DNA from: Pseudarthrobacter equi
GTDB taxonomy: Bacteria > Actinomycetota > Actinomycetes > Actinomycetales > Micrococcaceae
Reading direction: 5' to 3'
Assembly: GCF_900105535.1 (NCBI RefSeq)
Contig: NZ_LT629779.1
Coordinates: 682,001 to 746,000 of the forward strand
Length of the DNA stretch: 64,000 bases
Below the pieces are notes generated by a model, which saw only the letters and a program-made list of their open reading frames with translations, did no database searches and had not been told where the DNA came from. Within the stretch, counting starts at the first letter, position 1. Every line of letters starts with the position of its first letter. Position numbers and translations under genes: made by a program. Shown here in pieces: positions 1 to 64,000 of the stretch.

Positions 1-87
1 CGTCATGTTCAGCCGTTCGGCCGCGCGGCCGAAGTGGAGCTCCTCGGCCACGGCGATGAAGCCGGCCAGCTGGTCGAAAGTAAACAT
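1..87 (-). CDS. LysR-family transcriptional regulator, N-terminal end only (cut by window edge)
   Basis: Only the first 29 codons are present. Read on the minus strand they begin MFTFDQLAGFIAVAEELHFG, the typical start of a LysR winged-helix DNA-binding domain, followed by the recognition-helix region RAAERLNMT. The ATG at 87 has a GGAAGG ribosome binding site just upstream (about 92-98). The gene is divergent from the tctCBA operon, so it is probably the regulator of that transporter, responding to its carboxylate substrate. The ligand-binding domain lies outside the window, so nothing can be said about the ligand. Confidence 0.8.
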   Translation of the reverse strand, partial: MFTFDQLAGFIAVAEELHFGRAAERLNMT

Positions 88-106
88 GATGCCTTCCGGG
101 TATCAA

Positions 107-154
107 ATGATGCAGATATGGGCTTAGACAGGCATCATAACCGGTCCCTACACT
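107..154 (+). promoter_or_regulatory. Candidate LysR operator and tctC promoter
   Basis: A perfect inverted repeat, ATGATGC (107-113) and GCATCAT (132-138), separated by 18 nt, lies between the divergent LysR and tctC genes. A plausible promoter for tctC overlaps it: TAGACA at 125-130 and TACACT at 149-154, 18 nt apart, so the right arm falls in the spacer. LysR regulators usually bind dyads in such divergent regions; binding here is inference. Confidence 0.4.
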
Positions 155-227
155 CGACAAAGCGAACGGGGTGACCCGGTTCACAGATTGTTCCGGGCCC
201 CACCCGGAGACTTAATGAGGAGTTCCA

Positions 228-1238
228 ATGAAGCACTTCCCCACCCGCCGCGCGATCCTCGGCACTGCGTCGGCTGTCACGCTGCTGGCCCTGACGGCAT
301 GCGGCGGCAACGTTGGCGGCGGCGCCGCTGCCGGCAACTCGTCCAAGTTCCCCAGCGGTCCGGTCACGCTCACCGTCGGCCAGGCGGCCGGCGGCAGCAC
401 CGACCTCATCGCCCGCGCCCTGGCTGAAGGGGCTACCAAGACCCTCGGTTCGCCCATGCCGGTGGTCAACAAGCCCGGCGCCAACGGAGCCCTCGCCACC
501 AAGGAAGTGGCAGGCAAGACCGCAGACGGCCAGGAGCTGGTACTGCTCACTGCATCGCTGATCACCATCACCCCGCTGGCCGTCAGCGCCGACGAAGCCG
601 TAAACATCGATGACCTGGACATCATTGCCGGGCTGTCGCAGGACGACTACGTCCTCGTGGCCAGCCAGCAGTCAGGTTTCAAGAGCTTCAAGGATGTCAC
701 CAACGCCGGCCGCAACGTCACGTTCGGCACCACGGGCGTGGGCACCGGCAGCCAGCTGGCCCAGACCGTCCTGTTCAAGCAGGCCAACGTGAAGGGCACC
801 GATGTTCCCTTCGACAGCGGCAAGCCCGCACTCACGGCCGTCCTGGGCAACCAGGTTGAACTGGCCACCATCCAGCTGGGCGAGGCCATGGCGCAGATCG
901 AAGCCGGCAAGGTTTCCCCGCTGCTCGTCTTCTCCGAAGAGCGCAACAGCTTCCTGCCGGACGTGCCGTCAGCCAAGGAAGCCGGCTACGACGTCCCGGT
1001 GGCCCAGTACCGTGCGGTGGCAGCGCCCAAGGGCACCCCGCAGGAGGTCAAGGACAAGCTCCTGGCATCCTTCCAGGACACCTTCAAGACCGACGCCTAC
1101 AAAGAGTTCAACAAGAAGAACCTGTTGACGCCCAAAGAGCTCAGCGGCGCGGAAGTTGTCACTGAGTGGAAGGGCTACGCCGAGAAGTACAAGGAGCTGG
1201 TGGAAAAGTACGACATCAGCCTCGGCGGGAAAAAGTAA
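228..1238 (+). CDS. tctC: Tripartite tricarboxylate transporter substrate-binding lipoprotein (TctC/Bug family)
   Basis: This 336-residue protein is the extracytoplasmic receptor of a TctABC secondary transporter for tricarboxylates or related carboxylic acids. The N-terminus has twin Arg-rich residues, a hydrophobic stretch and a lipobox LTAC (Cys about 25), so it should be lipid-anchored outside the membrane. The mature part carries Bug-family features such as the glycine-rich VGQAAGGSTDLIAR stretch, NKPGANG and a SAKEAGYDV segment near the C-terminus. Its length is normal for the family. The ATG has AGGAG upstream. tctB follows after 5 nt and tctA after that, in the usual order. The substrate cannot be told from sequence. 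Confidence 0.9.
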   Translation: MKHFPTRRAILGTASAVTLLALTACGGNVGGGAAAGNSSKFPSGPVTLTVGQAAGGSTDLIARALAEGATKTLGSPMPVVNKPGANGALATKEVAGKTADGQELVLLTASLITITPLAVSADEAVNIDDLDIIAGLSQDDYVLVASQQSGFKSFKDVTNAGRNVTFGTTGVGTGSQLAQTVLFKQANVKGTDVPFDSGKPALTAVLGNQVELATIQLGEAMAQIEAGKVSPLLVFSEERNSFLPDVPSAKEAGYDVPVAQYRAVAAPKGTPQEVKDKLLASFQDTFKTDAYKEFNKKNLLTPKELSGAEVVTEWKGYAEKYKELVEKYDISLGGKK

Positions 1239-1243
1239 GGACC

Positions 1244-1828
1244 ATGGAGACAACTCCAGCAGTATCCGCCGGGCGTGACGGCAGCACCGCCGTCACGCCC
1301 GGCGGTGACGCCAGTGACGCCCCCAACGAACTGCCCGAAGCCCTGACCCCGGAGCAGCTCGCCGCGCAATGGGAAGAGGAGAAGCCTCCCGCTGCCGGGC
1401 CACTGGCCAACGCCGCGTCCTCCCTGGTGGTGCTCGGCGTCGGCATCGGCGCCCTGGTCCTCTCGGTGGCCATGGGCCTGGGAACCCTGTCCGCGCCGCA
1501 GCCCGGCCTGTGGCCCTTCATGGCCAGCTGCGTGATGGTGGCGCTCGGGCTCTTCCAGCTGATCCTGGGCCGGCACAACCGGGACGCCGAGAAATTCACC
1601 CGGATGTCGTTCGCCCCGCTGATTGGCCTGGCCACCCTCGCCACGATGGTTGCACTGATGCCGGTGATCGGCTTCGAAATCCCCGCCCTGGTCCTGTGCG
1701 TCATCTGGATGAAATTCCTCGGCGGCGAAACCTGGCGCTCAACCATCCTGGTCAGTGTCCTGGTGGTGGTTGCGTTCTACGCGATCTTCATCCTGGCCCT
1801 GGGCACCTCCATTCCCCACCTCTTCTAG
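1244..1828 (+). CDS. tctB: Tripartite tricarboxylate transporter small membrane subunit TctB
   Basis: A 194-residue protein with a polar N-terminal tail of about 55 residues and then four hydrophobic helices, as expected for the poorly conserved TctB subunit that partners TctA. I start it at the ATG at 1244 because the AAGGA ribosome binding site overlaps the tctC stop codon; a longer reading frame beginning inside tctC lacks this support. The long Ala/Pro/Glu-rich N-terminal tail is longer than in many TctB proteins. It is co-transcribed with tctC and tctA. Confidence 0.85.
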   Translation: METTPAVSAGRDGSTAVTPGGDASDAPNELPEALTPEQLAAQWEEEKPPAAGPLANAASSLVVLGVGIGALVLSVAMGLGTLSAPQPGLWPFMASCVMVALGLFQLILGRHNRDAEKFTRMSFAPLIGLATLATMVALMPVIGFEIPALVLCVIWMKFLGGETWRSTILVSVLVVVAFYAIFILALGTSIPHLF

Positions 1829-1837
1829 GAGACCACC

Positions 1838-3397
1838 GTGGATTTTCTTAATCCTGTGATTAACGGTTTCTCGGTCGTCCTGGAACCGATGAACCTCCTG
1901 TACTGCCTGGTCGGCGTCGTCATCGGCATGCTGATCGGCGTACTCCCCGGCCTGGGACCGGCCGCCACCATCGCCATCCTGCTGCCTCTGACCTACGGTG
2001 TTGAGCCGGTGACGGCAATCATCATGCTCGCGGGCATCTTCTACGGGGCCCAGTACGGGGGCACCATCACGTCGGTGCTGCTGCGGCTCCCCGGCGAAGC
2101 ATCATCAGTGGTCACCGTTTTTGACGGTTACCAGATGGCCCGGCAGGGCAAGGCCGGAACCGCTTTGGGCCTGGCCGCGATCGGTTCGTTCATCGGCGGC
2201 ACGGCAGCCATCATCGGCCTGACCTTCCTGGCGCCCCTGGTGGCAGGCTTCGCCCTGGACTTCGGACCGCCCGAGTATTCCGCGCTGGCCATGCTGGGCA
2301 TCCTGCTCGTGGCAACCATCAGCGGCGGGTCCAAAGCCAAAGCGCTGATCGCGGCGTCGGTGGGCCTCTTGCTGGCCACCGTGGGCCGGGACATCTTCAC
2401 CGGCGAGAGCCGTTTCACCTTCGGCAGCATCCAGCTGGCGGACGGCATCGACTTCGTGCCGATCGCCATGGGCATCTTCGGCCTCGGCGAGATCCTCTAC
2501 AACCTGGAGGAGCGGCACCGCGCCGCCAAAGCGCCGTCGAAGGTTTCCAACGTCTGGCCCTCGAAAGCAGAACTGAAGCACGCCTCCGGGGCCATCGGCC
2601 GCGGCTCCGTGCTCGGGTTCTTCCTCGGCATCCTTCCCGGCGGCGGCGCCACCATCGCCTCCATGGCCTCGTACGCCATGGAAAAGAAGCGCGCCAAGCA
2701 GCCCGAACGCTTCGGTAAGGGTGCGCCCGAGGGCGTGGCCGGCCCCGAAACAGCGAACAACGCGGCAGCAACGTCGTCGTTCATTCCGCTGCTGACCCTG
2801 GGCATCCCCGCCAACGCCACCATGGCCCTGATGTTCGGCGCGCTGCTGATCCAAGGCGTCACCCCGGGCCCGCAGCTCGTGGAGCAGGAACCGGAGCTGT
2901 TCTGGGGAGTGGTGAACTCGATGTACATCGGCAACATCCTGCTCCTGATCATGAGCCTGCCGCTGGTGGGAATCTTCGTGCGGATCCTGCGTGTCCGCGC
3001 CGCCATCCTCGCCCCGATCACCGCGCTGATCACTCTGCTGGGCGCCTACACCATCAACAACAGCATGTTCGATGTGACGCTCGTGGTGGTCTTCGGCGTG
3101 GTGGGCTACCTGATGAAGAAGTTCGGCTTCGAACCCGGCCCGCTGGTCCTGGCATTCGTCCTGGGCGAGCTGCTGGAAAGCTCCCTCCGCCGCTCGCTCC
3201 TGGTGTTCGATGGCGACCCCACCGGGTTCTTCACCCGGCCCATCTCGGCCACCCTGCTGGCGGTCTTCGTCCTGGTGGCACTGATGCCGGGCATCCGCAG
3301 CCTAATCGCCAAGCGCAAGGGCACGACGGCGGCATCCGCCCCGGCCGGAGACGGCACCAACAACGACGGTGCCAACAACATCAAGGAGAAGGTATGA
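1838..3397 (+). CDS. tctA: Tripartite tricarboxylate transporter large permease TctA
   Basis: This 519-residue multi-spanning protein is the transport channel of the TctABC system. The family hallmark GVLPGLGPAATIAILLP appears near residues 40-57 and a second glycine-rich motif, LGILPGGGATIASM, near residue 265, reflecting the internal duplication of TctA. Start is the GTG at 1838 preceded by AGGAGACC. The C-terminal tail is Ala/Asn-rich. The stop overlaps the ATG of the next gene (ATGA), so the universal stress protein is translationally coupled to it. Confidence 0.92.
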   Translation: MDFLNPVINGFSVVLEPMNLLYCLVGVVIGMLIGVLPGLGPAATIAILLPLTYGVEPVTAIIMLAGIFYGAQYGGTITSVLLRLPGEASSVVTVFDGYQMARQGKAGTALGLAAIGSFIGGTAAIIGLTFLAPLVAGFALDFGPPEYSALAMLGILLVATISGGSKAKALIAASVGLLLATVGRDIFTGESRFTFGSIQLADGIDFVPIAMGIFGLGEILYNLEERHRAAKAPSKVSNVWPSKAELKHASGAIGRGSVLGFFLGILPGGGATIASMASYAMEKKRAKQPERFGKGAPEGVAGPETANNAAATSSFIPLLTLGIPANATMALMFGALLIQGVTPGPQLVEQEPELFWGVVNSMYIGNILLLIMSLPLVGIFVRILRVRAAILAPITALITLLGAYTINNSMFDVTLVVVFGVVGYLMKKFGFEPGPLVLAFVLGELLESSLRRSLLVFDGDPTGFFTRPISATLLAVFVLVALMPGIRSLIAKRKGTTAASAPAGDGTNNDGANNIKEKV

Positions 3398-3798
3398 GCA
3401 TCATCGTCGGGTTCGTCCCCACACCTGCCGGGGAGGCTGCCCTCACCGCAGGCATCGCCGAGGCGCAACTGCGGAACCAGGAACTGTTCATCGTGAACTC
3501 GGCCCGCCAGGGTGCGCTGGTGGACAAGTCCGTCGCACCCGAGGACGTGCTGGCGGAGGCCGCTGCCCGGGCTACGGCCGCGGGCATCAAGGCAACAGTC
3601 ATCCAGCCGCCGTACCAGCATGACCTCGCTGACGAATTCCTGGACGTTGCCCGGGAGGTGGATGCCTCGCTCATCGTCATCGGACTGCGGCACCGCACCC
3701 AGGTGGGCAAGTTCATCCTGGGCAGCCACGCGCAGCAGATCCTGATGCAGGCCGACCGTCCCGTGCTGGCCGTCAAGGCCGACGGCGGAAACTTCTAG
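3394..3798 (+). CDS. Universal stress protein (UspA) domain protein coupled to tctA
   Basis: A 134-residue single UspA domain. It starts MSIIVGFVPTPAGEAAL (first strand and helix), contains DASLIVIGLRHRTQVGKFILG, which resembles the ATP-binding G-x2-G-x9-G(S/T) loop, and ends LGSHAQQILMQADRPVLAVK, the conserved last strand. It overlaps tctA by 4 nt and so belongs to the transporter operon. Usp proteins bound to ATP or AMP often act as regulators of neighbouring transporters; a regulatory role on TctA is inference from the coupling. Confidence 0.85.
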   Translation: MSIIVGFVPTPAGEAALTAGIAEAQLRNQELFIVNSARQGALVDKSVAPEDVLAEAAARATAAGIKATVIQPPYQHDLADEFLDVAREVDASLIVIGLRHRTQVGKFILGSHAQQILMQADRPVLAVKADGGNF

Positions 3799-3815
3799 CA
3801 GGAACGGGAACCGGA

Positions 3816-4115
3816 ATGTATCAGCGCAGCCCCCTTCGCAGGATTGCCGCCAGGCGCGGGCCGGTCCGCGTCGCCGCCCCGGCCCAGGTCCCCGACTGGT
3901 CCAGGCTGGGCCGCGGCGACGACGTCGAGGTGCTGGCGGCCCGGGGAACCGCCGTGTCCGGGACGATCGACATGATCGCAGCGGACCGCAGTGTGTTCTG
4001 GATGATCCGGCGCGACGGCGGCGGACGGACCATGGTCTGCTCTGGCGACGACGTGAGCGTTGCGATGATTGGCCGGGCAAAGACCGCGCCGCCGCAGGAG
4101 CATTCTGCCGCCTAG
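3816..4115 (+). CDS. Small protein of unknown function
   Basis: A 99-residue basic protein 17 nt after the Usp gene, probably the last gene of the tct operon. It has no signal peptide or membrane segment. The central part (about residues 35-85) is predicted beta-rich: GDDVEVLAARG, then SGTIDMIAADRSVFWMI, then GGRTMVCSGDDVSV. The same pattern recurs in the 89-residue protein at 41739-42008, so the two look like distant paralogues of a small barrel-like domain. I do not recognise a named family. A strong hairpin terminator follows. Confidence 0.6.
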   Translation: MYQRSPLRRIAARRGPVRVAAPAQVPDWSRLGRGDDVEVLAARGTAVSGTIDMIAADRSVFWMIRRDGGGRTMVCSGDDVSVAMIGRAKTAPPQEHSAA

Positions 4116-4159
4116 GTGAGGCGCCCCACAGGTTGGGGAACGAAGCTGTTCTGCTCGAC

Positions 4160-4192
4160 AAGCCGGTGGTTCCTCATGGACCACCGGCTTTT
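4160..4192 (+). terminator. Rho-independent terminator closing the tct operon
   Basis: A perfect 11-bp stem (4160-4170 with 4180-4190), 9-nt loop, then TT. It lies between the tct operon (plus) and the convergent Nudix gene (minus). The T tract is short, so termination strength is uncertain. Confidence 0.65.
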
Positions 4193-4204
4193 CGCATCCT
4201 GCCA

Positions 4205-4693
4205 TCATCCGGCCTCGCCGAGCTCCTTCAGCAGGGCGTCCAGGACAGGAATCTGGCCTTTGACGAGTTTGTCCCGTGCGGCGGGTACCGGAAACCAGCG
4301 GGCGTCGTCGATCTCGGGAAAGTGCTGGATACGTCCGGACCCCTTGGGCCATTCGAGCGGAAACGTGTTGCTGACAATACTTTCGGGCCGGAAATCCTGT
4401 TCCGCCGTGAACACGGTAATGATCTTGCCGCTCGATTGCCGGAACTCACCCAGCAGCCGGTACTCGGCGGCGGGAGCGGGGACGCCCATCTCCTCGGCGA
4501 ATTCCCGCAGGGCCGCTGCGAGCGGGTCCTCGGCGTCACCGTACTCACCCTTGGGAATGGACCAGGCATGGGTGTCCTTCCGGGCCCAGAACGGTCCGCC
4601 CATGTGGGCGATCCACACGTGAACGTCCGGATTTGAGCCGGGACCGTCAGCGCCCCGCCGGTACAGCAGGAGTCCTGCGCTTCGAACCGGCAT
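4205..4693 (-). CDS. Nudix hydrolase
   Basis: A 162-residue cytoplasmic hydrolase of nucleoside diphosphates linked to another moiety. The complete Nudix box G-x5-E-x7-REUxEExGU is at residues 49-71 (G49, E55, then REFAEEMGV). The N-terminus SAGLLLYRR is the usual first strand. The protein resembles the ATP/diadenosine-polyphosphate type of small Nudix enzymes (THAWSIPKGE before the box), but the substrate is not defined. It is monocistronic and divergent from the next gene. Confidence 0.88.
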   Translation of the reverse strand: MPVRSAGLLLYRRGADGPGSNPDVHVWIAHMGGPFWARKDTHAWSIPKGEYGDAEDPLAAALREFAEEMGVPAPAAEYRLLGEFRQSSGKIITVFTAEQDFRPESIVSNTFPLEWPKGSGRIQHFPEIDDARWFPVPAARDKLVKGQIPVLDALLKELGEAG

Positions 4694-4803
4694 CTGCCCT
4701 CCAAGGTCGAATCAAAAGTGGAAAACTGCCGCCCGGTGTTAACCCGCAGTTCACGGCACTGCTTTAGGTTATTCCTTCAGGCACTCTGCTCGAAGGGACC
4801 ATC

Positions 4804-5073
4804 ATGGCCAACATTGCTGAGGTTATGGGACGGCTGACGCTGGAAGAACTTGATGAGCTTCACCGTCTTGGCCCGCAGGGCCACCTGCCCCGCCACCTCC
4901 AGGACGCCCTGGACCGCGCGGCAGGCGGGCCCGGTTCCGGCAGGGGCTACTACGTGCCCACGGGAAACGTCAGCTCCACGGGCGGCCCCCTGCTGGTGCT
5001 GCGCAGTGACGTCTCCACATGGCTGTTCAGCGCCCACCGGGACGATCCGGACCAGCTTCCGCAACACCCCTGA
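4804..5073 (+). CDS. Small hypothetical protein
   Basis: An 89-residue soluble protein with a helical N-terminal half (ANIAEVMGRLTLEELDELHR), a glycine-rich middle and a short C-terminal strand region (GPLLVLRSDVSTWLF). A GAAGGGA ribosome binding site lies 5-6 nt before the ATG. Base composition and codon use match the neighbours, so it is very likely real. I recognise no family. Its end is convergent with radA. Confidence 0.6.
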   Translation: MANIAEVMGRLTLEELDELHRLGPQGHLPRHLQDALDRAAGGPGSGRGYYVPTGNVSSTGGPLLVLRSDVSTWLFSAHRDDPDQLPQHP

Positions 5074-5100
5074 CCCATGCCCAGTAAGCCCGGCGGGGGT

Positions 5101-6474
5101 TCAGCCGATCAGCAGGCTCAGCGCCTCGGTCAGGTGCTCCACTTCGCGAACGGAGAAACCGGCCGGAACCGGGCCTGGCCCTGTGTGGCTGGCCGGGACC
5201 ACCGCATGGGTGAATCCCAGCCGGTGGGCTTCCTGGATCCGCTGGTTGATGCCGGGAACCGGCCGGACCTCACCGGCCAGGCCCACCTCGCCGAAGGCGA
5301 TGAGCCGGACCGGCAGAGGCTTGCGGGCCTTCGCCGAGGCCACGGCCAGGGCAACGGCCAGGTCAGTGGCCGGCTCGCTGAGCTTCACGCCGCCCACCGT
5401 TGCCACGTAGGAATCATCCTTGTGCAGCTGGGTTCCGGCACGTTGCTGCAGCACGGCCAGGAGCATGGACACCCGTGAGCTGTCCAGGCCGCTGGTGGCG
5501 CGGCGCGGCTGGGAGTTGGGGCTTTCGGCCAGCAGCGACTGCACCTCGGCAAGCAGCGGACGGCGCCCTTCCATGGTCACGGTGATGCAGGTGCCGGACA
5601 CCGGCTCCTTGGTGCGGCTGACGAACAGCCCGCTGGGATCGGTGAGCCCCTCAATACCGTTCTCGTTCAGGTCGAAACAGCCGACGTCATCCGTGGGCCC
5701 GTAACGGTTCTTGACGGCCCGGAGCAGCCGCAGCCGGGAGTGCCGCTCACCCTCGAACTGGCAGACGACATCCACCAGGTGCTCCAGCAGGCGGGGCCCG
5801 GCGATGGACCCGTCCTTGGTCACGTGGCCCACCAGAAGGGTGGTCATGTTGCGGCGCTTGGCCGCGGCGATGATGGAGGCGGCCACCTCGCGGACCTGGG
5901 AGACGCCACCGGCGCTGCCGTCCACATCGGCGCTGCTGAGGGTCTGCACAGAGTCCACGATCAGGAGCCGCGGTTCAATCTTTTCCACCTGGCCCAGCGC
6001 CTGGCCAAGGTCCGTTTCCGCAGACAAGTAGAGGGATTCGGCGACGGCGTCGATCCGTTCCGCGCGCAGCTTCACCTGTGCAGCGGATTCCTCGCCGGTC
6101 ACGTACAGGACATCCTGGGCCGTCCGGGCGAACTTCGCGGCCACGTCCAGCAGCAGGGTGGATTTCCCCACGCCGGGTTCGCCGGCCAGCAGGATCACAG
6201 CGCCCGGGACCAGGCCGCCGCCCAGCACCCGGTCCAGCTCGGCCACGCCCGTGGGCAGGAAAGCCGCCGTGGTGGCGTCCACCTCGGCAATCCGCCGGGC
6301 CGGCTCCACAACGGTGGTGGCCGCCGTCGTACGTGCAACAGCGGTGCCCGTTTCCTCAACGGTGCCCCACGCCTGGCACTCGCCGCAGCGCCCCACCCAC
6401 TTGACGGTGGTCCAGCCGCACTCGGCGCATTTGTACGCGGGCGCCTTGGAAGCCCGGGAAGTCTTTGTTGCCAT
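5101..6474 (-). CDS. radA: DNA repair protein RadA
   Basis: RadA (Sms) is a RecA-like ATPase acting in recombination, where it processes branched DNA with RecA. From the start chosen here the protein is 457 residues. An N-terminal C4 zinc finger (CAEC and CGEC, Cys16/19/30/33), the Walker A motif GEPGVGKS at 98-105, the RadA-specific KNRYG motif (about residue 285) and a C-terminal Lon-protease-like domain are all present. The start is uncertain: the ATG at 6474 fits family N-termini, but its GGAGG lies only 1 nt away; the in-frame ATG at 6504 has GGAAG at better spacing. Confidence 0.95.
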   Translation of the reverse strand: MATKTSRASKAPAYKCAECGWTTVKWVGRCGECQAWGTVEETGTAVARTTAATTVVEPARRIAEVDATTAAFLPTGVAELDRVLGGGLVPGAVILLAGEPGVGKSTLLLDVAAKFARTAQDVLYVTGEESAAQVKLRAERIDAVAESLYLSAETDLGQALGQVEKIEPRLLIVDSVQTLSSADVDGSAGGVSQVREVAASIIAAAKRRNMTTLLVGHVTKDGSIAGPRLLEHLVDVVCQFEGERHSRLRLLRAVKNRYGPTDDVGCFDLNENGIEGLTDPSGLFVSRTKEPVSGTCITVTMEGRRPLLAEVQSLLAESPNSQPRRATSGLDSSRVSMLLAVLQQRAGTQLHKDDSYVATVGGVKLSEPATDLAVALAVASAKARKPLPVRLIAFGEVGLAGEVRPVPGINQRIQEAHRLGFTHAVVPASHTGPGPVPAGFSVREVEHLTEALSLLIG

Positions 6475-6539
6475 GCCTCCAACCCTACTGGCGGGCACCG
6501 ACATCGGGCTTCCAGCCCCGCCCGCCTGCGGCCCGGCGG

Positions 6540-7667
6540 CTACAGCGTCGGCAGCACGTCCCGGGCCTCCTGGGCGTCCATGCCCGTGGCTTCGAGCAGA
6601 TCCACCATCAGCGGCCGGAACAGCATCACCACTGTTTCGCCCTCCAGCCGCTGCACCTCGAGCAGCTTCGGGTGCAGCCGGAGGGCGATCTCGCTGAGGT
6701 CGTTCCGGGCCGTGCGCAGGTGGGCGCGCCGGACGCCGTCATGCGATTCCGCGAGGCCCAGCGACAGCTCCTCGATCGCGGCAGCGGTCTCCTGCAGCAC
6801 TTCGGCGATGTTTTCGGTGGCTTCGTCGGAGAGCGCCGCATGGTTGATGGCGCTGGTGAGCCGCCGCGCGAACACCCGGCTGTTGCGCAATGCCAGGTCG
6901 ATGAAGTCCAGGGATTCCTTGAGCCGGTCCAGCTCGTCCCGGTGCCTGCGGTAGGCGGGCGCCAGGCGGGCAACCTCATTGGAGGCCCGCAGCGAGTGCC
7001 GCATCCCGTCCACCAGCGGCTGGCAGTTCCGGCCGCGGACCAGGGCGTGCCATGCCTTGGTGGAGTCGCTGTGCGCCAATGCCTCCGCGCACTCGCGCAG
7101 CACCTCTGCCAGTTCGTGGAGCAGGTTCTGGACGTCCTTCCGGGGCTCCCGTCGGGGATCCTTCGGCATCAGGATGGTCACCAGCAGGGCGCACAATCCG
7201 CCCACCACGGCGTCAATACTGCGGGTGAACGGCCCGCCGGACGGCGCCGGCAGCAGCACCACCAGCAGCGACTGCAGGGCCAGTTGGGTGGTGAAGATAT
7301 TGCCGCTGTCCAGGAAGCGGGCCAGCAGGATGGAGAAAAGGAGCACGACGGCGGCCTGCCAGATTCCGCTGCCCAGCCAGTGCAGGAGCAGGTCGCCCAC
7401 CGCGATGCCGATGGTGCAGCCCAGCCCCACCTCCAGGACCCGGCGCAGCCGCGGCTCCCGCGAGAACCCCAGTGCAATCAGTGACGATGTGGCGGCGAAC
7501 AGCGGCCCGGAGTGCCCCAGCACGTACTCGGCGAACGCGTAGGCGCCCACGGCGCAGACCGTCATCTGGATGGCCGGAACCAGGGAATTGCGGCTCCGGA
7601 TCAGCCCGGTGCGGAAGCGGCCGTGCAGGAAGTGCCTGCTTGCTGAAAGTCCTGCTGCGGGGGCCAT
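6540..7667 (-). CDS. FUSC-family / aromatic-acid-exporter-like membrane protein
   Basis: A 375-residue protein with an N-terminal membrane domain of about six helices (about residues 20-165, including SLVPAIQMTVCAVGAYAFAEY and a repeated leucine-rich pattern) and a long helical cytoplasmic C-terminal half. This fits the FUSC/YccC and ArAE-like architecture, linked to efflux of aromatic acids or other solutes. I start at the ATG at 7667; extending upstream runs into sequence without membrane or coding character. It is divergent from pstS, with 253 nt between. Substrate unknown. Confidence 0.75.
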   Translation of the reverse strand: MAPAAGLSASRHFLHGRFRTGLIRSRNSLVPAIQMTVCAVGAYAFAEYVLGHSGPLFAATSSLIALGFSREPRLRRVLEVGLGCTIGIAVGDLLLHWLGSGIWQAAVVLLFSILLARFLDSGNIFTTQLALQSLLVVLLPAPSGGPFTRSIDAVVGGLCALLVTILMPKDPRREPRKDVQNLLHELAEVLRECAEALAHSDSTKAWHALVRGRNCQPLVDGMRHSLRASNEVARLAPAYRRHRDELDRLKESLDFIDLALRNSRVFARRLTSAINHAALSDEATENIAEVLQETAAAIEELSLGLAESHDGVRRAHLRTARNDLSEIALRLHPKLLEVQRLEGETVVMLFRPLMVDLLEATGMDAQEARDVLPTL

Positions 7668-7760
7668 GGCGTCAAGTCTATTTGCTGCCCGGGCTGGTTC
7701 CGGCGCGCGCAGCTGCACTACGGCGGCGAATGTGATCTGCGCAATGGTGACCCGGCAAGT

Positions 7761-7822
7761 GTTAACCAAAGTCCCGCCGTCGTTAAGGTCCCGTTCACTT
7801 TGGGCAGCCCATCCCGTTACCT
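7761..7822 (+). promoter_or_regulatory. Candidate Pho box cluster upstream of pstS
   Basis: Four GTTAACC/GTTCACC-like heptamers occur at 7761 (GTTAACC), 7782 (GTTAAGG), 7793 (GTTCACT) and 7816 (GTTACCT). Their starts are 21, 11 and 23 nt apart, close to multiples of one helical turn. Actinobacterial PhoP binds direct repeats of GTTCACC-like units with 11-bp period. The cluster lies 100-160 nt before the pstS start. PhoP control is inference. Confidence 0.5.
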
Positions 7823-7920
7823 GCGGCCCATAACTTCGTTGAAGGTACAGAACGTACGCATCGCGCAGCAGGGTTCTCCGTCCCTGCCCGCACTGAATAT
7901 CCCTGGAAGGGGTACACCTA

Positions 7921-9042
7921 GTGAAGGCACTCCGCTTCGGCCGCCACGCGGCTATCGCTGTTATCGCAGCCGGCGCACTCGCGCTTACCGCCTGCGGTTC
8001 AGACAACGCCACGGGCACCACGCCTGCCGGCAACCAGACTTCCTCCGGCCCCAAGGTCACGGGCACCCTCACCGGCATCGGCGCCTCCTCCACCGGCGCA
8101 GCCATGGACGCGTGGAAGGCAGGCTTCGCCTCCGCCAACCAGGGCGCCACTGTGCAGTACTCCCCGGACGGCTCCGGCGCAGGCCGCAAGGCCATCATCG
8201 ACGGCTCGGCACAGTTCGCCGGCTCCGACGCGTACCTCAAGGATGAGGAGCTCGCAAGCTCCCAGACCGTCTGCGGCCCGGACGGCGCCATCAACATCCC
8301 GGTCTACATCTCGCCCATCGCCGTTGCGTTCAACATCCCCAACGTCACCGAGCTGAAGCTGGACGCCACCACGGTTGCCAAGATCTTCCGCGGCCAGATC
8401 ACCAAATGGAACGATCCCGCCATCGCCGCCCTGAACGAGGGCGTCAGCCTGCCGGACCTGAAGGTCACCCCGGTGAACCGCTCTGACGATTCCGGCACCA
8501 CCACCAACTTCACCGACTACCTGGCCTCCGCTGCCCCCGAGGTCTGGACGGACAAGTCCTCCGGAGTCTGGCCCGCCAGCCTCCAGGGCGAGAACGCCAA
8601 GGGCACCTCCGGTGTGGTCAAGACCGTCACCGACACCCCCGGCGCCGTGACCTACGCTGACGACTCCGCCGTGGGTGGCAAGCTCGGCACCGCCTCCATC
8701 AAGGTGGGCGAGGAGTTCGTCAAGATCTCCGCCGACGCCGCCGCCAAGGCTGTTGAAGCCGGCAAGCCCGTTGACGGCCGCTCCGCCAATGACGTGTCCA
8801 TCAAGCTGGACCGCAAGACCACCGCTGCCGGCGCCTACCCGGTGGTGCTGGTTTCCTACCACGTGGTCTGCAGCGCCTACGACAAGCAGGAGACCGTTGA
8901 CCTGGTCAAGGCCTTCGAGAACTACGTAGTCTCCGACGCAGGCCAGCAGGCCGCCGCCGACTCCGCGAAGTCCGCCCCGCTGTCCTCCTCCCTCGCGGAG
9001 AAGGCCCAGAAGGCCATTGACTCCATCAAGGTCAAGTCCTAG
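7921..9042 (+). CDS. pstS: Phosphate ABC transporter substrate-binding lipoprotein PstS
   Basis: High-affinity periplasm-equivalent receptor for inorganic phosphate, 373 residues. It has a signal peptide ending in the lipobox LTAC (Cys about 25). Phosphate-contacting motifs are visible: GASSTGAAM, DGSGAGRKAI, and VTPVNRSDDSGTTTNF. Start is the GTG at 7921 with GGAAGGGG upstream. It is the first gene of pstSCAB and is separated from pstC by a strong hairpin. Confidence 0.95.
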   Translation: MKALRFGRHAAIAVIAAGALALTACGSDNATGTTPAGNQTSSGPKVTGTLTGIGASSTGAAMDAWKAGFASANQGATVQYSPDGSGAGRKAIIDGSAQFAGSDAYLKDEELASSQTVCGPDGAINIPVYISPIAVAFNIPNVTELKLDATTVAKIFRGQITKWNDPAIAALNEGVSLPDLKVTPVNRSDDSGTTTNFTDYLASAAPEVWTDKSSGVWPASLQGENAKGTSGVVKTVTDTPGAVTYADDSAVGGKLGTASIKVGEEFVKISADAAAKAVEAGKPVDGRSANDVSIKLDRKTTAAGAYPVVLVSYHVVCSAYDKQETVDLVKAFENYVVSDAGQQAAADSAKSAPLSSSLAEKAQKAIDSIKVKS

Positions 9043-9060
9043 CAGCCGCACCAAAACCGG

Positions 9061-9100
9061 GTTCCCCGCCTGCCGAGAGGCAGGCGGGGAACTTCGGTTT
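9061..9100 (+). terminator. Intra-operon terminator/attenuator between pstS and pstC
   Basis: A perfect 14-bp stem (9061-9074 with 9079-9092) with a GAGA tetraloop, followed by TTCGGTTT; an outer AAACCG/CGGTTT pair extends it. Such a hairpin after pstS would let some transcripts stop there, giving more binding protein than membrane parts. Confidence 0.7.
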
Positions 9101-9148
9101 GGACGCAGCAATCTTTTTCGTGCCAGTTAACGATCGAAGGGCCGTCGA

Positions 9149-10081
9149 ATGACCGCCACCTCCCTGACCAGCACCCAGGGCGCCGGCCGCACCGGGGACA
9201 AAATCTTCTCGGGCGCCGCGCTCGCCGCCGGCTGCCTCATCCTTGCCGTCCTGTTCGGCGTCGCGCTCTTCCTGGTGGTCCAGGCCATCCCGGCGCTCAC
9301 TGCACCCGCCGCCGAAATCCAGGGCGGGGCAGGCTTCTTCGCCTACATCTGGCCCATCGTGATCGGCACGCTGATCGCCGCCGTCATCGCCCTGGTGATC
9401 GCCACGCCCATCGCCATCGGCGTTGCACTGTTCATCTCGCACTTCGCCCCCCGCGGCCTGGCCGCCGGCCTGGGATACGTGGTTGACCTGCTGGCCGCCA
9501 TCCCGTCGGTGGTTTACGGTGCCTGGGGCGCAACATTCCTGGCCCGGGAGATCTCCCCGGCCTACAACTGGCTGGCGGACAACATGGGCTGGCTGCCCAT
9601 CTTCCAGGGACCCGCCTCGGCCACCGGCAAGACCATCCTGACGGCGGGCATCGTCCTGTCCGTGATGGTGCTGCCCATCATCACCTCGCTGTCCCGCGAG
9701 ATCTTCCTGCAGACCCCCAAACTGCACGAGGAAGCCGCGCTGGCCCTCGGCGCCACCCGCTGGGAAATGATCAAGATGTCCGTCCTGCCCTTCGCCCGGC
9801 CCGGCATCATCAGCGCCGTCATGCTCGGCCTTGGGCGTGCGCTCGGTGAAACCATGGCCGTGGCCCTGGTGCTGTCCTCCGGCGCGCTGACCGCCAGCCT
9901 GATCCAGTCCGGCAACCAGACCATCGCCGCTGAGATCGCCCTGAACTTCCCGGAGGCCAGCGGCCTGAAGGTGAGCACGCTGATTGCCGCAGGCCTGGTC
10001 CTGTTCGTCATCACCCTGGCCGTCAACATGATTGCGCGCTGGATCATCACCCGGCACAAAGAATTCTCGGGAGCCAACTAA
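9149..10081 (+). CDS. pstC: Phosphate ABC transporter permease PstC
   Basis: A 310-residue inner-membrane permease of the Pst phosphate importer with six predicted helices. The coupling-loop motif EEAALALGATRWEMI (about residues 195-209) that docks on PstB is intact, as is the later GRALGETMAVALV segment. GAAGGG precedes the ATG. The stop TAA abuts the ATG of pstA (TAAATG), indicating translational coupling. Confidence 0.94.
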   Translation: MTATSLTSTQGAGRTGDKIFSGAALAAGCLILAVLFGVALFLVVQAIPALTAPAAEIQGGAGFFAYIWPIVIGTLIAAVIALVIATPIAIGVALFISHFAPRGLAAGLGYVVDLLAAIPSVVYGAWGATFLAREISPAYNWLADNMGWLPIFQGPASATGKTILTAGIVLSVMVLPIITSLSREIFLQTPKLHEEAALALGATRWEMIKMSVLPFARPGIISAVMLGLGRALGETMAVALVLSSGALTASLIQSGNQTIAAEIALNFPEASGLKVSTLIAAGLVLFVITLAVNMIARWIITRHKEFSGAN

Positions 10082-11194
10082 ATGACCTCCACGCTTACCC
10101 CGGTGCGCAGCAAGCGCTCAGCACTGACCAAGGGCCAGCTGCCCAAGTACGCCCCTTACATCGTCCTGGCCGCCGCCCTGGTCGTGGGCGCCGCCATCCT
10201 GGCGCTCATTGGCTTCAACGCCTTCGGGTGGGGCCTCGTCTCGGCGCTGCTGTTCGCCGTCGGGCTCGTGTCCTGGAGCGCCGCCGTGGAAGGGTCCCGC
10301 AAGGCCAAGGACCGGCTGGCCACCTGCCTGGTGGTGGGTTCCTTCCTCGTGGCGCTGCTCCCGCTCGTCTCCGTGATCTGGACCGTGCTGGTCAACGGCG
10401 TGCCCGGGCTCCTGAACCCCGGCTTCCTGAGCAGCTCCATGAACGGCGTCACCGGCGTCTACGACAACAAGGCCGTTGAAGAGGGCGCCCCCGTCCTCGG
10501 TGGCATCTACCACGCGCTCCTGGGCACCGTGCAGATCACCCTCCTGGCCACCGTCATTTCCGTGCCCGTGGGCCTGCTGACCGCCATCTACCTGGTGGAG
10601 TACGGCAACGACGGCCGCCTGGCCCGGGCCATCACCTTCTTCGTGGACGTCATGACCGGCATCCCGTCCATCGTGGCCGGCCTCTTCGCAGCGGCCTTCT
10701 TCTTCGCCGTGGTTGGCCCGGGAACCAAGACCGGCGCGGTGGCCGCCGTCGCGCTGTCCGTCCTCATGATTCCCGTGGTGGTCCGCTCCAGCGAGGAAAT
10801 GCTGAAGATCGTCCCCAACGAACTTCGCGAGGCCGCTTACGCCCTGGGCGTGCGGAAATGGCGGACCATCCTCAAGGTGGTCATCCCGACGGCGATCTCC
10901 GGCATTGCGTCCGGCGTCACCCTGGCCATCGCCCGGGTGATCGGCGAGACAGCTCCCATCCTGGTCACCGCAGGGTTTGCCACCAGCATCAACGGCAACG
11001 TCTTTGGCGGCTGGATGGCCTCTCTTCCCACCTTTATCTACACCCAGATCCTCAACCCCACCTCGCCCGCCAACCCGGACCCGTCGTCCGAGCGGGCCTG
11101 GGGTGCGGCGCTGGTACTGATCATCCTGGTGATGATCCTCAACCTCGCCGCACGGCTGATCGCCAGGATCTTCGCCCCCAAGACGGGCCGCTGA
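10082..11194 (+). CDS. pstA: Phosphate ABC transporter permease PstA
   Basis: The second permease subunit, 370 residues. It is longer than the usual 290-300 because of an N-terminal extension with extra hydrophobic helices (about residues 20-75), a form common in actinobacteria. The coupling motif REAAYALGVRKWRTIL (about residues 244-259) and ARVIGETAPILVTAG are conserved. It begins directly at the pstC stop codon. A 7-bp hairpin lies in the 71-nt gap before pstB. Confidence 0.94.
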   Translation: MTSTLTPVRSKRSALTKGQLPKYAPYIVLAAALVVGAAILALIGFNAFGWGLVSALLFAVGLVSWSAAVEGSRKAKDRLATCLVVGSFLVALLPLVSVIWTVLVNGVPGLLNPGFLSSSMNGVTGVYDNKAVEEGAPVLGGIYHALLGTVQITLLATVISVPVGLLTAIYLVEYGNDGRLARAITFFVDVMTGIPSIVAGLFAAAFFFAVVGPGTKTGAVAAVALSVLMIPVVVRSSEEMLKIVPNELREAAYALGVRKWRTILKVVIPTAISGIASGVTLAIARVIGETAPILVTAGFATSINGNVFGGWMASLPTFIYTQILNPTSPANPDPSSERAWGAALVLIILVMILNLAARLIARIFAPKTGR

Positions 11195-11207
11195 GCCCGC
11201 AGCCCCT

Positions 11208-11226
11208 TCCGGCCCCTCGGGCCGGA
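11208..11226 (+). other. Short hairpin in the pstA-pstB gap
   Basis: CCGGCCC (11209-11215) pairs with GGGCCGG (11219-11225) around a 3-nt loop, with an added T-A pair outside. There is no T tract, so it is more likely an mRNA processing or stability element than a terminator. Confidence 0.4.
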
Positions 11227-11265
11227 TGCCAGACTTAATTCATCCCCAGTCAGTGAAGGAACACC

Positions 11266-12045
11266 ATGTCTAAGCGCATCGACGTCAAGGACCTGAACGT
11301 TTACTACGGCGACTTCCTCGCCGTGGAGGACGTCAGCATCAACATCGAGGCCAAGTCCGTCACCGCGTTCATCGGCCCGTCCGGTTGCGGCAAGTCCACG
11401 TTCCTGCGGACCCTGAACCGCATGCACGAGGTCATCCCCGGCGCCCGCGTGGAGGGCGAGGTCCTCCTCGACGGAGACAACCTGTACGGCAACGGAGTGG
11501 ACCCCGTGACGGTCCGTTCACAGATCGGCATGGTGTTCCAGCGTCCCAACCCGTTCCCCACCATGTCCATCCGGGACAACGTGCTGGCCGGCGTGAAGCT
11601 GAACAACAAGAAGATCTCCAAAGGTGAGGCCGACGTCCTGGTGGAACGCTCGCTGAAGGGCGCCAACCTGTGGAACGAGGTCAAGGACCGCCTGGACAAG
11701 CCCGGCTCCGGCCTCTCCGGCGGCCAGCAGCAGCGCCTCTGCATCGCCCGTGCCATCGCCGTGGAGCCGCAGGTGATCCTGATGGACGAGCCCTGCTCCG
11801 CCCTGGACCCCATCTCCACGCTGGCAATTGAGGACCTCATCAATGAGCTCAAGGACCAGTACACGGTGGTGATCGTGACCCACAACATGCAGCAGGCCGC
11901 GCGCGTCTCTGACAAGACCGCGTTCTTCAACATCGCCGGTACCGGCAAGCCCGGCAAGCTGATCGAGTTTGGCGACACCCACACCATCTTCAGCAACCCC
12001 GTGGAGAAGGCCACCGAGGATTACGTCTCCGGCCGCTTCGGGTAA
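11266..12045 (+). CDS. pstB: Phosphate ABC transporter ATP-binding protein PstB
   Basis: The ATPase that drives the Pst importer, 259 residues, the standard length. Walker A GPSGCGKS is at residues 37-44, the signature LSGGQQQRL about residue 151, and Walker [14 protein letters not shown] about residue 171. The loop [11 protein letters not shown] after the Q-loop is typical of PstB. Start is the ATG at 11266 after a GAAGGAAC ribosome binding site. Confidence 0.96.
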
Positions 12046-12097
12046 AACCGGCAGCTCCGGATAAAGGGGAGCGCAGGCACTGCGTCCCGAGGCTGGC

Positions 12098-12505
12098 TTA
12101 CTCCGGGACTTCCAGCTGGAATCCACACCGGCACCGCAGGACCCTGGTGGGAAGGCAGACGGCGTTGTGCCCTCCTCCCGCACTGCGGTTCCGGTAGCCC
12201 AGCCGCTCGATTTCGAACCCGGCTTCCTCCATGGGGTAGCCGCAGTGGACGTAGTCATCGCCGAACATGATCACCTGCGTCATGGAGCGCACCTGGTGGA
12301 GGGCGGCGGCCACGTCCGTGGCGTAGGCCAGATGCTCCTGGAACTGCCTGCAGTCATCGCAGGTGTAGGACACCGTCACCAGGTCCCCACCACCGGGATC
12401 CAGGGCCGTGATCGCGTGGATGGTCACGTGGTTTTCCGTGCCGCAGGTTGCGCAGCCTAGCTGCCGTGGCTGGGGCAGCGGGCGCCGGGGATTCGAAGTA
12501 GACAT
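12098..12505 (-). CDS. Hypothetical zinc-ribbon-like protein
   Basis: A 135-residue soluble protein with three cysteine pairs or knuckles: CATC near residue 18, CDDC near residue 49 and CRC near residue 123. This suggests one or two zinc-binding ribbons. It also has the acidic FGDDYVHCGY segment. I recognise no named family. It is convergent with pstB with 52 nt between. A 165-nt gap separates it from the PiT gene; that gap shows no clear promoter or other feature. Confidence 0.6.
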   Translation of the reverse strand: MSTSNPRRPLPQPRQLGCATCGTENHVTIHAITALDPGGGDLVTVSYTCDDCRQFQEHLAYATDVAAALHQVRSMTQVIMFGDDYVHCGYPMEEAGFEIERLGYRNRSAGGGHNAVCLPTRVLRCRCGFQLEVPE

Positions 12506-12670
12506 GATGCCTGCTCTTTTCCGCGATGTGCATTCATGCCGCCGGTTTGCAGCAGCGGCGCCAATCCGGCGGTTGCACGCGGCGCCGGACGCATCCCCGG
12601 CACCCAGCCCTGGGGGACATCTTTCGAATGTACGTCACCGGCGCGAGGACTGTACAGGAAAACCGGGCGC

Positions 12671-13681
12671 TCAGGCTGCCGCGGACAGGGCCAGCGCCAG
12701 CACGAAGGCGAGTGCCGCCGTCGCCAGCGGGGTGAGGATCCAGAGCCCCACGATGCGGATCACCAGCTTCCGGTTGGTGACGGAGAAATGCTGGTTCTCG
12801 CCGGCTCCCAGGACCGCCGCGGTGACGGTGTGGGTGGTGGACAGGGGCCAGTGCAGTGCCAGCGCCCCCACGAACAGCATGAGGGCGCTGTAGATCTGGG
12901 CCACCGAACCGCGCAGCGGATCCACCCGGGTGAGCTTGTAGCCGATGGTGTGGGATATCCGCCATCCACCAAGCAGGGTCCCGGCAGTCATCATCACCGC
13001 GGACAGCAGGACAACCCACACGGGGATGCTCCCGCCGTCGGAATATCCTGCCGCGAGCAGGGCGAGCAGCAGCACTGCGCTGACGCGCTGGCCGTCCTGC
13101 AGGCCGTGGCCGAACGCCACAGCACCGGCGGCGATGGCCTGGCTGCGGCGGAAGCGCTGGTTCACCACGCTCGGCTGCGTATGGCGGGCCGCCCACGTGG
13201 CCGGATAAACCAGCAGGAACGCGCCGCTGTACGCCACCAGGGGGGAGAGCAGCAGTGGCAGGACCACCTGCAGGAGCAGCGACTGGTCTGCGCCGCCCAC
13301 CCCGGTCCCGCCGACGGCGAGGCTGGCCAGGCCGGCCCCCGCAAGGCCGCCCACCAGGGTGTGCGTGGAGGGGACGGGGATGCCCCGCCACCACATCAGC
13401 AGGCCCCAGGCACAGGCGCTGAGAAGGCCGGAAACCAGGATGGTCAGGCCGTCGGTGCCGGACGGCAGGCTGATCCAGGTCTGGCTGACGGCAACGGCCA
13501 GGGTGGCGCTCAGGAGCGCGCCCACAAAGTTGAAGAAGGCGGCCAGCAGGACCGCCACGCTGGGCGTGAGTGCCCGGTTGCGGACGGGCAGGGCCGTGGA
13601 AAGGGAAACGTCCCGGAAGCCGTTAAGGAAGGCAAACGCGGCGGTGAGGAGCACCACCGCGCCGAAAAAGACTGCCGTCAC
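12671..13681 (-). CDS. PiT-family inorganic phosphate transporter
   Basis: A 336-residue integral membrane protein with about ten hydrophobic helices. PiT proteins carry metal-phosphate by proton or sodium symport. The N-terminal repeat has AFLNGFRDVS, a variant of the usual GFHDAAN, and the C-terminal repeat has STTHTVTAAVLGAG, so the inverted duplication of the family is visible. It starts at a GTG 1 nt after the stop of the DUF47 gene, forming a two-gene operon. The missing Asn in the first motif (GFRDVS) is unusual and may alter substrate handling. Confidence 0.85.
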   Translation of the reverse strand: MTAVFFGAVVLLTAAFAFLNGFRDVSLSTALPVRNRALTPSVAVLLAAFFNFVGALLSATLAVAVSQTWISLPSGTDGLTILVSGLLSACAWGLLMWWRGIPVPSTHTLVGGLAGAGLASLAVGGTGVGGADQSLLLQVVLPLLLSPLVAYSGAFLLVYPATWAARHTQPSVVNQRFRRSQAIAAGAVAFGHGLQDGQRVSAVLLLALLAAGYSDGGSIPVWVVLLSAVMMTAGTLLGGWRISHTIGYKLTRVDPLRGSVAQIYSALMLFVGALALHWPLSTTHTVTAAVLGAGENQHFSVTNRKLVIRIVGLWILTPLATAALAFVLALALSAAA

Positions 13682-13682
13682 C

Positions 13683-14303
13683 TCACGATTCCTTGACGAT
13701 GATGCTGCCCACCTGCGTGGCGATGCGCCGCATGTCCTTCGTGACCTCCACCAGTTGGTTGGCCACGTCCCGGTTGCGGGAGTATTGGGCCCACTTCATG
13801 TCCGAGATCATGTCCGCCACCCACACCCGGTGCGTGCGCTCGGCCCGTTTGGTAAGGCGGAGGATCTCGATCCAGTAGTCCTCGAGGTCGTCCAGGTTGT
13901 TCAGCCGGCGCATGGCATCCACGGTCAGTTCAGCCTGCCTGCTGATGATCTCCAGCTGGTCCGCGGCGCGCTTGGGGAGCCGCTCCAGCTTGTACAGCGC
14001 AACCAGTTCGGCCGCGGCGTCCATCTTTTCCATGGCTTCGTTGAGGTAGCGGGACAGGGTGTACATGTCCTCGCGGGGGAGCGGGTTCACGAAGCTGGTC
14101 CGCATGTGGGTCAGCAGGGCATAGTGCAGCTCGGAGGATTTTGCATCGTGGTTGTGCATGTCCTCCACGAGCTTGGCGTGGTCCGCGGCCGAGACTCCCA
14201 GGATTTCCGCCAGGGTGCCGCTGGCCAGGACAATCTGCTGCGCCATCTGGGAGAGGAGTTTCAGCCCGGCGGGCTCCTGGGGAAATAGACGCAACTGCTT
14301 CAC
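13683..14303 (-). CDS. DUF47 (PhoU-like) family protein, partner of PiT transporter
   Basis: A 206-residue all-helical protein of the PhoU-like DUF47 family, which usually sits beside PiT transporters and is thought to modulate them. Typical segments are LRLFPQEPAGLKLLSQMA at the start, HNHDAKSSELHYALLTHM and NPLPREDMYTLSRYLNEAM. I take the GTG at 14303 because the conserved domain begins there; the frame is open for another 42 codons upstream but those are not domain-like. The PiT gene follows after 1 nt. Confidence 0.82.
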   Translation of the reverse strand: MKQLRLFPQEPAGLKLLSQMAQQIVLASGTLAEILGVSAADHAKLVEDMHNHDAKSSELHYALLTHMRTSFVNPLPREDMYTLSRYLNEAMEKMDAAAELVALYKLERLPKRAADQLEIISRQAELTVDAMRRLNNLDDLEDYWIEILRLTKRAERTHRVWVADMISDMKWAQYSRNRDVANQLVEVTKDMRRIATQVGSIIVKES

Positions 14304-14595
14304 GTGGCTTACCGGTTTCCGGGAAAAGTTCAAGGCGGGGGATTGCCGCCGTGTGACTTGACCCGGGCGCGCAACTGACGCTAACTCTACCGGCCCGTCA
14401 CTGCGGGCCTGAAATGGGCGGACGGTCAAAAGGGCAGAAAAATGGTGCCGAACCGGATACGCCTCTCGGCGGTAGGCCGCTCTAGGCGGCTGAGTGTTGA
14501 AGCCCGGGGGTTTCGCGGTTCGGCACCGATTTCAGTCTTCTACGATGCTTCGCCCAAGTCAATCTTGACAGTTGGCGGTGCTTGGGCAGGGGGAT
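14304..14595. other. Intergenic region without a recognised gene
   Basis: This 292-nt stretch lies between the divergent-facing 5' end of the DUF47 gene and the 3' end of the next minus-strand gene. The only structure I see is an inverted repeat GCCCAAG (14552-14558) and CTTGGGC (14581-14587) enclosing a TTGACA hexamer at 14575-14580. No convincing small gene was found. Confidence 0.4.
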
Positions 14596-15255
14596 TCAGT
14601 CGAGCTCACCGAGGCGCCACGCGTTGGCGGCGTGCTCCAGGTCTTCGGCGGTCTTCACCAGCTGGTGCGAGTTGCGGGTCAGCCGGCTGGCATGGGCCTC
14701 GTTGGCGTGCTCGGCGCCGTCGGCGAGCGTTACCTGGCCGAGCGCCACCACGCGGCAGAAAGCAGCGGAACGTTCCAGCGCGACGTCGAACTCGCCGTCG
14801 AACGCGCCGGAAAGGACGGCGTCCGCCATGGTCCGCATCTCATCCGCACCCGGCGGTTCTGCCACGCCGGCAACCACGTTGGACACCTGCGCGGTGTCCT
14901 TGCCTGCCCGGAAATAGACGGAGATGCGCTCGGGGTCCTGGACGGTGGCGGCACGCAGGGCGTAGAGCCGCCACAGTGCGCCGGGCAGGGAGCGGGCGGG
15001 GCTTTCGGCCCACATCTCCGCAATGGCTTCCAGGCCCTGTTCGTCCGCGAGCCGCACCAGGCGCTCGGTGATGACGGGGTCGTCGCTGTCGCGGCCATGC
15101 CGGACCAGCGCCTGCGCAGCGAGGTGCGCGGCCTCGGATACCCGGGCGGGATCGGCGCCGCCGGCAAAGGGCTCGAAGTCGATGGGGGCGAACGGCTTGG
15201 GCTTGTGGTGCCGGTTCGCGCCGCCGTATGGCTTGGATCCTGCTTGCTCGCTCAT
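14596..15255 (-). CDS. Hypothetical protein, actinobacterial type
   Basis: A 219-residue soluble, largely helical protein. After a disordered basic N-terminus (GANRHHKPKPF) come segments such as FEPFAGGADPARVSEAAHLAAQALV and LPGALWRLYALRAATVQDPE. There is a histidine/asparagine-rich region near the C-terminus (GAEHANEAHASRLTRNSHQL). I recognise the type as a conserved unknown of Arthrobacter relatives but know no function. The ATG at 15255 has GGGGG upstream. Confidence 0.6.
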   Translation of the reverse strand: MSEQAGSKPYGGANRHHKPKPFAPIDFEPFAGGADPARVSEAAHLAAQALVRHGRDSDDPVITERLVRLADEQGLEAIAEMWAESPARSLPGALWRLYALRAATVQDPERISVYFRAGKDTAQVSNVVAGVAEPPGADEMRTMADAVLSGAFDGEFDVALERSAAFCRVVALGQVTLADGAEHANEAHASRLTRNSHQLVKTAEDLEHAANAWRLGELD

Positions 15256-15471
15256 GCCCCCACGCTACTCCTGTGCAGTGCCTGAATCGAGCATGCCAAG
15301 CGGGCACAGGACCGGGCAGGAAAGCGGGTGCCGGATCAGCCGTGGAACGCCCGACGCCGGCATGCGGACTGCGTGCGGAGGCGCCGGAACCATGGGTTAG
15401 AGTATTAACGTCCAGAAATGGATGGGCCGGGATGGCGAACGTGGCAGACTGCAGCGTTGACCAGCCGGCTG

Positions 15472-15544
15472 GGGCCTTTAGCTCAGTTGGTAGAGCATCG
15501 GACTTTTAATCCGTGGGTCGAGGGTTCGAGCCCCTCAGGGCCCA
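15472..15544 (+). tRNA. tRNA-Lys (anticodon UUU)
   Basis: A 73-nt cloverleaf. The acceptor stem GGGCCTT pairs with AGGGCCC (15537-15543, one G-U), the D arm is GCTC...GAGC, the anticodon loop CTTTTAA carries TTT, and the T arm is GAGGG-TTCGAGC-CCCTC. The discriminator base is A; CCA is not encoded. Confidence 0.97.
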
Positions 15545-15553
15545 CCCATTCAG

Positions 15554-15588
15554 CGGGCCGGAAGCGTAGAGCTTCCGGCCCGTTTTTT
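15554..15588 (+). terminator. Rho-independent terminator after tRNA-Lys
   Basis: A perfect 12-bp GC-rich stem (15554-15565 with 15571-15582), a 5-nt loop and six T residues, 9 nt after the tRNA. Confidence 0.93.
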
Positions 15589-15615
15589 GTTTGCCCGTTG
15601 TGGCGCCGGTCCTGG

Positions 15616-15664
15616 GCTTGTTCGCTGGCCAGAACCTTCACGGCGCGGTCCCGCGGACTAGCTT
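15616..15664 (+). repeat. Imperfect 49-bp direct repeat, copy A
   Basis: This stretch matches 17663-17711 at 41 of 49 positions without gaps, starting GCTTGTTCGCT and ending AGCTT. It covers the stop codon of the SGNH hydrolase gene. The two copies enclose the SGNH, membrane-protein and XRE genes. See the findings for possible meanings. Confidence 0.75.
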
Positions 15665-16824
15665 CTGACGGGAGCCTGCGCTGCCGGGGCAAGCCACGGG
15701 CTGCCAGCGGCAATATCCGTGAACCGTTCGCCGATCAGCCGGTAACCCTCGTCATTCGGGTGCAGGAGGTCCGGGAGGAGATGTGCGTCGGCGGACCCGA
15801 AAAGCCGCAGGCCGTCCAGGTGATGCAGGTTCGAATCGGACGTGCCGCGCTCGCTGACGGCGTCCGCGAGGATGCTCCTGGCGTCGCGGAGGGTCAGCAG
15901 CCCGTCGCCGGGCTTACGGGCAAGGTCGGTGGCCAGGAACTTTCCGTCCACCAGCCGCGAGGGGCCGGGGGCGTCCTCATGCTCGGGGCAGAAGATGGGC
16001 GATATCAGCACCAGCGGGGTCTCAGGGTGGCCGTCCCGTACAGTGTCCAGGAACCCGTGAACGGCCGGTGCGAAAGTGCGCCGGCGGAGGCTGGCGCTGT
16101 TGATGATGTTGATGCCCACCTTCAGCGTGATGAGATCGGCGGGCTGGTCGCGGATGGTCCGCGCAACGAACTGGTCGAGGTGGGCGGAGCCTGCAAGTCC
16201 CAGGTTGTAAAGGTCCAGGCCAAGGTTGCGGGCGGCAACGACGGGCCACACCCCGAGGGGTGCCTCGGCGTGCGAGGACTGGCTGATGGAGCTTCCGTAG
16301 TGGACCCAGCGGGGACCAGTGCTCGGTGCTGGCTGTAGCGGCCTGTCGGAACGGACGCCGTGGATCCTGGCGCTTCCCCGGTGCGGCAACCACACTGTGA
16401 CAGTGCGCTCCTGCCGTGGCCCCGGAATCTCGAAACGTGCCGTGGACGGGGCGGCAGGAGTCAGGGTGCTGGACCCGTCCGGAAAGGTTTCCAGGACGTC
16501 CCCCTCGTGGAATTCCCGGCTCTCGGCGTGGCCATCCGATGTGGTCATGCTGATCACGGCTGCCTGGAGCGGACGCCAGCGCCAGGCAGCGGATTCCCGT
16601 GTGAACGTGAGGTCCAGTTCCAGCCAGGCCGCGTCCGTCAGGAATTCCAGCCGCACCCCGGAGGGTGTGGCGTTGGCTTTGGCCAGCGGCGCGTCGCCGC
16701 CGAACTGGGCCTGCGTCCAGGCCGGGAGGCGTTTGACCGACATGCCCCCGTTGTTGAGGGAAACGTCCAGGGCGCCTTTGATCGCGGTCAGCAACATACC
16801 GGGCGCGCCGTTGTCCAGGGTCAT
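15658..16824 (-). CDS. SGNH/GDSL-type esterase or lipase
   Basis: A 388-residue protein. An N-terminal beta-sandwich-like domain (about residues 40-165) precedes an SGNH hydrolase domain. Block I is HYGSSISQ with the predicted nucleophile Ser179, block II is NLGLAGSAH, block III is LKVGINI, and block V is DLLHPNDEGY, giving the Asp352/His355 pair. There is no signal peptide, so it is probably cytoplasmic. This architecture is used for deacetylation or deacylation of small glycosides, but the substrate is unknown. The gene lies alone, facing the tRNA. Confidence 0.8.
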   Translation of the reverse strand: MTLDNGAPGMLLTAIKGALDVSLNNGGMSVKRLPAWTQAQFGGDAPLAKANATPSGVRLEFLTDAAWLELDLTFTRESAAWRWRPLQAAVISMTTSDGHAESREFHEGDVLETFPDGSSTLTPAAPSTARFEIPGPRQERTVTVWLPHRGSARIHGVRSDRPLQPAPSTGPRWVHYGSSISQSSHAEAPLGVWPVVAARNLGLDLYNLGLAGSAHLDQFVARTIRDQPADLITLKVGINIINSASLRRRTFAPAVHGFLDTVRDGHPETPLVLISPIFCPEHEDAPGPSRLVDGKFLATDLARKPGDGLLTLRDARSILADAVSERGTSDSNLHHLDGLRLFGSADAHLLPDLLHPNDEGYRLIGERFTDIAAGSPWLAPAAQAPVRS

Positions 16825-16900
16825 ATTGCCATTCCATCACGCGGCCCCGCTGATTCGCGTGCGCCGTCCGGCGGATGACGCCCCTTGAAGAAATCCACAA

Positions 16901-16937
16901 TGTAAAGCACACTAGACATGTAAAGTTTGTTGTACAT
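16901..16937 (+). promoter_or_regulatory. Candidate operator for the membrane-protein/XRE pair
   Basis: Two TGTAAAG units (16901-16907 and 16919-16925), 18 nt apart, are followed by a TGTACA palindrome at 16931-16936. They lie just before the ribosome binding site of the 16953 gene. Small XRE regulators paired with membrane proteins often bind such sites and repress their own operon; this is inference. Confidence 0.4.
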
Positions 16938-16952
16938 ATCAAGGGGGACACC

Positions 16953-17420
16953 ATGGCAAGGCAGCAGACACGCACCAGATGGGGGCAGGCAAAATTCGGG
17001 GATGGCCGGATTCCTGCGGTCCTTTTTGCCATTCCCGGCGGATTACTCCTGGGTGCCGCCGGCGGTTGGCTGGCCGTGGGAACCGGCCTCGCCGGGTCAA
17101 ACCCCCTGCTTGGCTTCGCGGTTTTCACCGCCTGCCTGGCAATGCCGGCGATGGCGCTGATGTACGTCCTGGTGGTCGACAGAAGCACTGTCGAAGGTGC
17201 AGTTGACCGCCCCGAGGAATCGGTGGAAGGCAAATGGTATGACAAGGCCGCCTCAGGATCGTTCACGGACCTCGTCCTAGTCCTGGGAGTCCTGGCCGCC
17301 GTGGCCGCGTTCGTTCCTGCCGATCTTGCGGCAGACCTGAAACTGGTCCTGCCGGCAATCCTGGCTGTCTGCTTCGCCTCCTTCGGCGTCCGTTACCTGC
17401 TGCTGCGCCTCCGGGGCTGA
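16953..17420 (+). CDS. Four-helix membrane protein, partner of XRE regulator
   Basis: A 155-residue protein with about four membrane segments (near residues 17-40, 45-65, 103-121 and 127-148) and a charged loop between the second and third (VDRSTVEGAVDRPEES). It resembles the DUF2178-type membrane proteins encoded beside short helix-turn-helix proteins. The ATG at 16953 has AAGGGGG upstream. The next gene begins 1 nt after its stop. Confidence 0.7.
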   Translation: MARQQTRTRWGQAKFGDGRIPAVLFAIPGGLLLGAAGGWLAVGTGLAGSNPLLGFAVFTACLAMPAMALMYVLVVDRSTVEGAVDRPEESVEGKWYDKAASGSFTDLVLVLGVLAAVAAFVPADLAADLKLVLPAILAVCFASFGVRYLLLRLRG

Positions 17421-17421
17421 G

Positions 17422-17622
17422 ATGGAAAACCGCGTCAACGAGTGCCGGTCACGGCTCGGGTGGTCACAGCAACGGCTTGCGGACCAGCTGGGGGTCTCCC
17501 GCCAAACCATCATCTCCATTGAACGCGGACGGTTTGACCCGTCGCTGCCCCTTGCCTTCCGGCTCGCCCGGATCTTTGAGACCACCCTTGAAGAACTGTT
17601 CCTTCCGGACGGGAATCCCTAG
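17422..17622 (+). CDS. Short XRE/Cro-type helix-turn-helix regulator
   Basis: A 66-residue protein that is almost only a HTH domain: RLGWSQQRLADQLGVSRQT forms the two HTH helices, followed by ISIERGRFDPSLPLAFRLAR and an ETTLEELF ending. It belongs to the family of small regulators paired with membrane proteins. It is coupled to the upstream gene (1-nt gap) and probably controls the pair through the repeats at 16901-16937. Confidence 0.85.
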   Translation: MENRVNECRSRLGWSQQRLADQLGVSRQTIISIERGRFDPSLPLAFRLARIFETTLEELFLPDGNP

Positions 17623-17662
17623 CCAGGCCCCGTTCACCACGCCAGCCGGACCTTCCTCATAA

Positions 17663-17711
17663 GCTTGTTCGCTCCCCAGAGCCTTCACGGCACGGTCCGG
17701 CAAAGTAGCTT
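17663..17711 (+). repeat. Imperfect 49-bp direct repeat, copy B
   Basis: Second copy of the 15616-15664 sequence (41/49 identical). It lies in the gap between the XRE gene and the LacI gene. Read on the minus strand both copies encode similar peptides (DRAVKVLASEQA and DRAVKALGSEQA), with some differences silent. Confidence 0.75.
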
Positions 17712-17758
17712 AGGACGCGCCGGGGGCGGGCCACCCGTTCCAGCGGGACAATAGGCAG

Positions 17759-18778
17759 ATGGCTAAAAGCAGCAAGGGCAGGATGCCTCGCCTGGAGGAT
17801 GTGGCCGATGTGGCCGGCGTTTCCCACCAGACCGTCTCCCGTGTCATCAACAACCACCCGAATGTCAGCAAGGCCACCCGGGAAAAGGTGGAGGCCGCCA
17901 TTGCGGAGCTGGGGTACCGGCGAAACACGGCTGCCCGAAGCCTGGTCACCAGGCGGTCCCAGACCATCGGGGTCCTTGGCAGCGAGCTGTCCCAGTACGG
18001 GCCGGCCAATACCCTCCTCGGTGTGGAGCAGGCTGCCCGCGACGCCGGCTACTTCGTCAGCATCGCCGCACTCCGCGAGGTCAGCGGAGCTGCCATCGCC
18101 GATGCCGTCAGCCATTTCCTGGACCAGGCGGTGGACGGCATTGCGGTGCTGGTGCCGCACGCCGAAACCCTCCAGGCGCTCGATGCGCTGAACATCCCGG
18201 TGCCCGTGATGGCTGTGGGATCGCTGGGCAACAGCGAGGTGAGTGGCGCCATGGTGGACCAGCGCGCAGGGGCGCGGCTCGCCGTCGAACATCTCATTGC
18301 CCAGGGGCACCGGCGGATCGGCCATGTCTCCGGTCCCGCCGGTTGGACCGACGCCGCTGAGCGCGCCGAGGGGTGGCGGGAAGCCCTCCACGACGCGGGG
18401 CTGGCGGACGATCTGCTGGTGGAAGGGGATTGGAGTGCCGGCAGCGGCTACGCCATTGGCCGCAGGCTGGCGGCGCGGCGCAGCGCCACCGCCCTGTTCG
18501 TGGGCAACGACCAGATGGCGCTGGGAGTCCTGAGGGCCTTCGCCGAGGCCGGTGTCCGCGTGCCCGACGACGTCTCCGTAGTCGGGTTCGACGACCAGCC
18601 GGAATCGGGGTACTTCAGCCCGCCGCTGACCACCGTCCGGCAGGACTTCGAGGAACTGGGCCGCCGCTGCCTGGACATCATGCTGAAGGAAATCGAGGCC
18701 GGCGCCGGGATCAGCTCCACGGTGGTCACGCCGGAACTTGTGCCACGGTCCAGCACCGCCCCGCCCGCGGCCGGGTAG
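17759..18778 (+). CDS. LacI-family transcriptional regulator
   Basis: A 339-residue repressor-type regulator. The HTH is at residues 10-30 (RLEDVADVAGVSHQTVSRVINN), followed by the hinge helix NTAARSLVTRRS and a periplasmic-binding-protein-like sensor domain with LFVGNDQMALGVLRAF and VSVVGFDDQPES near the end. The ribosome binding site is weak. No sugar gene is adjacent; the next gene on the same strand encodes a secreted DUF4397 protein, so its target is probably elsewhere. Confidence 0.92.
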   Translation: MAKSSKGRMPRLEDVADVAGVSHQTVSRVINNHPNVSKATREKVEAAIAELGYRRNTAARSLVTRRSQTIGVLGSELSQYGPANTLLGVEQAARDAGYFVSIAALREVSGAAIADAVSHFLDQAVDGIAVLVPHAETLQALDALNIPVPVMAVGSLGNSEVSGAMVDQRAGARLAVEHLIAQGHRRIGHVSGPAGWTDAAERAEGWREALHDAGLADDLLVEGDWSAGSGYAIGRRLAARRSATALFVGNDQMALGVLRAFAEAGVRVPDDVSVVGFDDQPESGYFSPPLTTVRQDFEELGRRCLDIMLKEIEAGAGISSTVVTPELVPRSSTAPPAAG

Positions 18779-18886
18779 GCGGCCCACAAAAAGTTCCATG
18801 ATTCTGCATCCAACTCCGCGCCCGCACCAGTAGTAGGGGTGTAAGCGTAAAGCGCCCGCCGGACGGGCCGACCCAAGGAGAAGGAC

Positions 18887-19717
18887 ATGCGAAAGAGGAT
18901 CTTCACAGCAGGTATCGGTGCCGCAGCCATTGCCGCCGCTATGGCCCTTGCCGGTCCCGCCAACGCGGCCGAAGGCGACGCCCAGCTGTCGGTGCTGCAC
19001 GGCGTTCCCGGGCTGACGGTAGACGTATGGGTCAATGGCGACCGCACCCTGGACGACTTCACCCCGGGCAGCCTGGCAGGCCCGCTGGCATTGCCCGCAG
19101 GCGCCTACCAGATTGCGATCACTGCAGCGGACGCTGCTGATGCATCCGCGGCCGTCATCGGCCCCGTTACCGTGAACCTCGCGGCCAACGGCAACTACAC
19201 CGCCGTGGCCAACCTTGACGCCGCGGGCAAACCCACAGCCAACCTCTTCACCAATGACGTGTCCCAAATCGCCGCGGGCAAGGGAAAGCTGACCGTCCGG
19301 CACACCGCCGCGGCACCCGCCGTCGACGTCCTGGCCGGCGGCGGCGCCGTGGTCACCAACCTGTCCAACCCCAACGAGCAGACCCTCACCCTGGATCCCG
19401 GAACGGTTTCCGCCGCCGTTGCCGCCACCGGCACCACCGCCCCGGTGATCGGCCCGGCGGACGTCACCATCGCCGAGGGCACGCACACCATCGTGTACGC
19501 GTGGGGCAGCCTGGCGGACAAGAACCTGCAGCTTGCCGTCCAGACCATCCCGGGACTGCACTCCGCGCCCGGTTCTGTCCCCGGCGCCCGCGACGGATCC
19601 GCGGACGCAACGGCTCCGGCAGGCCTGGTCCTGGGCTTCGGTGCAGCCACCCTCGCCCTGCTGCTTAGCGGCTTCGGCGCGGCCCGCGCAGTGGCCGCAC
19701 GCCGCGTCCGGCAGTAG
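18887..19717 (+). CDS. Secreted DUF4397 domain protein with C-terminal membrane anchor
   Basis: A 276-residue exported protein. A classical signal peptide (residues 1-27, ending ANAAE) is followed by two DUF4397-type beta repeats (LSVLHGVPGLTVDVWVNG about residue 33 and LTVRHTAAAPAVDVLAGG about residue 139). A Pro/Ser-rich linker leads to a hydrophobic helix (about residues 246-265) and an Arg-rich tail (RAVAARRVRQ). This resembles a sorting signal but no LPxTG motif is seen. AAGGAG precedes the ATG. A class F sortase gene follows. Confidence 0.82.
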   Translation: MRKRIFTAGIGAAAIAAAMALAGPANAAEGDAQLSVLHGVPGLTVDVWVNGDRTLDDFTPGSLAGPLALPAGAYQIAITAADAADASAAVIGPVTVNLAANGNYTAVANLDAAGKPTANLFTNDVSQIAAGKGKLTVRHTAAAPAVDVLAGGGAVVTNLSNPNEQTLTLDPGTVSAAVAATGTTAPVIGPADVTIAEGTHTIVYAWGSLADKNLQLAVQTIPGLHSAPGSVPGARDGSADATAPAGLVLGFGAATLALLLSGFGAARAVAARRVRQ

Positions 19718-19840
19718 CTTCCGGCGATCCGATAGACCGGCCGCCCGGCGTACCCTGCCCACCTGCGCCGGGCGGCCACCCTACCGAAAACCACTGGTCC
19801 CCGTTCGGGCGCGGGGCGCGGACCGAGAAAGGCCACGGCG

Positions 19841-20587
19841 ATGAACGGACGTACGACGACGGCACGGGAGTCCCGCCGTCGTCCATCTGTTGGGGCGCGG
19901 ATCGCCGCCGCCGCGTCCATTCTGGTGCTGACCGCGTGTGCGCCCGCCGGGCCGCCCCCGGCACCTTCCGTTGCGCCCGCCAGCGCAGCAGCTTCCGCGG
20001 CAGCCGACCCTCCCAGTGCGGTTCCCACTGCCGCTCCGGCCGCCCCGGGCGCCGCTGCCCCCGGCCCGGCCGCTCCCGCCGGCCAACCGGGTGCCGCGCC
20101 CACCATTCCTGTCCATCCGGCTACCCTGGGTGCTGTTCCGGGAGACCCTGCGCCGACGTCGATCTCCATCGCCGGCACGGCCATCGATATGCCGGTGGTT
20201 CCCGGGGGAGTGTCCGGCGAAGGTGCCATGGAATTACCGGACGCTTTCGACCGCGCCGCCTGGTACCGGTTCGGGCCAGCCCCGGGAGCGGCCGAAGGGG
20301 CCGCCGTGATCGCCGGCCACATCGACACGGCCTCGGACGGGGCACCGTTCTCCGCCTTGAAATCACTGCCCGAGGGGACCGCCATCCGCGTGGGCCGTGA
20401 CGGCTCCCCGGACCTCACCTACCGCGTGGTGAAGGTGGAACTGATGGCCAAGGACAGGTTCGACGGCGGCTCGCTCTTCCGCCGCACCGGGCCGCACGAG
20501 CTCAAGGTGGTCACCTGCGGCGGGAGGTGGCTGGACGAGCGGATGGACTACAGCGACAATGTGATAGTCACCGCGGTCCCCGGGTAA
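19841..20587 (+). CDS. Class F sortase, lipoprotein-anchored
   Basis: A 248-residue cysteine transpeptidase. The N-terminus carries basic residues, a hydrophobic segment and lipobox LTAC (Cys33), then a 60-residue Pro/Ala-rich linker. The catalytic domain has the sortase triad: His160 in AGHIDTASDG, Cys226 in VVTCGG and Arg234 in LDERMDYS. Class F sortases occur in actinobacteria and attach proteins to the cell wall or act as housekeeping enzymes. The adjacent DUF4397 protein is a possible substrate, by context only. Confidence 0.88.
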   Translation: MNGRTTTARESRRRPSVGARIAAAASILVLTACAPAGPPPAPSVAPASAAASAAADPPSAVPTAAPAAPGAAAPGPAAPAGQPGAAPTIPVHPATLGAVPGDPAPTSISIAGTAIDMPVVPGGVSGEGAMELPDAFDRAAWYRFGPAPGAAEGAAVIAGHIDTASDGAPFSALKSLPEGTAIRVGRDGSPDLTYRVVKVELMAKDRFDGGSLFRRTGPHELKVVTCGGRWLDERMDYSDNVIVTAVPG

Positions 20588-20636
20588 GCGGTGACCAGCC
20601 ATGGTTCTTGTCACCGATGCCGGGAAGGAGCCGCGA

Positions 20637-21218
20637 GTGACCTCTCCTGCGCAAGCCTCCCACGGCTGGGACGACGGGCTGACCGCGTCCTTCCTCGCCG
20701 GTGATGAGAGGGCTCTGGCGGCGGCCTACCGCGAATTCGCCCCGCTGGTGCACACCCTGGCCCTCCGTTCCCTGTCGGACCGGTCCGCGGCCGACGACGT
20801 CACCCAGGAGGTCTTTATCCGGGTGTGGCGCTCGCGGAACACCTTCAAGCCGGAGGTGGCCCGGTTGCCCGCCTGGATTGTGGGCATCACCCGGAACGTC
20901 ATCACCGACGCGCACTCGGCCACCGCACGCGAAGTGCGCAAGGCCCACGCGGCGGCCGGGGCCGGACTGGCCGCCGGAGAAGTGGGCGCCGGAACGGAGG
21001 CGGCGGAGGTCCTCGCGGACCGGCTGATGTTGGACGGCGAACTGGACAGGCTGGGCGAACCACAGGGGTCCATCATGAAGCTGGCCTTCTACGAGGATCT
21101 GACGCACGAACAGATCTCACGGAAACTGGACCTGCCGCTTGGTACCGTCAAGAGCCACATCCGCCGCAGCCTGACGCATTTGAGAAGCCGATTGGAGGTA
21201 GACCATGCCGCATCTTGA
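20637..21218 (+). CDS. sigK: ECF RNA polymerase sigma factor, SigK type
   Basis: A 193-residue extracytoplasmic-function sigma factor. Region 2 is ALAAAYREFAPLVHTLAL with DDVTQEVFIRVWRS, and region 4 is LTHEQISRKLDLPLGTVKSHIRRSLTHLRSRL. I choose the GTG at 20637 because GGAAGGAG lies 6 nt upstream; an ATG at 20601 has no such signal. The next gene encodes a RskA-type anti-sigma factor overlapping by 14 nt, matching the SigK/RskA pairing of actinobacteria. Confidence 0.9.
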   Translation: MTSPAQASHGWDDGLTASFLAGDERALAAAYREFAPLVHTLALRSLSDRSAADDVTQEVFIRVWRSRNTFKPEVARLPAWIVGITRNVITDAHSATAREVRKAHAAAGAGLAAGEVGAGTEAAEVLADRLMLDGELDRLGEPQGSIMKLAFYEDLTHEQISRKLDLPLGTVKSHIRRSLTHLRSRLEVDHAAS

Positions 21219-21960
21219 TCCGGAACAGTTGAGCCTCCTTGCGATGTACGAGGACTGGGAGGACGCCGACGGCCGGGAGCACCTCAGTGTCTGCCCCGAA
21301 TGCGCCGCCGATTACGCCGCGCTGCGCCGCACGGTTGACGCCGTCAGGACGACGCCGGACACCACAAGCCTGTCCGTTCCCGGACCGCACGTGTGGGCCG
21401 GAATCCACCGGCAACTTGGGCTTGCCGAGGCTGTCCAGGCGGACCCGCTGAGTGGTCCCGGTACCAAGCCTGCGGAGGCACCTGGCGAGGCGGCGCCGCC
21501 GAACGTTGCTCCGTTCAGCCCGCGGAGGAAGGCGTGGTGGCAGCGCACCGGGACGTGGATCGCAGCCGCTGCGGCCGTTGTGCTGGTGGCGGCGGGCGGC
21601 ATCTGGGTGTCCACCCGGCCCGCCCAGCCCACCCAGCTGGCGCAGGCCCAGCTGACACCGCTGGCCCAGTACTCCGCCACAGGATCGGCGAAGGTGGTGG
21701 AGGCGGCCGACGGTTCGCGCCGGCTGGACGTCACGCTGGACAAGGATGAGGCGCGGGGCTACCAGGAAGTCTGGCTGATCGCCCCGGATCTGTCGCGGCT
21801 GGTCAGCCTGGGCATTATGAACTCGGACTCCGGAAGCTTCGAGGTGCCCGCCGGCCTGCAGCTGGCGGACTACCCGATTGTGGATGTCTCGGACGAGCCG
21901 GTGGACGGCAATCCGGCCCACTCAACGGTCAGTATTGTCCGGGGGACGCTTACTTCCTGA
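21205..21960 (+). CDS. rskA: Anti-sigma-K factor RskA-like membrane protein
   Basis: A 251-residue single-pass protein. The N-terminal cytoplasmic part carries the zinc-binding anti-sigma motif H-x3-C-x2-C (EHLSVCPECA, residues 26-35). A membrane helix lies near residues 117-135 and the outer part is the RskA C-terminal domain, with PDLSRLVSLGIMNSDSGSFEVPAGL. It should hold SigK inactive until cut in response to an envelope signal. It overlaps sigK by 14 nt and its own 3' end overlaps the convergent broken gene by 11 nt. Confidence 0.9.
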   Translation: MPHLDPEQLSLLAMYEDWEDADGREHLSVCPECAADYAALRRTVDAVRTTPDTTSLSVPGPHVWAGIHRQLGLAEAVQADPLSGPGTKPAEAPGEAAPPNVAPFSPRRKAWWQRTGTWIAAAAAVVLVAAGGIWVSTRPAQPTQLAQAQLTPLAQYSATGSAKVVEAADGSRRLDVTLDKDEARGYQEVWLIAPDLSRLVSLGIMNSDSGSFEVPAGLQLADYPIVDVSDEPVDGNPAHSTVSIVRGTLTS

Positions 21961-22456
21961 CTGGGACGCCGGCGTCCGTATCTACTGGATTCCGTTGGCT
22001 TCGCCGTGCATGGATTGTGTCCAGCTGCCGGGTGGCGACAACCGTCAGCAGCGCCGCCGCCATGTGCAATTACAGGAGCAGGTGAAGATCGTGCGGCACG
22101 GGTCCTTGGTTCTGGCCTTGGTTGGCCGTACCTGGTTCCTGGGCGGGCGCCTGGCCGCAACCATGCGTGGGCGCGTCGAATCGAGTGGATATCGAAAAGG
22201 CAGCGAAGGCGAAGTGCAGCAACTGCTGGGCGATCCCGGCGGTGAGGAGCAAGCCCCAGCCGGGAAGCCGCCCGGGCTTGCCGATCGCCGCCGCCATGCC
22301 CAGCAGCGCCGCCAGCGCCACCACAATCAGCAGCGAGGGTGAGGCGCCGCCGCCCAGGACATGCGCCACCAACCCGAGCCCCGCGGCGATCGGGCCAAGG
22401 AGCCAGGCCAGGGCCGCAGCGGTCATGCGCCCGGCCTCGGCTCTGGTGGTGCTCAC
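21950..22456 (-). pseudogene. Small membrane protein gene interrupted by an in-frame stop
   Basis: A GTG start at 22456 (GAGGGAAA upstream) opens a 128-residue frame with three hydrophobic helices (LLGPIAAGLGLVAHVLGGG, LLIVVALAALLGMAAA, GWGLLLTAGIAQQLLHFAFAAF). A TAA at 22070-22072 ends it. The same frame then continues without a shift for 39 more codons, with a further hydrophobic stretch LHMAAALLTVVATRQLDTIHA, and stops at 21950-21952. I recognise a type of actinobacterial membrane protein whose last helix would be this segment, so the gene looks broken by one nonsense change. Confidence 0.6.
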
Positions 22457-22570
22457 AGATTTCCCTCAGTCCATCCGGCTGGCAGTACCAGTGGACCGTA
22501 CCCCGAATTGCTGCTGATGAACGCTGGGTCCCATCGACTCGCTGTGCCGAAGCATGGACTTTTCGCTAGC

Positions 22571-22576
22571 TATACT
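22571..22576 (+). promoter_or_regulatory. Candidate -10 box for the 22629 gene
   Basis: TATACT lies 53 nt before the GTG start, inside an inverted repeat CTAGC (22566-22570) / GCTAG (22590-22594). No good -35 hexamer is visible at standard spacing. Confidence 0.35.
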
Positions 22577-22628
22577 AGATGCTTGGCAGGCTAGTGAAAA
22601 TTCTGAAGCTTCGACGAAGAGGTTAAGG

Positions 22629-22829
22629 GTGGAATGCAGTGACGAGCAGCGGGCTCTGGTGTCTTTGATCAACGCCCTCGAGGGCAGATTTCCGGGGCGC
22701 TCCCGCACTGAAGTTGAAGACGCAGTGTGCGAGGAATACGCGGCGTTCAATTCGGGCCCTGTGCGGACGATGGTTCCTTTGTTTGTGGAGCACGCAGCCG
22801 TTAAGCGACTGCGGGGCAGTCTGCTGTAA
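22629..22829 (+). CDS. Three-helix-bundle dimerization (DUF3562-like) protein
   Basis: A 66-residue protein matching the small DUF3562-like family: SLINALEGRFPGRSRTEVEDAVCEEYAAF, then a fixed GPVRTMVPLFVEHAAVKRL ending. Such proteins form three-helix bundles and are thought to dimerise; their role is unknown. The GTG at 22629 has GAAGAGG about 6 nt upstream and follows the TATACT box by a reasonable leader. An ATG at 22554 would place the -10 box inside the gene, so I reject it. Confidence 0.65.
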   Translation: MECSDEQRALVSLINALEGRFPGRSRTEVEDAVCEEYAAFNSGPVRTMVPLFVEHAAVKRLRGSLL

Positions 22830-22965
22830 GCGGCTGCAGGCTTGGGGCAATGAACGACTGGCTTGCGCGGACCAGCGCAGCTGCTTCCTAGCCGCAGGCT
22901 CTGGAGCTTCCGGGTTCAATGCCCTTAGGGTGAGGTGACCAGGCAAGCCCACCCCAGGAGATGAC

Positions 22966-23625
22966 ATGTCCCTCGTCCGCGTGCACAACTTCTCGGTCTC
23001 CCTCGACGGCTTCGGCACGGGTGAGGGCCAGCAGCTCGATGCCCCGTTCGGCCATGCCGGATCACGGCTCATGGAATGGGCCTTCGGAACCCGCACCTTC
23101 CGCGCCATGGGACTCCACGGGGAGGGGCAGGCATCCTTTGGCGTCGATGAGGCCTTCGCCAGTCAATGGGGCCCCGGGATCGGCGTCGAAATCATGGGGC
23201 GCAACAAGTTCGGCCCCCAGCGCGGACCCTGGGAGGACGAAGAGTGGAAAGGATGGTGGGGCGACAACCCCGTCTTCCACACGCCCGTCGTTGTCCTGAC
23301 TCACCACCCCCGGCCGGTCCTCGAAATGGAGGGCGGAACCACCTTCCACTTCATTGACGCCGACCCCGCAACGGCGCTCGCAAAGGCCCGCGAACTGGCC
23401 CCCGGCCTCGACGTCCGGATAGGCGGCGGCGCGGACACGGTTCGGCAGTTCCTCGAGGCAGGCCTGATCGACCACATGCACATCGCCGTGGTGCCCATCA
23501 TCCTTGGCCGCGGCGAGCGCCTGTGGGACGGGCTGGAAGGACTTGATGAGCGCTTCGACATCGAATCCACCACATCGCCGGCCGGAGTGGTGCACATGGT
23601 CTTCACCCGCCGCGCCGACGCTTAG
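22966..23625 (+). CDS. Dihydrofolate-reductase-like (RibD C-terminal domain) protein
   Basis: A 219-residue NADPH-dependent reductase fold of the RibD C-terminal family. The start SLVRVHNFSVSLDGFGTG, the central EIMGRNKFGPQRGPW, the nucleotide-binding glycine-rich DVRIGGGADTVRQFLEAGLID and the late IILGRGERLWDGL are all typical. Members of this stand-alone group are mostly uncharacterised and are not the riboflavin enzyme. AGGAG precedes the ATG. It is convergent with the GAF-ANTAR gene. Confidence 0.85.
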   Translation: MSLVRVHNFSVSLDGFGTGEGQQLDAPFGHAGSRLMEWAFGTRTFRAMGLHGEGQASFGVDEAFASQWGPGIGVEIMGRNKFGPQRGPWEDEEWKGWWGDNPVFHTPVVVLTHHPRPVLEMEGGTTFHFIDADPATALAKARELAPGLDVRIGGGADTVRQFLEAGLIDHMHIAVVPIILGRGERLWDGLEGLDERFDIESTTSPAGVVHMVFTRRADA

Positions 23626-23671
23626 CGGGCCCGCTGCGTTTGAGCGCTGGGCCGACGGGTGTGCGTCCGGG

Positions 23672-24697
23672 CTAGTGCCCGAAGTGGGATTGCGGGGGAC
23701 CCTCGGGCAGCCGCTCGAGGATGTCCTCCGCGATCCGGCGGACCTTGATGTTCCGGTGGCTGGAGGCCTTGGCCAGGATGGAAAACGCCTCGTGGTAGGA
23801 ACACCGGTTCTGGGCCATGATGACGCCGCACGCCACGTTGATGGAGGTGCGGCTGTCCAGTGCCGAGCGCAGGTCCGACGCCATGGAACGGGCCGTATGC
23901 AGGTCGAGGGCCATCCGCAGGCTCCGTGACGCCAGCCCGGCAAATGCCCGGGCCTCGGCGATAACCTGCAGCGGAAAGGCCTTGGAATCCGGTGCGAAGA
24001 ACGCCAGCGCAGCGTGGGTTTCCGCGTCCCCGCCCGGGGCTTCACCGGCGGGGCCCGAACCCGCTGCATCGCCCGCACCGTCAAGCCGGAGCCGGACGCC
24101 CAGGACACTGCCAAAACCGGCAACCTGCAGCTCGCTGCAGTAACGCGGCCAGCGGAAATCCCCGTGCCGTTGAAGAACCGCAACGGGATGGCCGCCGGCC
24201 AGCACCTCGCTGGTGGGGCCCTCAGCCGCCTGCTGCTCCCACGCCATCATCCGCTCCGCGTCCCGTGATGTCCCCGTAATGGCGGGGGACCGGCGCGGCT
24301 GGGTCAGCACCACCGCGCATTCGATGCGCGTGCCCGCCGACTGAATCGGGCCCGCCTGCTGGGCGCCTGCCACCGACCGCACCGCAGCGGCGGCCAGCCG
24401 GTCCAGGGAATCGGTCAGCGAGTCTGCCCCGATGACCAGGTCAAGCAGCATCGCCTGGCTGCCGTCACTCCCGGCAGCCTGTGCTGCTTTCGAGGCCGGA
24501 CCGGCCGGCGTAGTGCCATGCGGCACAACGGTCGGCAGCCCGGCGGCAGACCGCGGGCCGTGGAGGCGTGAAGGAAGAAGAGGGCCGGCGACGGCTGGGG
24601 GAGAGGCCTTGGTCTCAAAGGCCTCCTCGTCGCCGGCCCCGCTCAGTACCCGGGTCCGTTGACCCGGGAAGTTTGGGCTCACCTGTCGTGCGTGCAT
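23672..24697 (-). CDS. GAF and ANTAR domain regulator
   Basis: A 341-residue response regulator. A disordered N-terminus of about 75 residues precedes a GAF sensor domain (from LLDLVIGADSLTDSLDRLA to about residue 245), then a C-terminal ANTAR RNA-binding domain (DLRSALDSRTSINVACGVIMAQNRCSY onward). ANTAR proteins act as antiterminators on paired hairpins in mRNA leaders. I start at the ATG at 24697; its ribosome binding site is weak and an upstream GTG is possible. A second protein of the same type lies at 44092-44844. Confidence 0.85.
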   Translation of the reverse strand: MHARQVSPNFPGQRTRVLSGAGDEEAFETKASPPAVAGPLLPSRLHGPRSAAGLPTVVPHGTTPAGPASKAAQAAGSDGSQAMLLDLVIGADSLTDSLDRLAAAAVRSVAGAQQAGPIQSAGTRIECAVVLTQPRRSPAITGTSRDAERMMAWEQQAAEGPTSEVLAGGHPVAVLQRHGDFRWPRYCSELQVAGFGSVLGVRLRLDGAGDAAGSGPAGEAPGGDAETHAALAFFAPDSKAFPLQVIAEARAFAGLASRSLRMALDLHTARSMASDLRSALDSRTSINVACGVIMAQNRCSYHEAFSILAKASSHRNIKVRRIAEDILERLPEGPPQSHFGH

Positions 24698-25013
24698 TGC
24701 CACTCTCACACCCCCTGGTGAGCTAAGTCCTGCCAGGACAGAAACTCGCCCTGCCCCTGTGACGAACCTAATGGGCCAGCCGGGGCCGGAGAATGAGTAA
24801 CGGTACTCGACTTTCAGATTAGGTATTACTTGGATACTCGAAAGCGCTACTTGCTTTGCGCATAGCCGCAGGTGGGACGCCCGGTGCCTGTTCCGCTCCG
24901 GCCCGGCCGCGGAAAAGTTTCTTTCCGGCGGCCGTTCCGCGCCGCACCCTTGACTCGGATCACTGCACCGCCAACAATGTTTTCTATAACGTTGTAAATC
25001 AAAGAGAACGAGG
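24698..25013 (+). promoter_or_regulatory. Regulatory region with GH51 promoter and LacI-type operator
   Basis: This 316-nt divergent gap has no gene. Near its right end is a promoter for the arabinofuranosidase: TTGACT at 24950-24955 and AACAAT at 24973-24978, 17 nt apart. ATAACGTTGT (24986-24995), centred on the CG typical of LacI-family operators, lies just downstream; a larger dyad ACAATGTT...AACGTTGT spans 24974-24995. It should be bound by the LacI regulator encoded at 27196-28200. An AGCGCT palindrome occurs at 24843-24848. Confidence 0.55.
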
Positions 25014-26549
25014 ATGTTTTTCGTGGCAACCCCTGAACCGGCAACCGCCAAAGTAACCCTTGACCCGGCTTTCACCGTTGGTCCCGTCCGCCGCCGCACA
25101 TTTGGCGCCTTCGTGGAGCACCTGGGCCGGTGCGTCTACACCGGCATCTTCGAGCCCAACCACCCCGATGCCGATGAGGACGGTTTCCGTCGCGATGTCC
25201 TGGGCCTGACCCGGGAACTCGGCGTCTCCACCGTGAGGTACCCCGGTGGCAACTTCGTTTCCGGCTACCGGTGGGAGGACGGCGTGGGGCCGAAGGACCA
25301 GCGGCCTGTCCGCCTCGACCTGGCCTGGCACTCCACGGACCCCAACCTGGTGGGCGTGGACGAATTCGCGGCGTGGTCCGCCAAGGCCGGCGTGGAACCC
25401 ATGATGGCCGTCAACCTGGGCACCCGCGGCATCCAGGAGGCGATGGACCTGCTGGAGTACTGCAACATCGATGGCGGTACTGAGCTTTCCGACCAGCGCC
25501 GCGCCAACGGTGCACCGGACGGCTACGGCATCAAGATGTGGTGCCTGGGCAACGAGATGGACGGCCCGTGGCAGATCGGCCACAAGAACGCGCTTGAATA
25601 CGGGCGGCTGGCGGCGGACACGGCCCGCGGCATGCGGATGATCGATCCGGACCTGGAGCTGGTGGCCTGCGGCAGTTCCGGTCCCACCATGGGCACGTTC
25701 GGCGAATGGGAGCGCGTGGTCCTGTCCGAAACCTATGAGCTGGTGGACCTGATCTCCGCCCACCAGTACTTTGAGGACTTCGGCGACCTTCAAGAGCACT
25801 TGGCCGCCGGGCACAAGATGGACGCCTTCATCAAGGACATCGTCAGCCACATCGACCATGTGAAGTCGGTGAAGAAGTCCACCAAGCAGGTGAACATCTC
25901 CTTCGATGAATGGAACGTCTGGCACATGAGCCGGGCCGAGTCCAAGGCGCCCTCCGGCAAGGACTGGCCGGTAGCCCCCGTGCTGCTGGAGGACACCTAT
26001 ACGGTGGCGGACGCCGTGGTGGTGGGCGACCTGCTGGTCACCTTGCTGAAGAACACGGACCGGGTCCATTCCGCGAGCCTGGCCCAGCTGGTCAACGTCA
26101 TCGCCCCCATCATGACCGAACCCGGCGGCCGCGCCTGGAAGCAGACCACCTTCCACCCCTTCGCCCTGACCTCCCGGCACGCCGCCGGCACTGTCCTGCA
26201 GCTCGCCGTCGAATCCCCGCTGGTCAGCGGGGGCACCACCGCAGGCGTCGCCGCACTGTCCGCCGTTGCAACTTTCGACGCCGACAAGGGCGAGGCAGTG
26301 GTGTTCGCCGTCAACCGCTCGGCAACGGACGCACTCACCCTGGATGCCGCCGTCGCCGGCTTGGGCAACGTCCGCGTGCTGGAGGCACTGACCTACGCCA
26401 ACAAGGACCCGTACTGGCAGGCCAGCGCGGACGATTCAACGTCCGTGGAGCCCTCGGAAAACGTCACGGTCAAGGCCGACGGCGGCCGCCTCACCGCGGA
26501 GTTCCCGGCCGTGTCCTGGTCCATGATCCGGCTGGCGGTGGGCGCCTAA
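25014..26549 (+). CDS. Alpha-L-arabinofuranosidase, GH51
   Basis: A 511-residue intracellular exo-enzyme releasing arabinose from arabinoxylan or arabinan oligosaccharides. The GH51 core is clear: RRRTFGAFVEHLGRCVYTGI at the start, acid/base Glu181 in CLGNEMDGPW and nucleophile Glu299 in ISFDEWNVW, then a C-terminal beta-sandwich. There is no signal peptide. Start is uncertain between the ATG at 25014 and a GTG at 25023, which has GAGG 9 nt upstream. A LacI-type operator overlaps the leader, and a LacI gene lies two genes downstream. Confidence 0.93.
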   Translation: MFFVATPEPATAKVTLDPAFTVGPVRRRTFGAFVEHLGRCVYTGIFEPNHPDADEDGFRRDVLGLTRELGVSTVRYPGGNFVSGYRWEDGVGPKDQRPVRLDLAWHSTDPNLVGVDEFAAWSAKAGVEPMMAVNLGTRGIQEAMDLLEYCNIDGGTELSDQRRANGAPDGYGIKMWCLGNEMDGPWQIGHKNALEYGRLAADTARGMRMIDPDLELVACGSSGPTMGTFGEWERVVLSETYELVDLISAHQYFEDFGDLQEHLAAGHKMDAFIKDIVSHIDHVKSVKKSTKQVNISFDEWNVWHMSRAESKAPSGKDWPVAPVLLEDTYTVADAVVVGDLLVTLLKNTDRVHSASLAQLVNVIAPIMTEPGGRAWKQTTFHPFALTSRHAAGTVLQLAVESPLVSGGTTAGVAALSAVATFDADKGEAVVFAVNRSATDALTLDAAVAGLGNVRVLEALTYANKDPYWQASADDSTSVEPSENVTVKADGGRLTAEFPAVSWSMIRLAVGA

Positions 26550-26617
26550 CACCCCGGGACGGGGCGGCGGAGGCGTCCTTATGACGACGGCGGCCCGCAG
26601 GTGGGAGGATGGACGGC

Positions 26618-27196
26618 ATGGAGCTGCACATCACGGGGGATCCCGCCGCGGACAAGTTGTTGAGTGAGGACGCCTTCGCCCTGCTGACCGGCATGCTGCT
26701 TGACCAGCAGGTGACCATGGAATCGGCGTTCGCGGGGCCGGAAAAGATCAGGACCCGCATCGGGTCCGTCTCTCCCGAAGCCATTGCCGGCCATGATCCG
26801 CAGGCCTTCGTGGAGATGTTCAAGGAACGGCCCGCCGTGCACCGGTTCCCCGGTTCCATGGCCGCAAGGGTCCAGTCGCTCGCTGAAGCCGTGCAGAACG
26901 AATGGAACGGCGACGCCACCGCCATCTGGACCCAGGGCGAGCCCAGCGGCGCCGAGGTGCTGAAGCGGCTCAAGGCCCTGCCCGGGTTCGGTGACCAGAA
27001 AGCCAAAATCTTCCTTGCACTGCTGGGCAAACAGCGCGGACTCCAGGCGCCGGGCTGGCGGGAAGCTGCAGGCCACTACGGTGAAGACGGCTCCTACCTG
27101 TCCGTGGCTGACATCGTGGACCCGGAATCCCTGGTCAAGGTACGGGCCAGCAAGCAGGCGGCCAAGGCCGCGGCGAAGGCAGGAAAAGAACGTTAA
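26618..27196 (+). CDS. HhH-GPD-type base-excision DNA repair protein
   Basis: A 192-residue protein of the HhH-GPD DNA glycosylase-like group common in actinobacteria. FALLTGMLLDQQVTMESAFAGP resembles the N-terminal helices of that fold, and the helix-hairpin-helix is LKALPGFGDQKAKIFLALLG. The usual catalytic Asp is not obvious, so activity is unproven. I start at the ATG at 26618 because GGGAGG lies 9 nt upstream; the ATG at 26609 directly abuts that site. Its stop overlaps the ATG of the LacI gene by 1 nt. Confidence 0.8.
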   Translation: MELHITGDPAADKLLSEDAFALLTGMLLDQQVTMESAFAGPEKIRTRIGSVSPEAIAGHDPQAFVEMFKERPAVHRFPGSMAARVQSLAEAVQNEWNGDATAIWTQGEPSGAEVLKRLKALPGFGDQKAKIFLALLGKQRGLQAPGWREAAGHYGEDGSYLSVADIVDPESLVKVRASKQAAKAAAKAGKER

Positions 27197-28200
27197 TGGC
27201 AGTAACCATGAACGACGTTGCGAAGGCCGCGGGTGTTTCACTCAAGACCGTCTCCAACGTCCTGAACAACTATGAGTTCATCCGCCCCGCCACCAAGCAG
27301 CGGGTGGAAGATGCCATCGCGGAACTGGGCTACGAAGCCAACCTCACCGCCCGCAGCCTGCGGTCCGGCAAGACCTCCATGCTGGGCCTCGTCCTCTCGG
27401 ACCTTTCGGCGCCCTACTACGCCGAGCTCGCCTCCAGGCTGATGGACGCCGCAACCAAACACGGCTACCGCGTTCTGGTGGAGCAGTCGGCCGCAGACAG
27501 CGGTGCCGAGCTGAACGCCCTCCAGGGCCCATTCAGGCAACTCACGGACGGGCTGCTTTTCACACCGCTGTCCATCGGCGCCGACGCCATTGCCGAGCGG
27601 GCCGGGTCCAAGCCCCTGGTGATGCTGGGCGAACATATTGTGGACCCGCGGTTCGACCTGGTCACCATGAAGAACGAGGAGGCTGCCGCCGCGCTCACCT
27701 CGCACCTGCTGGCGGGAGGCCGCCGTCGTATTGCCGTCATTGGCGCCACAGCCGAGGAGTCCACCGGCACCGCCGGGCTGCGCCTCAACGGCTACCGCGC
27801 CGCCTTGAAGAAGGCAGGGATCCCCTTCGACCCGGCGCTGATCGCCCCGGGTGAGTGGCGCCGCGACGCCGGTGCTGCCGCCGTTGCAGGCCTGCTGGAA
27901 GCGGGCGTGGAGTTCGACGCCGTCTTCGGCCTGAACGACGTCCTCGCGCTCGGAGCAATGCACGAACTCCTGATCCGCGGTGTTCGGGTGCCCCAGGACG
28001 TGGCCGTGGCCGGCTTCGACGACGTGGATGAAGCCCGCTTCGCCTCACCGTCCCTGACCACTGTCTCGCCCGGGATGGACGAGATCGCCGAACGGTCCAT
28101 GGCGCTGTTGCTGGACCGGATCGCCGGCCGCGAAACCGCCGACGCCGGAGTGCACGTTGAGGCCGAATTCCAGCTGAATATCAGGGAATCTGCGCCCTAG
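27196..28200 (+). CDS. LacI-family regulator, probable arabinoside repressor
   Basis: A 334-residue LacI protein. HTH at residues 4-24 (TMNDVAKAAGVSLKTVSNVLNN), hinge LTARSLRSGKT, and a sugar-binding-protein-like domain with FGLNDVLALGAMHEL and VAVAGFDDVDEARFA. It is coupled to the HhH-GPD gene through a TAATG overlap and lies close to the GH51 gene, whose promoter holds a matching AACGTT-core operator. Control of GH51 by this protein is inference. Confidence 0.92.
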   Translation: MAVTMNDVAKAAGVSLKTVSNVLNNYEFIRPATKQRVEDAIAELGYEANLTARSLRSGKTSMLGLVLSDLSAPYYAELASRLMDAATKHGYRVLVEQSAADSGAELNALQGPFRQLTDGLLFTPLSIGADAIAERAGSKPLVMLGEHIVDPRFDLVTMKNEEAAAALTSHLLAGGRRRIAVIGATAEESTGTAGLRLNGYRAALKKAGIPFDPALIAPGEWRRDAGAAAVAGLLEAGVEFDAVFGLNDVLALGAMHELLIRGVRVPQDVAVAGFDDVDEARFASPSLTTVSPGMDEIAERSMALLLDRIAGRETADAGVHVEAEFQLNIRESAP

Positions 28201-28214
28201 TCACATCATATCGT

Positions 28215-28898
28215 CTAGGGAACCGTATCGCCCTGGTGCCGGGGCGGTTCAGTGCCGGTACTGCCGAGGCGTGATCGCAGGGTGGGCACGCCGGGACCTT
28301 GGAGGTCATCGAGGTAGGGAATCCGTCCGGCCATTGTCATCACCAGAGCAAGGGTGCTCCCGGTAACCAGCGGTCCCGTACCCGCGGTGAAGGGGCCGTC
28401 ATCTGCCCTCAGTTGCAGTCCGGCAACGTGCGTCCGGCTGGCAACCGTGAAGTTGCGGCGCGCATAGAACTCCGCGACGGGTGTCAACGCGTCAATGCTC
28501 GGCGACGTGGGTATCCCCAGCGGGCGGCGGATGTCTTGCGCGTGTACAACTACCTCCCCCAAATAGGCCGGGACATGAGCGGACGGCGCAATGCTGCTGT
28601 CAACGACGGCACAAAACCGGTCCAGGGTTTCGGCAGGGGTGCTGCCGCGGTTCTCCTCCAGCCGGCGCTGGTTGTGCACTTCGGGGCGGAAGCGCGCGCC
28701 GAACATGCTCCGCAGCCATTGCCACTGGTTCAAGCTCGCTGCGGCAGTAAGGTGTGCGACGGCCTGCTCGACATTCCACTGGCCACAGAGAGTCTGGCGA
28801 TGCCAGTGCTCCGGGGCAAGGCTTGCCAGATCTTCCACCAGCGCGGCACGCTCAGCATGCGCCAGGGCCCAAAGGCGGCCGTCCGAAGATTGCGCCAT
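28215..28898 (-). CDS. Maleylpyruvate isomerase / DinB-like mycothiol-dependent family protein
   Basis: A 227-residue protein of the TIGR03083-type group. The N-terminal four-helix DinB domain has QTLCGQWNVEQAVAHLTAAA with one metal-ligand His, and EVVVHAQDIRRPLG, the second conserved metal-binding motif. Members use a metal ion and often mycothiol; the reaction here is unknown. The ATG at 28898 has GGGGGAG upstream; an in-frame start further upstream lacks one. It is convergent with the LacI gene (14 nt between stops). Confidence 0.75.
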   Translation of the reverse strand: MAQSSDGRLWALAHAERAALVEDLASLAPEHWHRQTLCGQWNVEQAVAHLTAAASLNQWQWLRSMFGARFRPEVHNQRRLEENRGSTPAETLDRFCAVVDSSIAPSAHVPAYLGEVVVHAQDIRRPLGIPTSPSIDALTPVAEFYARRNFTVASRTHVAGLQLRADDGPFTAGTGPLVTGSTLALVMTMAGRIPYLDDLQGPGVPTLRSRLGSTGTEPPRHQGDTVP

Positions 28899-29242
28899 GA
28901 AGTCAGCTCCCCCAAGTTGTCTTTCGTGGCCGCCCACGCCTGCTTCCTGTAGACGTATTCAAGCACAGTACGCTGCGGTGAAATGGGCGCGGAGCGATCC
29001 GCGGGGTCACTTCCTGGGGACGCGCCCGCGAAGCGAAGTAGCCGCTGAGTCTCCCCACCTTTGAGCGAGGACGACGGCGTGTCCCGGCAAACCGCCGTCG
29101 TCCGCTGCCATGGGGGAGCCAAAGCCGGGGAGTTTCAGCGCGTCCGTGCGCGGGCGTCCGGATGATGGACCTGAAACGTGGCGGAAATGTGCGGGGCCTA
29201 CTCTGAATCCACGCTGTCCGCCGGCCGTTGAAGGGACCCCGC
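28899..29242 (+). promoter_or_regulatory. Divergent gap before urease operon, with hairpin and GlnR-like site
   Basis: No gene is seen in these 344 nt. A perfect 11-bp inverted repeat (29069-29079 with 29093-29103) lacks a T tract. Further on, GAAAC (29173-29177), six bases, then GAAAT (29184-29188) resembles the actinobacterial GlnR box (GTnAC-n6-GaAAC) at 4 of 5 in each half, 55 nt before ureA. GlnR is known to control urease genes in actinobacteria; binding here is inference. Confidence 0.4.
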
Positions 29243-29545
29243 ATGCATCTGATGCCACGTGAGCAGGAAAAACTCATGATCGTGGTGGCCGCCGACCTCG
29301 CCCGGCGCCGCCAGTCCCGCGGCCTCAAGCTCAACTACCCCGAAGCGGTGGCCATCATCAGCTACGAACTGATCGAAGGCGCCCGCGACGGCCGGAGCGT
29401 CGCCGACCTCATGAGCTACGGCACCACGCTGCTCACCCGCGAAGACGTCATGGAAGGCGTCCCCGAGATGATCCACGACGTGCAGATCGAGGCCACGTTT
29501 CCCGACGGCACCAAACTGGTCACCGTCCACGATCCCATCCGCTAA
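29243..29545 (+). CDS. ureA: Urease subunit gamma
   Basis: The smallest structural subunit of nickel urease (urea to ammonia and carbamate), exactly 100 residues. The sequence [41 protein letters not shown] and [19 protein letters not shown] is canonical. I use the ATG at 29243 with GAAGGGA upstream; an in-frame ATG at 29228 is less likely. First gene of ureABCEFGD. Confidence 0.97.
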
Positions 29546-29554
29546 GGAGCCACA

Positions 29555-29904
29555 GTGATCCCAGGAGAATACGTCCTCCGCCCGGAGCCCGTGACGGCGA
29601 ACGCGGGGCGCGACGCCATCGAGCTGCCCGTGACCAACACCGGCGACCGGCCCGTGCAGGTGGGCTCGCACTTCCACTTCGCCGAAGCCAATGCTGCGCT
29701 GGACTTCGACCGGGCAGCAGCCCGCGGCCGGCGCCTGGACATCCCCGCAGGGACGGCCGCCCGGTTTGAACCCGGGGACTCCCGGAGCATCCGGCTCATC
29801 GAACTCGCAGGGGCCCGCGAAGTGTTCGGGCTCAGCAACGCCGTCAACGGAAAGCTCGACGGCGGCCCCCGCCCGGGCGGGTCAGCCACCGAAAGGGACG
29901 CCAA

Positions 29905-29908
<4 letters not shown>
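29555..29908 (+). CDS. ureB: Urease subunit beta
   Basis: Structural beta subunit, 117 residues, forming the trimer surface with UreA and UreC. It starts at GTG ([13 protein letters not shown]) after AAGGAG and contains [19 protein letters not shown] and [18 protein letters not shown], both conserved. The C-terminal tail [15 protein letters not shown] is slightly longer than usual. It overlaps ureC by 4 nt (ATGA). Confidence 0.97.
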
Positions 29909-31677
<1,769 letters not shown>

Positions 31678-31696
31678 AACCCACCCGGAGAACCAC

Positions 31697-32182
31697 GTGA
31701 TCATCGAGAAAATCCTCGGCAACCTCCACGACCTGCCCGAAACCGACCTCGCCGCCTACACCGGGCTCCACCGCGAGAAAGTGGTGCTGCCCAGCGCCCA
31801 ACTGGTCAAACGCATCCAACGCGCCACCACGGACCACGGCAACGACATCGGCATCCGGCTCGCCCCAGGATCCGGCGACCTCCGCGACGGCGACATCCTC
31901 CACGTCGCCGACACCAACATGATCGTGGTCTCCGTCCTGCCCACCGACGTCCTGGTCATCGCACCCCGCACCATCCACGAAATGGGCGTCACCGCACACT
32001 CCCTCGGCAACCGGCACCTCCAGGCACAATTCTTCGACTCATCCTCCGAGTACGGGGCCGACGTCATGGTGTGCGCCTACGACCACACCGTCGAGGACTA
32101 CCTCATCCACAACTCCGTGCCCTACGCCCGCCAGGAACGCGTCATGCCTGTGCCTTTCCGCCATGCTGAACACTCGCACTAA
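31697..32182 (+). CDS. ureE: Urease accessory nickel chaperone UreE
   Basis: A 161-residue nickel carrier that delivers Ni to the UreDFG complex. The N-terminal peptide-binding domain starts MIIEKILGNLHDL. The C-terminal metal-binding domain has LGNRHLQAQFF and the conserved AYDHTVEDYL. The C-terminal tail FRHAEHSH is a short His-containing metal site, not the long poly-His of enterobacteria. GTG start with GGAG upstream. Confidence 0.94.
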   Translation: MIIEKILGNLHDLPETDLAAYTGLHREKVVLPSAQLVKRIQRATTDHGNDIGIRLAPGSGDLRDGDILHVADTNMIVVSVLPTDVLVIAPRTIHEMGVTAHSLGNRHLQAQFFDSSSEYGADVMVCAYDHTVEDYLIHNSVPYARQERVMPVPFRHAEHSH

Positions 32183-32230
32183 CTCTTCCGCGCTGCGCGC
32201 TCTACGGGAGGTGCAGCTTGGGTGCGCCGC

Positions 32231-32290
32231 CCCGGATTGGGGGCCGTGCCCGCTCCGCGGTGCCCGCCACGCCGCGGCCCCCAATCCGGG
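32231..32290 (+). repeat. Hairpin repeat element 1 in the ureE-ureF gap
   Basis: Perfect 16-bp arms (32231-32246 with 32275-32290) enclose a 28-nt centre. The 42 bases at 32240-32281 are identical to 33719-33760 in ureD. Outside the core the arms read CCGGATTGG and its complement, whereas element 2 has CCGGATGTAAGG and its complement, so arms differ between copies yet stay paired. Confidence 0.9.
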
Positions 32291-32326
32291 CCGTCGCGAT
32301 GCTCCGTCACGGTTGGCGGTGGTGCT

Positions 32327-32995
32327 GTGAGTAGTTATCAGCTTGCTCTACAACAATTGGTTGACTCTGCGCTTCCTACTGGGGCTTTTGCTCACTCACT
32401 GGGGTTTGAGACGTACATCGATCGGGAGCTCCTTTTTGATGAGGAGTCGTTCGGGCTCTGGCTTCGTGCGTTTGTCTCGCGGTCGCTTGCTTACTCTGAT
32501 GGCTTGGCGATCCGCTTCCTTTATGAGGGTGTTGATCTTTGGGAGTTGGATGCTCTTTTGTCTGCTTCTCTGTTGCCTCGGGAGGTTCGGGAGGCCAGTT
32601 TGAAGATGGGCGGCCGTCTCTTGGAGATTGGGGCTGAGGTGTTTCCCTCGGCCGCGCTGGAACTGTACCGGGACCTGGTGACCAGCGGCCGGGCCGCCGG
32701 GCACCAGCCGCTGGCGTTCGCCGTCGTCGCCCGCTCACTGGGCGTGCCGCTGCAGGAGGCACTCGCCGCCTACCTCTTCGCCACCGTCATGTCCCTCACC
32801 CAGAACGCCGTGCGGGCCATCCCGCTCGGCCAGAATGCCGGCCAAAGGATCCTGCGGAAAGCGCACGACGACGTCGCTGCCGCCATCGAGGCGATCGCGC
32901 ACCTCACGCCGGACGACTTCGGCGCCGTCAGCCCAGGACTGGAAATCTCGCAAATGCGGCACGAACGCCAACGTGCCCGGATGTTCATGAGCTAA
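32327..32995 (+). CDS. ureF: Urease accessory protein UreF
   Basis: A 222-residue all-helical protein that forms the UreD-UreF-UreG activation complex. The start YQLALQQLVDSALPTGAFAH and the later LGQNAGQRIL match the family. I choose the GTG at 32327 because conserved sequence begins there; the frame is open upstream through hairpin element 1. The first 100 or so codons have unusual base use: 25 of the first 60 end in T, but none of 60 counted from 32653 onward do. The protein itself is normal. Confidence 0.93.
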   Translation: MSSYQLALQQLVDSALPTGAFAHSLGFETYIDRELLFDEESFGLWLRAFVSRSLAYSDGLAIRFLYEGVDLWELDALLSASLLPREVREASLKMGGRLLEIGAEVFPSAALELYRDLVTSGRAAGHQPLAFAVVARSLGVPLQEALAAYLFATVMSLTQNAVRAIPLGQNAGQRILRKAHDDVAAAIEAIAHLTPDDFGAVSPGLEISQMRHERQRARMFMS

Positions 32996-33025
32996 CAATG
33001 CTTATTGCTTTACAGGAGGAACACC

Positions 33026-33640
33026 ATGACTGAACCCATCAAAATCGGCATCGGCGGACCCGTCGGCGCCGGCAAAACCCAACTCGTGGAACGGCTCACC
33101 CGGCACATGAGCGGCGGCATCTCCATGGCCGCCATCACCAACGACATCTACACCATCGAGGACGCCAAAATCCTCGCCGCCAACGGCATCCTCCCCGAGG
33201 ACCGGATCATCGGCGTCGAAACCGGCGGCTGCCCCCACACCGCCATCCGCGAAGACACCTCCATGAACACCGCCGCCATCGAAGAACTCAAAACCCGGCA
33301 CCCCGACCTCCAAGTCATCTTCGTCGAATCCGGTGGCGACAACCTCTCCGCCACCTTCAGCCCCGAACTGGTCGACTTCTCCATCTACATCATCGACGTA
33401 GCCCAAGGTGAAAAGATCCCCCGCAAAGCCGGCCAGGGCATGATCAAATCCGACCTCTTCATCATCAACAAAACCGACCTCGCACCCCACGTCGGAGCGG
33501 ACCTTAGTGTCATGGAGCGAGACTCCAAAGAGTTCCGCGGCAACAAGCCGTTCTGCTTCACCAACCTCAAGACCGACGAAGGGCTCGACGCCGTTATCGA
33601 CTGGATCCGGCACGACGTCCTGATGCTCGACTTGGTATGA
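33026..33640 (+). CDS. ureG: Urease accessory GTPase UreG
   Basis: A 204-residue GTPase of the SIMIBI class driving nickel insertion. The P-loop GGPVGAGKT is at residues 10-18, the metal-binding CPH motif in TGGCPHTAI about residue 72, and NKTD (guanine specificity) about residue 151. The ATG at 33026 has AGGAGG upstream. Codon use is strongly C-ending, unlike its neighbours' 5' parts. It overlaps ureD by 4 nt. Confidence 0.97.
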
Positions 33641-34626
33641 CCTCCAACAGTTCCGTCGTCGACACACCTTGGGCGGCGCCCGCGGATGGGGCTACTTCAG
33701 GCGCTTCACCGGATGTAAGGGGCCGTGCCCGCTCCGCGGTGCCCGCCACGCCGCGGCCCCTTACATCCGGCTCCGCTTGCGCTGACAGCTCACCTATGGG
33801 CGAGCTTGAGCTTGTGGTCGCCGAGCGTGCGGGACGATCCTTTGCGGCGCATCAGTACCATCGCGGTGCTCTGCGGGTACTGCGACCGCACTATCTGGAT
33901 GACTCTGGACAGGTTTGTTATGTCGTTGTGAATCCTGGCGGGGCTTATCTGGGGGCTGACCTTTTTCTGCTGGATGTGGAGGTGGGTGAGGGCGCTGACC
34001 TCTTGTTGACCACTCAGTCTGCGACGAAGGTTTATCGGACTCCTGGGTCTTTTGCTGAGCAGCGGATGAGTGTGCGGCTGGGGGAGGGGGCGCGGCTGGA
34101 ACTCATGCCGGACCAGCTGATCGCCTACCGGGAGGCCAGCTACCGGCAACGGACCTCCGTGACCCTGCGGCCGTCGTCGAACCTTGTCATGGCGGAAGTA
34201 GTGACCCCTGGCTGGTCGCCGGACGGCGCCGCTTTCCGGTACGAGGAAGTGCGGCTGCGGAACGAGGTCCACATCGAAACGGATGAGGGCACGCAGATGC
34301 TTGCCCTCGACAACCTGCTGATCCGGCCGCCGCTCGGCGACGTCACCGGGCTGGGGTTCATGGAAGGCTTCAGCCACCTCGGCTCACTGGTGGTGGTGGA
34401 TGCCCGGGTGGACCAAGCGCTCGCAGACCACCTTCACCACCTCACGGCGGGATACGACGCCCGGACCGGAGTCACCCTCACCCGCACTGTCGCCCGAACC
34501 ACCGGCCTGGTGCTCCGCTCGATGTCCAACAGCACCGGCGAACTGAACCGCCTGCTCGCAGCCTGCGCCGACCTCCTGCGGGAACGCTGGCACGGGCAAG
34601 GCCCACTGAACCTGAGGAAGCACTGA
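33637..34626 (+). CDS. ureD: Urease accessory protein UreD
   Basis: The scaffold that binds apo-urease and UreF. Conserved UreD sequence starts at about codon 54 ([14 protein letters not shown]) and includes [20 protein letters not shown] and [19 protein letters not shown]. The ATG at 33637 overlaps ureG (ATGA), but its first 53 codons are encoded by spacer and hairpin element 2, giving a low-complexity Arg/Ala/Pro stretch. An ATG at 33796 would remove it but has no clear ribosome binding site. Of the 60 codons from 33796, 23 end in T; of 60 counted from about 34096, 3 do. Confidence 0.88.
33709..33770 (+). repeat. Hairpin repeat element 2 within the 5' part of ureD
   Basis: Perfect 17-bp arms (33709-33725 with 33754-33770) around the same 28-nt centre as element 1; 33719-33760 is identical to 32240-32281. 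The outer arm segment ATGTAA/TTACAT replaces ATTG/CAAT of element 1, keeping full pairing. Confidence 0.9.
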
Positions 34627-35669
34627 TGACGGCCCTGGCAAACATCGCAACCCTGTACCGCGACCGGGAAACCCTGCCGTTCCGGACCCGCCTGCTTGCC
34701 ACCTTTGGTGCCGTGGCCGCCCTGCATATTGCCGCCGTCGTCCTCCTCATCGCCGGCTCGGCAACAGCCGGCGCGCCCCTTGCCCTCGGCCTGGTCCTGA
34801 CCGCCTACGTGGCCGGCGTCAAGCACAGCTACGACTGGGACCACATCGCCGCCATCGACAACTCCACCCGCAAATTCGTGGCGCAGCGGAAGGACCCCGT
34901 CAGCGTAGGTTTCGCCTTCAGCCTGGGCCACAGTTCCGTGGTGGTCCTGGCCGGGCTGCTGGTGGTTGCGGGCGCCGCGGTGATCGGCCAGTTCATGGAA
35001 GACGGAACCACCGGCAACTACGTGCTGGGCCTGATCGGCAGTGGCGTGTCCGGGCTGTTCCTGCTGGCCATGGGGCTGTTCAACGGGCAGGCGTTCCTTC
35101 GTGCCGCGCAGGCCCTAAGGAGCGCCCGCAGCGGTGCGGCCATCAGGGACGAAGACCTGGAAAGCAAAGGATTTGTTGCCCGGCTCCTGTCCAGGCCGCT
35201 TGCACGGGTGCAGCGGCCACGGAACATCTACGTGATCGGTTTCCTGTTTGGACTCGGGTTCGACACCGCCACCACCATCGGGCTGCTGGTGGTGACCACC
35301 GCCGCATCCCTGGCCGGGGTGTCCCCGGTGGCACTCATGGCCCTTCCCCTCGCCTTCACCGCGGCAATGACCCTCTGCGACACGGTCAACGGTGTGGCGA
35401 TGATGCGCATGTACAGGTCAGCGATCCACAGCCCGCAGCGCAGGCTCGGCTTCAACGCAGTGGTGACCGGCATCTCAGCCCTGTCAGCGCTGTTCATCGC
35501 CGCCGTCACGCTCGGCGGATTCGCCAATGCCGCGTTTGACCTTGGCGACCCTCTGACTACCTGGCTGGGGAAACTCAACCTGGGGGAGGCGGGACTCCTG
35601 CTCGTGGCCGCCTTCATTGGCGTGTGGGCCCTTACGGCCGCCAGGAACCGGCTGCAGCGCGAGGGCTGA
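34626..35669 (+). CDS. Nickel/cobalt transporter, NiCoT family
   Basis: A 347-residue secondary transporter with about eight membrane helices that imports Ni2+ or Co2+. The NiCoT signature is present: H67-x2-D70-x-D72-H73 in VKHSYDWDHIAAIDN, then FSLGHSSVVV and FGLGFDTATT. Its ATG overlaps the ureD stop (TGATG), so it is co-expressed with urease and very probably supplies nickel to it. A weak end-of-operon region follows; no terminator was recognised. Confidence 0.93.
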   Translation: MTALANIATLYRDRETLPFRTRLLATFGAVAALHIAAVVLLIAGSATAGAPLALGLVLTAYVAGVKHSYDWDHIAAIDNSTRKFVAQRKDPVSVGFAFSLGHSSVVVLAGLLVVAGAAVIGQFMEDGTTGNYVLGLIGSGVSGLFLLAMGLFNGQAFLRAAQALRSARSGAAIRDEDLESKGFVARLLSRPLARVQRPRNIYVIGFLFGLGFDTATTIGLLVVTTAASLAGVSPVALMALPLAFTAAMTLCDTVNGVAMMRMYRSAIHSPQRRLGFNAVVTGISALSALFIAAVTLGGFANAAFDLGDPLTTWLGKLNLGEAGLLLVAAFIGVWALTAARNRLQREG

Positions 35670-35729
35670 CCACAACGGGCAGGCCGCCACAACGGCGGGC
35701 TGCAGGTTCTCGAGGCGGCCGGGCGAAGG

Positions 35730-36176
35730 TCAGGCAGCTATCCCGCGGTCGGGCTTCCGGTGCGGGCGTTCCTTCGCCGGTGCCAGGGCCTGCGGCTTCT
35801 GCAGCTGCCGGTGGCCATCGGGAACGGTGCTGTCCGAATGAAGATGGACCCCGTGACCGATCAGGGCACCAGACCCGATGCGGGAATGGCTGCCGATGTT
35901 GGCCCGGTTGCCGATCACGGTGCCGCGGCCAACCCGGACGCCGTCGCCGATGACCGTCTTGGCTCCAATCTTCGCTTCCCGGTCAATCCAGCTGCCGTGG
36001 CCGATCCGGCAGCCTGCTCCGATGACCGCCCCGTGCTCCACGTAGGTCATCGGGCCGACCCGGACGCTCTCAGGCACCACGGCGCCCGGTGCGACGAAAC
36101 CGCCGCCGTTGGCATGCCGGACATACCGGGTGACCTTGCCGGCGTCGTCTTCTACTGATTCAAACTTTGCGCTCAT
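35730..36176 (-). CDS. Hexapeptide-repeat (left-handed beta-helix) protein
   Basis: A 148-residue protein with at least six hexapeptide turns between about residues 25 and 105 (VGPMTYVEHGAVIGAGCRIG, AKIGAKTVIGDGVRVGRGTVIG). This fold is used by acyltransferases and carbonic-anhydrase-like proteins. A basic Gln/Pro-rich tail follows. No catalytic His in the usual place is evident, so enzyme type is open. Start at 36176 has GAGGG upstream. It faces the urease operon. Confidence 0.7.
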   Translation of the reverse strand: MSAKFESVEDDAGKVTRYVRHANGGGFVAPGAVVPESVRVGPMTYVEHGAVIGAGCRIGHGSWIDREAKIGAKTVIGDGVRVGRGTVIGNRANIGSHSRIGSGALIGHGVHLHSDSTVPDGHRQLQKPQALAPAKERPHRKPDRGIAA

Positions 36177-36270
36177 CACATCCCTCACCAGCGGACGGGT
36201 TTCCTACCGCACAGTAAGTTAACGGTTGACAGCCCGAAGGGATTCCCGGCGGCCCCGGGAATGGTGAGCC

Positions 36271-36930
36271 CTAGGAGACAAGGTTCGCGGCGGCGGTGTC
36301 CATGTGTTCGAGGATGGTCTTCCGCGTCAGCCCGGCGTCACCGGTATCGATGGCATCCACGATGTCCCGGTGGCGGTCAACGCTCATGTTGCTGACGCCT
36401 TTTTCCTGTCCGGCAAACATGATGGACATCCGGATGGAGCCCTCCAGCGACTCCCAGGAGTGCAGGAGCGTTTCATTGCCGGTCAGCCGGCAGAGGGTCC
36501 GGTGGAACTCCAGGTCCGACTCGATGCGTTCCTCAAGCGTGCCCCCGGCATTCGCGGCCATGGCGTCGATGGCGGCGTGCAACGACTCGGTGACGTGCTG
36601 GCGGTCCACCAATTCGCAGAGTGTCCGGGCAGCAAGGGACTCCAGAGCCGCGCGCACCGCAAAGATGTCCCGGATCTCCTTGTGGTCCAGGTGCCGCACG
36701 GACAGGCGGCCACGCGGTCCGGCGGAGAGGAGGCCCTCCTGTTCCAGCTGCCGCAAGGCTTCCCGGAGCGTGCCGCGGCTGATCTGCAGCATTTCGGACA
36801 GTTCGGTTTCCACCAAGTGCCGTCCCGGTGCCAGCTCGCCGCTGGTGATGGCGGTCCGCAACGCCGAGAGGGCCTGCTCGCGCAGGCTTTTCTTTTGCAG
36901 TCCCAGCAGCGGGGCTGTCAGTCCGGCCAT
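36271..36930 (-). CDS. GntR-family (FadR/FCD type) transcriptional regulator
   Basis: A 219-residue regulator. The winged HTH spans residues 10-70 (LREQALSALRTAITSGELAPG, then ELSEMLQISRGTLREALRQL) and the C-terminal FCD ligand-binding domain follows (DLEFHRTLCRLTGNETLL with conserved His and Asp). I start at the ATG at 36930, which has AGGA upstream. A palindrome GACTGTTTACAGTC lies 26 nt before it, and related boxes lie between the transporter and SDR genes, so this is probably an autoregulated local repressor. Confidence 0.9.
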   Translation of the reverse strand: MAGLTAPLLGLQKKSLREQALSALRTAITSGELAPGRHLVETELSEMLQISRGTLREALRQLEQEGLLSAGPRGRLSVRHLDHKEIRDIFAVRAALESLAARTLCELVDRQHVTESLHAAIDAMAANAGGTLEERIESDLEFHRTLCRLTGNETLLHSWESLEGSIRMSIMFAGQEKGVSNMSVDRHRDIVDAIDTGDAGLTRKTILEHMDTAAANLVS

Positions 36931-36956
36931 GGCATCCGTCCTCAGTGTCATAAGTC

Positions 36957-36970
36957 GACTGTTTACAGTC
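36957..36970 (-). promoter_or_regulatory. GntR operator at its own gene
   Basis: GACTGTTTACAGTC is a perfect palindrome (6-bp arms, TT centre). The same arms recur at 40447-40460 and, with small changes, at 40404 and 40474. It lies just upstream of the gntR start, suggesting autoregulation. Confidence 0.65.
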
Positions 36971-36988
36971 GTAGTTTCGATGGTACGG

Positions 36989-37031
36989 CAGAAAGCGCGG
37001 CACCGGCTTTGGACCGGTGCCGCGCTTTCTG
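36989..37031 (-). terminator. Long hairpin between transketolase and gntR genes
   Basis: A perfect 18-bp stem (36989-37006 with 37014-37031) with a 7-nt loop lies 16 nt after the transketolase stop on the minus strand. It has no T tract on the minus strand, so it may be a weak terminator or mRNA end-stabiliser separating the catabolic operon from gntR. Confidence 0.6.
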
Positions 37032-37047
37032 CTGGTTTGTTGACTCT

Positions 37048-38067
37048 CTACCCGAGTTCGGCGAGGACCTTGGCCACGATACGGTCGGTGGCGAGCCCGT
37101 ACCGGTCGTGCAGGGTGGGAAGGGCGCCGGCATCGAGGAACTGGTCCGGCAGGCCGATGGGAACGACACGCTTGCCCAGGCCCGCGGTGACGACGGCGGA
37201 GGCAACGGTTTCGAACAGACCGCCCACCACGGAGTGGTTTTCCAGGGTGACGGCGAGCCTGTCCGTGTTGATCTCCTTGAGGACGGTTTCGGCGTCGAAC
37301 GGCTTGATGGTGGGCGTATGCACGACGGCGACGTCCACGTTATGTGCCGCGAGGGCCTTCGCTGCCTGCAGCGCACGCATGGTCATCAGCCCGGACGAGA
37401 TGAAGACGACGTCGTTGCCGCCGCGCAGCACCTTGGCCTTGCCGAGCTCGAACGTGTAGCCGTACTCGTCCAGGACGGTGGGCACATTCCCGCGGAGCAG
37501 CCGCAGGTATGTGGGGCCCTCGGACGCTGCCAGCTGCGGCACTGCCTGTTCGATGTCGATGCTGTCGCAGGGGTCCACGATGGTCAGGTTGGGCATGCCG
37601 CGGAAGATCGCCATGTCCTCGGTGGCCTGGTGGCTGGGGCCGTACCCAGTGGTGAGGCCGGGCAGGCCGCCCACGATGTTGACGTTCAGGTTCGGCTCTG
37701 CCGCGTCCAGGCACAGGAAATCGTAGGCGCGGCGGGCCGCGAACACCGAGTAGGTGGACGCGAACGGCACCAGCCCGGTTTCAGCCAGTCCCGCGGCCGC
37801 GCCGAACAGGAGTTGCTCGGCCATGCCCATCTGGAAGAACCGCTCCGGGAAAGCCTTGGCGAAGATGTGCATGTCCGTGTACTTGCCCAGGTCCGCGGTC
37901 AGGCCCACGATCTTGTCGTTCTCCTGCGCGGCCTTGACCAGGGCGTGCCCGAACGGCGCCGACGCCGTCTTCTGGCCGGGATCGGCGAACGACGCGATCA
38001 TCGCCGAGGTCTTGAGCTTGGGCTTAGCGGCCGCCGTGGTGTCCGGGGCCTCCGTGGTGGTGCTCAT
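37048..38067 (-). CDS. Transketolase, C-terminal subunit (split form)
   Basis: A 339-residue protein equal to the pyrimidine-binding and C-terminal domains of transketolase. GMAEQLLFGAAAGLAETGLVPFASTYSVFAARRAYDFL carries the catalytic Glu that activates thiamine diphosphate, and YGPSHQATEDMAIFRGMPN the conserved substrate-site His. The N-terminal partner gene lies just upstream with a 4-nt ATGA overlap. A Ala/Thr-rich N-terminal tail of 40 residues is extra. Together the two form a functional heteromeric enzyme. Confidence 0.9.
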   Translation of the reverse strand: MSTTTEAPDTTAAAKPKLKTSAMIASFADPGQKTASAPFGHALVKAAQENDKIVGLTADLGKYTDMHIFAKAFPERFFQMGMAEQLLFGAAAGLAETGLVPFASTYSVFAARRAYDFLCLDAAEPNLNVNIVGGLPGLTTGYGPSHQATEDMAIFRGMPNLTIVDPCDSIDIEQAVPQLAASEGPTYLRLLRGNVPTVLDEYGYTFELGKAKVLRGGNDVVFISSGLMTMRALQAAKALAAHNVDVAVVHTPTIKPFDAETVLKEINTDRLAVTLENHSVVGGLFETVASAVVTAGLGKRVVPIGLPDQFLDAGALPTLHDRYGLATDRIVAKVLAELG

Positions 38068-38987
38068 GCTGAAGCCTTTCCTTCATATCCGGCGGTGAGC
38101 TGCTCGCGGCAGATCTGCCATTCGTTCTCTTCGATGCGCATGAAGTGCGCCTTTTCGCGGTCCTCCAGCAGCGGGACGCCGCGGCCCACTTTCGTATCGC
38201 ACAGGATCACGGAAGGACGTCCGACGGCGGCGGCCTGGGCGGCTGCGTTGTCGAACGCTGCGAGCAGCGCACCGACGTCGTTCCCGTCAACCCGCTGGGT
38301 GTACCAGCCGAACGATTCCCACTTCTCCGTCACCGGCTCGGTGCGGAGTACGGTGTCCGTCTTGCCGTCGGCCTGCAGGGCGTTGATGTCCACCATGGCG
38401 GTGAGGTTGCCCAACTGGTGGTGGTGCGCACCCATGGCCGCTTCCCAGGTGGAGCCTTCGTCCAGCTCGCCGTCGGAGAGGAAGTTGAACACCCGGGCGG
38501 ACGAGCCCTGGTAGCGCAGGCCCAACGCCATGCCGACGGCGATGGTCAGGCCGTGGCCCAGGGAACCGCCCGAGATCTCCATGCCGGGGGTGTACGTGGA
38601 CATCCCGGACATCGGCAGCCGGGAGTCATCCGAGCCGTAGGTTTCAAGTTCCCCCACCGGGACGATGCCGGCTTCGGCAAGGGCTGCGTAGTGGCCGATC
38701 GCGTAGTGGCCGGTGGACAGCAGGAACCGGTCGCGGGCTTCCCAGTGCGGGTCCTCGGCGCGGAAGTTCAGCTGGTCCCCGTACACGGTGGCGAGCATGT
38801 CGGCAGCCCCGAGGGCCTGGCCCACGTAGCCCTGGCCTTGGACTTCGCCCATGTTGAGGGCGTGGTGCCGGATCCGGTACGCGGCGGCGCTGATTTTCTC
38901 CACCCGTTCCGGGGTCACCGCGGTCTGCAGGATCTGTTCCTGCAATGTTTGTCCCTGTGGGGTGTCCTGGACGGTATCTGTAGGCAT
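38064..38987 (-). CDS. Transketolase, N-terminal subunit (split form)
   Basis: A 307-residue protein equal to the thiamine-diphosphate-binding domain. STGHYAIGHYAALAEAG, SGGSLGHGL and the ThDP/Mg motif SDGELDEGSTWEAAMGA...N are all present. I start at the ATG at 38987 because GGAG lies 6 nt upstream; an ATG at 39020 directly at the transporter stop has no such site. It lies between the MHS transporter and the C-terminal subunit in one minus-strand operon. Split transketolases often serve in peripheral sugar pathways. Confidence 0.9.
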   Translation of the reverse strand: MPTDTVQDTPQGQTLQEQILQTAVTPERVEKISAAAYRIRHHALNMGEVQGQGYVGQALGAADMLATVYGDQLNFRAEDPHWEARDRFLLSTGHYAIGHYAALAEAGIVPVGELETYGSDDSRLPMSGMSTYTPGMEISGGSLGHGLTIAVGMALGLRYQGSSARVFNFLSDGELDEGSTWEAAMGAHHHQLGNLTAMVDINALQADGKTDTVLRTEPVTEKWESFGWYTQRVDGNDVGALLAAFDNAAAQAAAVGRPSVILCDTKVGRGVPLLEDREKAHFMRIEENEWQICREQLTAGYEGKASA

Positions 38988-39020
38988 TGCGTGCTCCGTG
39001 GTTGTTGGGTGCGCGGTCAT

Positions 39021-40358
39021 TCAGGCGTTGATGGTGTTGGGGGTGCTTTTGGTGGCTTCTTCGGCCAGTTCGCGCTCCCGCTTGCCCCAGGTTTCCCGGG
39101 TGGCCACCGCAGCCCATAGGCCGATCAGGGCGTAGGCGCCGAAGAGCAGCGCCGGGCCCATCCAGCCGAAGCTGACAAACAACAGGGTGGTGATGAAAGG
39201 GGTGAAGCCGGAGACCATGGCCGAGATCTGGTAGGCCAGGCTGGCGCCGGAGGCCCGGGTCTTGGCCTGGAAGAGCTCCGGGAACCAGGCGCCTTGGGCG
39301 CCGGCGAGCGAGTTCTGGCAGACCGCGTAGGAAATGACGATGGTGATGATGATGGCGATGAACATTCCCGTATTGACCAGCAGGAACATCGGGATGGCGA
39401 AGAGGGCCGCGAACAGGGTGGACCAGACATACAGCGGACGCCGGCCAATGCGGTCGGTCAGCGCGGCCCAGGCCTGGGTGGCGAAGATGCCGATGGCGGA
39501 GGCGATGCACAGGGCGATGAGGGTCTGGCTCTTGTCCGCCAGGTGCTGGCTGTTGAGGTAGGAAATCATGTAGGTGATGGACACGGCGTAGCCTGCGGTC
39601 TCGGCAACACGGAGGCCGATGCCCTTGACGATGTTGCGCCAGTCGGTCTTGATGACCTCAACGATGGGGGACTTCACGATGGCACCGCTGTCCTTGACCT
39701 CATCGAAGACCGGGGATTCCGGGACCTTGGAGCGGATGATCAGGCCCACCGCCACCAGCACGATGCTGGCAAGGAAGGGGATGCGCCAGGCCAGTTCGCC
39801 GCCGAGGTTGACGCTGAACAGGAAGGTCAGGTTGGCCAGCAGCAGGCCCACCGGGAAGCCGGCCTGGACAATGCCGGTGTACTTGCCCTTGGCCTTCCAG
39901 GGTGCGTGCTCGTAGCTCATCAGGATGGCGCCGCCCCATTCCGCTCCGAAGGCCAAACCCTGGACGATGCGGACGAAGACGAGCAGTGCAGGGGCGAGGA
40001 GCCCCACTGCGGCGTAGGTGGGCAGGAGTCCGATGGCGAACGTGGCCAGGCCCATCAGGATCAGGGAGGCCACCAAAACGGGCTTGCGCCCTACCTTGTC
40101 GCCGAGGTGGCCGCCGATGATGCCGCCCAAGGGACGGGCTGCGAAGCCGACGCCCAGGGTGGCGAAGGAAGCGAGGGTGCCGGTGACCGGATCGGTTCCG
40201 GGGAAAAACGCGGTGCCGAAGTACAGCGCAGCGGCGGTGCCGAAACCGATGAAGTCATACGTCTCGATCACAGCGCCCACACCGGAGCCAACGGCAACGC
40301 GCCTGGCGTCCTTGGTTCCGTGGACCGGACCGCGCATGGTCAGAGCATCTTTGCTCAT
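39021..40358 (-). CDS. MHS-type MFS transporter
   Basis: A 445-residue major facilitator of the metabolite:H+ symporter group with 12 predicted helices. VAVGSGVGAVIETYDFIGFGTAAA and the loop motif GGHLGDKVGRKPVL are characteristic, as is QGLAFGAEWGGAILMSYEHAP. It probably imports a carboxylic acid or polyol that feeds the SDR/transketolase pathway. ATG at 40358 has AAGGGAA upstream. It is divergent from the SDR gene; three GntR-type boxes lie between. Confidence 0.9.
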   Translation of the reverse strand: MSKDALTMRGPVHGTKDARRVAVGSGVGAVIETYDFIGFGTAAALYFGTAFFPGTDPVTGTLASFATLGVGFAARPLGGIIGGHLGDKVGRKPVLVASLILMGLATFAIGLLPTYAAVGLLAPALLVFVRIVQGLAFGAEWGGAILMSYEHAPWKAKGKYTGIVQAGFPVGLLLANLTFLFSVNLGGELAWRIPFLASIVLVAVGLIIRSKVPESPVFDEVKDSGAIVKSPIVEVIKTDWRNIVKGIGLRVAETAGYAVSITYMISYLNSQHLADKSQTLIALCIASAIGIFATQAWAALTDRIGRRPLYVWSTLFAALFAIPMFLLVNTGMFIAIIITIVISYAVCQNSLAGAQGAWFPELFQAKTRASGASLAYQISAMVSGFTPFITTLLFVSFGWMGPALLFGAYALIGLWAAVATRETWGKRERELAEEATKSTPNTINA

Positions 40359-40403
40359 GTTGGGTTCCCTTTCGAAAAGCGGCCTCAGGAAGTCGCCGCT
40401 GTC

Positions 40404-40487
40404 GACTGTTAACAAATGATATCCCCAGTGTGAGCCGCATCATGCTGACTGTCAACAGTCAACTTTATGGGTTGACTGTTGACAGTT
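40404..40487. promoter_or_regulatory. Three GntR operator boxes in the MFS-SDR divergent region
   Basis: Boxes are GACTGTTAACAAAT (40404-40417), GACTGTCAACAGTC (40447-40460, perfect arms) and GACTGTTGACAGTT (40474-40487). With the box at 36957-36970 they define GACTGT-nn-ACAGTC. Centres lie 43 and 27 nt apart. This placement would let one GntR protein control both the transporter-transketolase operon and the divergent SDR gene. Confidence 0.7.
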
Positions 40488-40601
40488 AACGAAGTTAGTG
40501 TGGTCGGCATCACTACTGCTTCGCACGAACCAAGGGATCAACGATGTTCCACTTCAGACCCGGATGCTCGTCCTTCAGAATGCGTCACCAGGGTCTAAAG
40601 A

Positions 40602-40751
40602 CTGACTCGCGGCGCACTCCACCACGAACCGGTGCGCGGCGAGCGCGAGGACCTGGAACCCGAAGGACTGCTGGCATACCGCCCGGCAGGGGCCGGCGAC
40701 AACTACAGAGCAATCGATCCACAAAACACTTTCAAGGAGCACCAACCATGA
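40602..40751 (+). pseudogene. Remnant 3' end of an unidentified gene upstream of the SDR
   Basis: A frame open from just after a TAA (40596-40598) runs for 49 codons to a TGA at 40749-40751 that overlaps the SDR start (ATGA). It contains REDLEPEGLLAYRPAGAGDN, with codon use like real genes of the window, and no usable start codon with a ribosome binding site. The operon-style overlap and missing 5' part suggest the surviving tail of a deleted gene. I cannot name the family. Confidence 0.4.
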
Positions 40752-41521
40752 CCACCATCCAGCGCACCGCCGTCCTCACCGGAGCCACCTCGGACCGGGG
40801 CATCGGCATCACCACCGCCCGCCGCTACGCCCGTGAAGGCTGGGGCGTCGTCATCCTGGACCTCGACGGCGAAAAGTCCGCCAAGGTGGCCGCGGAAATC
40901 GGCAACGAGTTCAACGTCCCTGCCTACGGCCACGAGATCGACGTCGCCAACGAGGCCTCCGTGACCACCGCCCAGGCCGCCGTCGCCGCCGAGGTGGCCG
41001 CCGGTAACCTGCCGCCCGTCGGCGCACTGGCCAACATCGCCGGCATCACCTCGCCCGTCCCGTTCCTGGAAACCACCCTCGAGCTGTGGCACAAGATCAT
41101 GGACGTCAACGCCACCGGCACCTACCTGGTGACCAAGGCATTCCTGCCGGACATGATCGGGAACGGCTGGGGCCGCATTGTGAACATGTCCTCCGTGTCC
41201 GCCCAGCGCGGCGGCGGCGTCTTCGGCAAGGTCCCTTACTCTGCAGCCAAGGCAGCCATCCTGGGCCTCACCAAGGCACTGGCCCGTGAACTCGGCACCA
41301 CCGGCGTCACCGTCAACGCCATCACCCCGGGCGCGGTGGACACCAACATCCGCGTGGGCAGCACCGAAGAACAGGAAGCCGCCATCAACGCCGGCATCCC
41401 GCTGGGCCGTAACGCCAGCACCGAGGAAGTAGCTTCCGTGATCACTTTCCTGTCCTCCGAGGATTCCGCGTACCTCACCGGAACCGTGGTGGACATTAAC
41501 GGCGGAAGCCACATGCACTAA
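40748..41521 (+). CDS. Short-chain dehydrogenase/reductase (SDR)
   Basis: A 257-residue NAD(P)-dependent alcohol or polyol dehydrogenase. The nucleotide motif is VLTGATSDRGIG (a TGx3GxG variant), NIAGI replaces the usual NNAG, and the catalytic set is Ser in MSSVSA, Tyr and Lys in PYSAAKAA. The ending LTGTVVDINGGSHMH is typical. AAGGAG lies 8 nt before the ATG. It lies between gene remnants on both sides and opposite the MHS transporter, under the GntR boxes. It probably oxidises the imported polyol or sugar acid. Confidence 0.9.
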   Translation: MTTIQRTAVLTGATSDRGIGITTARRYAREGWGVVILDLDGEKSAKVAAEIGNEFNVPAYGHEIDVANEASVTTAQAAVAAEVAAGNLPPVGALANIAGITSPVPFLETTLELWHKIMDVNATGTYLVTKAFLPDMIGNGWGRIVNMSSVSAQRGGGVFGKVPYSAAKAAILGLTKALARELGTTGVTVNAITPGAVDTNIRVGSTEEQEAAINAGIPLGRNASTEEVASVITFLSSEDSAYLTGTVVDINGGSHMH

Positions 41522-41568
41522 GGGCCCCGCAGCCCTTTCGCCTCCTTCCGGATGCCAGAGAACCCACC

Positions 41569-41724
41569 ATGACAAAGACCGTCAATGACCCTTCGGACTT
41601 TGCCGAGGAAGCCCTTGCGGGTTTCTGCGACATTCACGCCTTCGCCGGGCTGACCGGCCCGGACGTCGCCGACGGCGCCTTGATGGGCAATATCAAGATC
41701 CTCAACGACTTCGAGACACGCTGA
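41569..41724 (+). pseudogene. Gutted dihydroxyacetone-kinase-type (DhaK) gene remnant
   Basis: A 51-codon frame starting MTKTVNDPSDFAEEALAGF, the standard N-terminus of actinobacterial DhaK/erythrulose-kinase proteins, jumps directly to AFAGLTGPDVADGALMGN, which corresponds to the segment just after the conserved GGGSGHYPAF loop. It then ends KILNDFETR and stop. About 30-40 residues including the glycine-rich loop, and almost all of the remaining protein, are missing. Frame is kept, but no kinase could form. Confidence 0.6.
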
Positions 41725-41738
41725 GCAGGAGGGATGCC

Positions 41739-42008
41739 GTGGATTCCTACCCGTATTCCGAGTGGGCCCGCCTGATCGGTGTCCCTGTGGAGGTCCGGAA
41801 GGGCCGCCGGACGGTGCGGTCCGGCGTGGTGGACAACGCCATGCCGGACTCCTCCGCCGTGTGGATTGCAGGCGACGCCAACGGCGGCCGTGCCCTGTTC
41901 ACCGCCGCTGACGGCTACGAGGTGTGGATCAGCCCCCGTAAGTTGGACGGCAATCTTTGCTACAAAATGGCTGCCTCCCACCTGCCGGGTGCTCCTAGAC
42001 TGGGGTGA
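41739..42008 (+). CDS. Small hypothetical protein
   Basis: An 89-residue protein starting at GTG with AGGAGGG upstream. A beta-rich core GVPVEVRKGRRTVRSGVVDNAMPDS leads to SAVWIAGDANGGRALFTAADGYEVWI. The pattern of SG-x-(I/V)-D, D-x-S-x-(F/V)-W, GGR and a final acidic strand repeats that of the 3816-4115 protein. Function unknown. Its stop overlaps the start of the next gene (TGATG). Confidence 0.6.
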   Translation: MDSYPYSEWARLIGVPVEVRKGRRTVRSGVVDNAMPDSSAVWIAGDANGGRALFTAADGYEVWISPRKLDGNLCYKMAASHLPGAPRLG

Positions 42009-42448
42009 TGATCACAGTAGCCGGAAGTGTGGAAACCAAACTGTCCGCTGAGAAGGCCTTTGCCTTCCTGAGTGAGTTCGAAAACACCAGCAAGTGGGAC
42101 CCCGGCACCCCTGTGATGGACAAGATCACGCCGGGGCCCGTGGCCGTGGGACATAAGTACCACGCTGAGGCCGAGTTCCGGGGGAAACGCCAGTCGCTGA
42201 TTTACGAGGTCATCGAGCTGACGGGCAGCCACATCAAGCTGCGCGGGGAGAACAAGTCCGTCGTCTCCTTCGATTCCATCGACGTCGCCCCCAATGGCAC
42301 CGGATCCGTGGTGAAGTACACGGCAGAGTTCAGCATCAAAGGGCCGGCCAAAATCATCCAGCCGCTCCTGAAACCGCTGTTCATGCAGCTCCGCGACCCC
42401 GCATTGAAGGGCCTCCGGGACACGCTTAACTCACTGGCTGCCGCCTGA
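42008..42448 (+). CDS. SRPBCC (START-like) family protein
   Basis: A 146-residue protein of the polyketide-cyclase/SRPBCC fold with a hydrophobic ligand pocket. VAGSVETKLSAEKAFAFLSEFENTSKWDPGTPV is the classical first strand and helices, and the long C-terminal helix is LKPLFMQLRDPALKGLRDTLNSL. Ligand unknown. It overlaps the upstream gene (TGATG), so the two are coupled, and overlaps the convergent esterase by 23 nt. Confidence 0.8.
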   Translation: MITVAGSVETKLSAEKAFAFLSEFENTSKWDPGTPVMDKITPGPVAVGHKYHAEAEFRGKRQSLIYEVIELTGSHIKLRGENKSVVSFDSIDVAPNGTGSVVKYTAEFSIKGPAKIIQPLLKPLFMQLRDPALKGLRDTLNSLAAA

Positions 42449-43985
42449 CCTGGTTCCCGGCAAAAAACAGCCGGACCTCCCGCCGTGGGTCCGCTTCCAC
42501 CCGGGGCGCGTCGTCGAGCATCATGGTGCGGCGCTCCTGCCCGTATTCCGGCCACGCCAGGCCGGGCTGGTCCGGGGCCCCGGTGCCGGCGAAGGCCGCC
42601 CAGGCTCCGCTCATGGTGTCACTGAGGGCCTGCGGACCCTTGCCCCGGGTCAGGTAGGCGGCGTCCGGGGATGCCAAGTGCCGGAACACGAAGGGAATTT
42701 CCAGCGTGTGGCAGGATCCCAGCTTGCCGCCCATGGCCGGGCTGCGCCAGGTGAACAGGTAGGCGAATGTCCTGCCGTGCGCAGCGCTGCGTGCTGACTG
42801 GAGCCTCGCATCAAGCAGGTTGTTGCTGGGCTGGCGGTACACCGCATCGGCAATGGCCGCCTCCAGCAGTTCCTTCCCGCGGGGCCCGTGTGCCAGCACG
42901 GCCGCCAGTGCTTCCGCGTATCCCTGCGCGCAGTCTCCCGGCAGGCCCCCTGCGGACAGGACCGCGGCGGCCCGGTCCGGGTAACCAGGGTCTTCCGGCC
43001 GGTCCGGGCGCATTTCGACGGCGAAAGACCCTTCGTTGAGGTTGGTGCCCACCAGCAGGTCCACGCCACTGTTGATCCCGTTCCGGACGGCGTCCAGTGG
43101 AGGTTCCGGCAGTGACGGGGTCCCCACTGTTGGCTGGAAGGGGAGCGGCACTGCGTAGCTTTCGGCGGCGATCCGCTCTTCGAGTTGCTGCTGGGCGGCC
43201 AGCAGGTGTTCCACCGGAAGGGTGCGCAACTCACCTGCTGACGATTCGTCCAGGCCGCAAAGCCGCAGGAAGTCAGCAGTTACGCGCGCAGACCCCTCCG
43301 GGGTGCGGAAGCGCTCCGCTGTGCCGCTTTGCATGATGGCCCGCCGGAAGAGGCCTTCCGACGCCGGCATGCCCAGCAGGGTGCCGATGGCTGCCGCGCC
43401 GGCCGATTCGCCGAACAGGGTCACGTTGTGCGGGTCGCCGCCAAACCCGGCGATGTTGTCCCGCACCCAGCGCAGCGCCTCAATCTGGTCCAGCAGGCCA
43501 AGGTTGGATGAAGCCCCGAAATCATCGCCGAGCAGGTGTGCCAGGTGGAGGAAGCCCAGCGCACCCAGCCGGTAATTGATGGCTACCACCACCGTGCCCG
43601 TCGCTGCGGCGAGCCGGGCGCCGTCGTACATCCCGTCACTGTTGGCGCCCATCAGGTAGGCGCCGCCGTGGATCCAGACCATCACCGGCCTGGCCGTCCC
43701 GCCGGTGCCCGGCGTCCAGATGTTCAGGTTCAGGCAGCCGTCCTCGCTCCAGGCCAGCGGGGTTTCGTCTGGATCACGGGCGTCCGGGTTCTGGGGGGCT
43801 GCGGGGCCGTACCCGGTGGCGTCCACCTCGCCGGTCCATTGGGGGAGGGCCACTGGCGGGCGGAAGCGCAGTTCTCCCGATGGCGGCTGGGCGTAAGGGA
43901 TGCCGAGGAACCGGTGCACGGGGGCGCCGTCCACTGCCAGGGTGGCTCCGCGGAAGGTTCCGCCGATGCTGGAGGCGAGCTTCAT
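42426..43985 (-). CDS. Type B carboxylesterase
   Basis: A 519-residue alpha/beta-hydrolase of the carboxylesterase/para-nitrobenzyl esterase group. Oxyanion-hole motif WIHGGAY is at residues 104-110, nucleophile Ser194 in GESAGA, an acidic-residue motif TNLNEGSF about residue 317, and catalytic His in GSCHTLEIPF about residue 428. There is no signal peptide. I start at the ATG at 43985, which has AAGGTG upstream; a GTG 9 nt earlier is possible. Confidence 0.9.
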   Translation of the reverse strand: MKLASSIGGTFRGATLAVDGAPVHRFLGIPYAQPPSGELRFRPPVALPQWTGEVDATGYGPAAPQNPDARDPDETPLAWSEDGCLNLNIWTPGTGGTARPVMVWIHGGAYLMGANSDGMYDGARLAAATGTVVVAINYRLGALGFLHLAHLLGDDFGASSNLGLLDQIEALRWVRDNIAGFGGDPHNVTLFGESAGAAAIGTLLGMPASEGLFRRAIMQSGTAERFRTPEGSARVTADFLRLCGLDESSAGELRTLPVEHLLAAQQQLEERIAAESYAVPLPFQPTVGTPSLPEPPLDAVRNGINSGVDLLVGTNLNEGSFAVEMRPDRPEDPGYPDRAAAVLSAGGLPGDCAQGYAEALAAVLAHGPRGKELLEAAIADAVYRQPSNNLLDARLQSARSAAHGRTFAYLFTWRSPAMGGKLGSCHTLEIPFVFRHLASPDAAYLTRGKGPQALSDTMSGAWAAFAGTGAPDQPGLAWPEYGQERRTMMLDDAPRVEADPRREVRLFFAGNQVRRQPVS

Positions 43986-44091
43986 GATTGACACCTTACG
44001 GGGTGTCCACGGGTACGCTGAGGACTACCGTTCGGCAGTGAGCGGCCATGGTGTGCCATGGCTTATCAATTGTGTCCGGGAGGGAATATTT

Positions 44092-44844
44092 GTGGTTGAC
44101 GCCGGGGTTTCGGGCGGCAAGGTTTTTGCCGATGTTGCAGCCCACGTTCAGGACCTTGTCCTGCAGAGTCCTGATGTGGTCCGGCTCCTGGACAGCCTTG
44201 CCCTCTACGCGGTAGCCCGGCTGGGGAGCGTAGGCCGGGAGCTGTTCTGCGGTATCTCCGTCAGCCGCCCCAAGAAACCCACGGCAGCGGCCGCCAGCGA
44301 CACCAAGGCGAGGCTGCTTGACCAGCTGGAACTCAAGTACGGCCAGGGGCCAGGAGACTCCGCCGTCAGCAGCGCGGCCACCATGCACATCAAGGACCTG
44401 CGGGAGGAAGCGCGGTGGCCGGATTACGCCGCCGCGGCCACTCACCAGGGCGCCCACTCCGTGCTGGCCATGCCGCTGCAGCTCGAGGGTGAGGACCGCG
44501 GCGTGTTGGTCCTGTACAGCGGGCAGCCCCATGCTTTCAGCGCCGATGCCGTTGCCATGGCCGAGGCGTTCACGGAACAGGCGGCCAAGGGCGTGGCCCT
44601 GACGCTGCGGATGGCGAAGCTCCAGGACACCAAGGATGGAATGACCGCGGCAATGCAGACGCGGACGGTCATCGACCTGGCCACCGGTGCCATCATGGCG
44701 CAGAACCGCTGCAGCCAGGACGAAGCGTTCAAGGTGCTGCGGGAAGCCTCCAACAGCAGGAACATGAAGCTGCGGGACGTTGCCTCGCTGGTGGTGTCCT
44801 CGGTAGCCGGCGGCGCAAAGACGTTCACCTACTTCGACGAATAG
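44092..44844 (+). CDS. GAF and ANTAR domain regulator (second copy of type)
   Basis: A 250-residue regulator. A GAF domain (about residues 25-160) is followed by a helix and an ANTAR domain: TRTVIDLATGAIMAQNRCSQDEAF, with the same AQNRCS core as the protein at 23672. The GTG at 44092 has GGGAGGG 7 nt upstream; open sequence further upstream overlaps the esterase start and is not domain-like. Its 3' end overlaps the convergent next gene by 16 nt. Confidence 0.85.
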   Translation: MVDAGVSGGKVFADVAAHVQDLVLQSPDVVRLLDSLALYAVARLGSVGRELFCGISVSRPKKPTAAAASDTKARLLDQLELKYGQGPGDSAVSSAATMHIKDLREEARWPDYAAAATHQGAHSVLAMPLQLEGEDRGVLVLYSGQPHAFSADAVAMAEAFTEQAAKGVALTLRMAKLQDTKDGMTAAMQTRTVIDLATGAIMAQNRCSQDEAFKVLREASNSRNMKLRDVASLVVSSVAGGAKTFTYFDE

Positions 44845-45119
44845 GGATCCTTCGGCTCCACGGGTACCACGGTCAGCGGGGAGCTGCTGTACGGTGCCCG
44901 GACCACCAGGTCCGCCTCGGCACAGCACTCATTGACGGCCTGGGACAAAGCGTCGCGCTCCTTCTGCGGCAGTGCACCGGATTCCAGGCTGTAATTGCGG
45001 ATGTCCTGTTCTGAGGCATCGCCGCCAAGGGCAACGTAGTCGAGCCACAGGCCGCCGATGTCCAGGTTGTGCAGCCTGATGACAGCTCCGGTCAGGGCCT
45101 GCTGGTCCGCCTCATCCAT
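44829..45119 (-). CDS. Small acidic hypothetical protein
   Basis: A 96-residue acidic protein (MDEADQQALTGAVIRLHN start, WLDYVALGGDASEQDIRNY middle) with predicted helices and no membrane segment. The ATG at 45119 has AGGAGGGA upstream, which favours it over an earlier in-frame ATG. I recognise a conserved unknown of Arthrobacter relatives. It is divergent from the ATPase gene. Confidence 0.6.
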   Translation of the reverse strand: MDEADQQALTGAVIRLHNLDIGGLWLDYVALGGDASEQDIRNYSLESGALPQKERDALSQAVNECCAEADLVVRAPYSSSPLTVVPVEPKDPYSSK

Positions 45120-45219
45120 TGTCCCTCCTAGCTTTGGGAGATGATCTCCACCGGGATTCGGAGCCGGGATGCCTGCGGATGGGTGCGGATGGGAATTTCT
45201 TTCCTGTGAGAATGGGTCC

Positions 45220-45936
45220 ATGGATCCCGGCACCTATCCCATCCGGCGGCTGGTGGAGAACCCCGACAACAGCCTGGACCGCGGCCGATGGCCTGCCGGC
45301 CTTCCGCTTGTGGCCCAAATCCTGGAAAAGGGCCTGGACCTTGCCCCGGCAACGATCCTGGTGGGGGAGAACGGATCGGGAAAGTCCACGCTGGTGGAAG
45401 CCATTGCCCTGGCGTACGGGCTGTCACCGGAAGGCGGTTCAACGGGCGCCCGGCACTCCACCCGGCCCACCGAATCGGTGCTGGCGCAGCACCTGCAACT
45501 GGTCAGGAACGCCGGTGCCACCCGCCGAGGGTATTTCCTGCGCGCCGAAACCATTCACGGGTTCTTCACCTACCTGGAAAACAATCCCGGCGGCCGGGAC
45601 GCCGCCTTCCACGACATGTCACACGGGGAGTCCTTCCTGGAACTGGCGGTCAGCCGGTTCCGTGGACGCGGACTGTGGGTCCTCGACGAACCGGAATCCG
45701 CACTGTCGTTCTCCGGCTGCCTCAGCTTGCTGGCGATCCTGAAGGACTTGCTGGCTGAAGGGCATTCACAGGTGGTGATGTCCACCCACTCGCCCCTGCT
45801 GGCCGCGCTTCCGGGTGCGCAAATCCTGGAAGCGGGCCCCTGGGGACTGCGGGAGCGCGACTGGGACGATCTGGACCTCATCACCAACTGGCGCAACTTC
45901 CTCGATTCACCGCAGCGGTACCTCCGGCATATCTGA
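45220..45936 (+). CDS. AAA-family (ABC-like) ATPase
   Basis: A 238-residue single-domain ATPase. Walker A GENGSGKST lies near residue 49, a signature-like HGESFLELAV about residue 140, Walker B LWVLDEPESALS about residue 155 and a switch His in MSTHSPLL. No membrane partner is adjacent. Proteins of this type resemble RecF/SMC-like or small ABC ATPases; role unknown. It overlaps the convergent membrane protein by 30 nt. Confidence 0.8.
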   Translation: MDPGTYPIRRLVENPDNSLDRGRWPAGLPLVAQILEKGLDLAPATILVGENGSGKSTLVEAIALAYGLSPEGGSTGARHSTRPTESVLAQHLQLVRNAGATRRGYFLRAETIHGFFTYLENNPGGRDAAFHDMSHGESFLELAVSRFRGRGLWVLDEPESALSFSGCLSLLAILKDLLAEGHSQVVMSTHSPLLAALPGAQILEAGPWGLRERDWDDLDLITNWRNFLDSPQRYLRHI

Positions 45937-46893
45937 CGGCGGCAGAGCATGGCGTCCGCTTCCCGGAGTGAGAGCCACGGGTGAATTCCTGCGCCGGCGG
46001 AGGGTGGGGATCCAGCACGGTACGGCCTCGCGGTATGCCTCGAAGCCGCTGCCGAAGCGGGCCTTGAGGTCCGCCTCCTCAAGCGGCCGCACGGCATAGT
46101 TCCACACCAGCGAACCCAGGACCGCGTAGCCCACCACGAACCAGGAGTGCAGCATGAGGCCCACCGCCGCGCCCTGGACAACGCCGGCCACCGCCATCGG
46201 ATTGCGTATCCAGCGGTACGGGCCGGCAACCACCAGCGTGGTGGCCATGGCTGCGGGCAGCGGTGTCCCGTTTCCCCTGGTGGACATCGAAACGGCAGAC
46301 CAGATTCCCAGCGCACTGGCCACGATCAAGACCACCACGCCGGCCGGGCCGGCCGCTTGGGGAAAGGCAGCAGCCAGTCCCCAGCGCCGCTCAAGGAAGT
46401 CCAGGAACAGGGGAAGGACTCCCAGGAAGAAACCCCAGAACACGACGATCTGCCCAAAGGTGGCAGCCACATGGAACCTGGCGCCCCGCTGGCGGGCGGC
46501 GCGGAACGCGAACGGGCCACGGATGATCCACTCAACGGGAATCCGTCCCCACCAGACCAAACAGAGGGCCGCGATCGAACCCGCCGCTGCTGCCACCATC
46601 AGGAGGGCACCAGCGCCTGCCTGCGTTGTGGCAGTGGCGTAGGCGCCGAGTGCAATGGTGACCACGGCGGACCACGCGGCAACAATGGCGGCAGCGGCCC
46701 GGACACCTGCTGCGGCCGCGGCGGACCCCACCACGAAGAGCGGGATGTCGAAAGCGGCAACAAGGGCGGGATCGAGGCTGCCGAGTGTGGCTGTCCGCAC
46801 GGTGGGAGACACCGCAACGGCGGCCCACCATAGGGCTCCGGCCAACGCCTGCAGGGCAAAGTACGCCCTGCCCCACCAGATGAACCGCGGCAC
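45907..46893 (-). CDS. Isoprenylcysteine-carboxyl-methyltransferase-like membrane protein
   Basis: A 328-residue membrane protein with about eight helices. The C-terminal part has the ICMT/PEMT-type SAM-site motif GPYRWIRNPMAVAGV and, later, EEADLKARFGSGFEAYREAVP, both characteristic. Bacterial members methylate unknown small or lipid substrates. The start is a GTG at 46893 with GGGGGAA upstream. N-terminal helices are unusually Ala-rich. Confidence 0.75.
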   Translation of the reverse strand: MPRFIWWGRAYFALQALAGALWWAAVAVSPTVRTATLGSLDPALVAAFDIPLFVVGSAAAAAGVRAAAAIVAAWSAVVTIALGAYATATTQAGAGALLMVAAAAGSIAALCLVWWGRIPVEWIIRGPFAFRAARQRGARFHVAATFGQIVVFWGFFLGVLPLFLDFLERRWGLAAAFPQAAGPAGVVVLIVASALGIWSAVSMSTRGNGTPLPAAMATTLVVAGPYRWIRNPMAVAGVVQGAAVGLMLHSWFVVGYAVLGSLVWNYAVRPLEEADLKARFGSGFEAYREAVPCWIPTLRRRRNSPVALTPGSGRHALPPSDMPEVPLR

Positions 46894-47111
46894 GGATTCC
46901 CCCGAATCTCTCCTGGCATCCCTGGCGAATGCCCCTCTGTTCCGCCGTGCCGGCCGCAGGCGGATTCGGGAGCTTTCCAGTGAATGAAAGCCATGGCCCT
47001 GGGGTGCGGTGCGGCGGCAAGACTTGTTCCTGAGACTACCCGTCGGGCCGGGGCACTGGATGCCACCGGTGCTCTCCGGATCCCCGGGCTAACGGGCCCG
47101 GGGGACAACCC

Positions 47112-47160
47112 GGCGCCCGGACGAACAGGCGCCGGGACAAACAGGCGCCCGGGCACACCA
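47112..47160 (+). repeat. Three short GC-rich tandem units before the nucleoside hydrolase gene
   Basis: Units begin GGCGCC at 47112, 47128 and 47144 (16, 16 and 17 nt) with the pattern GGCGCCcGGaCnAACA. They lie in the 293-nt gap 46894-47186, where I see no gene. Length variation among strains would be expected; function unknown. Confidence 0.5.
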
Positions 47161-47186
47161 AGGCGGGGCCAAGCGAAAGGACCAGG

Positions 47187-48026
47187 ATGGACATGATTCG
47201 GGTTGAACCCAGGTGCAGGGTCATCATTGACAACGACTGGGCAGGTGACCCGGACGGGCTGGTGGGGCTGGCGCATCACGCGCTGTCCCCGGCCAACCGG
47301 ATTGTCGCCGTCACGGCTTCGCTGACGAAACCCATGTTCGGGCCGCCGGAGGGACGTGCCGTGGCTGGCGCGGCCTTGGCGGAGGACCTGCTGCGGGTCC
47401 TCAAGCTGCCGGCCCCGCCCGCCGTCCAGGCCGGACCCGACGCCCCCTTCACCGGGCAACCGCGGGAATCGGCGGCGGCCCGGGCCATCATCGCCGCCGC
47501 CGCTGCCGAACCGGCCGGGGGAGACCTTCCGCTGGTCCTGGTCTGTGCAGGTCCCCTGACGAATGTGGCTGATGCACTCCTGCTGGAGCCTGCTATCGCG
47601 TCGGCGGTCACGCTTGCGTGGGTGGGCGGAGCAGAGGTCAACGGCGACGAATACAACTACTTCACCGACCCCGCCGCTGCCGACTTTGTCCTGGGCAACA
47701 ATGACCTCGCCGTGTGGCAGTTCCCGGCCGAAACGTACCGGCGGATTGTTGCCCCGGTGGCGGAGCTGGACCAGCTGTTCCGCACTGCAGGACCCGCCGG
47801 CGCGTGGCTGTGGGAGCTTTTCCACGGCCTGGACGTGCCGGACTTCGTGAAGTTCGGGCCGCTGTGGTGCCTGGGGGACAGTGCACCCTTGGTGGTGACA
47901 GGGCTCGACGACGCCACCTCCACGTTCACGGAAAAAAGCACCCAGTCCGAGCGCCGCACCTACACCTCAGTGGATACCCGGCTGATCATGGCCGATTTCG
48001 CCGCCAAGCTGCGGCTGCAGGCGTAG
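47187..48026 (+). CDS. Nucleoside hydrolase (IUNH-like)
   Basis: A 279-residue protein of the inosine-uridine nucleoside N-ribohydrolase fold. The calcium site VIIDNDWAGDPDG is a variant of the canonical DTDxxxDDA: Thr is Asn, and the paired Asp is spaced by Pro. LVCAGPLTNVADAL and WVGGAEVNGDEYNYFTDPAAAD match the family. This subgroup may act on other substrates than standard nucleosides. GAAAGGA precedes the ATG. It ends in a bidirectional terminator facing the GH1 gene. Confidence 0.8.
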   Translation: MDMIRVEPRCRVIIDNDWAGDPDGLVGLAHHALSPANRIVAVTASLTKPMFGPPEGRAVAGAALAEDLLRVLKLPAPPAVQAGPDAPFTGQPRESAAARAIIAAAAAEPAGGDLPLVLVCAGPLTNVADALLLEPAIASAVTLAWVGGAEVNGDEYNYFTDPAAADFVLGNNDLAVWQFPAETYRRIVAPVAELDQLFRTAGPAGAWLWELFHGLDVPDFVKFGPLWCLGDSAPLVVTGLDDATSTFTEKSTQSERRTYTSVDTRLIMADFAAKLRLQA

Positions 48027-48039
48027 CAGCACAAAAGGA

Positions 48040-48074
48040 AATGGCCCGGATCTCCATGGGAAATCCGGGCCATT
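48040..48074. terminator. Bidirectional terminator between nucleoside hydrolase and GH1 genes
   Basis: A perfect 12-bp stem AATGGCCCGGAT (48040-48051) with its complement at 48063-48074 around an 11-nt loop. AAAA precedes it and few Ts follow, so it would favour the minus-strand transcript of the GH1 gene. Confidence 0.65.
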
Positions 48075-48082
48075 CGCCGTGA

Positions 48083-49339
48083 TCAGGCGGGCTGGGCCAC
48101 CTGGGATGCCTGCTCCCGGGCAAAACTGCCCAGCCAGTGGGCGCTCTCCTTGGGGGTGCGCTCCTGGGTGCTGCGGTCCACAGCGATCAGTCCGAACTTG
48201 GGCCGGTACCCGAAGATCCACTCGAAGTTGTCGAATGCGGTCCACGCAATGTACCCGCGCACGTCGATGCCGTCCGCGATGCAGGAGGCAACGCAGTCGA
48301 CCGCTGCCTTAAGGTAGGCAACCCGCTGCGTGTCGTCCTCCGTGGCCAGGCCGTTCTCGGTGACCATCACCGGAACGCCGGCAACGCGGGCGGCTTCACG
48401 GACGGTGGCTTCAAGGGCCTGCGGGTAGATTTCCTCACCCATCTGGTTGGTTTCCACGCCGTCCGGCGCGGGTGCATGGCCGTCCGGGCCGTACACCGTG
48501 CGGCCGTAAGTCTGGATGCCCACGAAGTCATCGCCCCGGGAAGCTTCGAGGAAGCGCTCGTTGACGTCGCGGCGCACCTTGTCCGCAATTTCCTCGCCGC
48601 CGGGGATGGACTGGATGTCGGAGTTGGCGAGCGTCCAGCCCACCTGGAGGTCCGGGCGGTGGGCCTTGATCGCGGCGGTGGCAGCCTGGTGCGCTGCCAG
48701 CTTCACGGCGAACCCGGCCTCGGTGGAGCAGAACTGGAACGGGGCAACGGTGCTTGCGTCAACGCCGAGGCGCTGCGCTGCGGCAGCCCAGATGGGTACG
48801 GAGCCGCGGCTTTCCGGGGCTTCTCCGCCAATGCCGAAGGACTCCAGGAGCCAGGGCAGGTTGGGCTCGTTCAACGTGCACGCGACGCCGATGAGGTGGC
48901 CGAAATGCGCCATGGCACGGTCGCAGTACCGGGCGAACAGCTCGGCCGTGCGGGCACCTTCCCAGCCGCCGGACTGCAACAGCCACAGCGGTGAGGTGAA
49001 GTGGTGGAACGTCACCACAGGGGTGAGGCCGTGCTCAACGCAGGCCTCCAGGACGCGCTTGTAGTGGTCCAGCGCGGCCACGGAGAACTGGCCTTCGGCC
49101 GGCTCGATCCGAGCCCACTCCAGGGAGAAGCGGTAGCTGGTGAAGCCCAGCCCGGCAATCAGGGCAATGTCCTCGCGGAAGCGGTGGTAGTGGTCCACGG
49201 CGTCCCCGGACGGCTCCGCGAAGATGGTCCCGGGCAGCTGCTCCAGGAACCAGGTATCGCTGTTGACGTTGTTGCCTTCCACCTGGTGGCCGGCGGTGGC
49301 CACGCCCCAAAGAAAGTCCTGCGGAAACGGGTTGGTCAT
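48083..49339 (-). CDS. Beta-glucosidase, GH1
   Basis: A 418-residue cytoplasmic glycosidase. FLWGVATAGHQVEG is the GH1 start signature, acid/base Glu158 lies in TLNEPN, and nucleophile Glu328 in VTENGLA. The length is slightly short for GH1 (usually 440-480). No signal peptide, so it acts on imported oligosaccharides, likely delivered by the divergent ABC transporter. The ATG at 49339 has AGAGGAA upstream. A palindrome lies in the divergent region. Confidence 0.93.
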   Translation of the reverse strand: MTNPFPQDFLWGVATAGHQVEGNNVNSDTWFLEQLPGTIFAEPSGDAVDHYHRFREDIALIAGLGFTSYRFSLEWARIEPAEGQFSVAALDHYKRVLEACVEHGLTPVVTFHHFTSPLWLLQSGGWEGARTAELFARYCDRAMAHFGHLIGVACTLNEPNLPWLLESFGIGGEAPESRGSVPIWAAAAQRLGVDASTVAPFQFCSTEAGFAVKLAAHQAATAAIKAHRPDLQVGWTLANSDIQSIPGGEEIADKVRRDVNERFLEASRGDDFVGIQTYGRTVYGPDGHAPAPDGVETNQMGEEIYPQALEATVREAARVAGVPVMVTENGLATEDDTQRVAYLKAAVDCVASCIADGIDVRGYIAWTAFDNFEWIFGYRPKFGLIAVDRSTQERTPKESAHWLGSFAREQASQVAQPA

Positions 49340-49443
49340 GTGGTTCCTCTCGTGTTGGGGGCCGGCCAGGCGGCGCCCAGGCGTCTCTGCCTTCATCCAT
49401 CCTGTCCGGCCGCGTGACCCCCGCCACAATACTTTTTCAATCA

Positions 49444-49456
49444 ATGACATTGTCAT
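49444..49456. promoter_or_regulatory. Palindromic operator between GH1 and ABC transporter genes
   Basis: ATGACA-T-TGTCAT is a perfect 13-bp palindrome midway between the divergent genes. On the minus strand a TATTGT -10-like box lies further toward the GH1 gene. A sugar-responsive repressor could bind here to control both sides; no regulator gene is adjacent. Confidence 0.5.
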
Positions 49457-49557
49457 GTCTGGCCCTGACGGCCCCGGCTGATTCTTGAAAGGTGCCGGAC
49501 ACCACCGGCCCCCCTTTCTTTCCGTTGCAGTCACAGAAGAATGCGAAGGCGCACCCG

Positions 49558-51111
49558 ATGAAACTCCTGACCACCACCGCCCGCGGCAGCGCTGCCGTCC
49601 TGACCGGCGCCCTGCTGATGGGCTCCCTGGCCGCCTGCGGCGGCGGCAGCCAGCAGGCGGCCACCGTGGACAAGTCCACCCTGACCATCGGCGTCGAAAG
49701 CGACTCGGCGTCCTTCGGCTACGACCCCATCCGCGTGGCAGACGCCCAGCGCCAGTTCATGGAAGGCCTGTACGACACCCTCCTGGACCTCCAGCCCGAT
49801 GGAACGGCCGGCCCCGGCCTGGCCACGAAGTTCGAGTACAACGCAGACAGCACCGTCCTCACCCTGACCCTCGCGGACGGCGTCACCTTCACGGACGGTT
49901 CCACCCTGGACGCCGCACTGGTCAAGGCCAACTTCGACCGCCGCACCGACACCGCCCTGAGCACCTACTCAGCCATCGCCAAGGGCGGGGCGCAGGAAAT
50001 CGCAAGTGTCGACGTCGTAAGCCCCACCCAGGTGGCCATCACCTTCGCCAAGCCGCAGCCGGGCTTCGAGAAGAACCTCACCTCCACCATGGGCATGATT
50101 GTGGGCAAGGCGGGCGTCGCCGACACCGCCAGCCTCGCCACCACGCCCGACGGCTCCGGCCCCTACACCCTTGACCCGTCCACGGTGAAGGGCAACAAGT
50201 ACGTGATGGTCAAGAACGAGAAGAACGACGACGCCGCGGACTACGCGTACAGCAAGATCGTCTTCAACGTCATCATGGACCCGCAGGCCCGGGCCAACGC
50301 GCTGGTGTCCGGCCAAGCCGACGTGGCCCAGCTGACCTCGCCCACCGTGGACTTCGCGAAGTCCAAGGGCGTGGGCGTGTCCCGCATCGGCGGCACGGTG
50401 CAGACCATGATTTCGTTCGACAAAACCGGCAAGACCGCCCCCGCGTTCGCCAGCGAAAAGGTCCGCCAGGCCATCCAGCACGCCATCAACCGCCAGGCCC
50501 TGGTGGACGCGCTGCACAAGGGTGACATCCCCACCTGGAACGCCCTTCCGAAGGACTCGGCCGGCTTCACCGCGGACTTGGAGAAGACGTTCGCCTACGA
50601 TCCGGAGAAGGCCAAGAGCCTGCTGGCCGAGGCCGGCTACGCCAACGGCTTCGAGTTCACCATCATCGCCGGCGCCCAGACCCAGACCGACCTGCAGGCT
50701 GTCCAGAAGGACCTCGCAGCGGTGGGCATCACCATGAACGTGAAGATGGCCGCCTCAACCGATGAGGCCTTCGCCGCCGTTGCCACCACCCCGCTGGGCT
50801 ACGCACCGCTGGGCTGGGACAACCCGATCGGCCTGATGTACGGCGCCATCCTCAACGGTTTCACCAACGTCCAGAAGGCCACCGACGATCAGCTGAGCGC
50901 CGCCACCGGCGAAGCCGCCGCCGCCAAGGACGACGCCGCCCGGAAGACGGCACTGACCAAGCTGAACACCCGGCTGGTGGAGTCCGGCTGGCTGATCCCG
51001 CTCTTCGAATCACTGTCCAACTGGGGCTACAACACCAAGAAGGTCCAGGAAGTCCAGTTCGCCGGCACCAACGCCTACCCGCTGCTCTCGTCCTACAAGC
51101 CCACCAACTGA
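49558..51111 (+). CDS. Oligopeptide-type ABC transporter substrate-binding lipoprotein
   Basis: A 517-residue SBP_bac_5 family receptor anchored outside the membrane by a lipobox (SLAAC, Cys about 22). RQFMEGLYDTLLDLQPDGT, LTLTLADGVTFTDGSTLDA and VRQAIQHAINRQALVDAL are hallmarks. The family name suggests peptides, but here the operon contains glycoside hydrolases, so oligosaccharides are the likelier cargo. GAAGG lies 8 nt before the ATG. Confidence 0.9.
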   Translation: MKLLTTTARGSAAVLTGALLMGSLAACGGGSQQAATVDKSTLTIGVESDSASFGYDPIRVADAQRQFMEGLYDTLLDLQPDGTAGPGLATKFEYNADSTVLTLTLADGVTFTDGSTLDAALVKANFDRRTDTALSTYSAIAKGGAQEIASVDVVSPTQVAITFAKPQPGFEKNLTSTMGMIVGKAGVADTASLATTPDGSGPYTLDPSTVKGNKYVMVKNEKNDDAADYAYSKIVFNVIMDPQARANALVSGQADVAQLTSPTVDFAKSKGVGVSRIGGTVQTMISFDKTGKTAPAFASEKVRQAIQHAINRQALVDALHKGDIPTWNALPKDSAGFTADLEKTFAYDPEKAKSLLAEAGYANGFEFTIIAGAQTQTDLQAVQKDLAAVGITMNVKMAASTDEAFAAVATTPLGYAPLGWDNPIGLMYGAILNGFTNVQKATDDQLSAATGEAAAAKDDAARKTALTKLNTRLVESGWLIPLFESLSNWGYNTKKVQEVQFAGTNAYPLLSSYKPTN

Positions 51112-51173
51112 TCCAACCCGCCCGGCGCCCCCGCTTCCACGGGGCGCCGGGCAAGACCAACGGAGGTCACCCC

Positions 51174-52115
51174 ATGGCATTGTTCGTTGCCAAGCGCCTG
51201 CTCATGGCGCTCGCCACGGTGCTGGTGGTTGCGGTGCTGGCGTTCCTGCTGGTGCACGCGATGCCCGGCAGCCCGGGAGCTGTTTCGCTCGGCGCCGGCG
51301 CCTCCCAGGACGCGATCGACCAGCTGAACCAGCAGCTCGGCTGGAACGATCCGCTGTTCTCCCAGTTCTTCCGCTGGCTGGGCGACGCGGTGCAGGGAAA
51401 CCTGGGAGTCTCGCTGATTGACGGCCGCTCCGTCAGCGCCGACCTGGCGGACCGCCTGCCGGTGACGGCATCCCTCGCCGCCGGAGCCACGGTCCTCAGC
51501 GCCATCCTCGGCATCGCCCTGGGCGTCACCGCAGCGGTCCGCGGCGGTCTCCTGGACCAGGTGATCGGCGGGTTCGTGGGGCTCCTCGTGGCCCTGCCGG
51601 CGTTCTGGGTGGGCATCATCCTGGTCTACCTCCTCGCCGTCCAGTCCTCGGTCTTCCCGGCCACGGGCTACGTCCCGTTCGAGGTCTCGCCGCAGGACTG
51701 GGCGTTGTCCCTGGCGCTGCCGGTCATCACGCTGGCCGTGGGCGGGGCGGCCTTCATCGCCCGCCAGACCAGGGCCTCCATGCTCGAGGCGCTGCAGCAG
51801 GAACACATCCGCACCCTGCGCGCCACTGCCACCCCCACCTGGAAGATCCTTTACATCCACGCCCTGCGCTACGCGAGCCTGCCGATCGTTGCCGGCATCG
51901 CCCTGCAGTTCATCGGCCTGTTCGGCGGTTCCGTCATCGCGGAGCAGCTGTTCGCCATGCCCGGCCTGGGCCAGGCCGTTCAGACCTCCGTCAGCACCCA
52001 TGACGCCCCCGCAGTCCAGGGCGTGGTGGTGATCGCCACCGTGGTGGTGGTTGCCGTCAACCTGGTGCTGGAGCTGGCCACCAAGTTCCTCGACCCGAAG
52101 TTGCGTGCCTCATGA
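51174..52115 (+). CDS. ABC transporter permease, DppB/OppB type
   Basis: A 313-residue membrane permease with six helices. LLVHAMPGSPGAVSLG near the start, and the coupling-loop segment RQTRASMLEALQQEHIRTLRATATP are typical of the OppB family. GGAGG precedes the ATG. Its stop overlaps the start of the permease-ATPase fusion by 4 nt (ATGA). Confidence 0.92.
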   Translation: MALFVAKRLLMALATVLVVAVLAFLLVHAMPGSPGAVSLGAGASQDAIDQLNQQLGWNDPLFSQFFRWLGDAVQGNLGVSLIDGRSVSADLADRLPVTASLAAGATVLSAILGIALGVTAAVRGGLLDQVIGGFVGLLVALPAFWVGIILVYLLAVQSSVFPATGYVPFEVSPQDWALSLALPVITLAVGGAAFIARQTRASMLEALQQEHIRTLRATATPTWKILYIHALRYASLPIVAGIALQFIGLFGGSVIAEQLFAMPGLGQAVQTSVSTHDAPAVQGVVVIATVVVVAVNLVLELATKFLDPKLRAS

Positions 52116-54235
52116 TTCCCACAGTTGCCCCGGCCCCCGCGGACGCGGACCAGGCAGGAAGTACGACGGCGGCAGGAGCCTCCGTGCCACGCTCCAGCAA
52201 GGCGGCACTCGCCAGGTTCTCCCGGCACCGGCTCTTCGGCTCGCCGGGAGCAGTGGCCGGCCTGGTGTGGCTGGCGGCCCTGGTCATTGCCTCCCTGACG
52301 GCGCCGCTGTGGCTGCCCTTCAAGACCGAAGACCAGGACTTCACCGCCGTCCTCTCCGGCCCCACCGCCGCCCACTGGCTCGGCACCGACGAACTGGGCC
52401 GGGACATCCTCAGCCGCATTTTCGCCGCGGCCGCCGGCACCCTGGGGACCTCGCTGATCACGGTGATTGTCGGCGTCGGGCTGGGTACCCTCCTGGCCAT
52501 GGCCGCCGCCGGTGCCGAACGTACCGAGGCCGTCATCAGCAGGATCACGGAAGTCATGATGTCCCTGCCGGGAACCGTGATCATCCTGGCGGTGATCGGC
52601 GCGGTGGGAACCAACATTCCGCTCATCATGGCCATCCTGGGCATCCTGATGTCTGCCGGCATCTACCGGGTGGTCCTGGGCCAGGCCAAGTCCCTGCAGT
52701 CCCAGCTCTATGTTGACGCCGCCAAGGTGGACGGCCTCAGCCCGGTGGGCATCAGCCTCCGCCACGTCCTTCCCGGCCTGGCCAACACCATCGTGGTGCA
52801 GGCGGCCCTGATTTTCGCCGTCGGCATGCTGATCCAGGCCGGCCTGGCATTCATCGGCTTCGGCCCGCCCCTCCCGCAGCCCAGCTGGGGCGGCATGATC
52901 CAGGGCGCCTCGCAGCACGTCTATGACGCCCCCTGGATGATGGTTCCCACCGGCGCCGTCCTGGCGCTGACAGTCCTGTCCGCCAACGCCATCGGCAACG
53001 CCCTGGGCAAGGCACCCAACGCCGCCGCACCGCACCTTCCCTCCGCCGCCGCGCGGAGGCAGCGGGCCAAAGCCGTGGCGGCGATCGCCGCCGCCCCGGC
53101 ACCCAAGGACGCAGAGGCGCAGGAGGCCCCCGGGAACGGAACCCTCAGCGTCCGCAACCTTTCCGTCGGCGTCGACGGTGCTGGTACGGGCAACGGCGTC
53201 GCCCTTGTCACGGGCGTCTCCTTCGACGTCGCACCGGGCACCGTCCTGGGCCTGGTGGGCGAATCCGGGTGCGGCAAGACCATGACCGCGCTGTCCCTGC
53301 TGGGGCTGCTGCCCTCCGGCGTCTCCGTCAGCGGTGGGCAGATCCTCTGGAACGGCCGGAACCTCGCCGCCGCAATGGAGAAGGACATGGAAGGCATCCG
53401 CGGCCGCGACATCGCGCTGATCAGCCAGGAGCCCATGCGGGCACTGGATCCCATGTTCACCGTGGGGTACCAGCTCACCGCAGCCATCCGCCGGCTCCGC
53501 GGCATGGGCAAGACCGAGGCGCGCACTGAGGCCCGGAACCTGCTGGAAAAGGTGGGCATCGTGGACGCCCAGCGGATCCTGAAGACCTATCCGCACCAGA
53601 TCAGCGGCGGCATGGCCCAGCGCGTTGCCATCGCACTCGCCCTCTCCGGACAGCCCCGACTGCTGGTGGCGGACGAGCCCACCACCGCCCTGGACGTCAC
53701 GGTGCAGGCAGAGATCCTGTCCCTGCTCCGGGCCCTGGTCAAGGACACCGGGATGTCAGTGGTGATGGTGACGCACGACCTCGGCGTGGTGGCGGACATC
53801 TGCGACCAGGTGGCCGTGATGTACGCCGGCCAGGTGGTGGAAAACGGCAAGACCGCCGCCATCCTGGACAACCCGCGCCACCCCTACACCCTGGCCCTCC
53901 TGGCCGCGGACCCGCACGCCAACGACGCGGACAACATGCCCGAACGCCTGGCCACGATTCAAGGCCAGGTGCCGCAGCCCAAGGACTGGCCCACCGGCTG
54001 CCGCTTCGCCGCCAGGTGCCAGTTCGCCGGCTCCGCCTGCACGGACCCCGTTCCGCTGCTGGCGTCCGGCACCGGCGAGGGCCTGGTGCGCTGCGTCAAG
54101 GCGGACCAGTTGGCCGTCGAGGGCATGGACTGGCTTGCCACCGATGTGCCCGCCGCCCGCCTCCTCCCGATTAGCTCCCAGCACACCACCGCCACCTCCC
54201 AGCACACCGCCGTCATCGAGAAGGACCTGGCATGA
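52112..54235 (+). CDS. Fused DppC-type permease and DppD-type ATPase
   Basis: A 707-residue fusion. Residues 1-305 form an OppC-type permease (WLGTDELGRDILSRI and KVDGLSPVGISLRHVLPG coupling motif). An Ala-rich linker follows. Residues from about 345 form an ABC ATPase: Walker A GESGCGKT near 385, signature ISGGMAQRVAIA near 497, Walker B LLVADEPTTALD near 515, and an OppD-type Cys cluster near the end (CRFAARCQFAGSACTD). Such fusions are known in actinobacteria. Overlaps both neighbours by 4 nt. Confidence 0.93.
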   Translation: MIPTVAPAPADADQAGSTTAAGASVPRSSKAALARFSRHRLFGSPGAVAGLVWLAALVIASLTAPLWLPFKTEDQDFTAVLSGPTAAHWLGTDELGRDILSRIFAAAAGTLGTSLITVIVGVGLGTLLAMAAAGAERTEAVISRITEVMMSLPGTVIILAVIGAVGTNIPLIMAILGILMSAGIYRVVLGQAKSLQSQLYVDAAKVDGLSPVGISLRHVLPGLANTIVVQAALIFAVGMLIQAGLAFIGFGPPLPQPSWGGMIQGASQHVYDAPWMMVPTGAVLALTVLSANAIGNALGKAPNAAAPHLPSAAARRQRAKAVAAIAAAPAPKDAEAQEAPGNGTLSVRNLSVGVDGAGTGNGVALVTGVSFDVAPGTVLGLVGESGCGKTMTALSLLGLLPSGVSVSGGQILWNGRNLAAAMEKDMEGIRGRDIALISQEPMRALDPMFTVGYQLTAAIRRLRGMGKTEARTEARNLLEKVGIVDAQRILKTYPHQISGGMAQRVAIALALSGQPRLLVADEPTTALDVTVQAEILSLLRALVKDTGMSVVMVTHDLGVVADICDQVAVMYAGQVVENGKTAAILDNPRHPYTLALLAADPHANDADNMPERLATIQGQVPQPKDWPTGCRFAARCQFAGSACTDPVPLLASGTGEGLVRCVKADQLAVEGMDWLATDVPAARLLPISSQHTTATSQHTAVIEKDLA

Positions 54236-55239
54236 GCACCGCAGTCACGGAACGCACCGATTCCACCCTTCCCTACGACGGCACCCCCATGCTGGAGGTC
54301 AAGGACCTGGTGGTCCGCTACGGCCGGGGACGCAAGGCAGCAGCCGCACCGGCCGCCGTCGACCATGTCAGCTTCAGCATCGCCCCTGGCGAAACCGTGG
54401 GACTGGTGGGGGAGTCCGGCTCAGGCAAGTCCACCATCGGCAAGGCCATCCTGGGCCTGCAGAAGGTCTCCGGCGGGTCCATCAGCTACCAGGGCAAGGA
54501 CATTACCTCCGCCGGCGCCGCCCAGCGGCGGGCCCTTGGCGGCGAACTTCGGGCGGTTTTCCAGGACCCCAACTCCTCCCTGAACCCCCGCAACACCGTT
54601 GGCACGTCCCTCGCGGAACCGCTGCGCCTCCGTGGCGTGCCGGCGGCAGAGGCCCGCGCCAAGGCTGAGGACATGCTGGAACGCGTCGGGCTCCCGCGCG
54701 AGGCCGTGGACCGCTACCCCAGCCAGTTCTCGGGTGGCCAGCGGCAGCGGATCTCCGTGGCGCGGGCCCTGATCTGCGACCCCCAGCTGGTGGTCTGCGA
54801 CGAAGCCGTCAGCGCCCTGGACCTCTCCACCCAGGCGCAGGTGCTCAACCTCCTGGCCGACCTCCGCGACGAGCGCGGGCTGAGCTACCTGTTCATCGCC
54901 CACGACATCGCCGTGGTGCAGTTCCTGGCCCAGCGGGTGGTGGTGCTCTACCGCGGCCAGGTCATGGAAAGCGGACCGGCGGCGGCCGTCACCGAAAACC
55001 CGCGGCACCCCTTCACGCAGGCCCTCGTGGCCGCCTCACCCGTGCCCCGGCCCGCCGAACAGGCCGCCCGGCGGGAAGCCCGCGAATCGCTCGGAGTCCG
55101 CACCGGCGCCGCCGCAGTACCCGGTCCCGGCGGCTGCCCCTTCCGGCTCCGCTGCCCCCTCGCCACCGAACTCTGCGCCACCGAACGCCCGGCGCTGCGG
55201 CGCGTGGGCACGGCGGACGTCGCCTGCCACTACGCCTGA
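54232..55239 (+). CDS. ABC transporter ATP-binding protein, DppF/OppF type
   Basis: A 335-residue ATPase that pairs with the DppD half of the fusion. Walker A GESGSGKST is near residue 59, signature FSGGQRQRISVA near 165, Walker B LVVCDEAVSALD near 184, and the C-terminal Cys motif CPFRLRCPLATELC near 303. It overlaps the fusion gene by 4 nt and is the last transporter gene before the hydrolases. Confidence 0.93.
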   Translation: MSTAVTERTDSTLPYDGTPMLEVKDLVVRYGRGRKAAAAPAAVDHVSFSIAPGETVGLVGESGSGKSTIGKAILGLQKVSGGSISYQGKDITSAGAAQRRALGGELRAVFQDPNSSLNPRNTVGTSLAEPLRLRGVPAAEARAKAEDMLERVGLPREAVDRYPSQFSGGQRQRISVARALICDPQLVVCDEAVSALDLSTQAQVLNLLADLRDERGLSYLFIAHDIAVVQFLAQRVVVLYRGQVMESGPAAAVTENPRHPFTQALVAASPVPRPAEQAARREARESLGVRTGAAAVPGPGGCPFRLRCPLATELCATERPALRRVGTADVACHYA

Positions 55240-55307
55240 CGGCGCCCGCGTTTTCGCGGACCGAACCACCCTTGACCCTGCTTCCACCAGAACGGAACAC
55301 TCCCTCC

Positions 55308-57602
55308 ATGACTTCAGCTTCCTGGCTCGCCGCCATGATCACGCCCGAAAACGACTTCGACGGCGCCCCGCTGCTCCGCAAGGAGTTCACCCTTGAGGAG
55401 GACCACGGCGCCGTGGTGAAGGCGACGCTGCGGGCCACCGCGTTGGGCGTCTACGAGGCGTCCATCAACGGCGTCCCCGCGGGTCCGGATGTGCTGAGCC
55501 CGGGCTGGAGCTCCTACGAGTGGCGCCTCCGCCACCGCAGCTACGACGTCACCGCACTCATCCGGCCCACCACCGTGATCGGCGTCGAGCTCGGCAACGG
55601 CTGGTACCGCGGCAGGCTGGCCTGGCACGGCATGTCCAACCTCTACGGCAGCGAGCTGGGGTTCTTCGGCCAGATGGACATCGAGTTCGCCGACGGGCAC
55701 GTCCAGTCCGTTGCCTCGGATGCGTCCTGGCAGGCCGGCCTGTCCGCCACCACCTTTAACGACCTCTACGACGGCCAAACCATCGATTCCCGCCGGCTCC
55801 AGCAGGGCTGGGCGGAACCGGGCTTCGTGCCCGGCACCGGTTGGACCGGTGCGCGCGAGGTGGCGTTCGACGTCGGGCGGCTGGCTGAGCCGGTGGGCCC
55901 GCCCGTGGTGCGTGCCGGCGTCGTACGTCCCGTCGAGGTCTTCACCTCGCCGGGCGGAAAGACTTTGGTGGATTTCGGCCAGAATCTGGTTGGCTGGCTG
56001 CGGTTCACCGTGCAGGGCGAAGCGGGCCACACCATCACCATCAGGCATGCCGAAGTGCTGGAGGAGGGCGAATTGGGCGTCCGGCCGCTGCGCACGGCGA
56101 AGGCCACGGACACGTTCATCCTCTCCGGCGGCCAGGATTCCTTCGAGCCCACCAAGACCTTCCACGGCTTCCGCTACGCCGAGGTGACCGGCTGGCCTGG
56201 GAACCTCGGTGCCGATGACCTCGAAGCCGTGGTGGTCCACTCCGACCTGGAGCGCACCGGCACCTTCGAGTGCTCCAACGAACTGGTGAACCAGCTGCAC
56301 CGCAACATCGTCTGGGGCCTGCGCGGCAACTTCCTGGACCTGCCCACGGACTGCCCGCAGCGCGACGAACGGCTCGGCTGGACCGGCGACATCGGCGTCT
56401 TCGCGCCCACCGCCGCCTTCCTCTACGACGTCAAGGGCTTCCTGCAGGACTGGCTGCTGGACCTCGCCGCGGAGCAGAAGGCGCAGGACGGGCTGGTCCC
56501 CATCACCGTGCCCGACGTCCTGAAGTACTGCCCGCAGCCGGCTGAATTCCCCGCCCCGGAATCCTCCGCGCTGTGGAGCGAGGCATCCGTCTGGGTGCCC
56601 TGGGCCCTGTGGGAGGCCTACGGTGACCTGTCCGTGCTGGAGAACCAGTACGAATCGATGGCCGCCCACACCCGCCGGGTGGAAGGCCTGCTCTCGCCCG
56701 CCGGGCTGTGGGATTCGGGCTTCCAGTTCGGTGACTGGCTCGATCCCGATGCCGCTCCGGACCAGCCGTGGGCAGCCAAGGCGGACACCGCCGTCGTGGC
56801 CACCGCCTGCATGTACCGGACCGCAATTCTCACCGCCCGGGCCGCAGGACTGCTGGGGAAGCACGACGACGAGGCCTCCTTCGAGGCGCTCGCCGCCCGG
56901 GTGCGGAACGCCTTCGCCGAGCATTACGTGGCGGCCGACGGCACCATTTCCAGCGACTGCACCACCGTCTACGCGCTGGCCATCGCCTTCGACGTCCTGC
57001 TGACGCCGGAGCTGCGGGAATTCGCCGGCAACCGCCTGGCCGAACTGGTCCGCGACAACAGCTACCGGGTGTCCACCGGCTTCGCGGGGACGCCGTTCAT
57101 CACCCACGCACTGACCGATACCGGGCATGTGGACGGGGCGTACCGGCTGCTGCTGGAGGAGGGCTGCCCGTCCTGGCTGTACCCGGTAACCATGGGCGCC
57201 ACCACGGTGTGGGAACGCTGGGACTCCATGCTCCCGGACGGCACCATCAACCCCGGCGAAATGACCAGCTTCAACCACTACGCCCTGGGCGCTGTGGCGG
57301 ACTGGATGCACAAGGCCATCGGCGGCATCCGCCCGCTGGAACCCGGCTACTCCCGCGTGCTCATCCAGCCGCAGCCGGGGGAGGGGATCGACTGGGCGTC
57401 CACGTCCCTGAAGACCCCGCACGGCGAGGTCCGCACCGCGTGGAAGTACGACGACGGCGGGTTCCGGCTCGAGGCGACCGTCCCGGACGGGGTGGCGGCC
57501 GACGTCGTCCTTCCGGACGGTGCGCGGCACGGCGTCACGGGCGGAACGCACCACTTCGAAGCGGCGCTGGCGCCTGCCCCCGACTATGAGGTAAGCCGAT
57601 GA
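55308..57602 (+). CDS. Alpha-L-rhamnosidase, GH78
   Basis: A 764-residue enzyme removing terminal rhamnose from plant glycosides or rhamnogalacturonan pieces. N-terminal Ig-like and lectin-like domains (NGVPAGPDVLSPGWSSYEWRL, YDVTALI) precede the (alpha/alpha)6 barrel with the general-acid motif DCPQRDERLGWTGDIGVF and WVPWALWEAYGDLSVLEN, and a C-terminal beta-sandwich follows. No signal peptide, so it is intracellular. I start at the ATG at 55308; the ribosome binding site is weak. Overlaps the next gene by 4 nt. Confidence 0.93.
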   Translation: MTSASWLAAMITPENDFDGAPLLRKEFTLEEDHGAVVKATLRATALGVYEASINGVPAGPDVLSPGWSSYEWRLRHRSYDVTALIRPTTVIGVELGNGWYRGRLAWHGMSNLYGSELGFFGQMDIEFADGHVQSVASDASWQAGLSATTFNDLYDGQTIDSRRLQQGWAEPGFVPGTGWTGAREVAFDVGRLAEPVGPPVVRAGVVRPVEVFTSPGGKTLVDFGQNLVGWLRFTVQGEAGHTITIRHAEVLEEGELGVRPLRTAKATDTFILSGGQDSFEPTKTFHGFRYAEVTGWPGNLGADDLEAVVVHSDLERTGTFECSNELVNQLHRNIVWGLRGNFLDLPTDCPQRDERLGWTGDIGVFAPTAAFLYDVKGFLQDWLLDLAAEQKAQDGLVPITVPDVLKYCPQPAEFPAPESSALWSEASVWVPWALWEAYGDLSVLENQYESMAAHTRRVEGLLSPAGLWDSGFQFGDWLDPDAAPDQPWAAKADTAVVATACMYRTAILTARAAGLLGKHDDEASFEALAARVRNAFAEHYVAADGTISSDCTTVYALAIAFDVLLTPELREFAGNRLAELVRDNSYRVSTGFAGTPFITHALTDTGHVDGAYRLLLEEGCPSWLYPVTMGATTVWERWDSMLPDGTINPGEMTSFNHYALGAVADWMHKAIGGIRPLEPGYSRVLIQPQPGEGIDWASTSLKTPHGEVRTAWKYDDGGFRLEATVPDGVAADVVLPDGARHGVTGGTHHFEAALAPAPDYEVSR

Positions 57603-58555
57603 CGGGCCAACAGGAGACTGTTCCGCAGTTCCGCCTCGAGGACATCCGGATGCGTGACCCTTTCATCCTGGAGTCTGCCCCCGGCGAGTTCGTCCTGTTC
57701 GGAACCAGTGACACCAACGTGTGGGGCGGGCCGGCAACGGGTTTTGACTGCTACACCAGCCGCGACCTGGAGCACTGGGAAGGCCCCATCGCAGCGTTTC
57801 GGCCGCCCGACGGCTTCTGGGCGGACACCCAGTTCTGGGCGCCGGAGGTGTACGCCCTTGACGGGCGGTTCTTTATGTTCGCCACATTTGCCACGTCCAC
57901 TGGCGAGCGCCCCCGCGGGGTAGCAGTGCTGGTCTCGGACAGCCCGACCGGCCCTTACCGCCCTTGGAGCGACGGACCTGTCACGCCGGCAACCCAGCCA
58001 TGCCTGGACGGAACCCTGCATATCGACGGCGACGGCACCCGCTGGCTGGTCTACAGCCGCGGGACGGAGGGGACGCCGGACCAGGCAGGCATCGGTGACG
58101 GCAAAATGTACGCGCTGCGGCTGTCCGAGGACCTCCGCTCCGGTGTTGATGAGCCGGTCCTCCTGTTCGCGGCGTCCTCGGCCAACTGGACCCGTCCCCT
58201 TCGTTTCCCGGAGGGCGTGGAACCTCCCAAGGGACTGAACCTGGCCGCGGATCCCATGTTCACCGACGGGCCGTTCCTGGTGCGCGCCGCTGAGGACAGG
58301 CTTCTCATGCTGTGGTCCAGCCATGGCGAGACTGGGTATGCGATGGGCGTCGCCGAGTCGGCCAGCGGGACCATCACCGGGCCCTGGACCCAGCATCGCG
58401 AGCCTCTGTGGTCCAGCGACGGCGGCCATGGCATGATCCTCCGCACGGCCGGCGGACGTGACTACCTGAGCTTCCACTGGCCCAACAGCTCTCCGGACGA
58501 ACGGGTCACCCTCACCGAGATTGGGATCAGCGGGGCCGGTATCAGGATCCTGTAA
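57599..58555 (+). CDS. Glycoside hydrolase, GH43-like five-bladed beta-propeller
   Basis: A 318-residue protein with the GH43 layout: IRMRDPFILESAPG carries the probable base Asp, FWAPEVYALDGRFFMFAT a blade motif with the family's WAPE, and a DGTLHIDGDGTRWLVYS segment. GFNLAADPMFTDGPF-like sequence (LNLAADPMFTDGPFLV) may hold the acid. Many such proteins are arabinanases or xylosidases; activity is unproven. It overlaps the GH78 gene by 4 nt, so the two are coupled. Confidence 0.82.
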   Translation: MTGQQETVPQFRLEDIRMRDPFILESAPGEFVLFGTSDTNVWGGPATGFDCYTSRDLEHWEGPIAAFRPPDGFWADTQFWAPEVYALDGRFFMFATFATSTGERPRGVAVLVSDSPTGPYRPWSDGPVTPATQPCLDGTLHIDGDGTRWLVYSRGTEGTPDQAGIGDGKMYALRLSEDLRSGVDEPVLLFAASSANWTRPLRFPEGVEPPKGLNLAADPMFTDGPFLVRAAEDRLLMLWSSHGETGYAMGVAESASGTITGPWTQHREPLWSSDGGHGMILRTAGGRDYLSFHWPNSSPDERVTLTEIGISGAGIRIL

Positions 58556-58607
58556 TGATGGAGGGTGTTCCGGTACCCGTGGCTGTACAACGATGTAGGC
58601 TGCCGGA

Positions 58608-58757
58608 ATGAGCGACAGCCCATCGCGGTCGACTGGGAGACCGCACGCGCCACCAACAGGGACAACTGGGAAAACCGGACGGCTACGCGTGGCCGGAAGC
58701 CGAGCGGGACCTCGTCCCCTGCACCCACACCGTGGTTGCCCGCAAACCGGAGCTGTG
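58608..58757 (+). pseudogene. Gutted SAM-dependent methyltransferase remnant
   Basis: VDWETARATNRDNWENR, the N-terminal signature of a methyltransferase group, appears in one frame after an ATG lying in another frame (a 1-nt shift). A few codons later a third frame reads DGYAWPEAERDLVPCTHTVVARKPEL and stop (split here as DGYAWPEAERD and LVPCTHTVVARKP), a typical methyltransferase C-terminus. The whole catalytic middle is missing. This is a decayed gene, 60 nt before the next real one. Confidence 0.5.
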
Positions 58758-58816
58758 AGTGCGCGGCAGCCCCTGATCTGCAACGATGTGCCACAGGACA
58801 AAACCCAGGAGGACTC

Positions 58817-59281
58817 ATGCCGTACACCGTGGACTTCAAGAACGTCTCCACCGTTGGCCTGGAATCATCGCCGGTGGTGGACGCCCTGGCCGGGCTGCGC
58901 GCCAACGAGGCACGCTATTACAAGAACAAGTACGACCATGACTTCACCGTCACCGCCGCCCAAGACGATCCGGAGACGCTCGCCTACATCCACAACATCC
59001 TCGCCGAGGAGCGGGACCTGGTGATTGCCTCGAAGCCGCTTGAAGTGTCTTCTTTCGAGGTGGACGGGCTGCGGATGGCGTACGTGTTCTACGAGTCCGG
59101 GCTGGCCATCAACGTCATGTACGGCATCGAGGAGGGCGCCAAGCGGGCGGTTGGATTCAAGCTGTCCGACGGCATGGAGGTGCCGGAGGAACTGGCGTCC
59201 AGCTTCAAGTTTGCGCGCCAGAAATCCAAGCTCGCGGGCACCATCCGCGGCTCCTACTTCGTGATTAAGGGACAGTACTGA
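58817..59281 (+). CDS. Conserved hypothetical protein
   Basis: A 154-residue soluble protein: FKNVSTVGLESSPVVDALAGL and LAYIHNILAEERDLVIASK, then SFEVDGLRMAYVFYESGLAINVMYGI. The ATG at 58817 has AGGAGG 3-8 nt upstream. I have seen related sequences only as conserved unknowns (sometimes labelled phage-tail proteins without clear reason). No phage gene is nearby. Codon use is normal. Confidence 0.6.
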   Translation: MPYTVDFKNVSTVGLESSPVVDALAGLRANEARYYKNKYDHDFTVTAAQDDPETLAYIHNILAEERDLVIASKPLEVSSFEVDGLRMAYVFYESGLAINVMYGIEEGAKRAVGFKLSDGMEVPEELASSFKFARQKSKLAGTIRGSYFVIKGQY

Positions 59282-59343
59282 GCCGCCCGGCCGCCGCGGG
59301 GCAACCGCCGGCCATCGAACTGTCCCGCGCCGATCCCGGCCAC

Positions 59344-61689
59344 GTGCTCTGGTACCGCGCTCCCGCGGAACAGTTCGTCGAGTCACTGCCGGTGGGCAAC
59401 GGCCTAACCGGTGCCACGCTGCGCGGCCTGGCCGGCGGCGAGCGCGTCCAGCTCAACGAGGGCTCGGCCTGGTCCGGCCCCACGGACAGGTCTGCGCCGC
59501 TGCTCGACCCGGCCGACGGGACGGCCCGGCTCCAGGCCGTCCGCGAGGCCATCGACGCCGGTGACGTCCGGCGGGCGGAAGACCTGCTGATGGCCTTCCA
59601 AAGCACGCATTCACAGGCGTACCTTCCGTTCGCCGTCGTGTCCGTCGAAGCCGCCGGCACCGCCGCTCCGGCAGATGGCCCCGCCCGGTGGCTCGATCTC
59701 CGGACAGGCATCGCCGGGCACCGCTACCTCCTGGACGGTTCCGAGGCACGTCACCGGACGTTCGCTTCCCACCCCGACGCCGTCATTGTGCACGACATCG
59801 CGTTTGGTGCTCCCGCTGACCTGCGGATCGGGATCTCGCCGGACAAAATCGCCGCACGGGGCATGGACGCCGTCACGCAGGACTGGGGAACGGAGCTCCG
59901 GCTGGGCGTGGTGCTTCCCGCTGACGTCGCGCCGTCCCATGAACAGACTGCCGAACCGGTCGTTTATGGCCCGGATTCCCGGGCCGGTGCGGTCCACGCC
60001 GGCATTGTCACGGACGGCGAAGCCGGCTTTGCCCACGGGGTCCTGGGCATCCGGGGCGCCACTTTTGTCCGGATCGTCGTGGCGACGGGCACCGTGCTCA
60101 ACCACCCTTATGCCCGCCACGCCAACACCGCGGACGACGCCGATGCGCTGGCACGGCTCCTCAGCGCACGGATCGCGGGGGTACTGGAAGAAGAATCCTT
60201 CGAGCCGGCCATGGAGCGCCACCTCGCCGACCACGCCGGGCTCTACAGCCGCGTATCCCTCGAGCTCGGCGGCGGCTCGACGGCCGCCGCAGGGAAACCG
60301 ACCGATGAGCGCATCCACGCCTTTGAAACGGATAGGTCCGACTCTGCCCTGATGGCACTGCTGTTCCACTACGGCCGGTACCTGCTGATCGCCTCCTCGC
60401 GGGCGGGCGGGTTCCCGGCCAACCTCCAGGGCATCTGGAACGAGCAGCTGCAACCGCCCTGGAGCAGCAACTACACCATCAACATCAACACCCAGATGAA
60501 CTACTGGCCGGCCCTGACAACCAACCTCGCGGAATGCCACGAAACGCTGCTCCGGCTGGTGGACACCCTCGCCCGCACCGGGACCGCGGCGGCGGGCCTG
60601 TACGGTGCCCGCGGCTGGGCGGCCCACCACAACACCGACCCCTGGGGCCACCCGTTCGCGGTGGGAGCAGGCAAGGGCAACGCGATGTGGGCCAGTTGGG
60701 CGATGGGCGGAACATGGCTGGCGGACTCCGTGTGGCGGCACTACTCCTATACGGGGGACCTCGCCCGCCTCCAAGCGTCGTGGCCCGCCCTCGAAGGCGC
60801 GGCCCTCTTCGCACTGGACTGGATCATCGGCGAAGCTGACAGCGGAACCCACACGTCGCCGTCGACCTCTCCCGAAAACCGCTTTGTCGCGGACGACGGC
60901 GGCCCCGCGGCGGTGGGCAGGTCCGCCACCATGGACGTTTCCCTGCTCAGTGCACTGTGCGCCTCGGCGCGGCAGGTGGCGGCAGTGCTCGGTGCCCCCG
61001 TGCCTTGGCTCGATGACCTCACCCGGAAGGTGGCGGCGCTTCCGCAGCCAGCCATCGGCGGCCGCGGTGAAGTCCTCGAATGGTCCTTCCCGGCCACCGA
61101 ACACGAGCCGGAACACCGGCACACCTCGCACCTGGCGGGGCTGTTCCCGCTGCAGGAATGGAGCCTGGAGGCTACCCCGGAACTGGCCGCCGCGGCAGTA
61201 CGGACGCTGGAACTCCGGGGCCCGGAGTCGACGGGCTGGGCCATGGCCTGGCGCCTCGGCCTGTGGGCCCACCTGGGCGTCGCCGGCAAAGCGGAGGAGA
61301 GCCTGCACCTCGCCTTGCGCGTTGCCGGGGACGGGCTGACCGAACGCGGCGGGGTCTACCCCAACCTGTTCACCGCGCACCCGCCCTTTCAGATCGACGC
61401 CAACTTTGGGACCACGGCTGGAATCGCGGAGATGCTGGTGCAGTCGGACGCCGCCGCCATCCGGCTCCTCCCGGCACTGCCGGCCGCATGGGGCGAGGGA
61501 TCGGTCAGGGGGCTGCGCGCTGTGGGCGGCATCGGGGTGGACCTTCGGTGGTCCGGCGGGGTCCTAGGGAGCGCGGTGCTCCGTTCGCCCGAGGCCGTGC
61601 GGCGGGACGTCGTGTGGGACGGGAGACGCGTCAGCGTTGAACTGGCAGGGGGCGAGGATTTCGAGCTCAGCGAGGACAGCTTCCTGTAA
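59344..61689 (+). CDS. Alpha-L-fucosidase-type glycoside hydrolase, GH95
   Basis: A 781-residue enzyme of the GH95 group (alpha-1,2-fucosidase or alpha-L-galactosidase). LWYRAPAEQFVESLPVGNGLTGA at the start, NYTININTQMNYWPA with the catalytic Asn pair, HHNTDPWG and HRHTSHLAGLFPLQ are all typical. The GTG at 59344 lacks a clear ribosome binding site and starts right at the conserved region; the frame is open without ATG/GTG/TTG back to a CTG at 59278 that overlaps the previous stop (CTGA), so a rare CTG start is possible. Confidence 0.88.
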   Translation: MLWYRAPAEQFVESLPVGNGLTGATLRGLAGGERVQLNEGSAWSGPTDRSAPLLDPADGTARLQAVREAIDAGDVRRAEDLLMAFQSTHSQAYLPFAVVSVEAAGTAAPADGPARWLDLRTGIAGHRYLLDGSEARHRTFASHPDAVIVHDIAFGAPADLRIGISPDKIAARGMDAVTQDWGTELRLGVVLPADVAPSHEQTAEPVVYGPDSRAGAVHAGIVTDGEAGFAHGVLGIRGATFVRIVVATGTVLNHPYARHANTADDADALARLLSARIAGVLEEESFEPAMERHLADHAGLYSRVSLELGGGSTAAAGKPTDERIHAFETDRSDSALMALLFHYGRYLLIASSRAGGFPANLQGIWNEQLQPPWSSNYTININTQMNYWPALTTNLAECHETLLRLVDTLARTGTAAAGLYGARGWAAHHNTDPWGHPFAVGAGKGNAMWASWAMGGTWLADSVWRHYSYTGDLARLQASWPALEGAALFALDWIIGEADSGTHTSPSTSPENRFVADDGGPAAVGRSATMDVSLLSALCASARQVAAVLGAPVPWLDDLTRKVAALPQPAIGGRGEVLEWSFPATEHEPEHRHTSHLAGLFPLQEWSLEATPELAAAAVRTLELRGPESTGWAMAWRLGLWAHLGVAGKAEESLHLALRVAGDGLTERGGVYPNLFTAHPPFQIDANFGTTAGIAEMLVQSDAAAIRLLPALPAAWGEGSVRGLRAVGGIGVDLRWSGGVLGSAVLRSPEAVRRDVVWDGRRVSVELAGGEDFELSEDSFL

Positions 61690-61775
61690 AGGACGCGCAG
61701 CCTGCCGGGCAGAATGCCTTCCAAAGGGTGAAACCGGCCCGGCCCTGACGTGGCTGCAGGCGGCAGGATGGCTGG

Positions 61776-63272
61776 ATGCAGACCAACCCCATCCTGTCCG
61801 GATTCAACCCTGACCCCAGCATCGTCAGCACCCCGAACGGCTACTACCTGGCCACGTCCTCCTTTGAATACCTGCCGGGCCTGCCGATCTATCACAGCAA
61901 GGACCTCAAGGACTGGGAGCTGGTGGGGCACGTGGCCACCCGCGAGGAGCAGGTCCGGCTCGCCAACGTCCCCACCCCCGGAGGAGTCTGGGCGCCCACC
62001 CTCCGCTACCGTGACGGTGTCTTCTACCTGATCGTGTCGATCTTCCTCGGCGGCCGGGGCTGCGTGGTGTTCACGGCCACCGACCCCGCCGGCCCCTGGA
62101 GCGACGGCACAGCCATTGGGGCGGTGGACGGCATCGACCCGGACCTCGCGTGGGATGAGAACGGCACCGCTTATGTCACCTTCGCCCGCCACCCGGACGC
62201 CATCCAGCAGGTGCGGGTGGATCTCGCAACTGGAGAAGCGCTTGAGCAGCCCCGCGCGCTGTGGTCCGGCAGCGGACTCTATGCGCCGGAAGGGCCGCAC
62301 CTCTACCACCGCGGCGACTGGTGGTACCTGGTCGCTGCGGAGGGCGGGACGGACAGGGGCCACGCCGTCACCGTGGCACGGTCACGCCGCCCGGACGGAC
62401 CTTTCGAGCCCGCGCCGCACAACCCCGTCCTCACCGCTGCAGGCACTGGATCCCCGGTCCAGAACACCGGGCATGCAGACCTGGTGGAGCTTCCCGACGG
62501 CGGCACGGCCATGGTCCTGCTGGGCGTGCGTCCGGTGGGCCTCACCCAGGCGTTTTCACCCCTGGGCAGGGAAGCCTTCCTCACCGGGGTGGAGTGGAAA
62601 GACGGGTGGCCCCACGCGCAGCTTCCCGTCGTGGGCGGGACGCGGCCGGAACAGGCGGAGTACGACTTCACCCACGGTGCAGGCCCGGACCACCCCGCCT
62701 GGATCGGGGTCCGCAGGATGCCCGCCGAATTCACGGCGCCGACGTCCAAGGGCCTCCTGATCGCCGGCGACGGGAGCACCATGGGTTCGCCCCGGCCCTG
62801 CTTCCTCGCCCAGCGCCAGCGCCACCTCGGCATGGAATTCCGGGCGGTGCTGAGCGTCGCCACGGGCAGTGGGGGCGTGGCCGTGCGGAACGCCGAGGAC
62901 AACTGGTTCGGCATCGAAGCCAGCCAGGGGCAGAGTAAGGACTGCGACGGCGTCAGGATCACCGCGCGTGCCGTCGTCGCCGGCTTTGACCGGACGTGGG
63001 AGGCGACGGTTCCGTCCGGCGACGTGGAACTGGCCATCGTGGCCAGCCCGCCGCCGTCGGACTTCAGCGCCGGCGCCGTGGGTGGCGACAGGATCCGCCT
63101 GACCGTCCGCGCCGCCGGGCCTGGCGGGAGCCCGGAGGTGCTGTTGGCCGAGCTCGACGGGCGGCACTGGACCTTCGAAACCGCCAAGGCCTTCACCGGG
63201 AGGGCGTTCGGCGTTTACGCCGTTGACGGTGAGGTCCTGGTCCGCCGGGTGTCCTACCGCGGCGAAGACTGA
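61776..63272 (+). CDS. Beta-xylosidase/arabinofuranosidase, GH43
   Basis: A 498-residue two-domain GH43. The five-bladed propeller (residues 1-300) has base Asp in GFNPDPSIV, pKa-modulating Asp in GIDPDLAWDENG and acid Glu in YAPEGPHLYHRGDWWYL. The C-terminal beta-sandwich (residues 320-498) includes MPAEFTAPTSKGLLI and matches the XynB-type accessory domain. No signal peptide. It lies on the same strand as the GH95 gene after 86 nt. Confidence 0.92.
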   Translation: MQTNPILSGFNPDPSIVSTPNGYYLATSSFEYLPGLPIYHSKDLKDWELVGHVATREEQVRLANVPTPGGVWAPTLRYRDGVFYLIVSIFLGGRGCVVFTATDPAGPWSDGTAIGAVDGIDPDLAWDENGTAYVTFARHPDAIQQVRVDLATGEALEQPRALWSGSGLYAPEGPHLYHRGDWWYLVAAEGGTDRGHAVTVARSRRPDGPFEPAPHNPVLTAAGTGSPVQNTGHADLVELPDGGTAMVLLGVRPVGLTQAFSPLGREAFLTGVEWKDGWPHAQLPVVGGTRPEQAEYDFTHGAGPDHPAWIGVRRMPAEFTAPTSKGLLIAGDGSTMGSPRPCFLAQRQRHLGMEFRAVLSVATGSGGVAVRNAEDNWFGIEASQGQSKDCDGVRITARAVVAGFDRTWEATVPSGDVELAIVASPPPSDFSAGAVGGDRIRLTVRAAGPGGSPEVLLAELDGRHWTFETAKAFTGRAFGVYAVDGEVLVRRVSYRGED

Positions 63273-63301
63273 CTGATCAGCACGGTGCCCGATGGCCACC
63301 G

Positions 63302-63769
63302 CTAGACGGCGACGGCGCCCTGCCGTGTGGGTGCGACGGCGGATGCCGTGCATGCCGCGTAAGGCTCAGCGACGTAGGGCTGAGCGGCATAGGTCTCCGC
63401 TGCATAGGCTTCGACCGCTCGCGCCTCAATGGGGTACGGTCCGCTGACGCGCGGCTCGATGACGGCGAGCTGGCCGGTGGCGTCCGGGACGCCGGGCAGT
63501 TGCACCGCGGGAGCGTCATTGCTGGCAGAGCCGCCGGCGGCGCGCATGCGAAGAAGCGCCACGGCGGAAATGAGGCACCAGGCAACGTTTGTGGCCACGG
63601 AAGGCCACGCACCGTGGAAGGCGCCGTTGATGATGAATGCGGACGCGCCCACGAGGTTCGCGGTCTGGAAAGCCTTGCCGGCCTTCAGCCACCCCATGGA
63701 GACGGTCAGGTATGCACTGAGGATGGCGACGGCGCCGGCCCAACCGGCAATTTCCCACAGCAGTTCCAT
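63302..63769 (-). CDS. CBU_0592-type small membrane protein
   Basis: A 155-residue protein. Three hydrophobic helices in the first 85 residues (LLWEIAGWAGAVAILSAYLTVS, ANLVGASAFIINGAFHG, NVAWCLISAVALLRM) match the CBU_0592 family. The C-terminal tail has a repetitive run of Tyr-Ala-Ala/Glu units. The ATG at 63769 has GAGAGGA upstream. Divergent from the LysR gene. Confidence 0.75.
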   Translation of the reverse strand: MELLWEIAGWAGAVAILSAYLTVSMGWLKAGKAFQTANLVGASAFIINGAFHGAWPSVATNVAWCLISAVALLRMRAAGGSASNDAPAVQLPGVPDATGQLAVIEPRVSGPYPIEARAVEAYAAETYAAQPYVAEPYAACTASAVAPTRQGAVAV

Positions 63770-63798
63770 GGTGTCCTCTCTGAAATCGTTACCTAACG

Positions 63799-63835
63799 GC
63801 AATTGTGGGGGCCGGAAGAGGTGTAGTTCAATTGC
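63799..63835. promoter_or_regulatory. Candidate LysR operator
   Basis: Inverted repeat GCAATTG (63799-63805) and CAATTGC (63829-63835) in the divergent region between the membrane protein gene and the LysR gene. Binding by that LysR protein is inference. Confidence 0.35.
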
Positions 63836-63869
63836 ATTCTTCTGAAGACCAGGTTTAGAACGGCTTAAC

Positions 63870-64000
63870 ATGAATCTCGACCCGCGCCGCCTGCTGGTGC
63901 TGCTGGCCGTGGCCCGCACGGGCGGTGTCCTCGCGGCGGCCGATGAGCTGCGGATCACGCCCTCCGCCGTGTCCCAGCAACTGAGCAAACTGGAGCACGA
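63870..64000 (+). CDS. LysR-family transcriptional regulator, N-terminal end only (cut by window edge)
   Basis: The first 43 codons encode a LysR HTH: MNLDPRRLLVLLAVARTGG, then ADELRITPSAVSQQLSKLE, where the recognition helix is complete. The ribosome binding site is weak. The gene continues beyond the window. It is divergent from the CBU_0592-type gene, which is a candidate target. Confidence 0.85.
   Translation, partial: MNLDPRRLLVLLAVARTGGVLAAADELRITPSAVSQQLSKLEH

Follow-up and report, generated by a model that had tools for sequence, protein, structure and literature searches.

Beletskii and Bhagwat reportedly found in 1996 that C-to-T changes arise on the nontranscribed strand in Escherichia coli. 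Passages of PMC2866735 describe transcription-induced C-to-T mutation of this strand in E. coli, and PMC11838912 reports a transcription-dependent C-to-T rate at the nlpD hotspot of Pseudomonas fluorescens, while PMC2927911 deals with strand asymmetry that accompanies transcription close to the starts of vertebrate genes. Explanations of synonymous composition are commonly sought at the level of the gene or of the genome. Here, we describe a sharp switch inside genes, at about codon 100, which occurs in two genes of one urease operon and tends to be on or off with an intergenic spacer; a limited literature search, by title and start of abstract, found no description of such tracts. Strand and base change are the same as in the E. 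coli system, but the latter, in the passages of PMC2866735, consists of laboratory mutation assays, whereas the tract is an evolutionary footprint with definite ends, known from sequence. The nlpD hotspot, as presented in PMC11838912, likewise concerns C-to-T change in a bacterium, but is a single base at a promoter, whereas the tract covers 300 nt behind a spacer. Like the vertebrate asymmetry of PMC2927911, the tract is a local, strand-specific substitution bias in transcribed DNA that is tied to position along the gene; however, it lies in the coding sequence of operon genes in bacteria, stops at about 300 nt, and depends on the spacer between two genes instead of a transcription start.

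The locus was analyzed within a 64,000-nt stretch of contig NZ_LT629779.1 of Pseudarthrobacter equi (hereafter the window, to which all coordinates refer). A 144-nt intergenic spacer (32183-32326, plus strand) separates ureE (31697-32182) from ureF, and a second one of 155 nt (33641-33795, plus strand) separates ureG (33026-33640) from ureD; both bear a hairpin. By family search, the products of ureF and ureD belong to the UreF family PF01730 and the UreD family PF01774, respectively. Consensus sigma-70 promoter sites were absent from 31600-34700, as judged by a pattern that may not suit an actinobacterium. Over the initial ~108 codons of ureF (32327-32650, plus strand) and the initial ~98 codons of ureD (33796-34092, plus strand), third-position C gives way to T, while the remainders of both genes (32651-32995 with C/G-ending codons and 34093-34626, both plus strand) have ordinary codon endings and served as internal controls. 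Third-position T/(T+C) amounts to 0.71 for codons 2-100 of ureF compared to 0.05 from codon 111 to the end, with corresponding values of 0.70 and 0.09 for ureD.

This confirmed the observation underlying the original prediction, and recounting returned the numbers that it had given for T-ending codons: 25 in codons 1-60 of ureF (11+7+7), 23 in codons 1-60 of ureD (5+7+11), and 3 in codons 101-160 of ureD. The further statement that none of 60 ureF codons from 32653 ends in T holds for the 40 codons 121-160, but position 32653 is out of the ureF frame; the drop in T-ending codons lies near codon 108. As had been claimed, ureC, ureE, and ureG lack a tract, with the exception of ureE codons 141-160, which include 4 T-ending ones, and ureG, despite its place between ureF and ureD, retains C- and A-ending codons. 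The tract had also been placed relative to the hairpin, directly behind it, but its anchor turned out to be the codon number rather than the distance from the hairpin. In profiles computed on the first 101 loci of the comparison described below, T/(T+C) per ten codons ranges from 0.58 to 0.77 over codons 1-90 of the 71 ureF tract loci and stands at 0.21 for codons 111-120, while the 56 ureD tract loci range from 0.42 to 0.73 over codons 1-100, with 0.17 at codons 101-110. Moreover, the 71 ureF tract loci are richer in G+T than 8 low loci from +0 to +330, and past +330 the difference lies between -0.03 and +0.01, except for 0.08 at +360 to +390.

The tract is not peculiar to this genome, since the majority of 134 urease loci (100 + 33 + window) from this genus, which comprises Arthrobacter-group soil bacteria, share it. 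Among 198 genomes of the genus, ureF was detected in 175. The first set comprised 100 loci among the matches listed and is not a random draw, because nearly all of the closest matches were taken first and others were then hand-picked for spread; the second set consisted of the 80 best among 114 confirmed loci, and 33 of these 80, which were not identical to the first set, belong to named Arthrobacter, Pseudarthrobacter, and Paenarthrobacter genomes. Outside the genus, ureD lacked the tract in 21 of the 22 best loci of the family search (difference from -0.11 to +0.10), the exception being one locus (L149, genus code g27) with a T/(T+C) of 0.46 vs 0.22.

We show that in this genus, the coding strand is shifted from C to T over the initial ~300 nt of ureF and ureD, and that in each of the two genes the strength of this shift goes along with a spacer directly upstream. 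With a tract called at T/(T+C) above 0.45 and a spacer defined as at least 40 nt, 80 of 90 loci with a spacer have the ureF tract, compared to 10 of 44 without. Phylogenetic contrasts over the 134 loci gave a slope of 0.156 for the spacer on the ureF tract (p=8e-11) and no spacer effect in the ureF remainder (p=0.76), and the relation was replicated in the 33 loci outside the first set (9/10 with a spacer vs 3/23 without). In joint models, the spacer before ureD predicts the ureD tract (p=0.018) but not that of ureF (p=0.38), while in single contrasts the ureF spacer was also correlated with ureD tract strength (r=0.30, p=0.0025). A strict independent-pairs test, restricted to well-supported branches and thereby to 7 pairs, was not significant (median p 0.5), and the tree itself is weakly supported (18 of 98 inner branches starred). 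The tract of three spacer-less loci (L031, 0.55; L039, 0.59; L054, 0.58) is read as a sign of recent spacer loss.

Most spacers carry a hairpin. When strong stems were defined as at least 13 bp with at most 1 mismatch, a definition that undercounts imperfect stems, the ureF tract was present in 73/78 loci with spacer and strong stem, 7/12 with a spacer lacking a strong stem, and 10/44 without spacer; for ureD, these numbers were 48/56, 46/70, and 1/7. Mean tract strength follows the same order, with 0.35 (no spacer), 0.45-0.54 (weak stem), and 0.63 (at least 13 bp) in ureF and 0.37, 0.48-0.52, and 0.57 in ureD. Such a gradient would suit a hairpin that causes the tract itself, through stalling, processing, or a cruciform, with stem-less tract loci having lost their hairpin recently. 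Furthermore, five ureD genes of other genera behind spacers of 122-197 nt, as well as a locus with spacers of 100 and 152 nt (L295), have no tract, and all of these spacers lack a strong stem; therefore, the hairpin may matter after all. However, with the spacer in the model (p=6.7e-06 for ureF), a strong stem has no additional effect in ureF (p=0.44) and contributes only 0.04 in ureD, where both terms count (p=0.014 each), and the hairpin core does not predict the ureD tract in contrasts (r=0.08, p=0.43). The tract is found at the same ureD codons behind an inverted hairpin (13 loci), behind a 40-90 nt spacer without the core (21 loci), and behind a longer spacer that lacks it too (23 loci, of which at least some have a longer hairpin). 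Therefore, the core hairpin is not needed, although this does not wholly remove the link to hairpins, which, according to the original prediction, would fall if orthologues without the element shared the tract. At L183, a hairpin of the longer version lies between two other genes that run in the same direction, and no tract follows it. We thus regard the hairpin as an unlikely cause: the spacer, rather than the hairpin it usually carries, is the best predictor of the tract, hairpin orientation is irrelevant, and hairpin presence makes a small addition for ureD and nothing detectable for ureF.

Both hairpins are nonetheless real. Hairpin 1 (32224-32297) consists of arms 32224-32246 and 32275-32297, which are 91% complementary with 28 nt between them, and hairpin 2 (33709-33770) of the fully complementary (100%) arms 33709-33725 and 33754-33770. 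They share an identical 42-nt core (32240-32281 and 33719-33760), and their fold z is -1.46 (hairpin 1, folded alone) and -3.10 (hairpin 2). Across species, the outer stem covaries, for hairpin 1 in 58 loci, while the inner core is conserved. The core, with up to 3 mismatches, occurs in 108 of 198 genus genomes, and P. equi itself has 2 copies at that threshold. Before ureF, it is in forward orientation at 58/58 loci, while before ureD it is inverted at 13/53, and in some spacers the hairpin is longer owing to additional loop sequence. A structured palindrome at several intergenic sites and in either orientation resembles REP-like palindromic elements, which are likewise short intergenic palindromes with recurrent sites and either orientation; unlike these, our element appears to have few copies per genome, recurs inside a few operons, and has a core that is conserved within an outer stem that covaries.

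The same covarying element was observed, in either orientation, in the grpE-dnaJ intergenic region of other congeneric species (L103-L110, L112, L117, L120-L122). A stem of 13-21 bp precedes dnaJ at 30/30 loci, and dnaJ has a weaker 5' T excess, which speaks for a causal hairpin inasmuch as it exceeds the remainder by more than 0.1 at 23/30 loci (13/13 in the earlier hairpin set) and against it inasmuch as 7/30 genes behind a strong stem show no such excess; for the same weakness and the same 7 loci, dnaJ was not retained as a third tract example. A further copy lies in frame within the N-terminal part of cysD (L113, L114, L116, L216, L217), and the hairpin is therefore translated. Since the element is intragenic there and the T/(T+C) of two hairpin copies (0.22 and 0.29) overlaps the hairpin-free range of 0.15-0.23 (L218, L219, L222), cysD was dropped as well. 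At L180, a long-version copy was seen inside a frame (774-2367) whose start resembles a dihydrolipoyl acyltransferase, a name judged from the sequence. Some spacers contain another repeat family, built on GGTGGTCGAGCCTGTCGAGACC and partners, which was seen directly in the spacers of L295 and was also noted for the L007 and L021 region of other species.

At the level of single sites, the third-position signal consists chiefly of coding-strand C-to-T exchange and not of G replacing A. From loci without to loci with a spacer, T at 4-fold third positions rises from 0.167 to 0.345 and C falls from 0.317 to 0.214, while A goes from 0.046 to 0.027 and G from 0.470 to 0.413; the coding-strand C-to-T excess is present at 4-fold and NNY sites alike. 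G-ending codons are frequent in the tracts, as had been claimed, but their frequency is independent of the spacer, which also leaves the G share at two-codon purine sites unchanged. The stronger the ureF tract, the more its amino-acid-changing positions are shifted towards G/T (r=0.49, p=2.7e-07), a shift absent from the ureF remainder (r=0.05) and from ureD (r=0.07, p=0.46). The spacer before ureF has G/T-rich flanks (0.60), in contrast to the ureG-ureD spacer, whose flanks in the relatives lack a coding-strand bias (G+T 0.53 and 0.50, T/(T+C) 0.29-0.32, C 0.33-0.35).

Our best reading, which we propose tentatively, is that C-to-T mutation is linked to transcription at places where the nascent RNA is free of ribosomes. 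At a gene joined to its upstream neighbor (gap of about -8 to 20 nt), ribosomes would run on and keep the RNA covered. At a spacer, mostly a hairpin-bearing one, they would leave at the upstream stop and a fresh start would be needed, so that few ribosomes would cover the transcript of the spacer and of the initial ~300 nt of the following gene. Along such naked RNA, the non-template (coding) strand might remain single-stranded for longer, for example in an R-loop, and its exposed cytosines could deaminate, yielding C-to-T changes until new ribosomes catch up near +300. Once a spacer is lost, ordinary pressure for C-ending codons would restore C over evolutionary time. While the dependence on the spacer is measured, we infer the displaced strand and its deamination. 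Of the three ideas offered by the original prediction (strand-biased mutation, gene conversion from another donor, and selection on early mRNA structure), the first is the best supported, albeit unproven. If it holds, a readable trace remains in the DNA wherever translation is uncoupled from transcription, and the length of ~300 nt bears on how long the nascent transcript is naked.

Directional changes were tallied in trios hand-chosen from the weakly supported tree, in which L102, L080, and L071 have one shared sister and L061 and L062 another, L077 (two sisters) was counted once, and L059 (spacer-less sister) was left out. Along 13 spacer-less branches, the ureF tract underwent 64 T-to-C and 15 C-to-T changes, compared to 13 and 23 in the ureF remainder, while nine spacer-bearing sisters had 8 T-to-C and 21 C-to-T changes in the tract. 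In 17 disjoint pairs, T and C had been exchanged at 68/257 two-codon NNY sites of the ureF tract vs 13/255 of its remainder, and 4-fold sites of ureF gave a T-C divergence of 0.126 vs 0.032, with A-G divergence at 0.021 vs 0.019. For ureD, NNY divergence was 48/209 in the tract vs 57/369 in the remainder (17 disjoint pairs). Compared to a hand calculation of the ratio expected under relaxed codon selection, the observed NNY ratio is 5.2 vs 3.1 for ureF and 1.5 vs 1.6 for ureD. Divergence between T and C is raised most, clearly so in ureF and in ureD only as far as relaxed selection would predict; transversions are also raised in the tract, as are amino acid changes in ureF.

The higher synonymous and amino acid divergence of the ureF tract relative to its remainder would also be expected of a segment that a donor with T/G-ending codons had contributed, whether by gene conversion or by horizontal transfer. 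However, the tract state changes at least 19 times and the spacer state 22 times on the 134-locus tree, the same codon limits apply in two genes, and T-to-C changes prevail on spacer-less branches, which makes a donor very improbable. In favor of transcription-linked mutation, we counted the spacer dependence and its replication, the T-to-C changes on spacer-less branches, the replacement of C by T without one of A by G, the raised exchange between T and C in ureF, the amino acid shift in ureF, and the G/T-rich flanks before ureF. Counted against it were the lack of an amino acid shift in ureD, the ureD NNY divergence, which is about that of relaxed selection, the raised transversions and ureF amino acid changes, the tract-less spacers of other genera and L295, the correlation of the ureF spacer with ureD tract strength in single contrasts, and the non-significant independent pairs together with the weak tree.

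Mutation is only slightly ahead of a near-equal rival, selection against C in the RNA, which we likewise consider a genuine possibility. Here, C would be purged from ~300 nt of poorly ribosome-covered RNA, mostly via the easiest step, C to T, because C would be costly in the presence of C-directed machinery, such as an actinobacterial RNase E cutting 5' of C or Rho being loaded onto C-rich RNA. Passages of PMC10641625 describe mycobacterial RNase E as cutting preferentially before cytidine, which would give a motive to purge C from poorly covered actinobacterial RNA, provided that Arthrobacter shares this preference, as is assumed here; a consequence for codon composition is absent from those passages. 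The C content of ureF from +3 to +315 is 22.2% in 81 tract loci compared to 33.9% in 21 low loci, while the downstream values are nearly equal (36.7 and 37.4), and the local, spacer-dependent, and codon-changing effects fit selection as well as mutation. However, the spacer flanks before ureD retain C, 4-fold A falls although A would serve like T, and the exchange between T and C is fast, not slowed. The unbiased ureD flanks, which belong to the same presumed naked zone, count against mutation and selection alike. If selection on the RNA is the right reading, codons are shaped across hundreds of bases by Rho or by RNA decay directed at C. Natural species pairs with and without the spacer make the mutational and the selective reading directly testable.

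Ordinary translational ramps span 30-50 codons. A ramp, in which slow or wobble-read codons would be selected in the ~100 initial codons of freshly initiated genes, is compatible with T-ending codons being rare in the genome and with the effect at ureD being confined to coding sequence. We consider it improbable, however, because the tract is longer than such ramps at ~100 codons, because rare A-ending codons of four-codon boxes are depleted rather than enriched, because amino-acid-changing positions of ureF shift too, and because tract enrichment has neither a positive nor a negative relation to the codon preference of ribosomal-protein genes (rho 0.19, p=0.14). By this last measure, codon optimality and anti-optimality were rejected as well. 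Selection on early mRNA structure, as originally suggested, leaves the 300-nt length and the scarcity of A-ending codons unexplained, although less structure is predicted for the tract RNA. An overlapping gene was also rejected, as the best alternative frame is open in 56% of the 71 ureF and 55% of the 56 ureD tract loci, with the same frame open in 34% (ureF) and 70% (ureD) of downstream control segments and with a codon shuffle being unable to change the stops of that frame; at one ureF locus among the 71, the nominal own frame itself contains a stop. A search for a sequence motif yielded no site-like word (top 6-mers at 2-3.5 times synonymous shuffles, among related sequences), and G runs in the tract equaled synonymous shuffles.

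As a control within the same genome, 21 stretches (the window and 20 of 20 kb) covering 464 kb of 4.46 Mb were analyzed. With gene-caller starts, mean 5' T/(T+C) of 274 genes of at least 190 codons varied between 0.147 and 0.180 across five distance groups, and only 1 of the 274 (at 43966) exceeded its own remainder by more than 0.2; ureF and ureD are hidden in this set because the caller trims low-scoring starts. With the farthest starts, 11/285 genes exceeded their remainder by more than 0.2, two of which are ureF and ureD, while several of the others look like spurious extensions, as judged from their translations. A general 5' T excess in genes behind spacers was thus not seen in this 464-kb sample, which weighs against the mutational and the selective reading alike. 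It is a possibility, though a rather doubtful one, that bacterial operons more broadly carry footprints of lost translation-transcription coupling, in which C is replaced by T on the coding strand over the ~300 nt behind strong, mostly hairpin-bearing spacers and which fade once the genes are joined again. If this were true, tract length would be a genome-readable measure of the lead of RNA polymerase over the pioneer ribosome.

Some additional observations were made in the window. The gene at 43966-44841, which encodes a GAF-ANTAR protein, has a milder T-rich 5' part (T/(T+C) 0.38 vs 0.12). Antisense to ureC, on the minus strand, a match to Rfam RF02514 (5' ureB small RNA) was found at 30084-30364 (E 6.6e-29, 109.7 bits), perhaps due only to conserved urease coding sequence. 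Furthermore, ureE and ureG, as well as their relatives, are skewed in the opposite way: AAA accounts for 0.55 of lysine codons compared to 0.15 in the genome sample, and CTC for 0.55 of leucine codons compared to 0.29.
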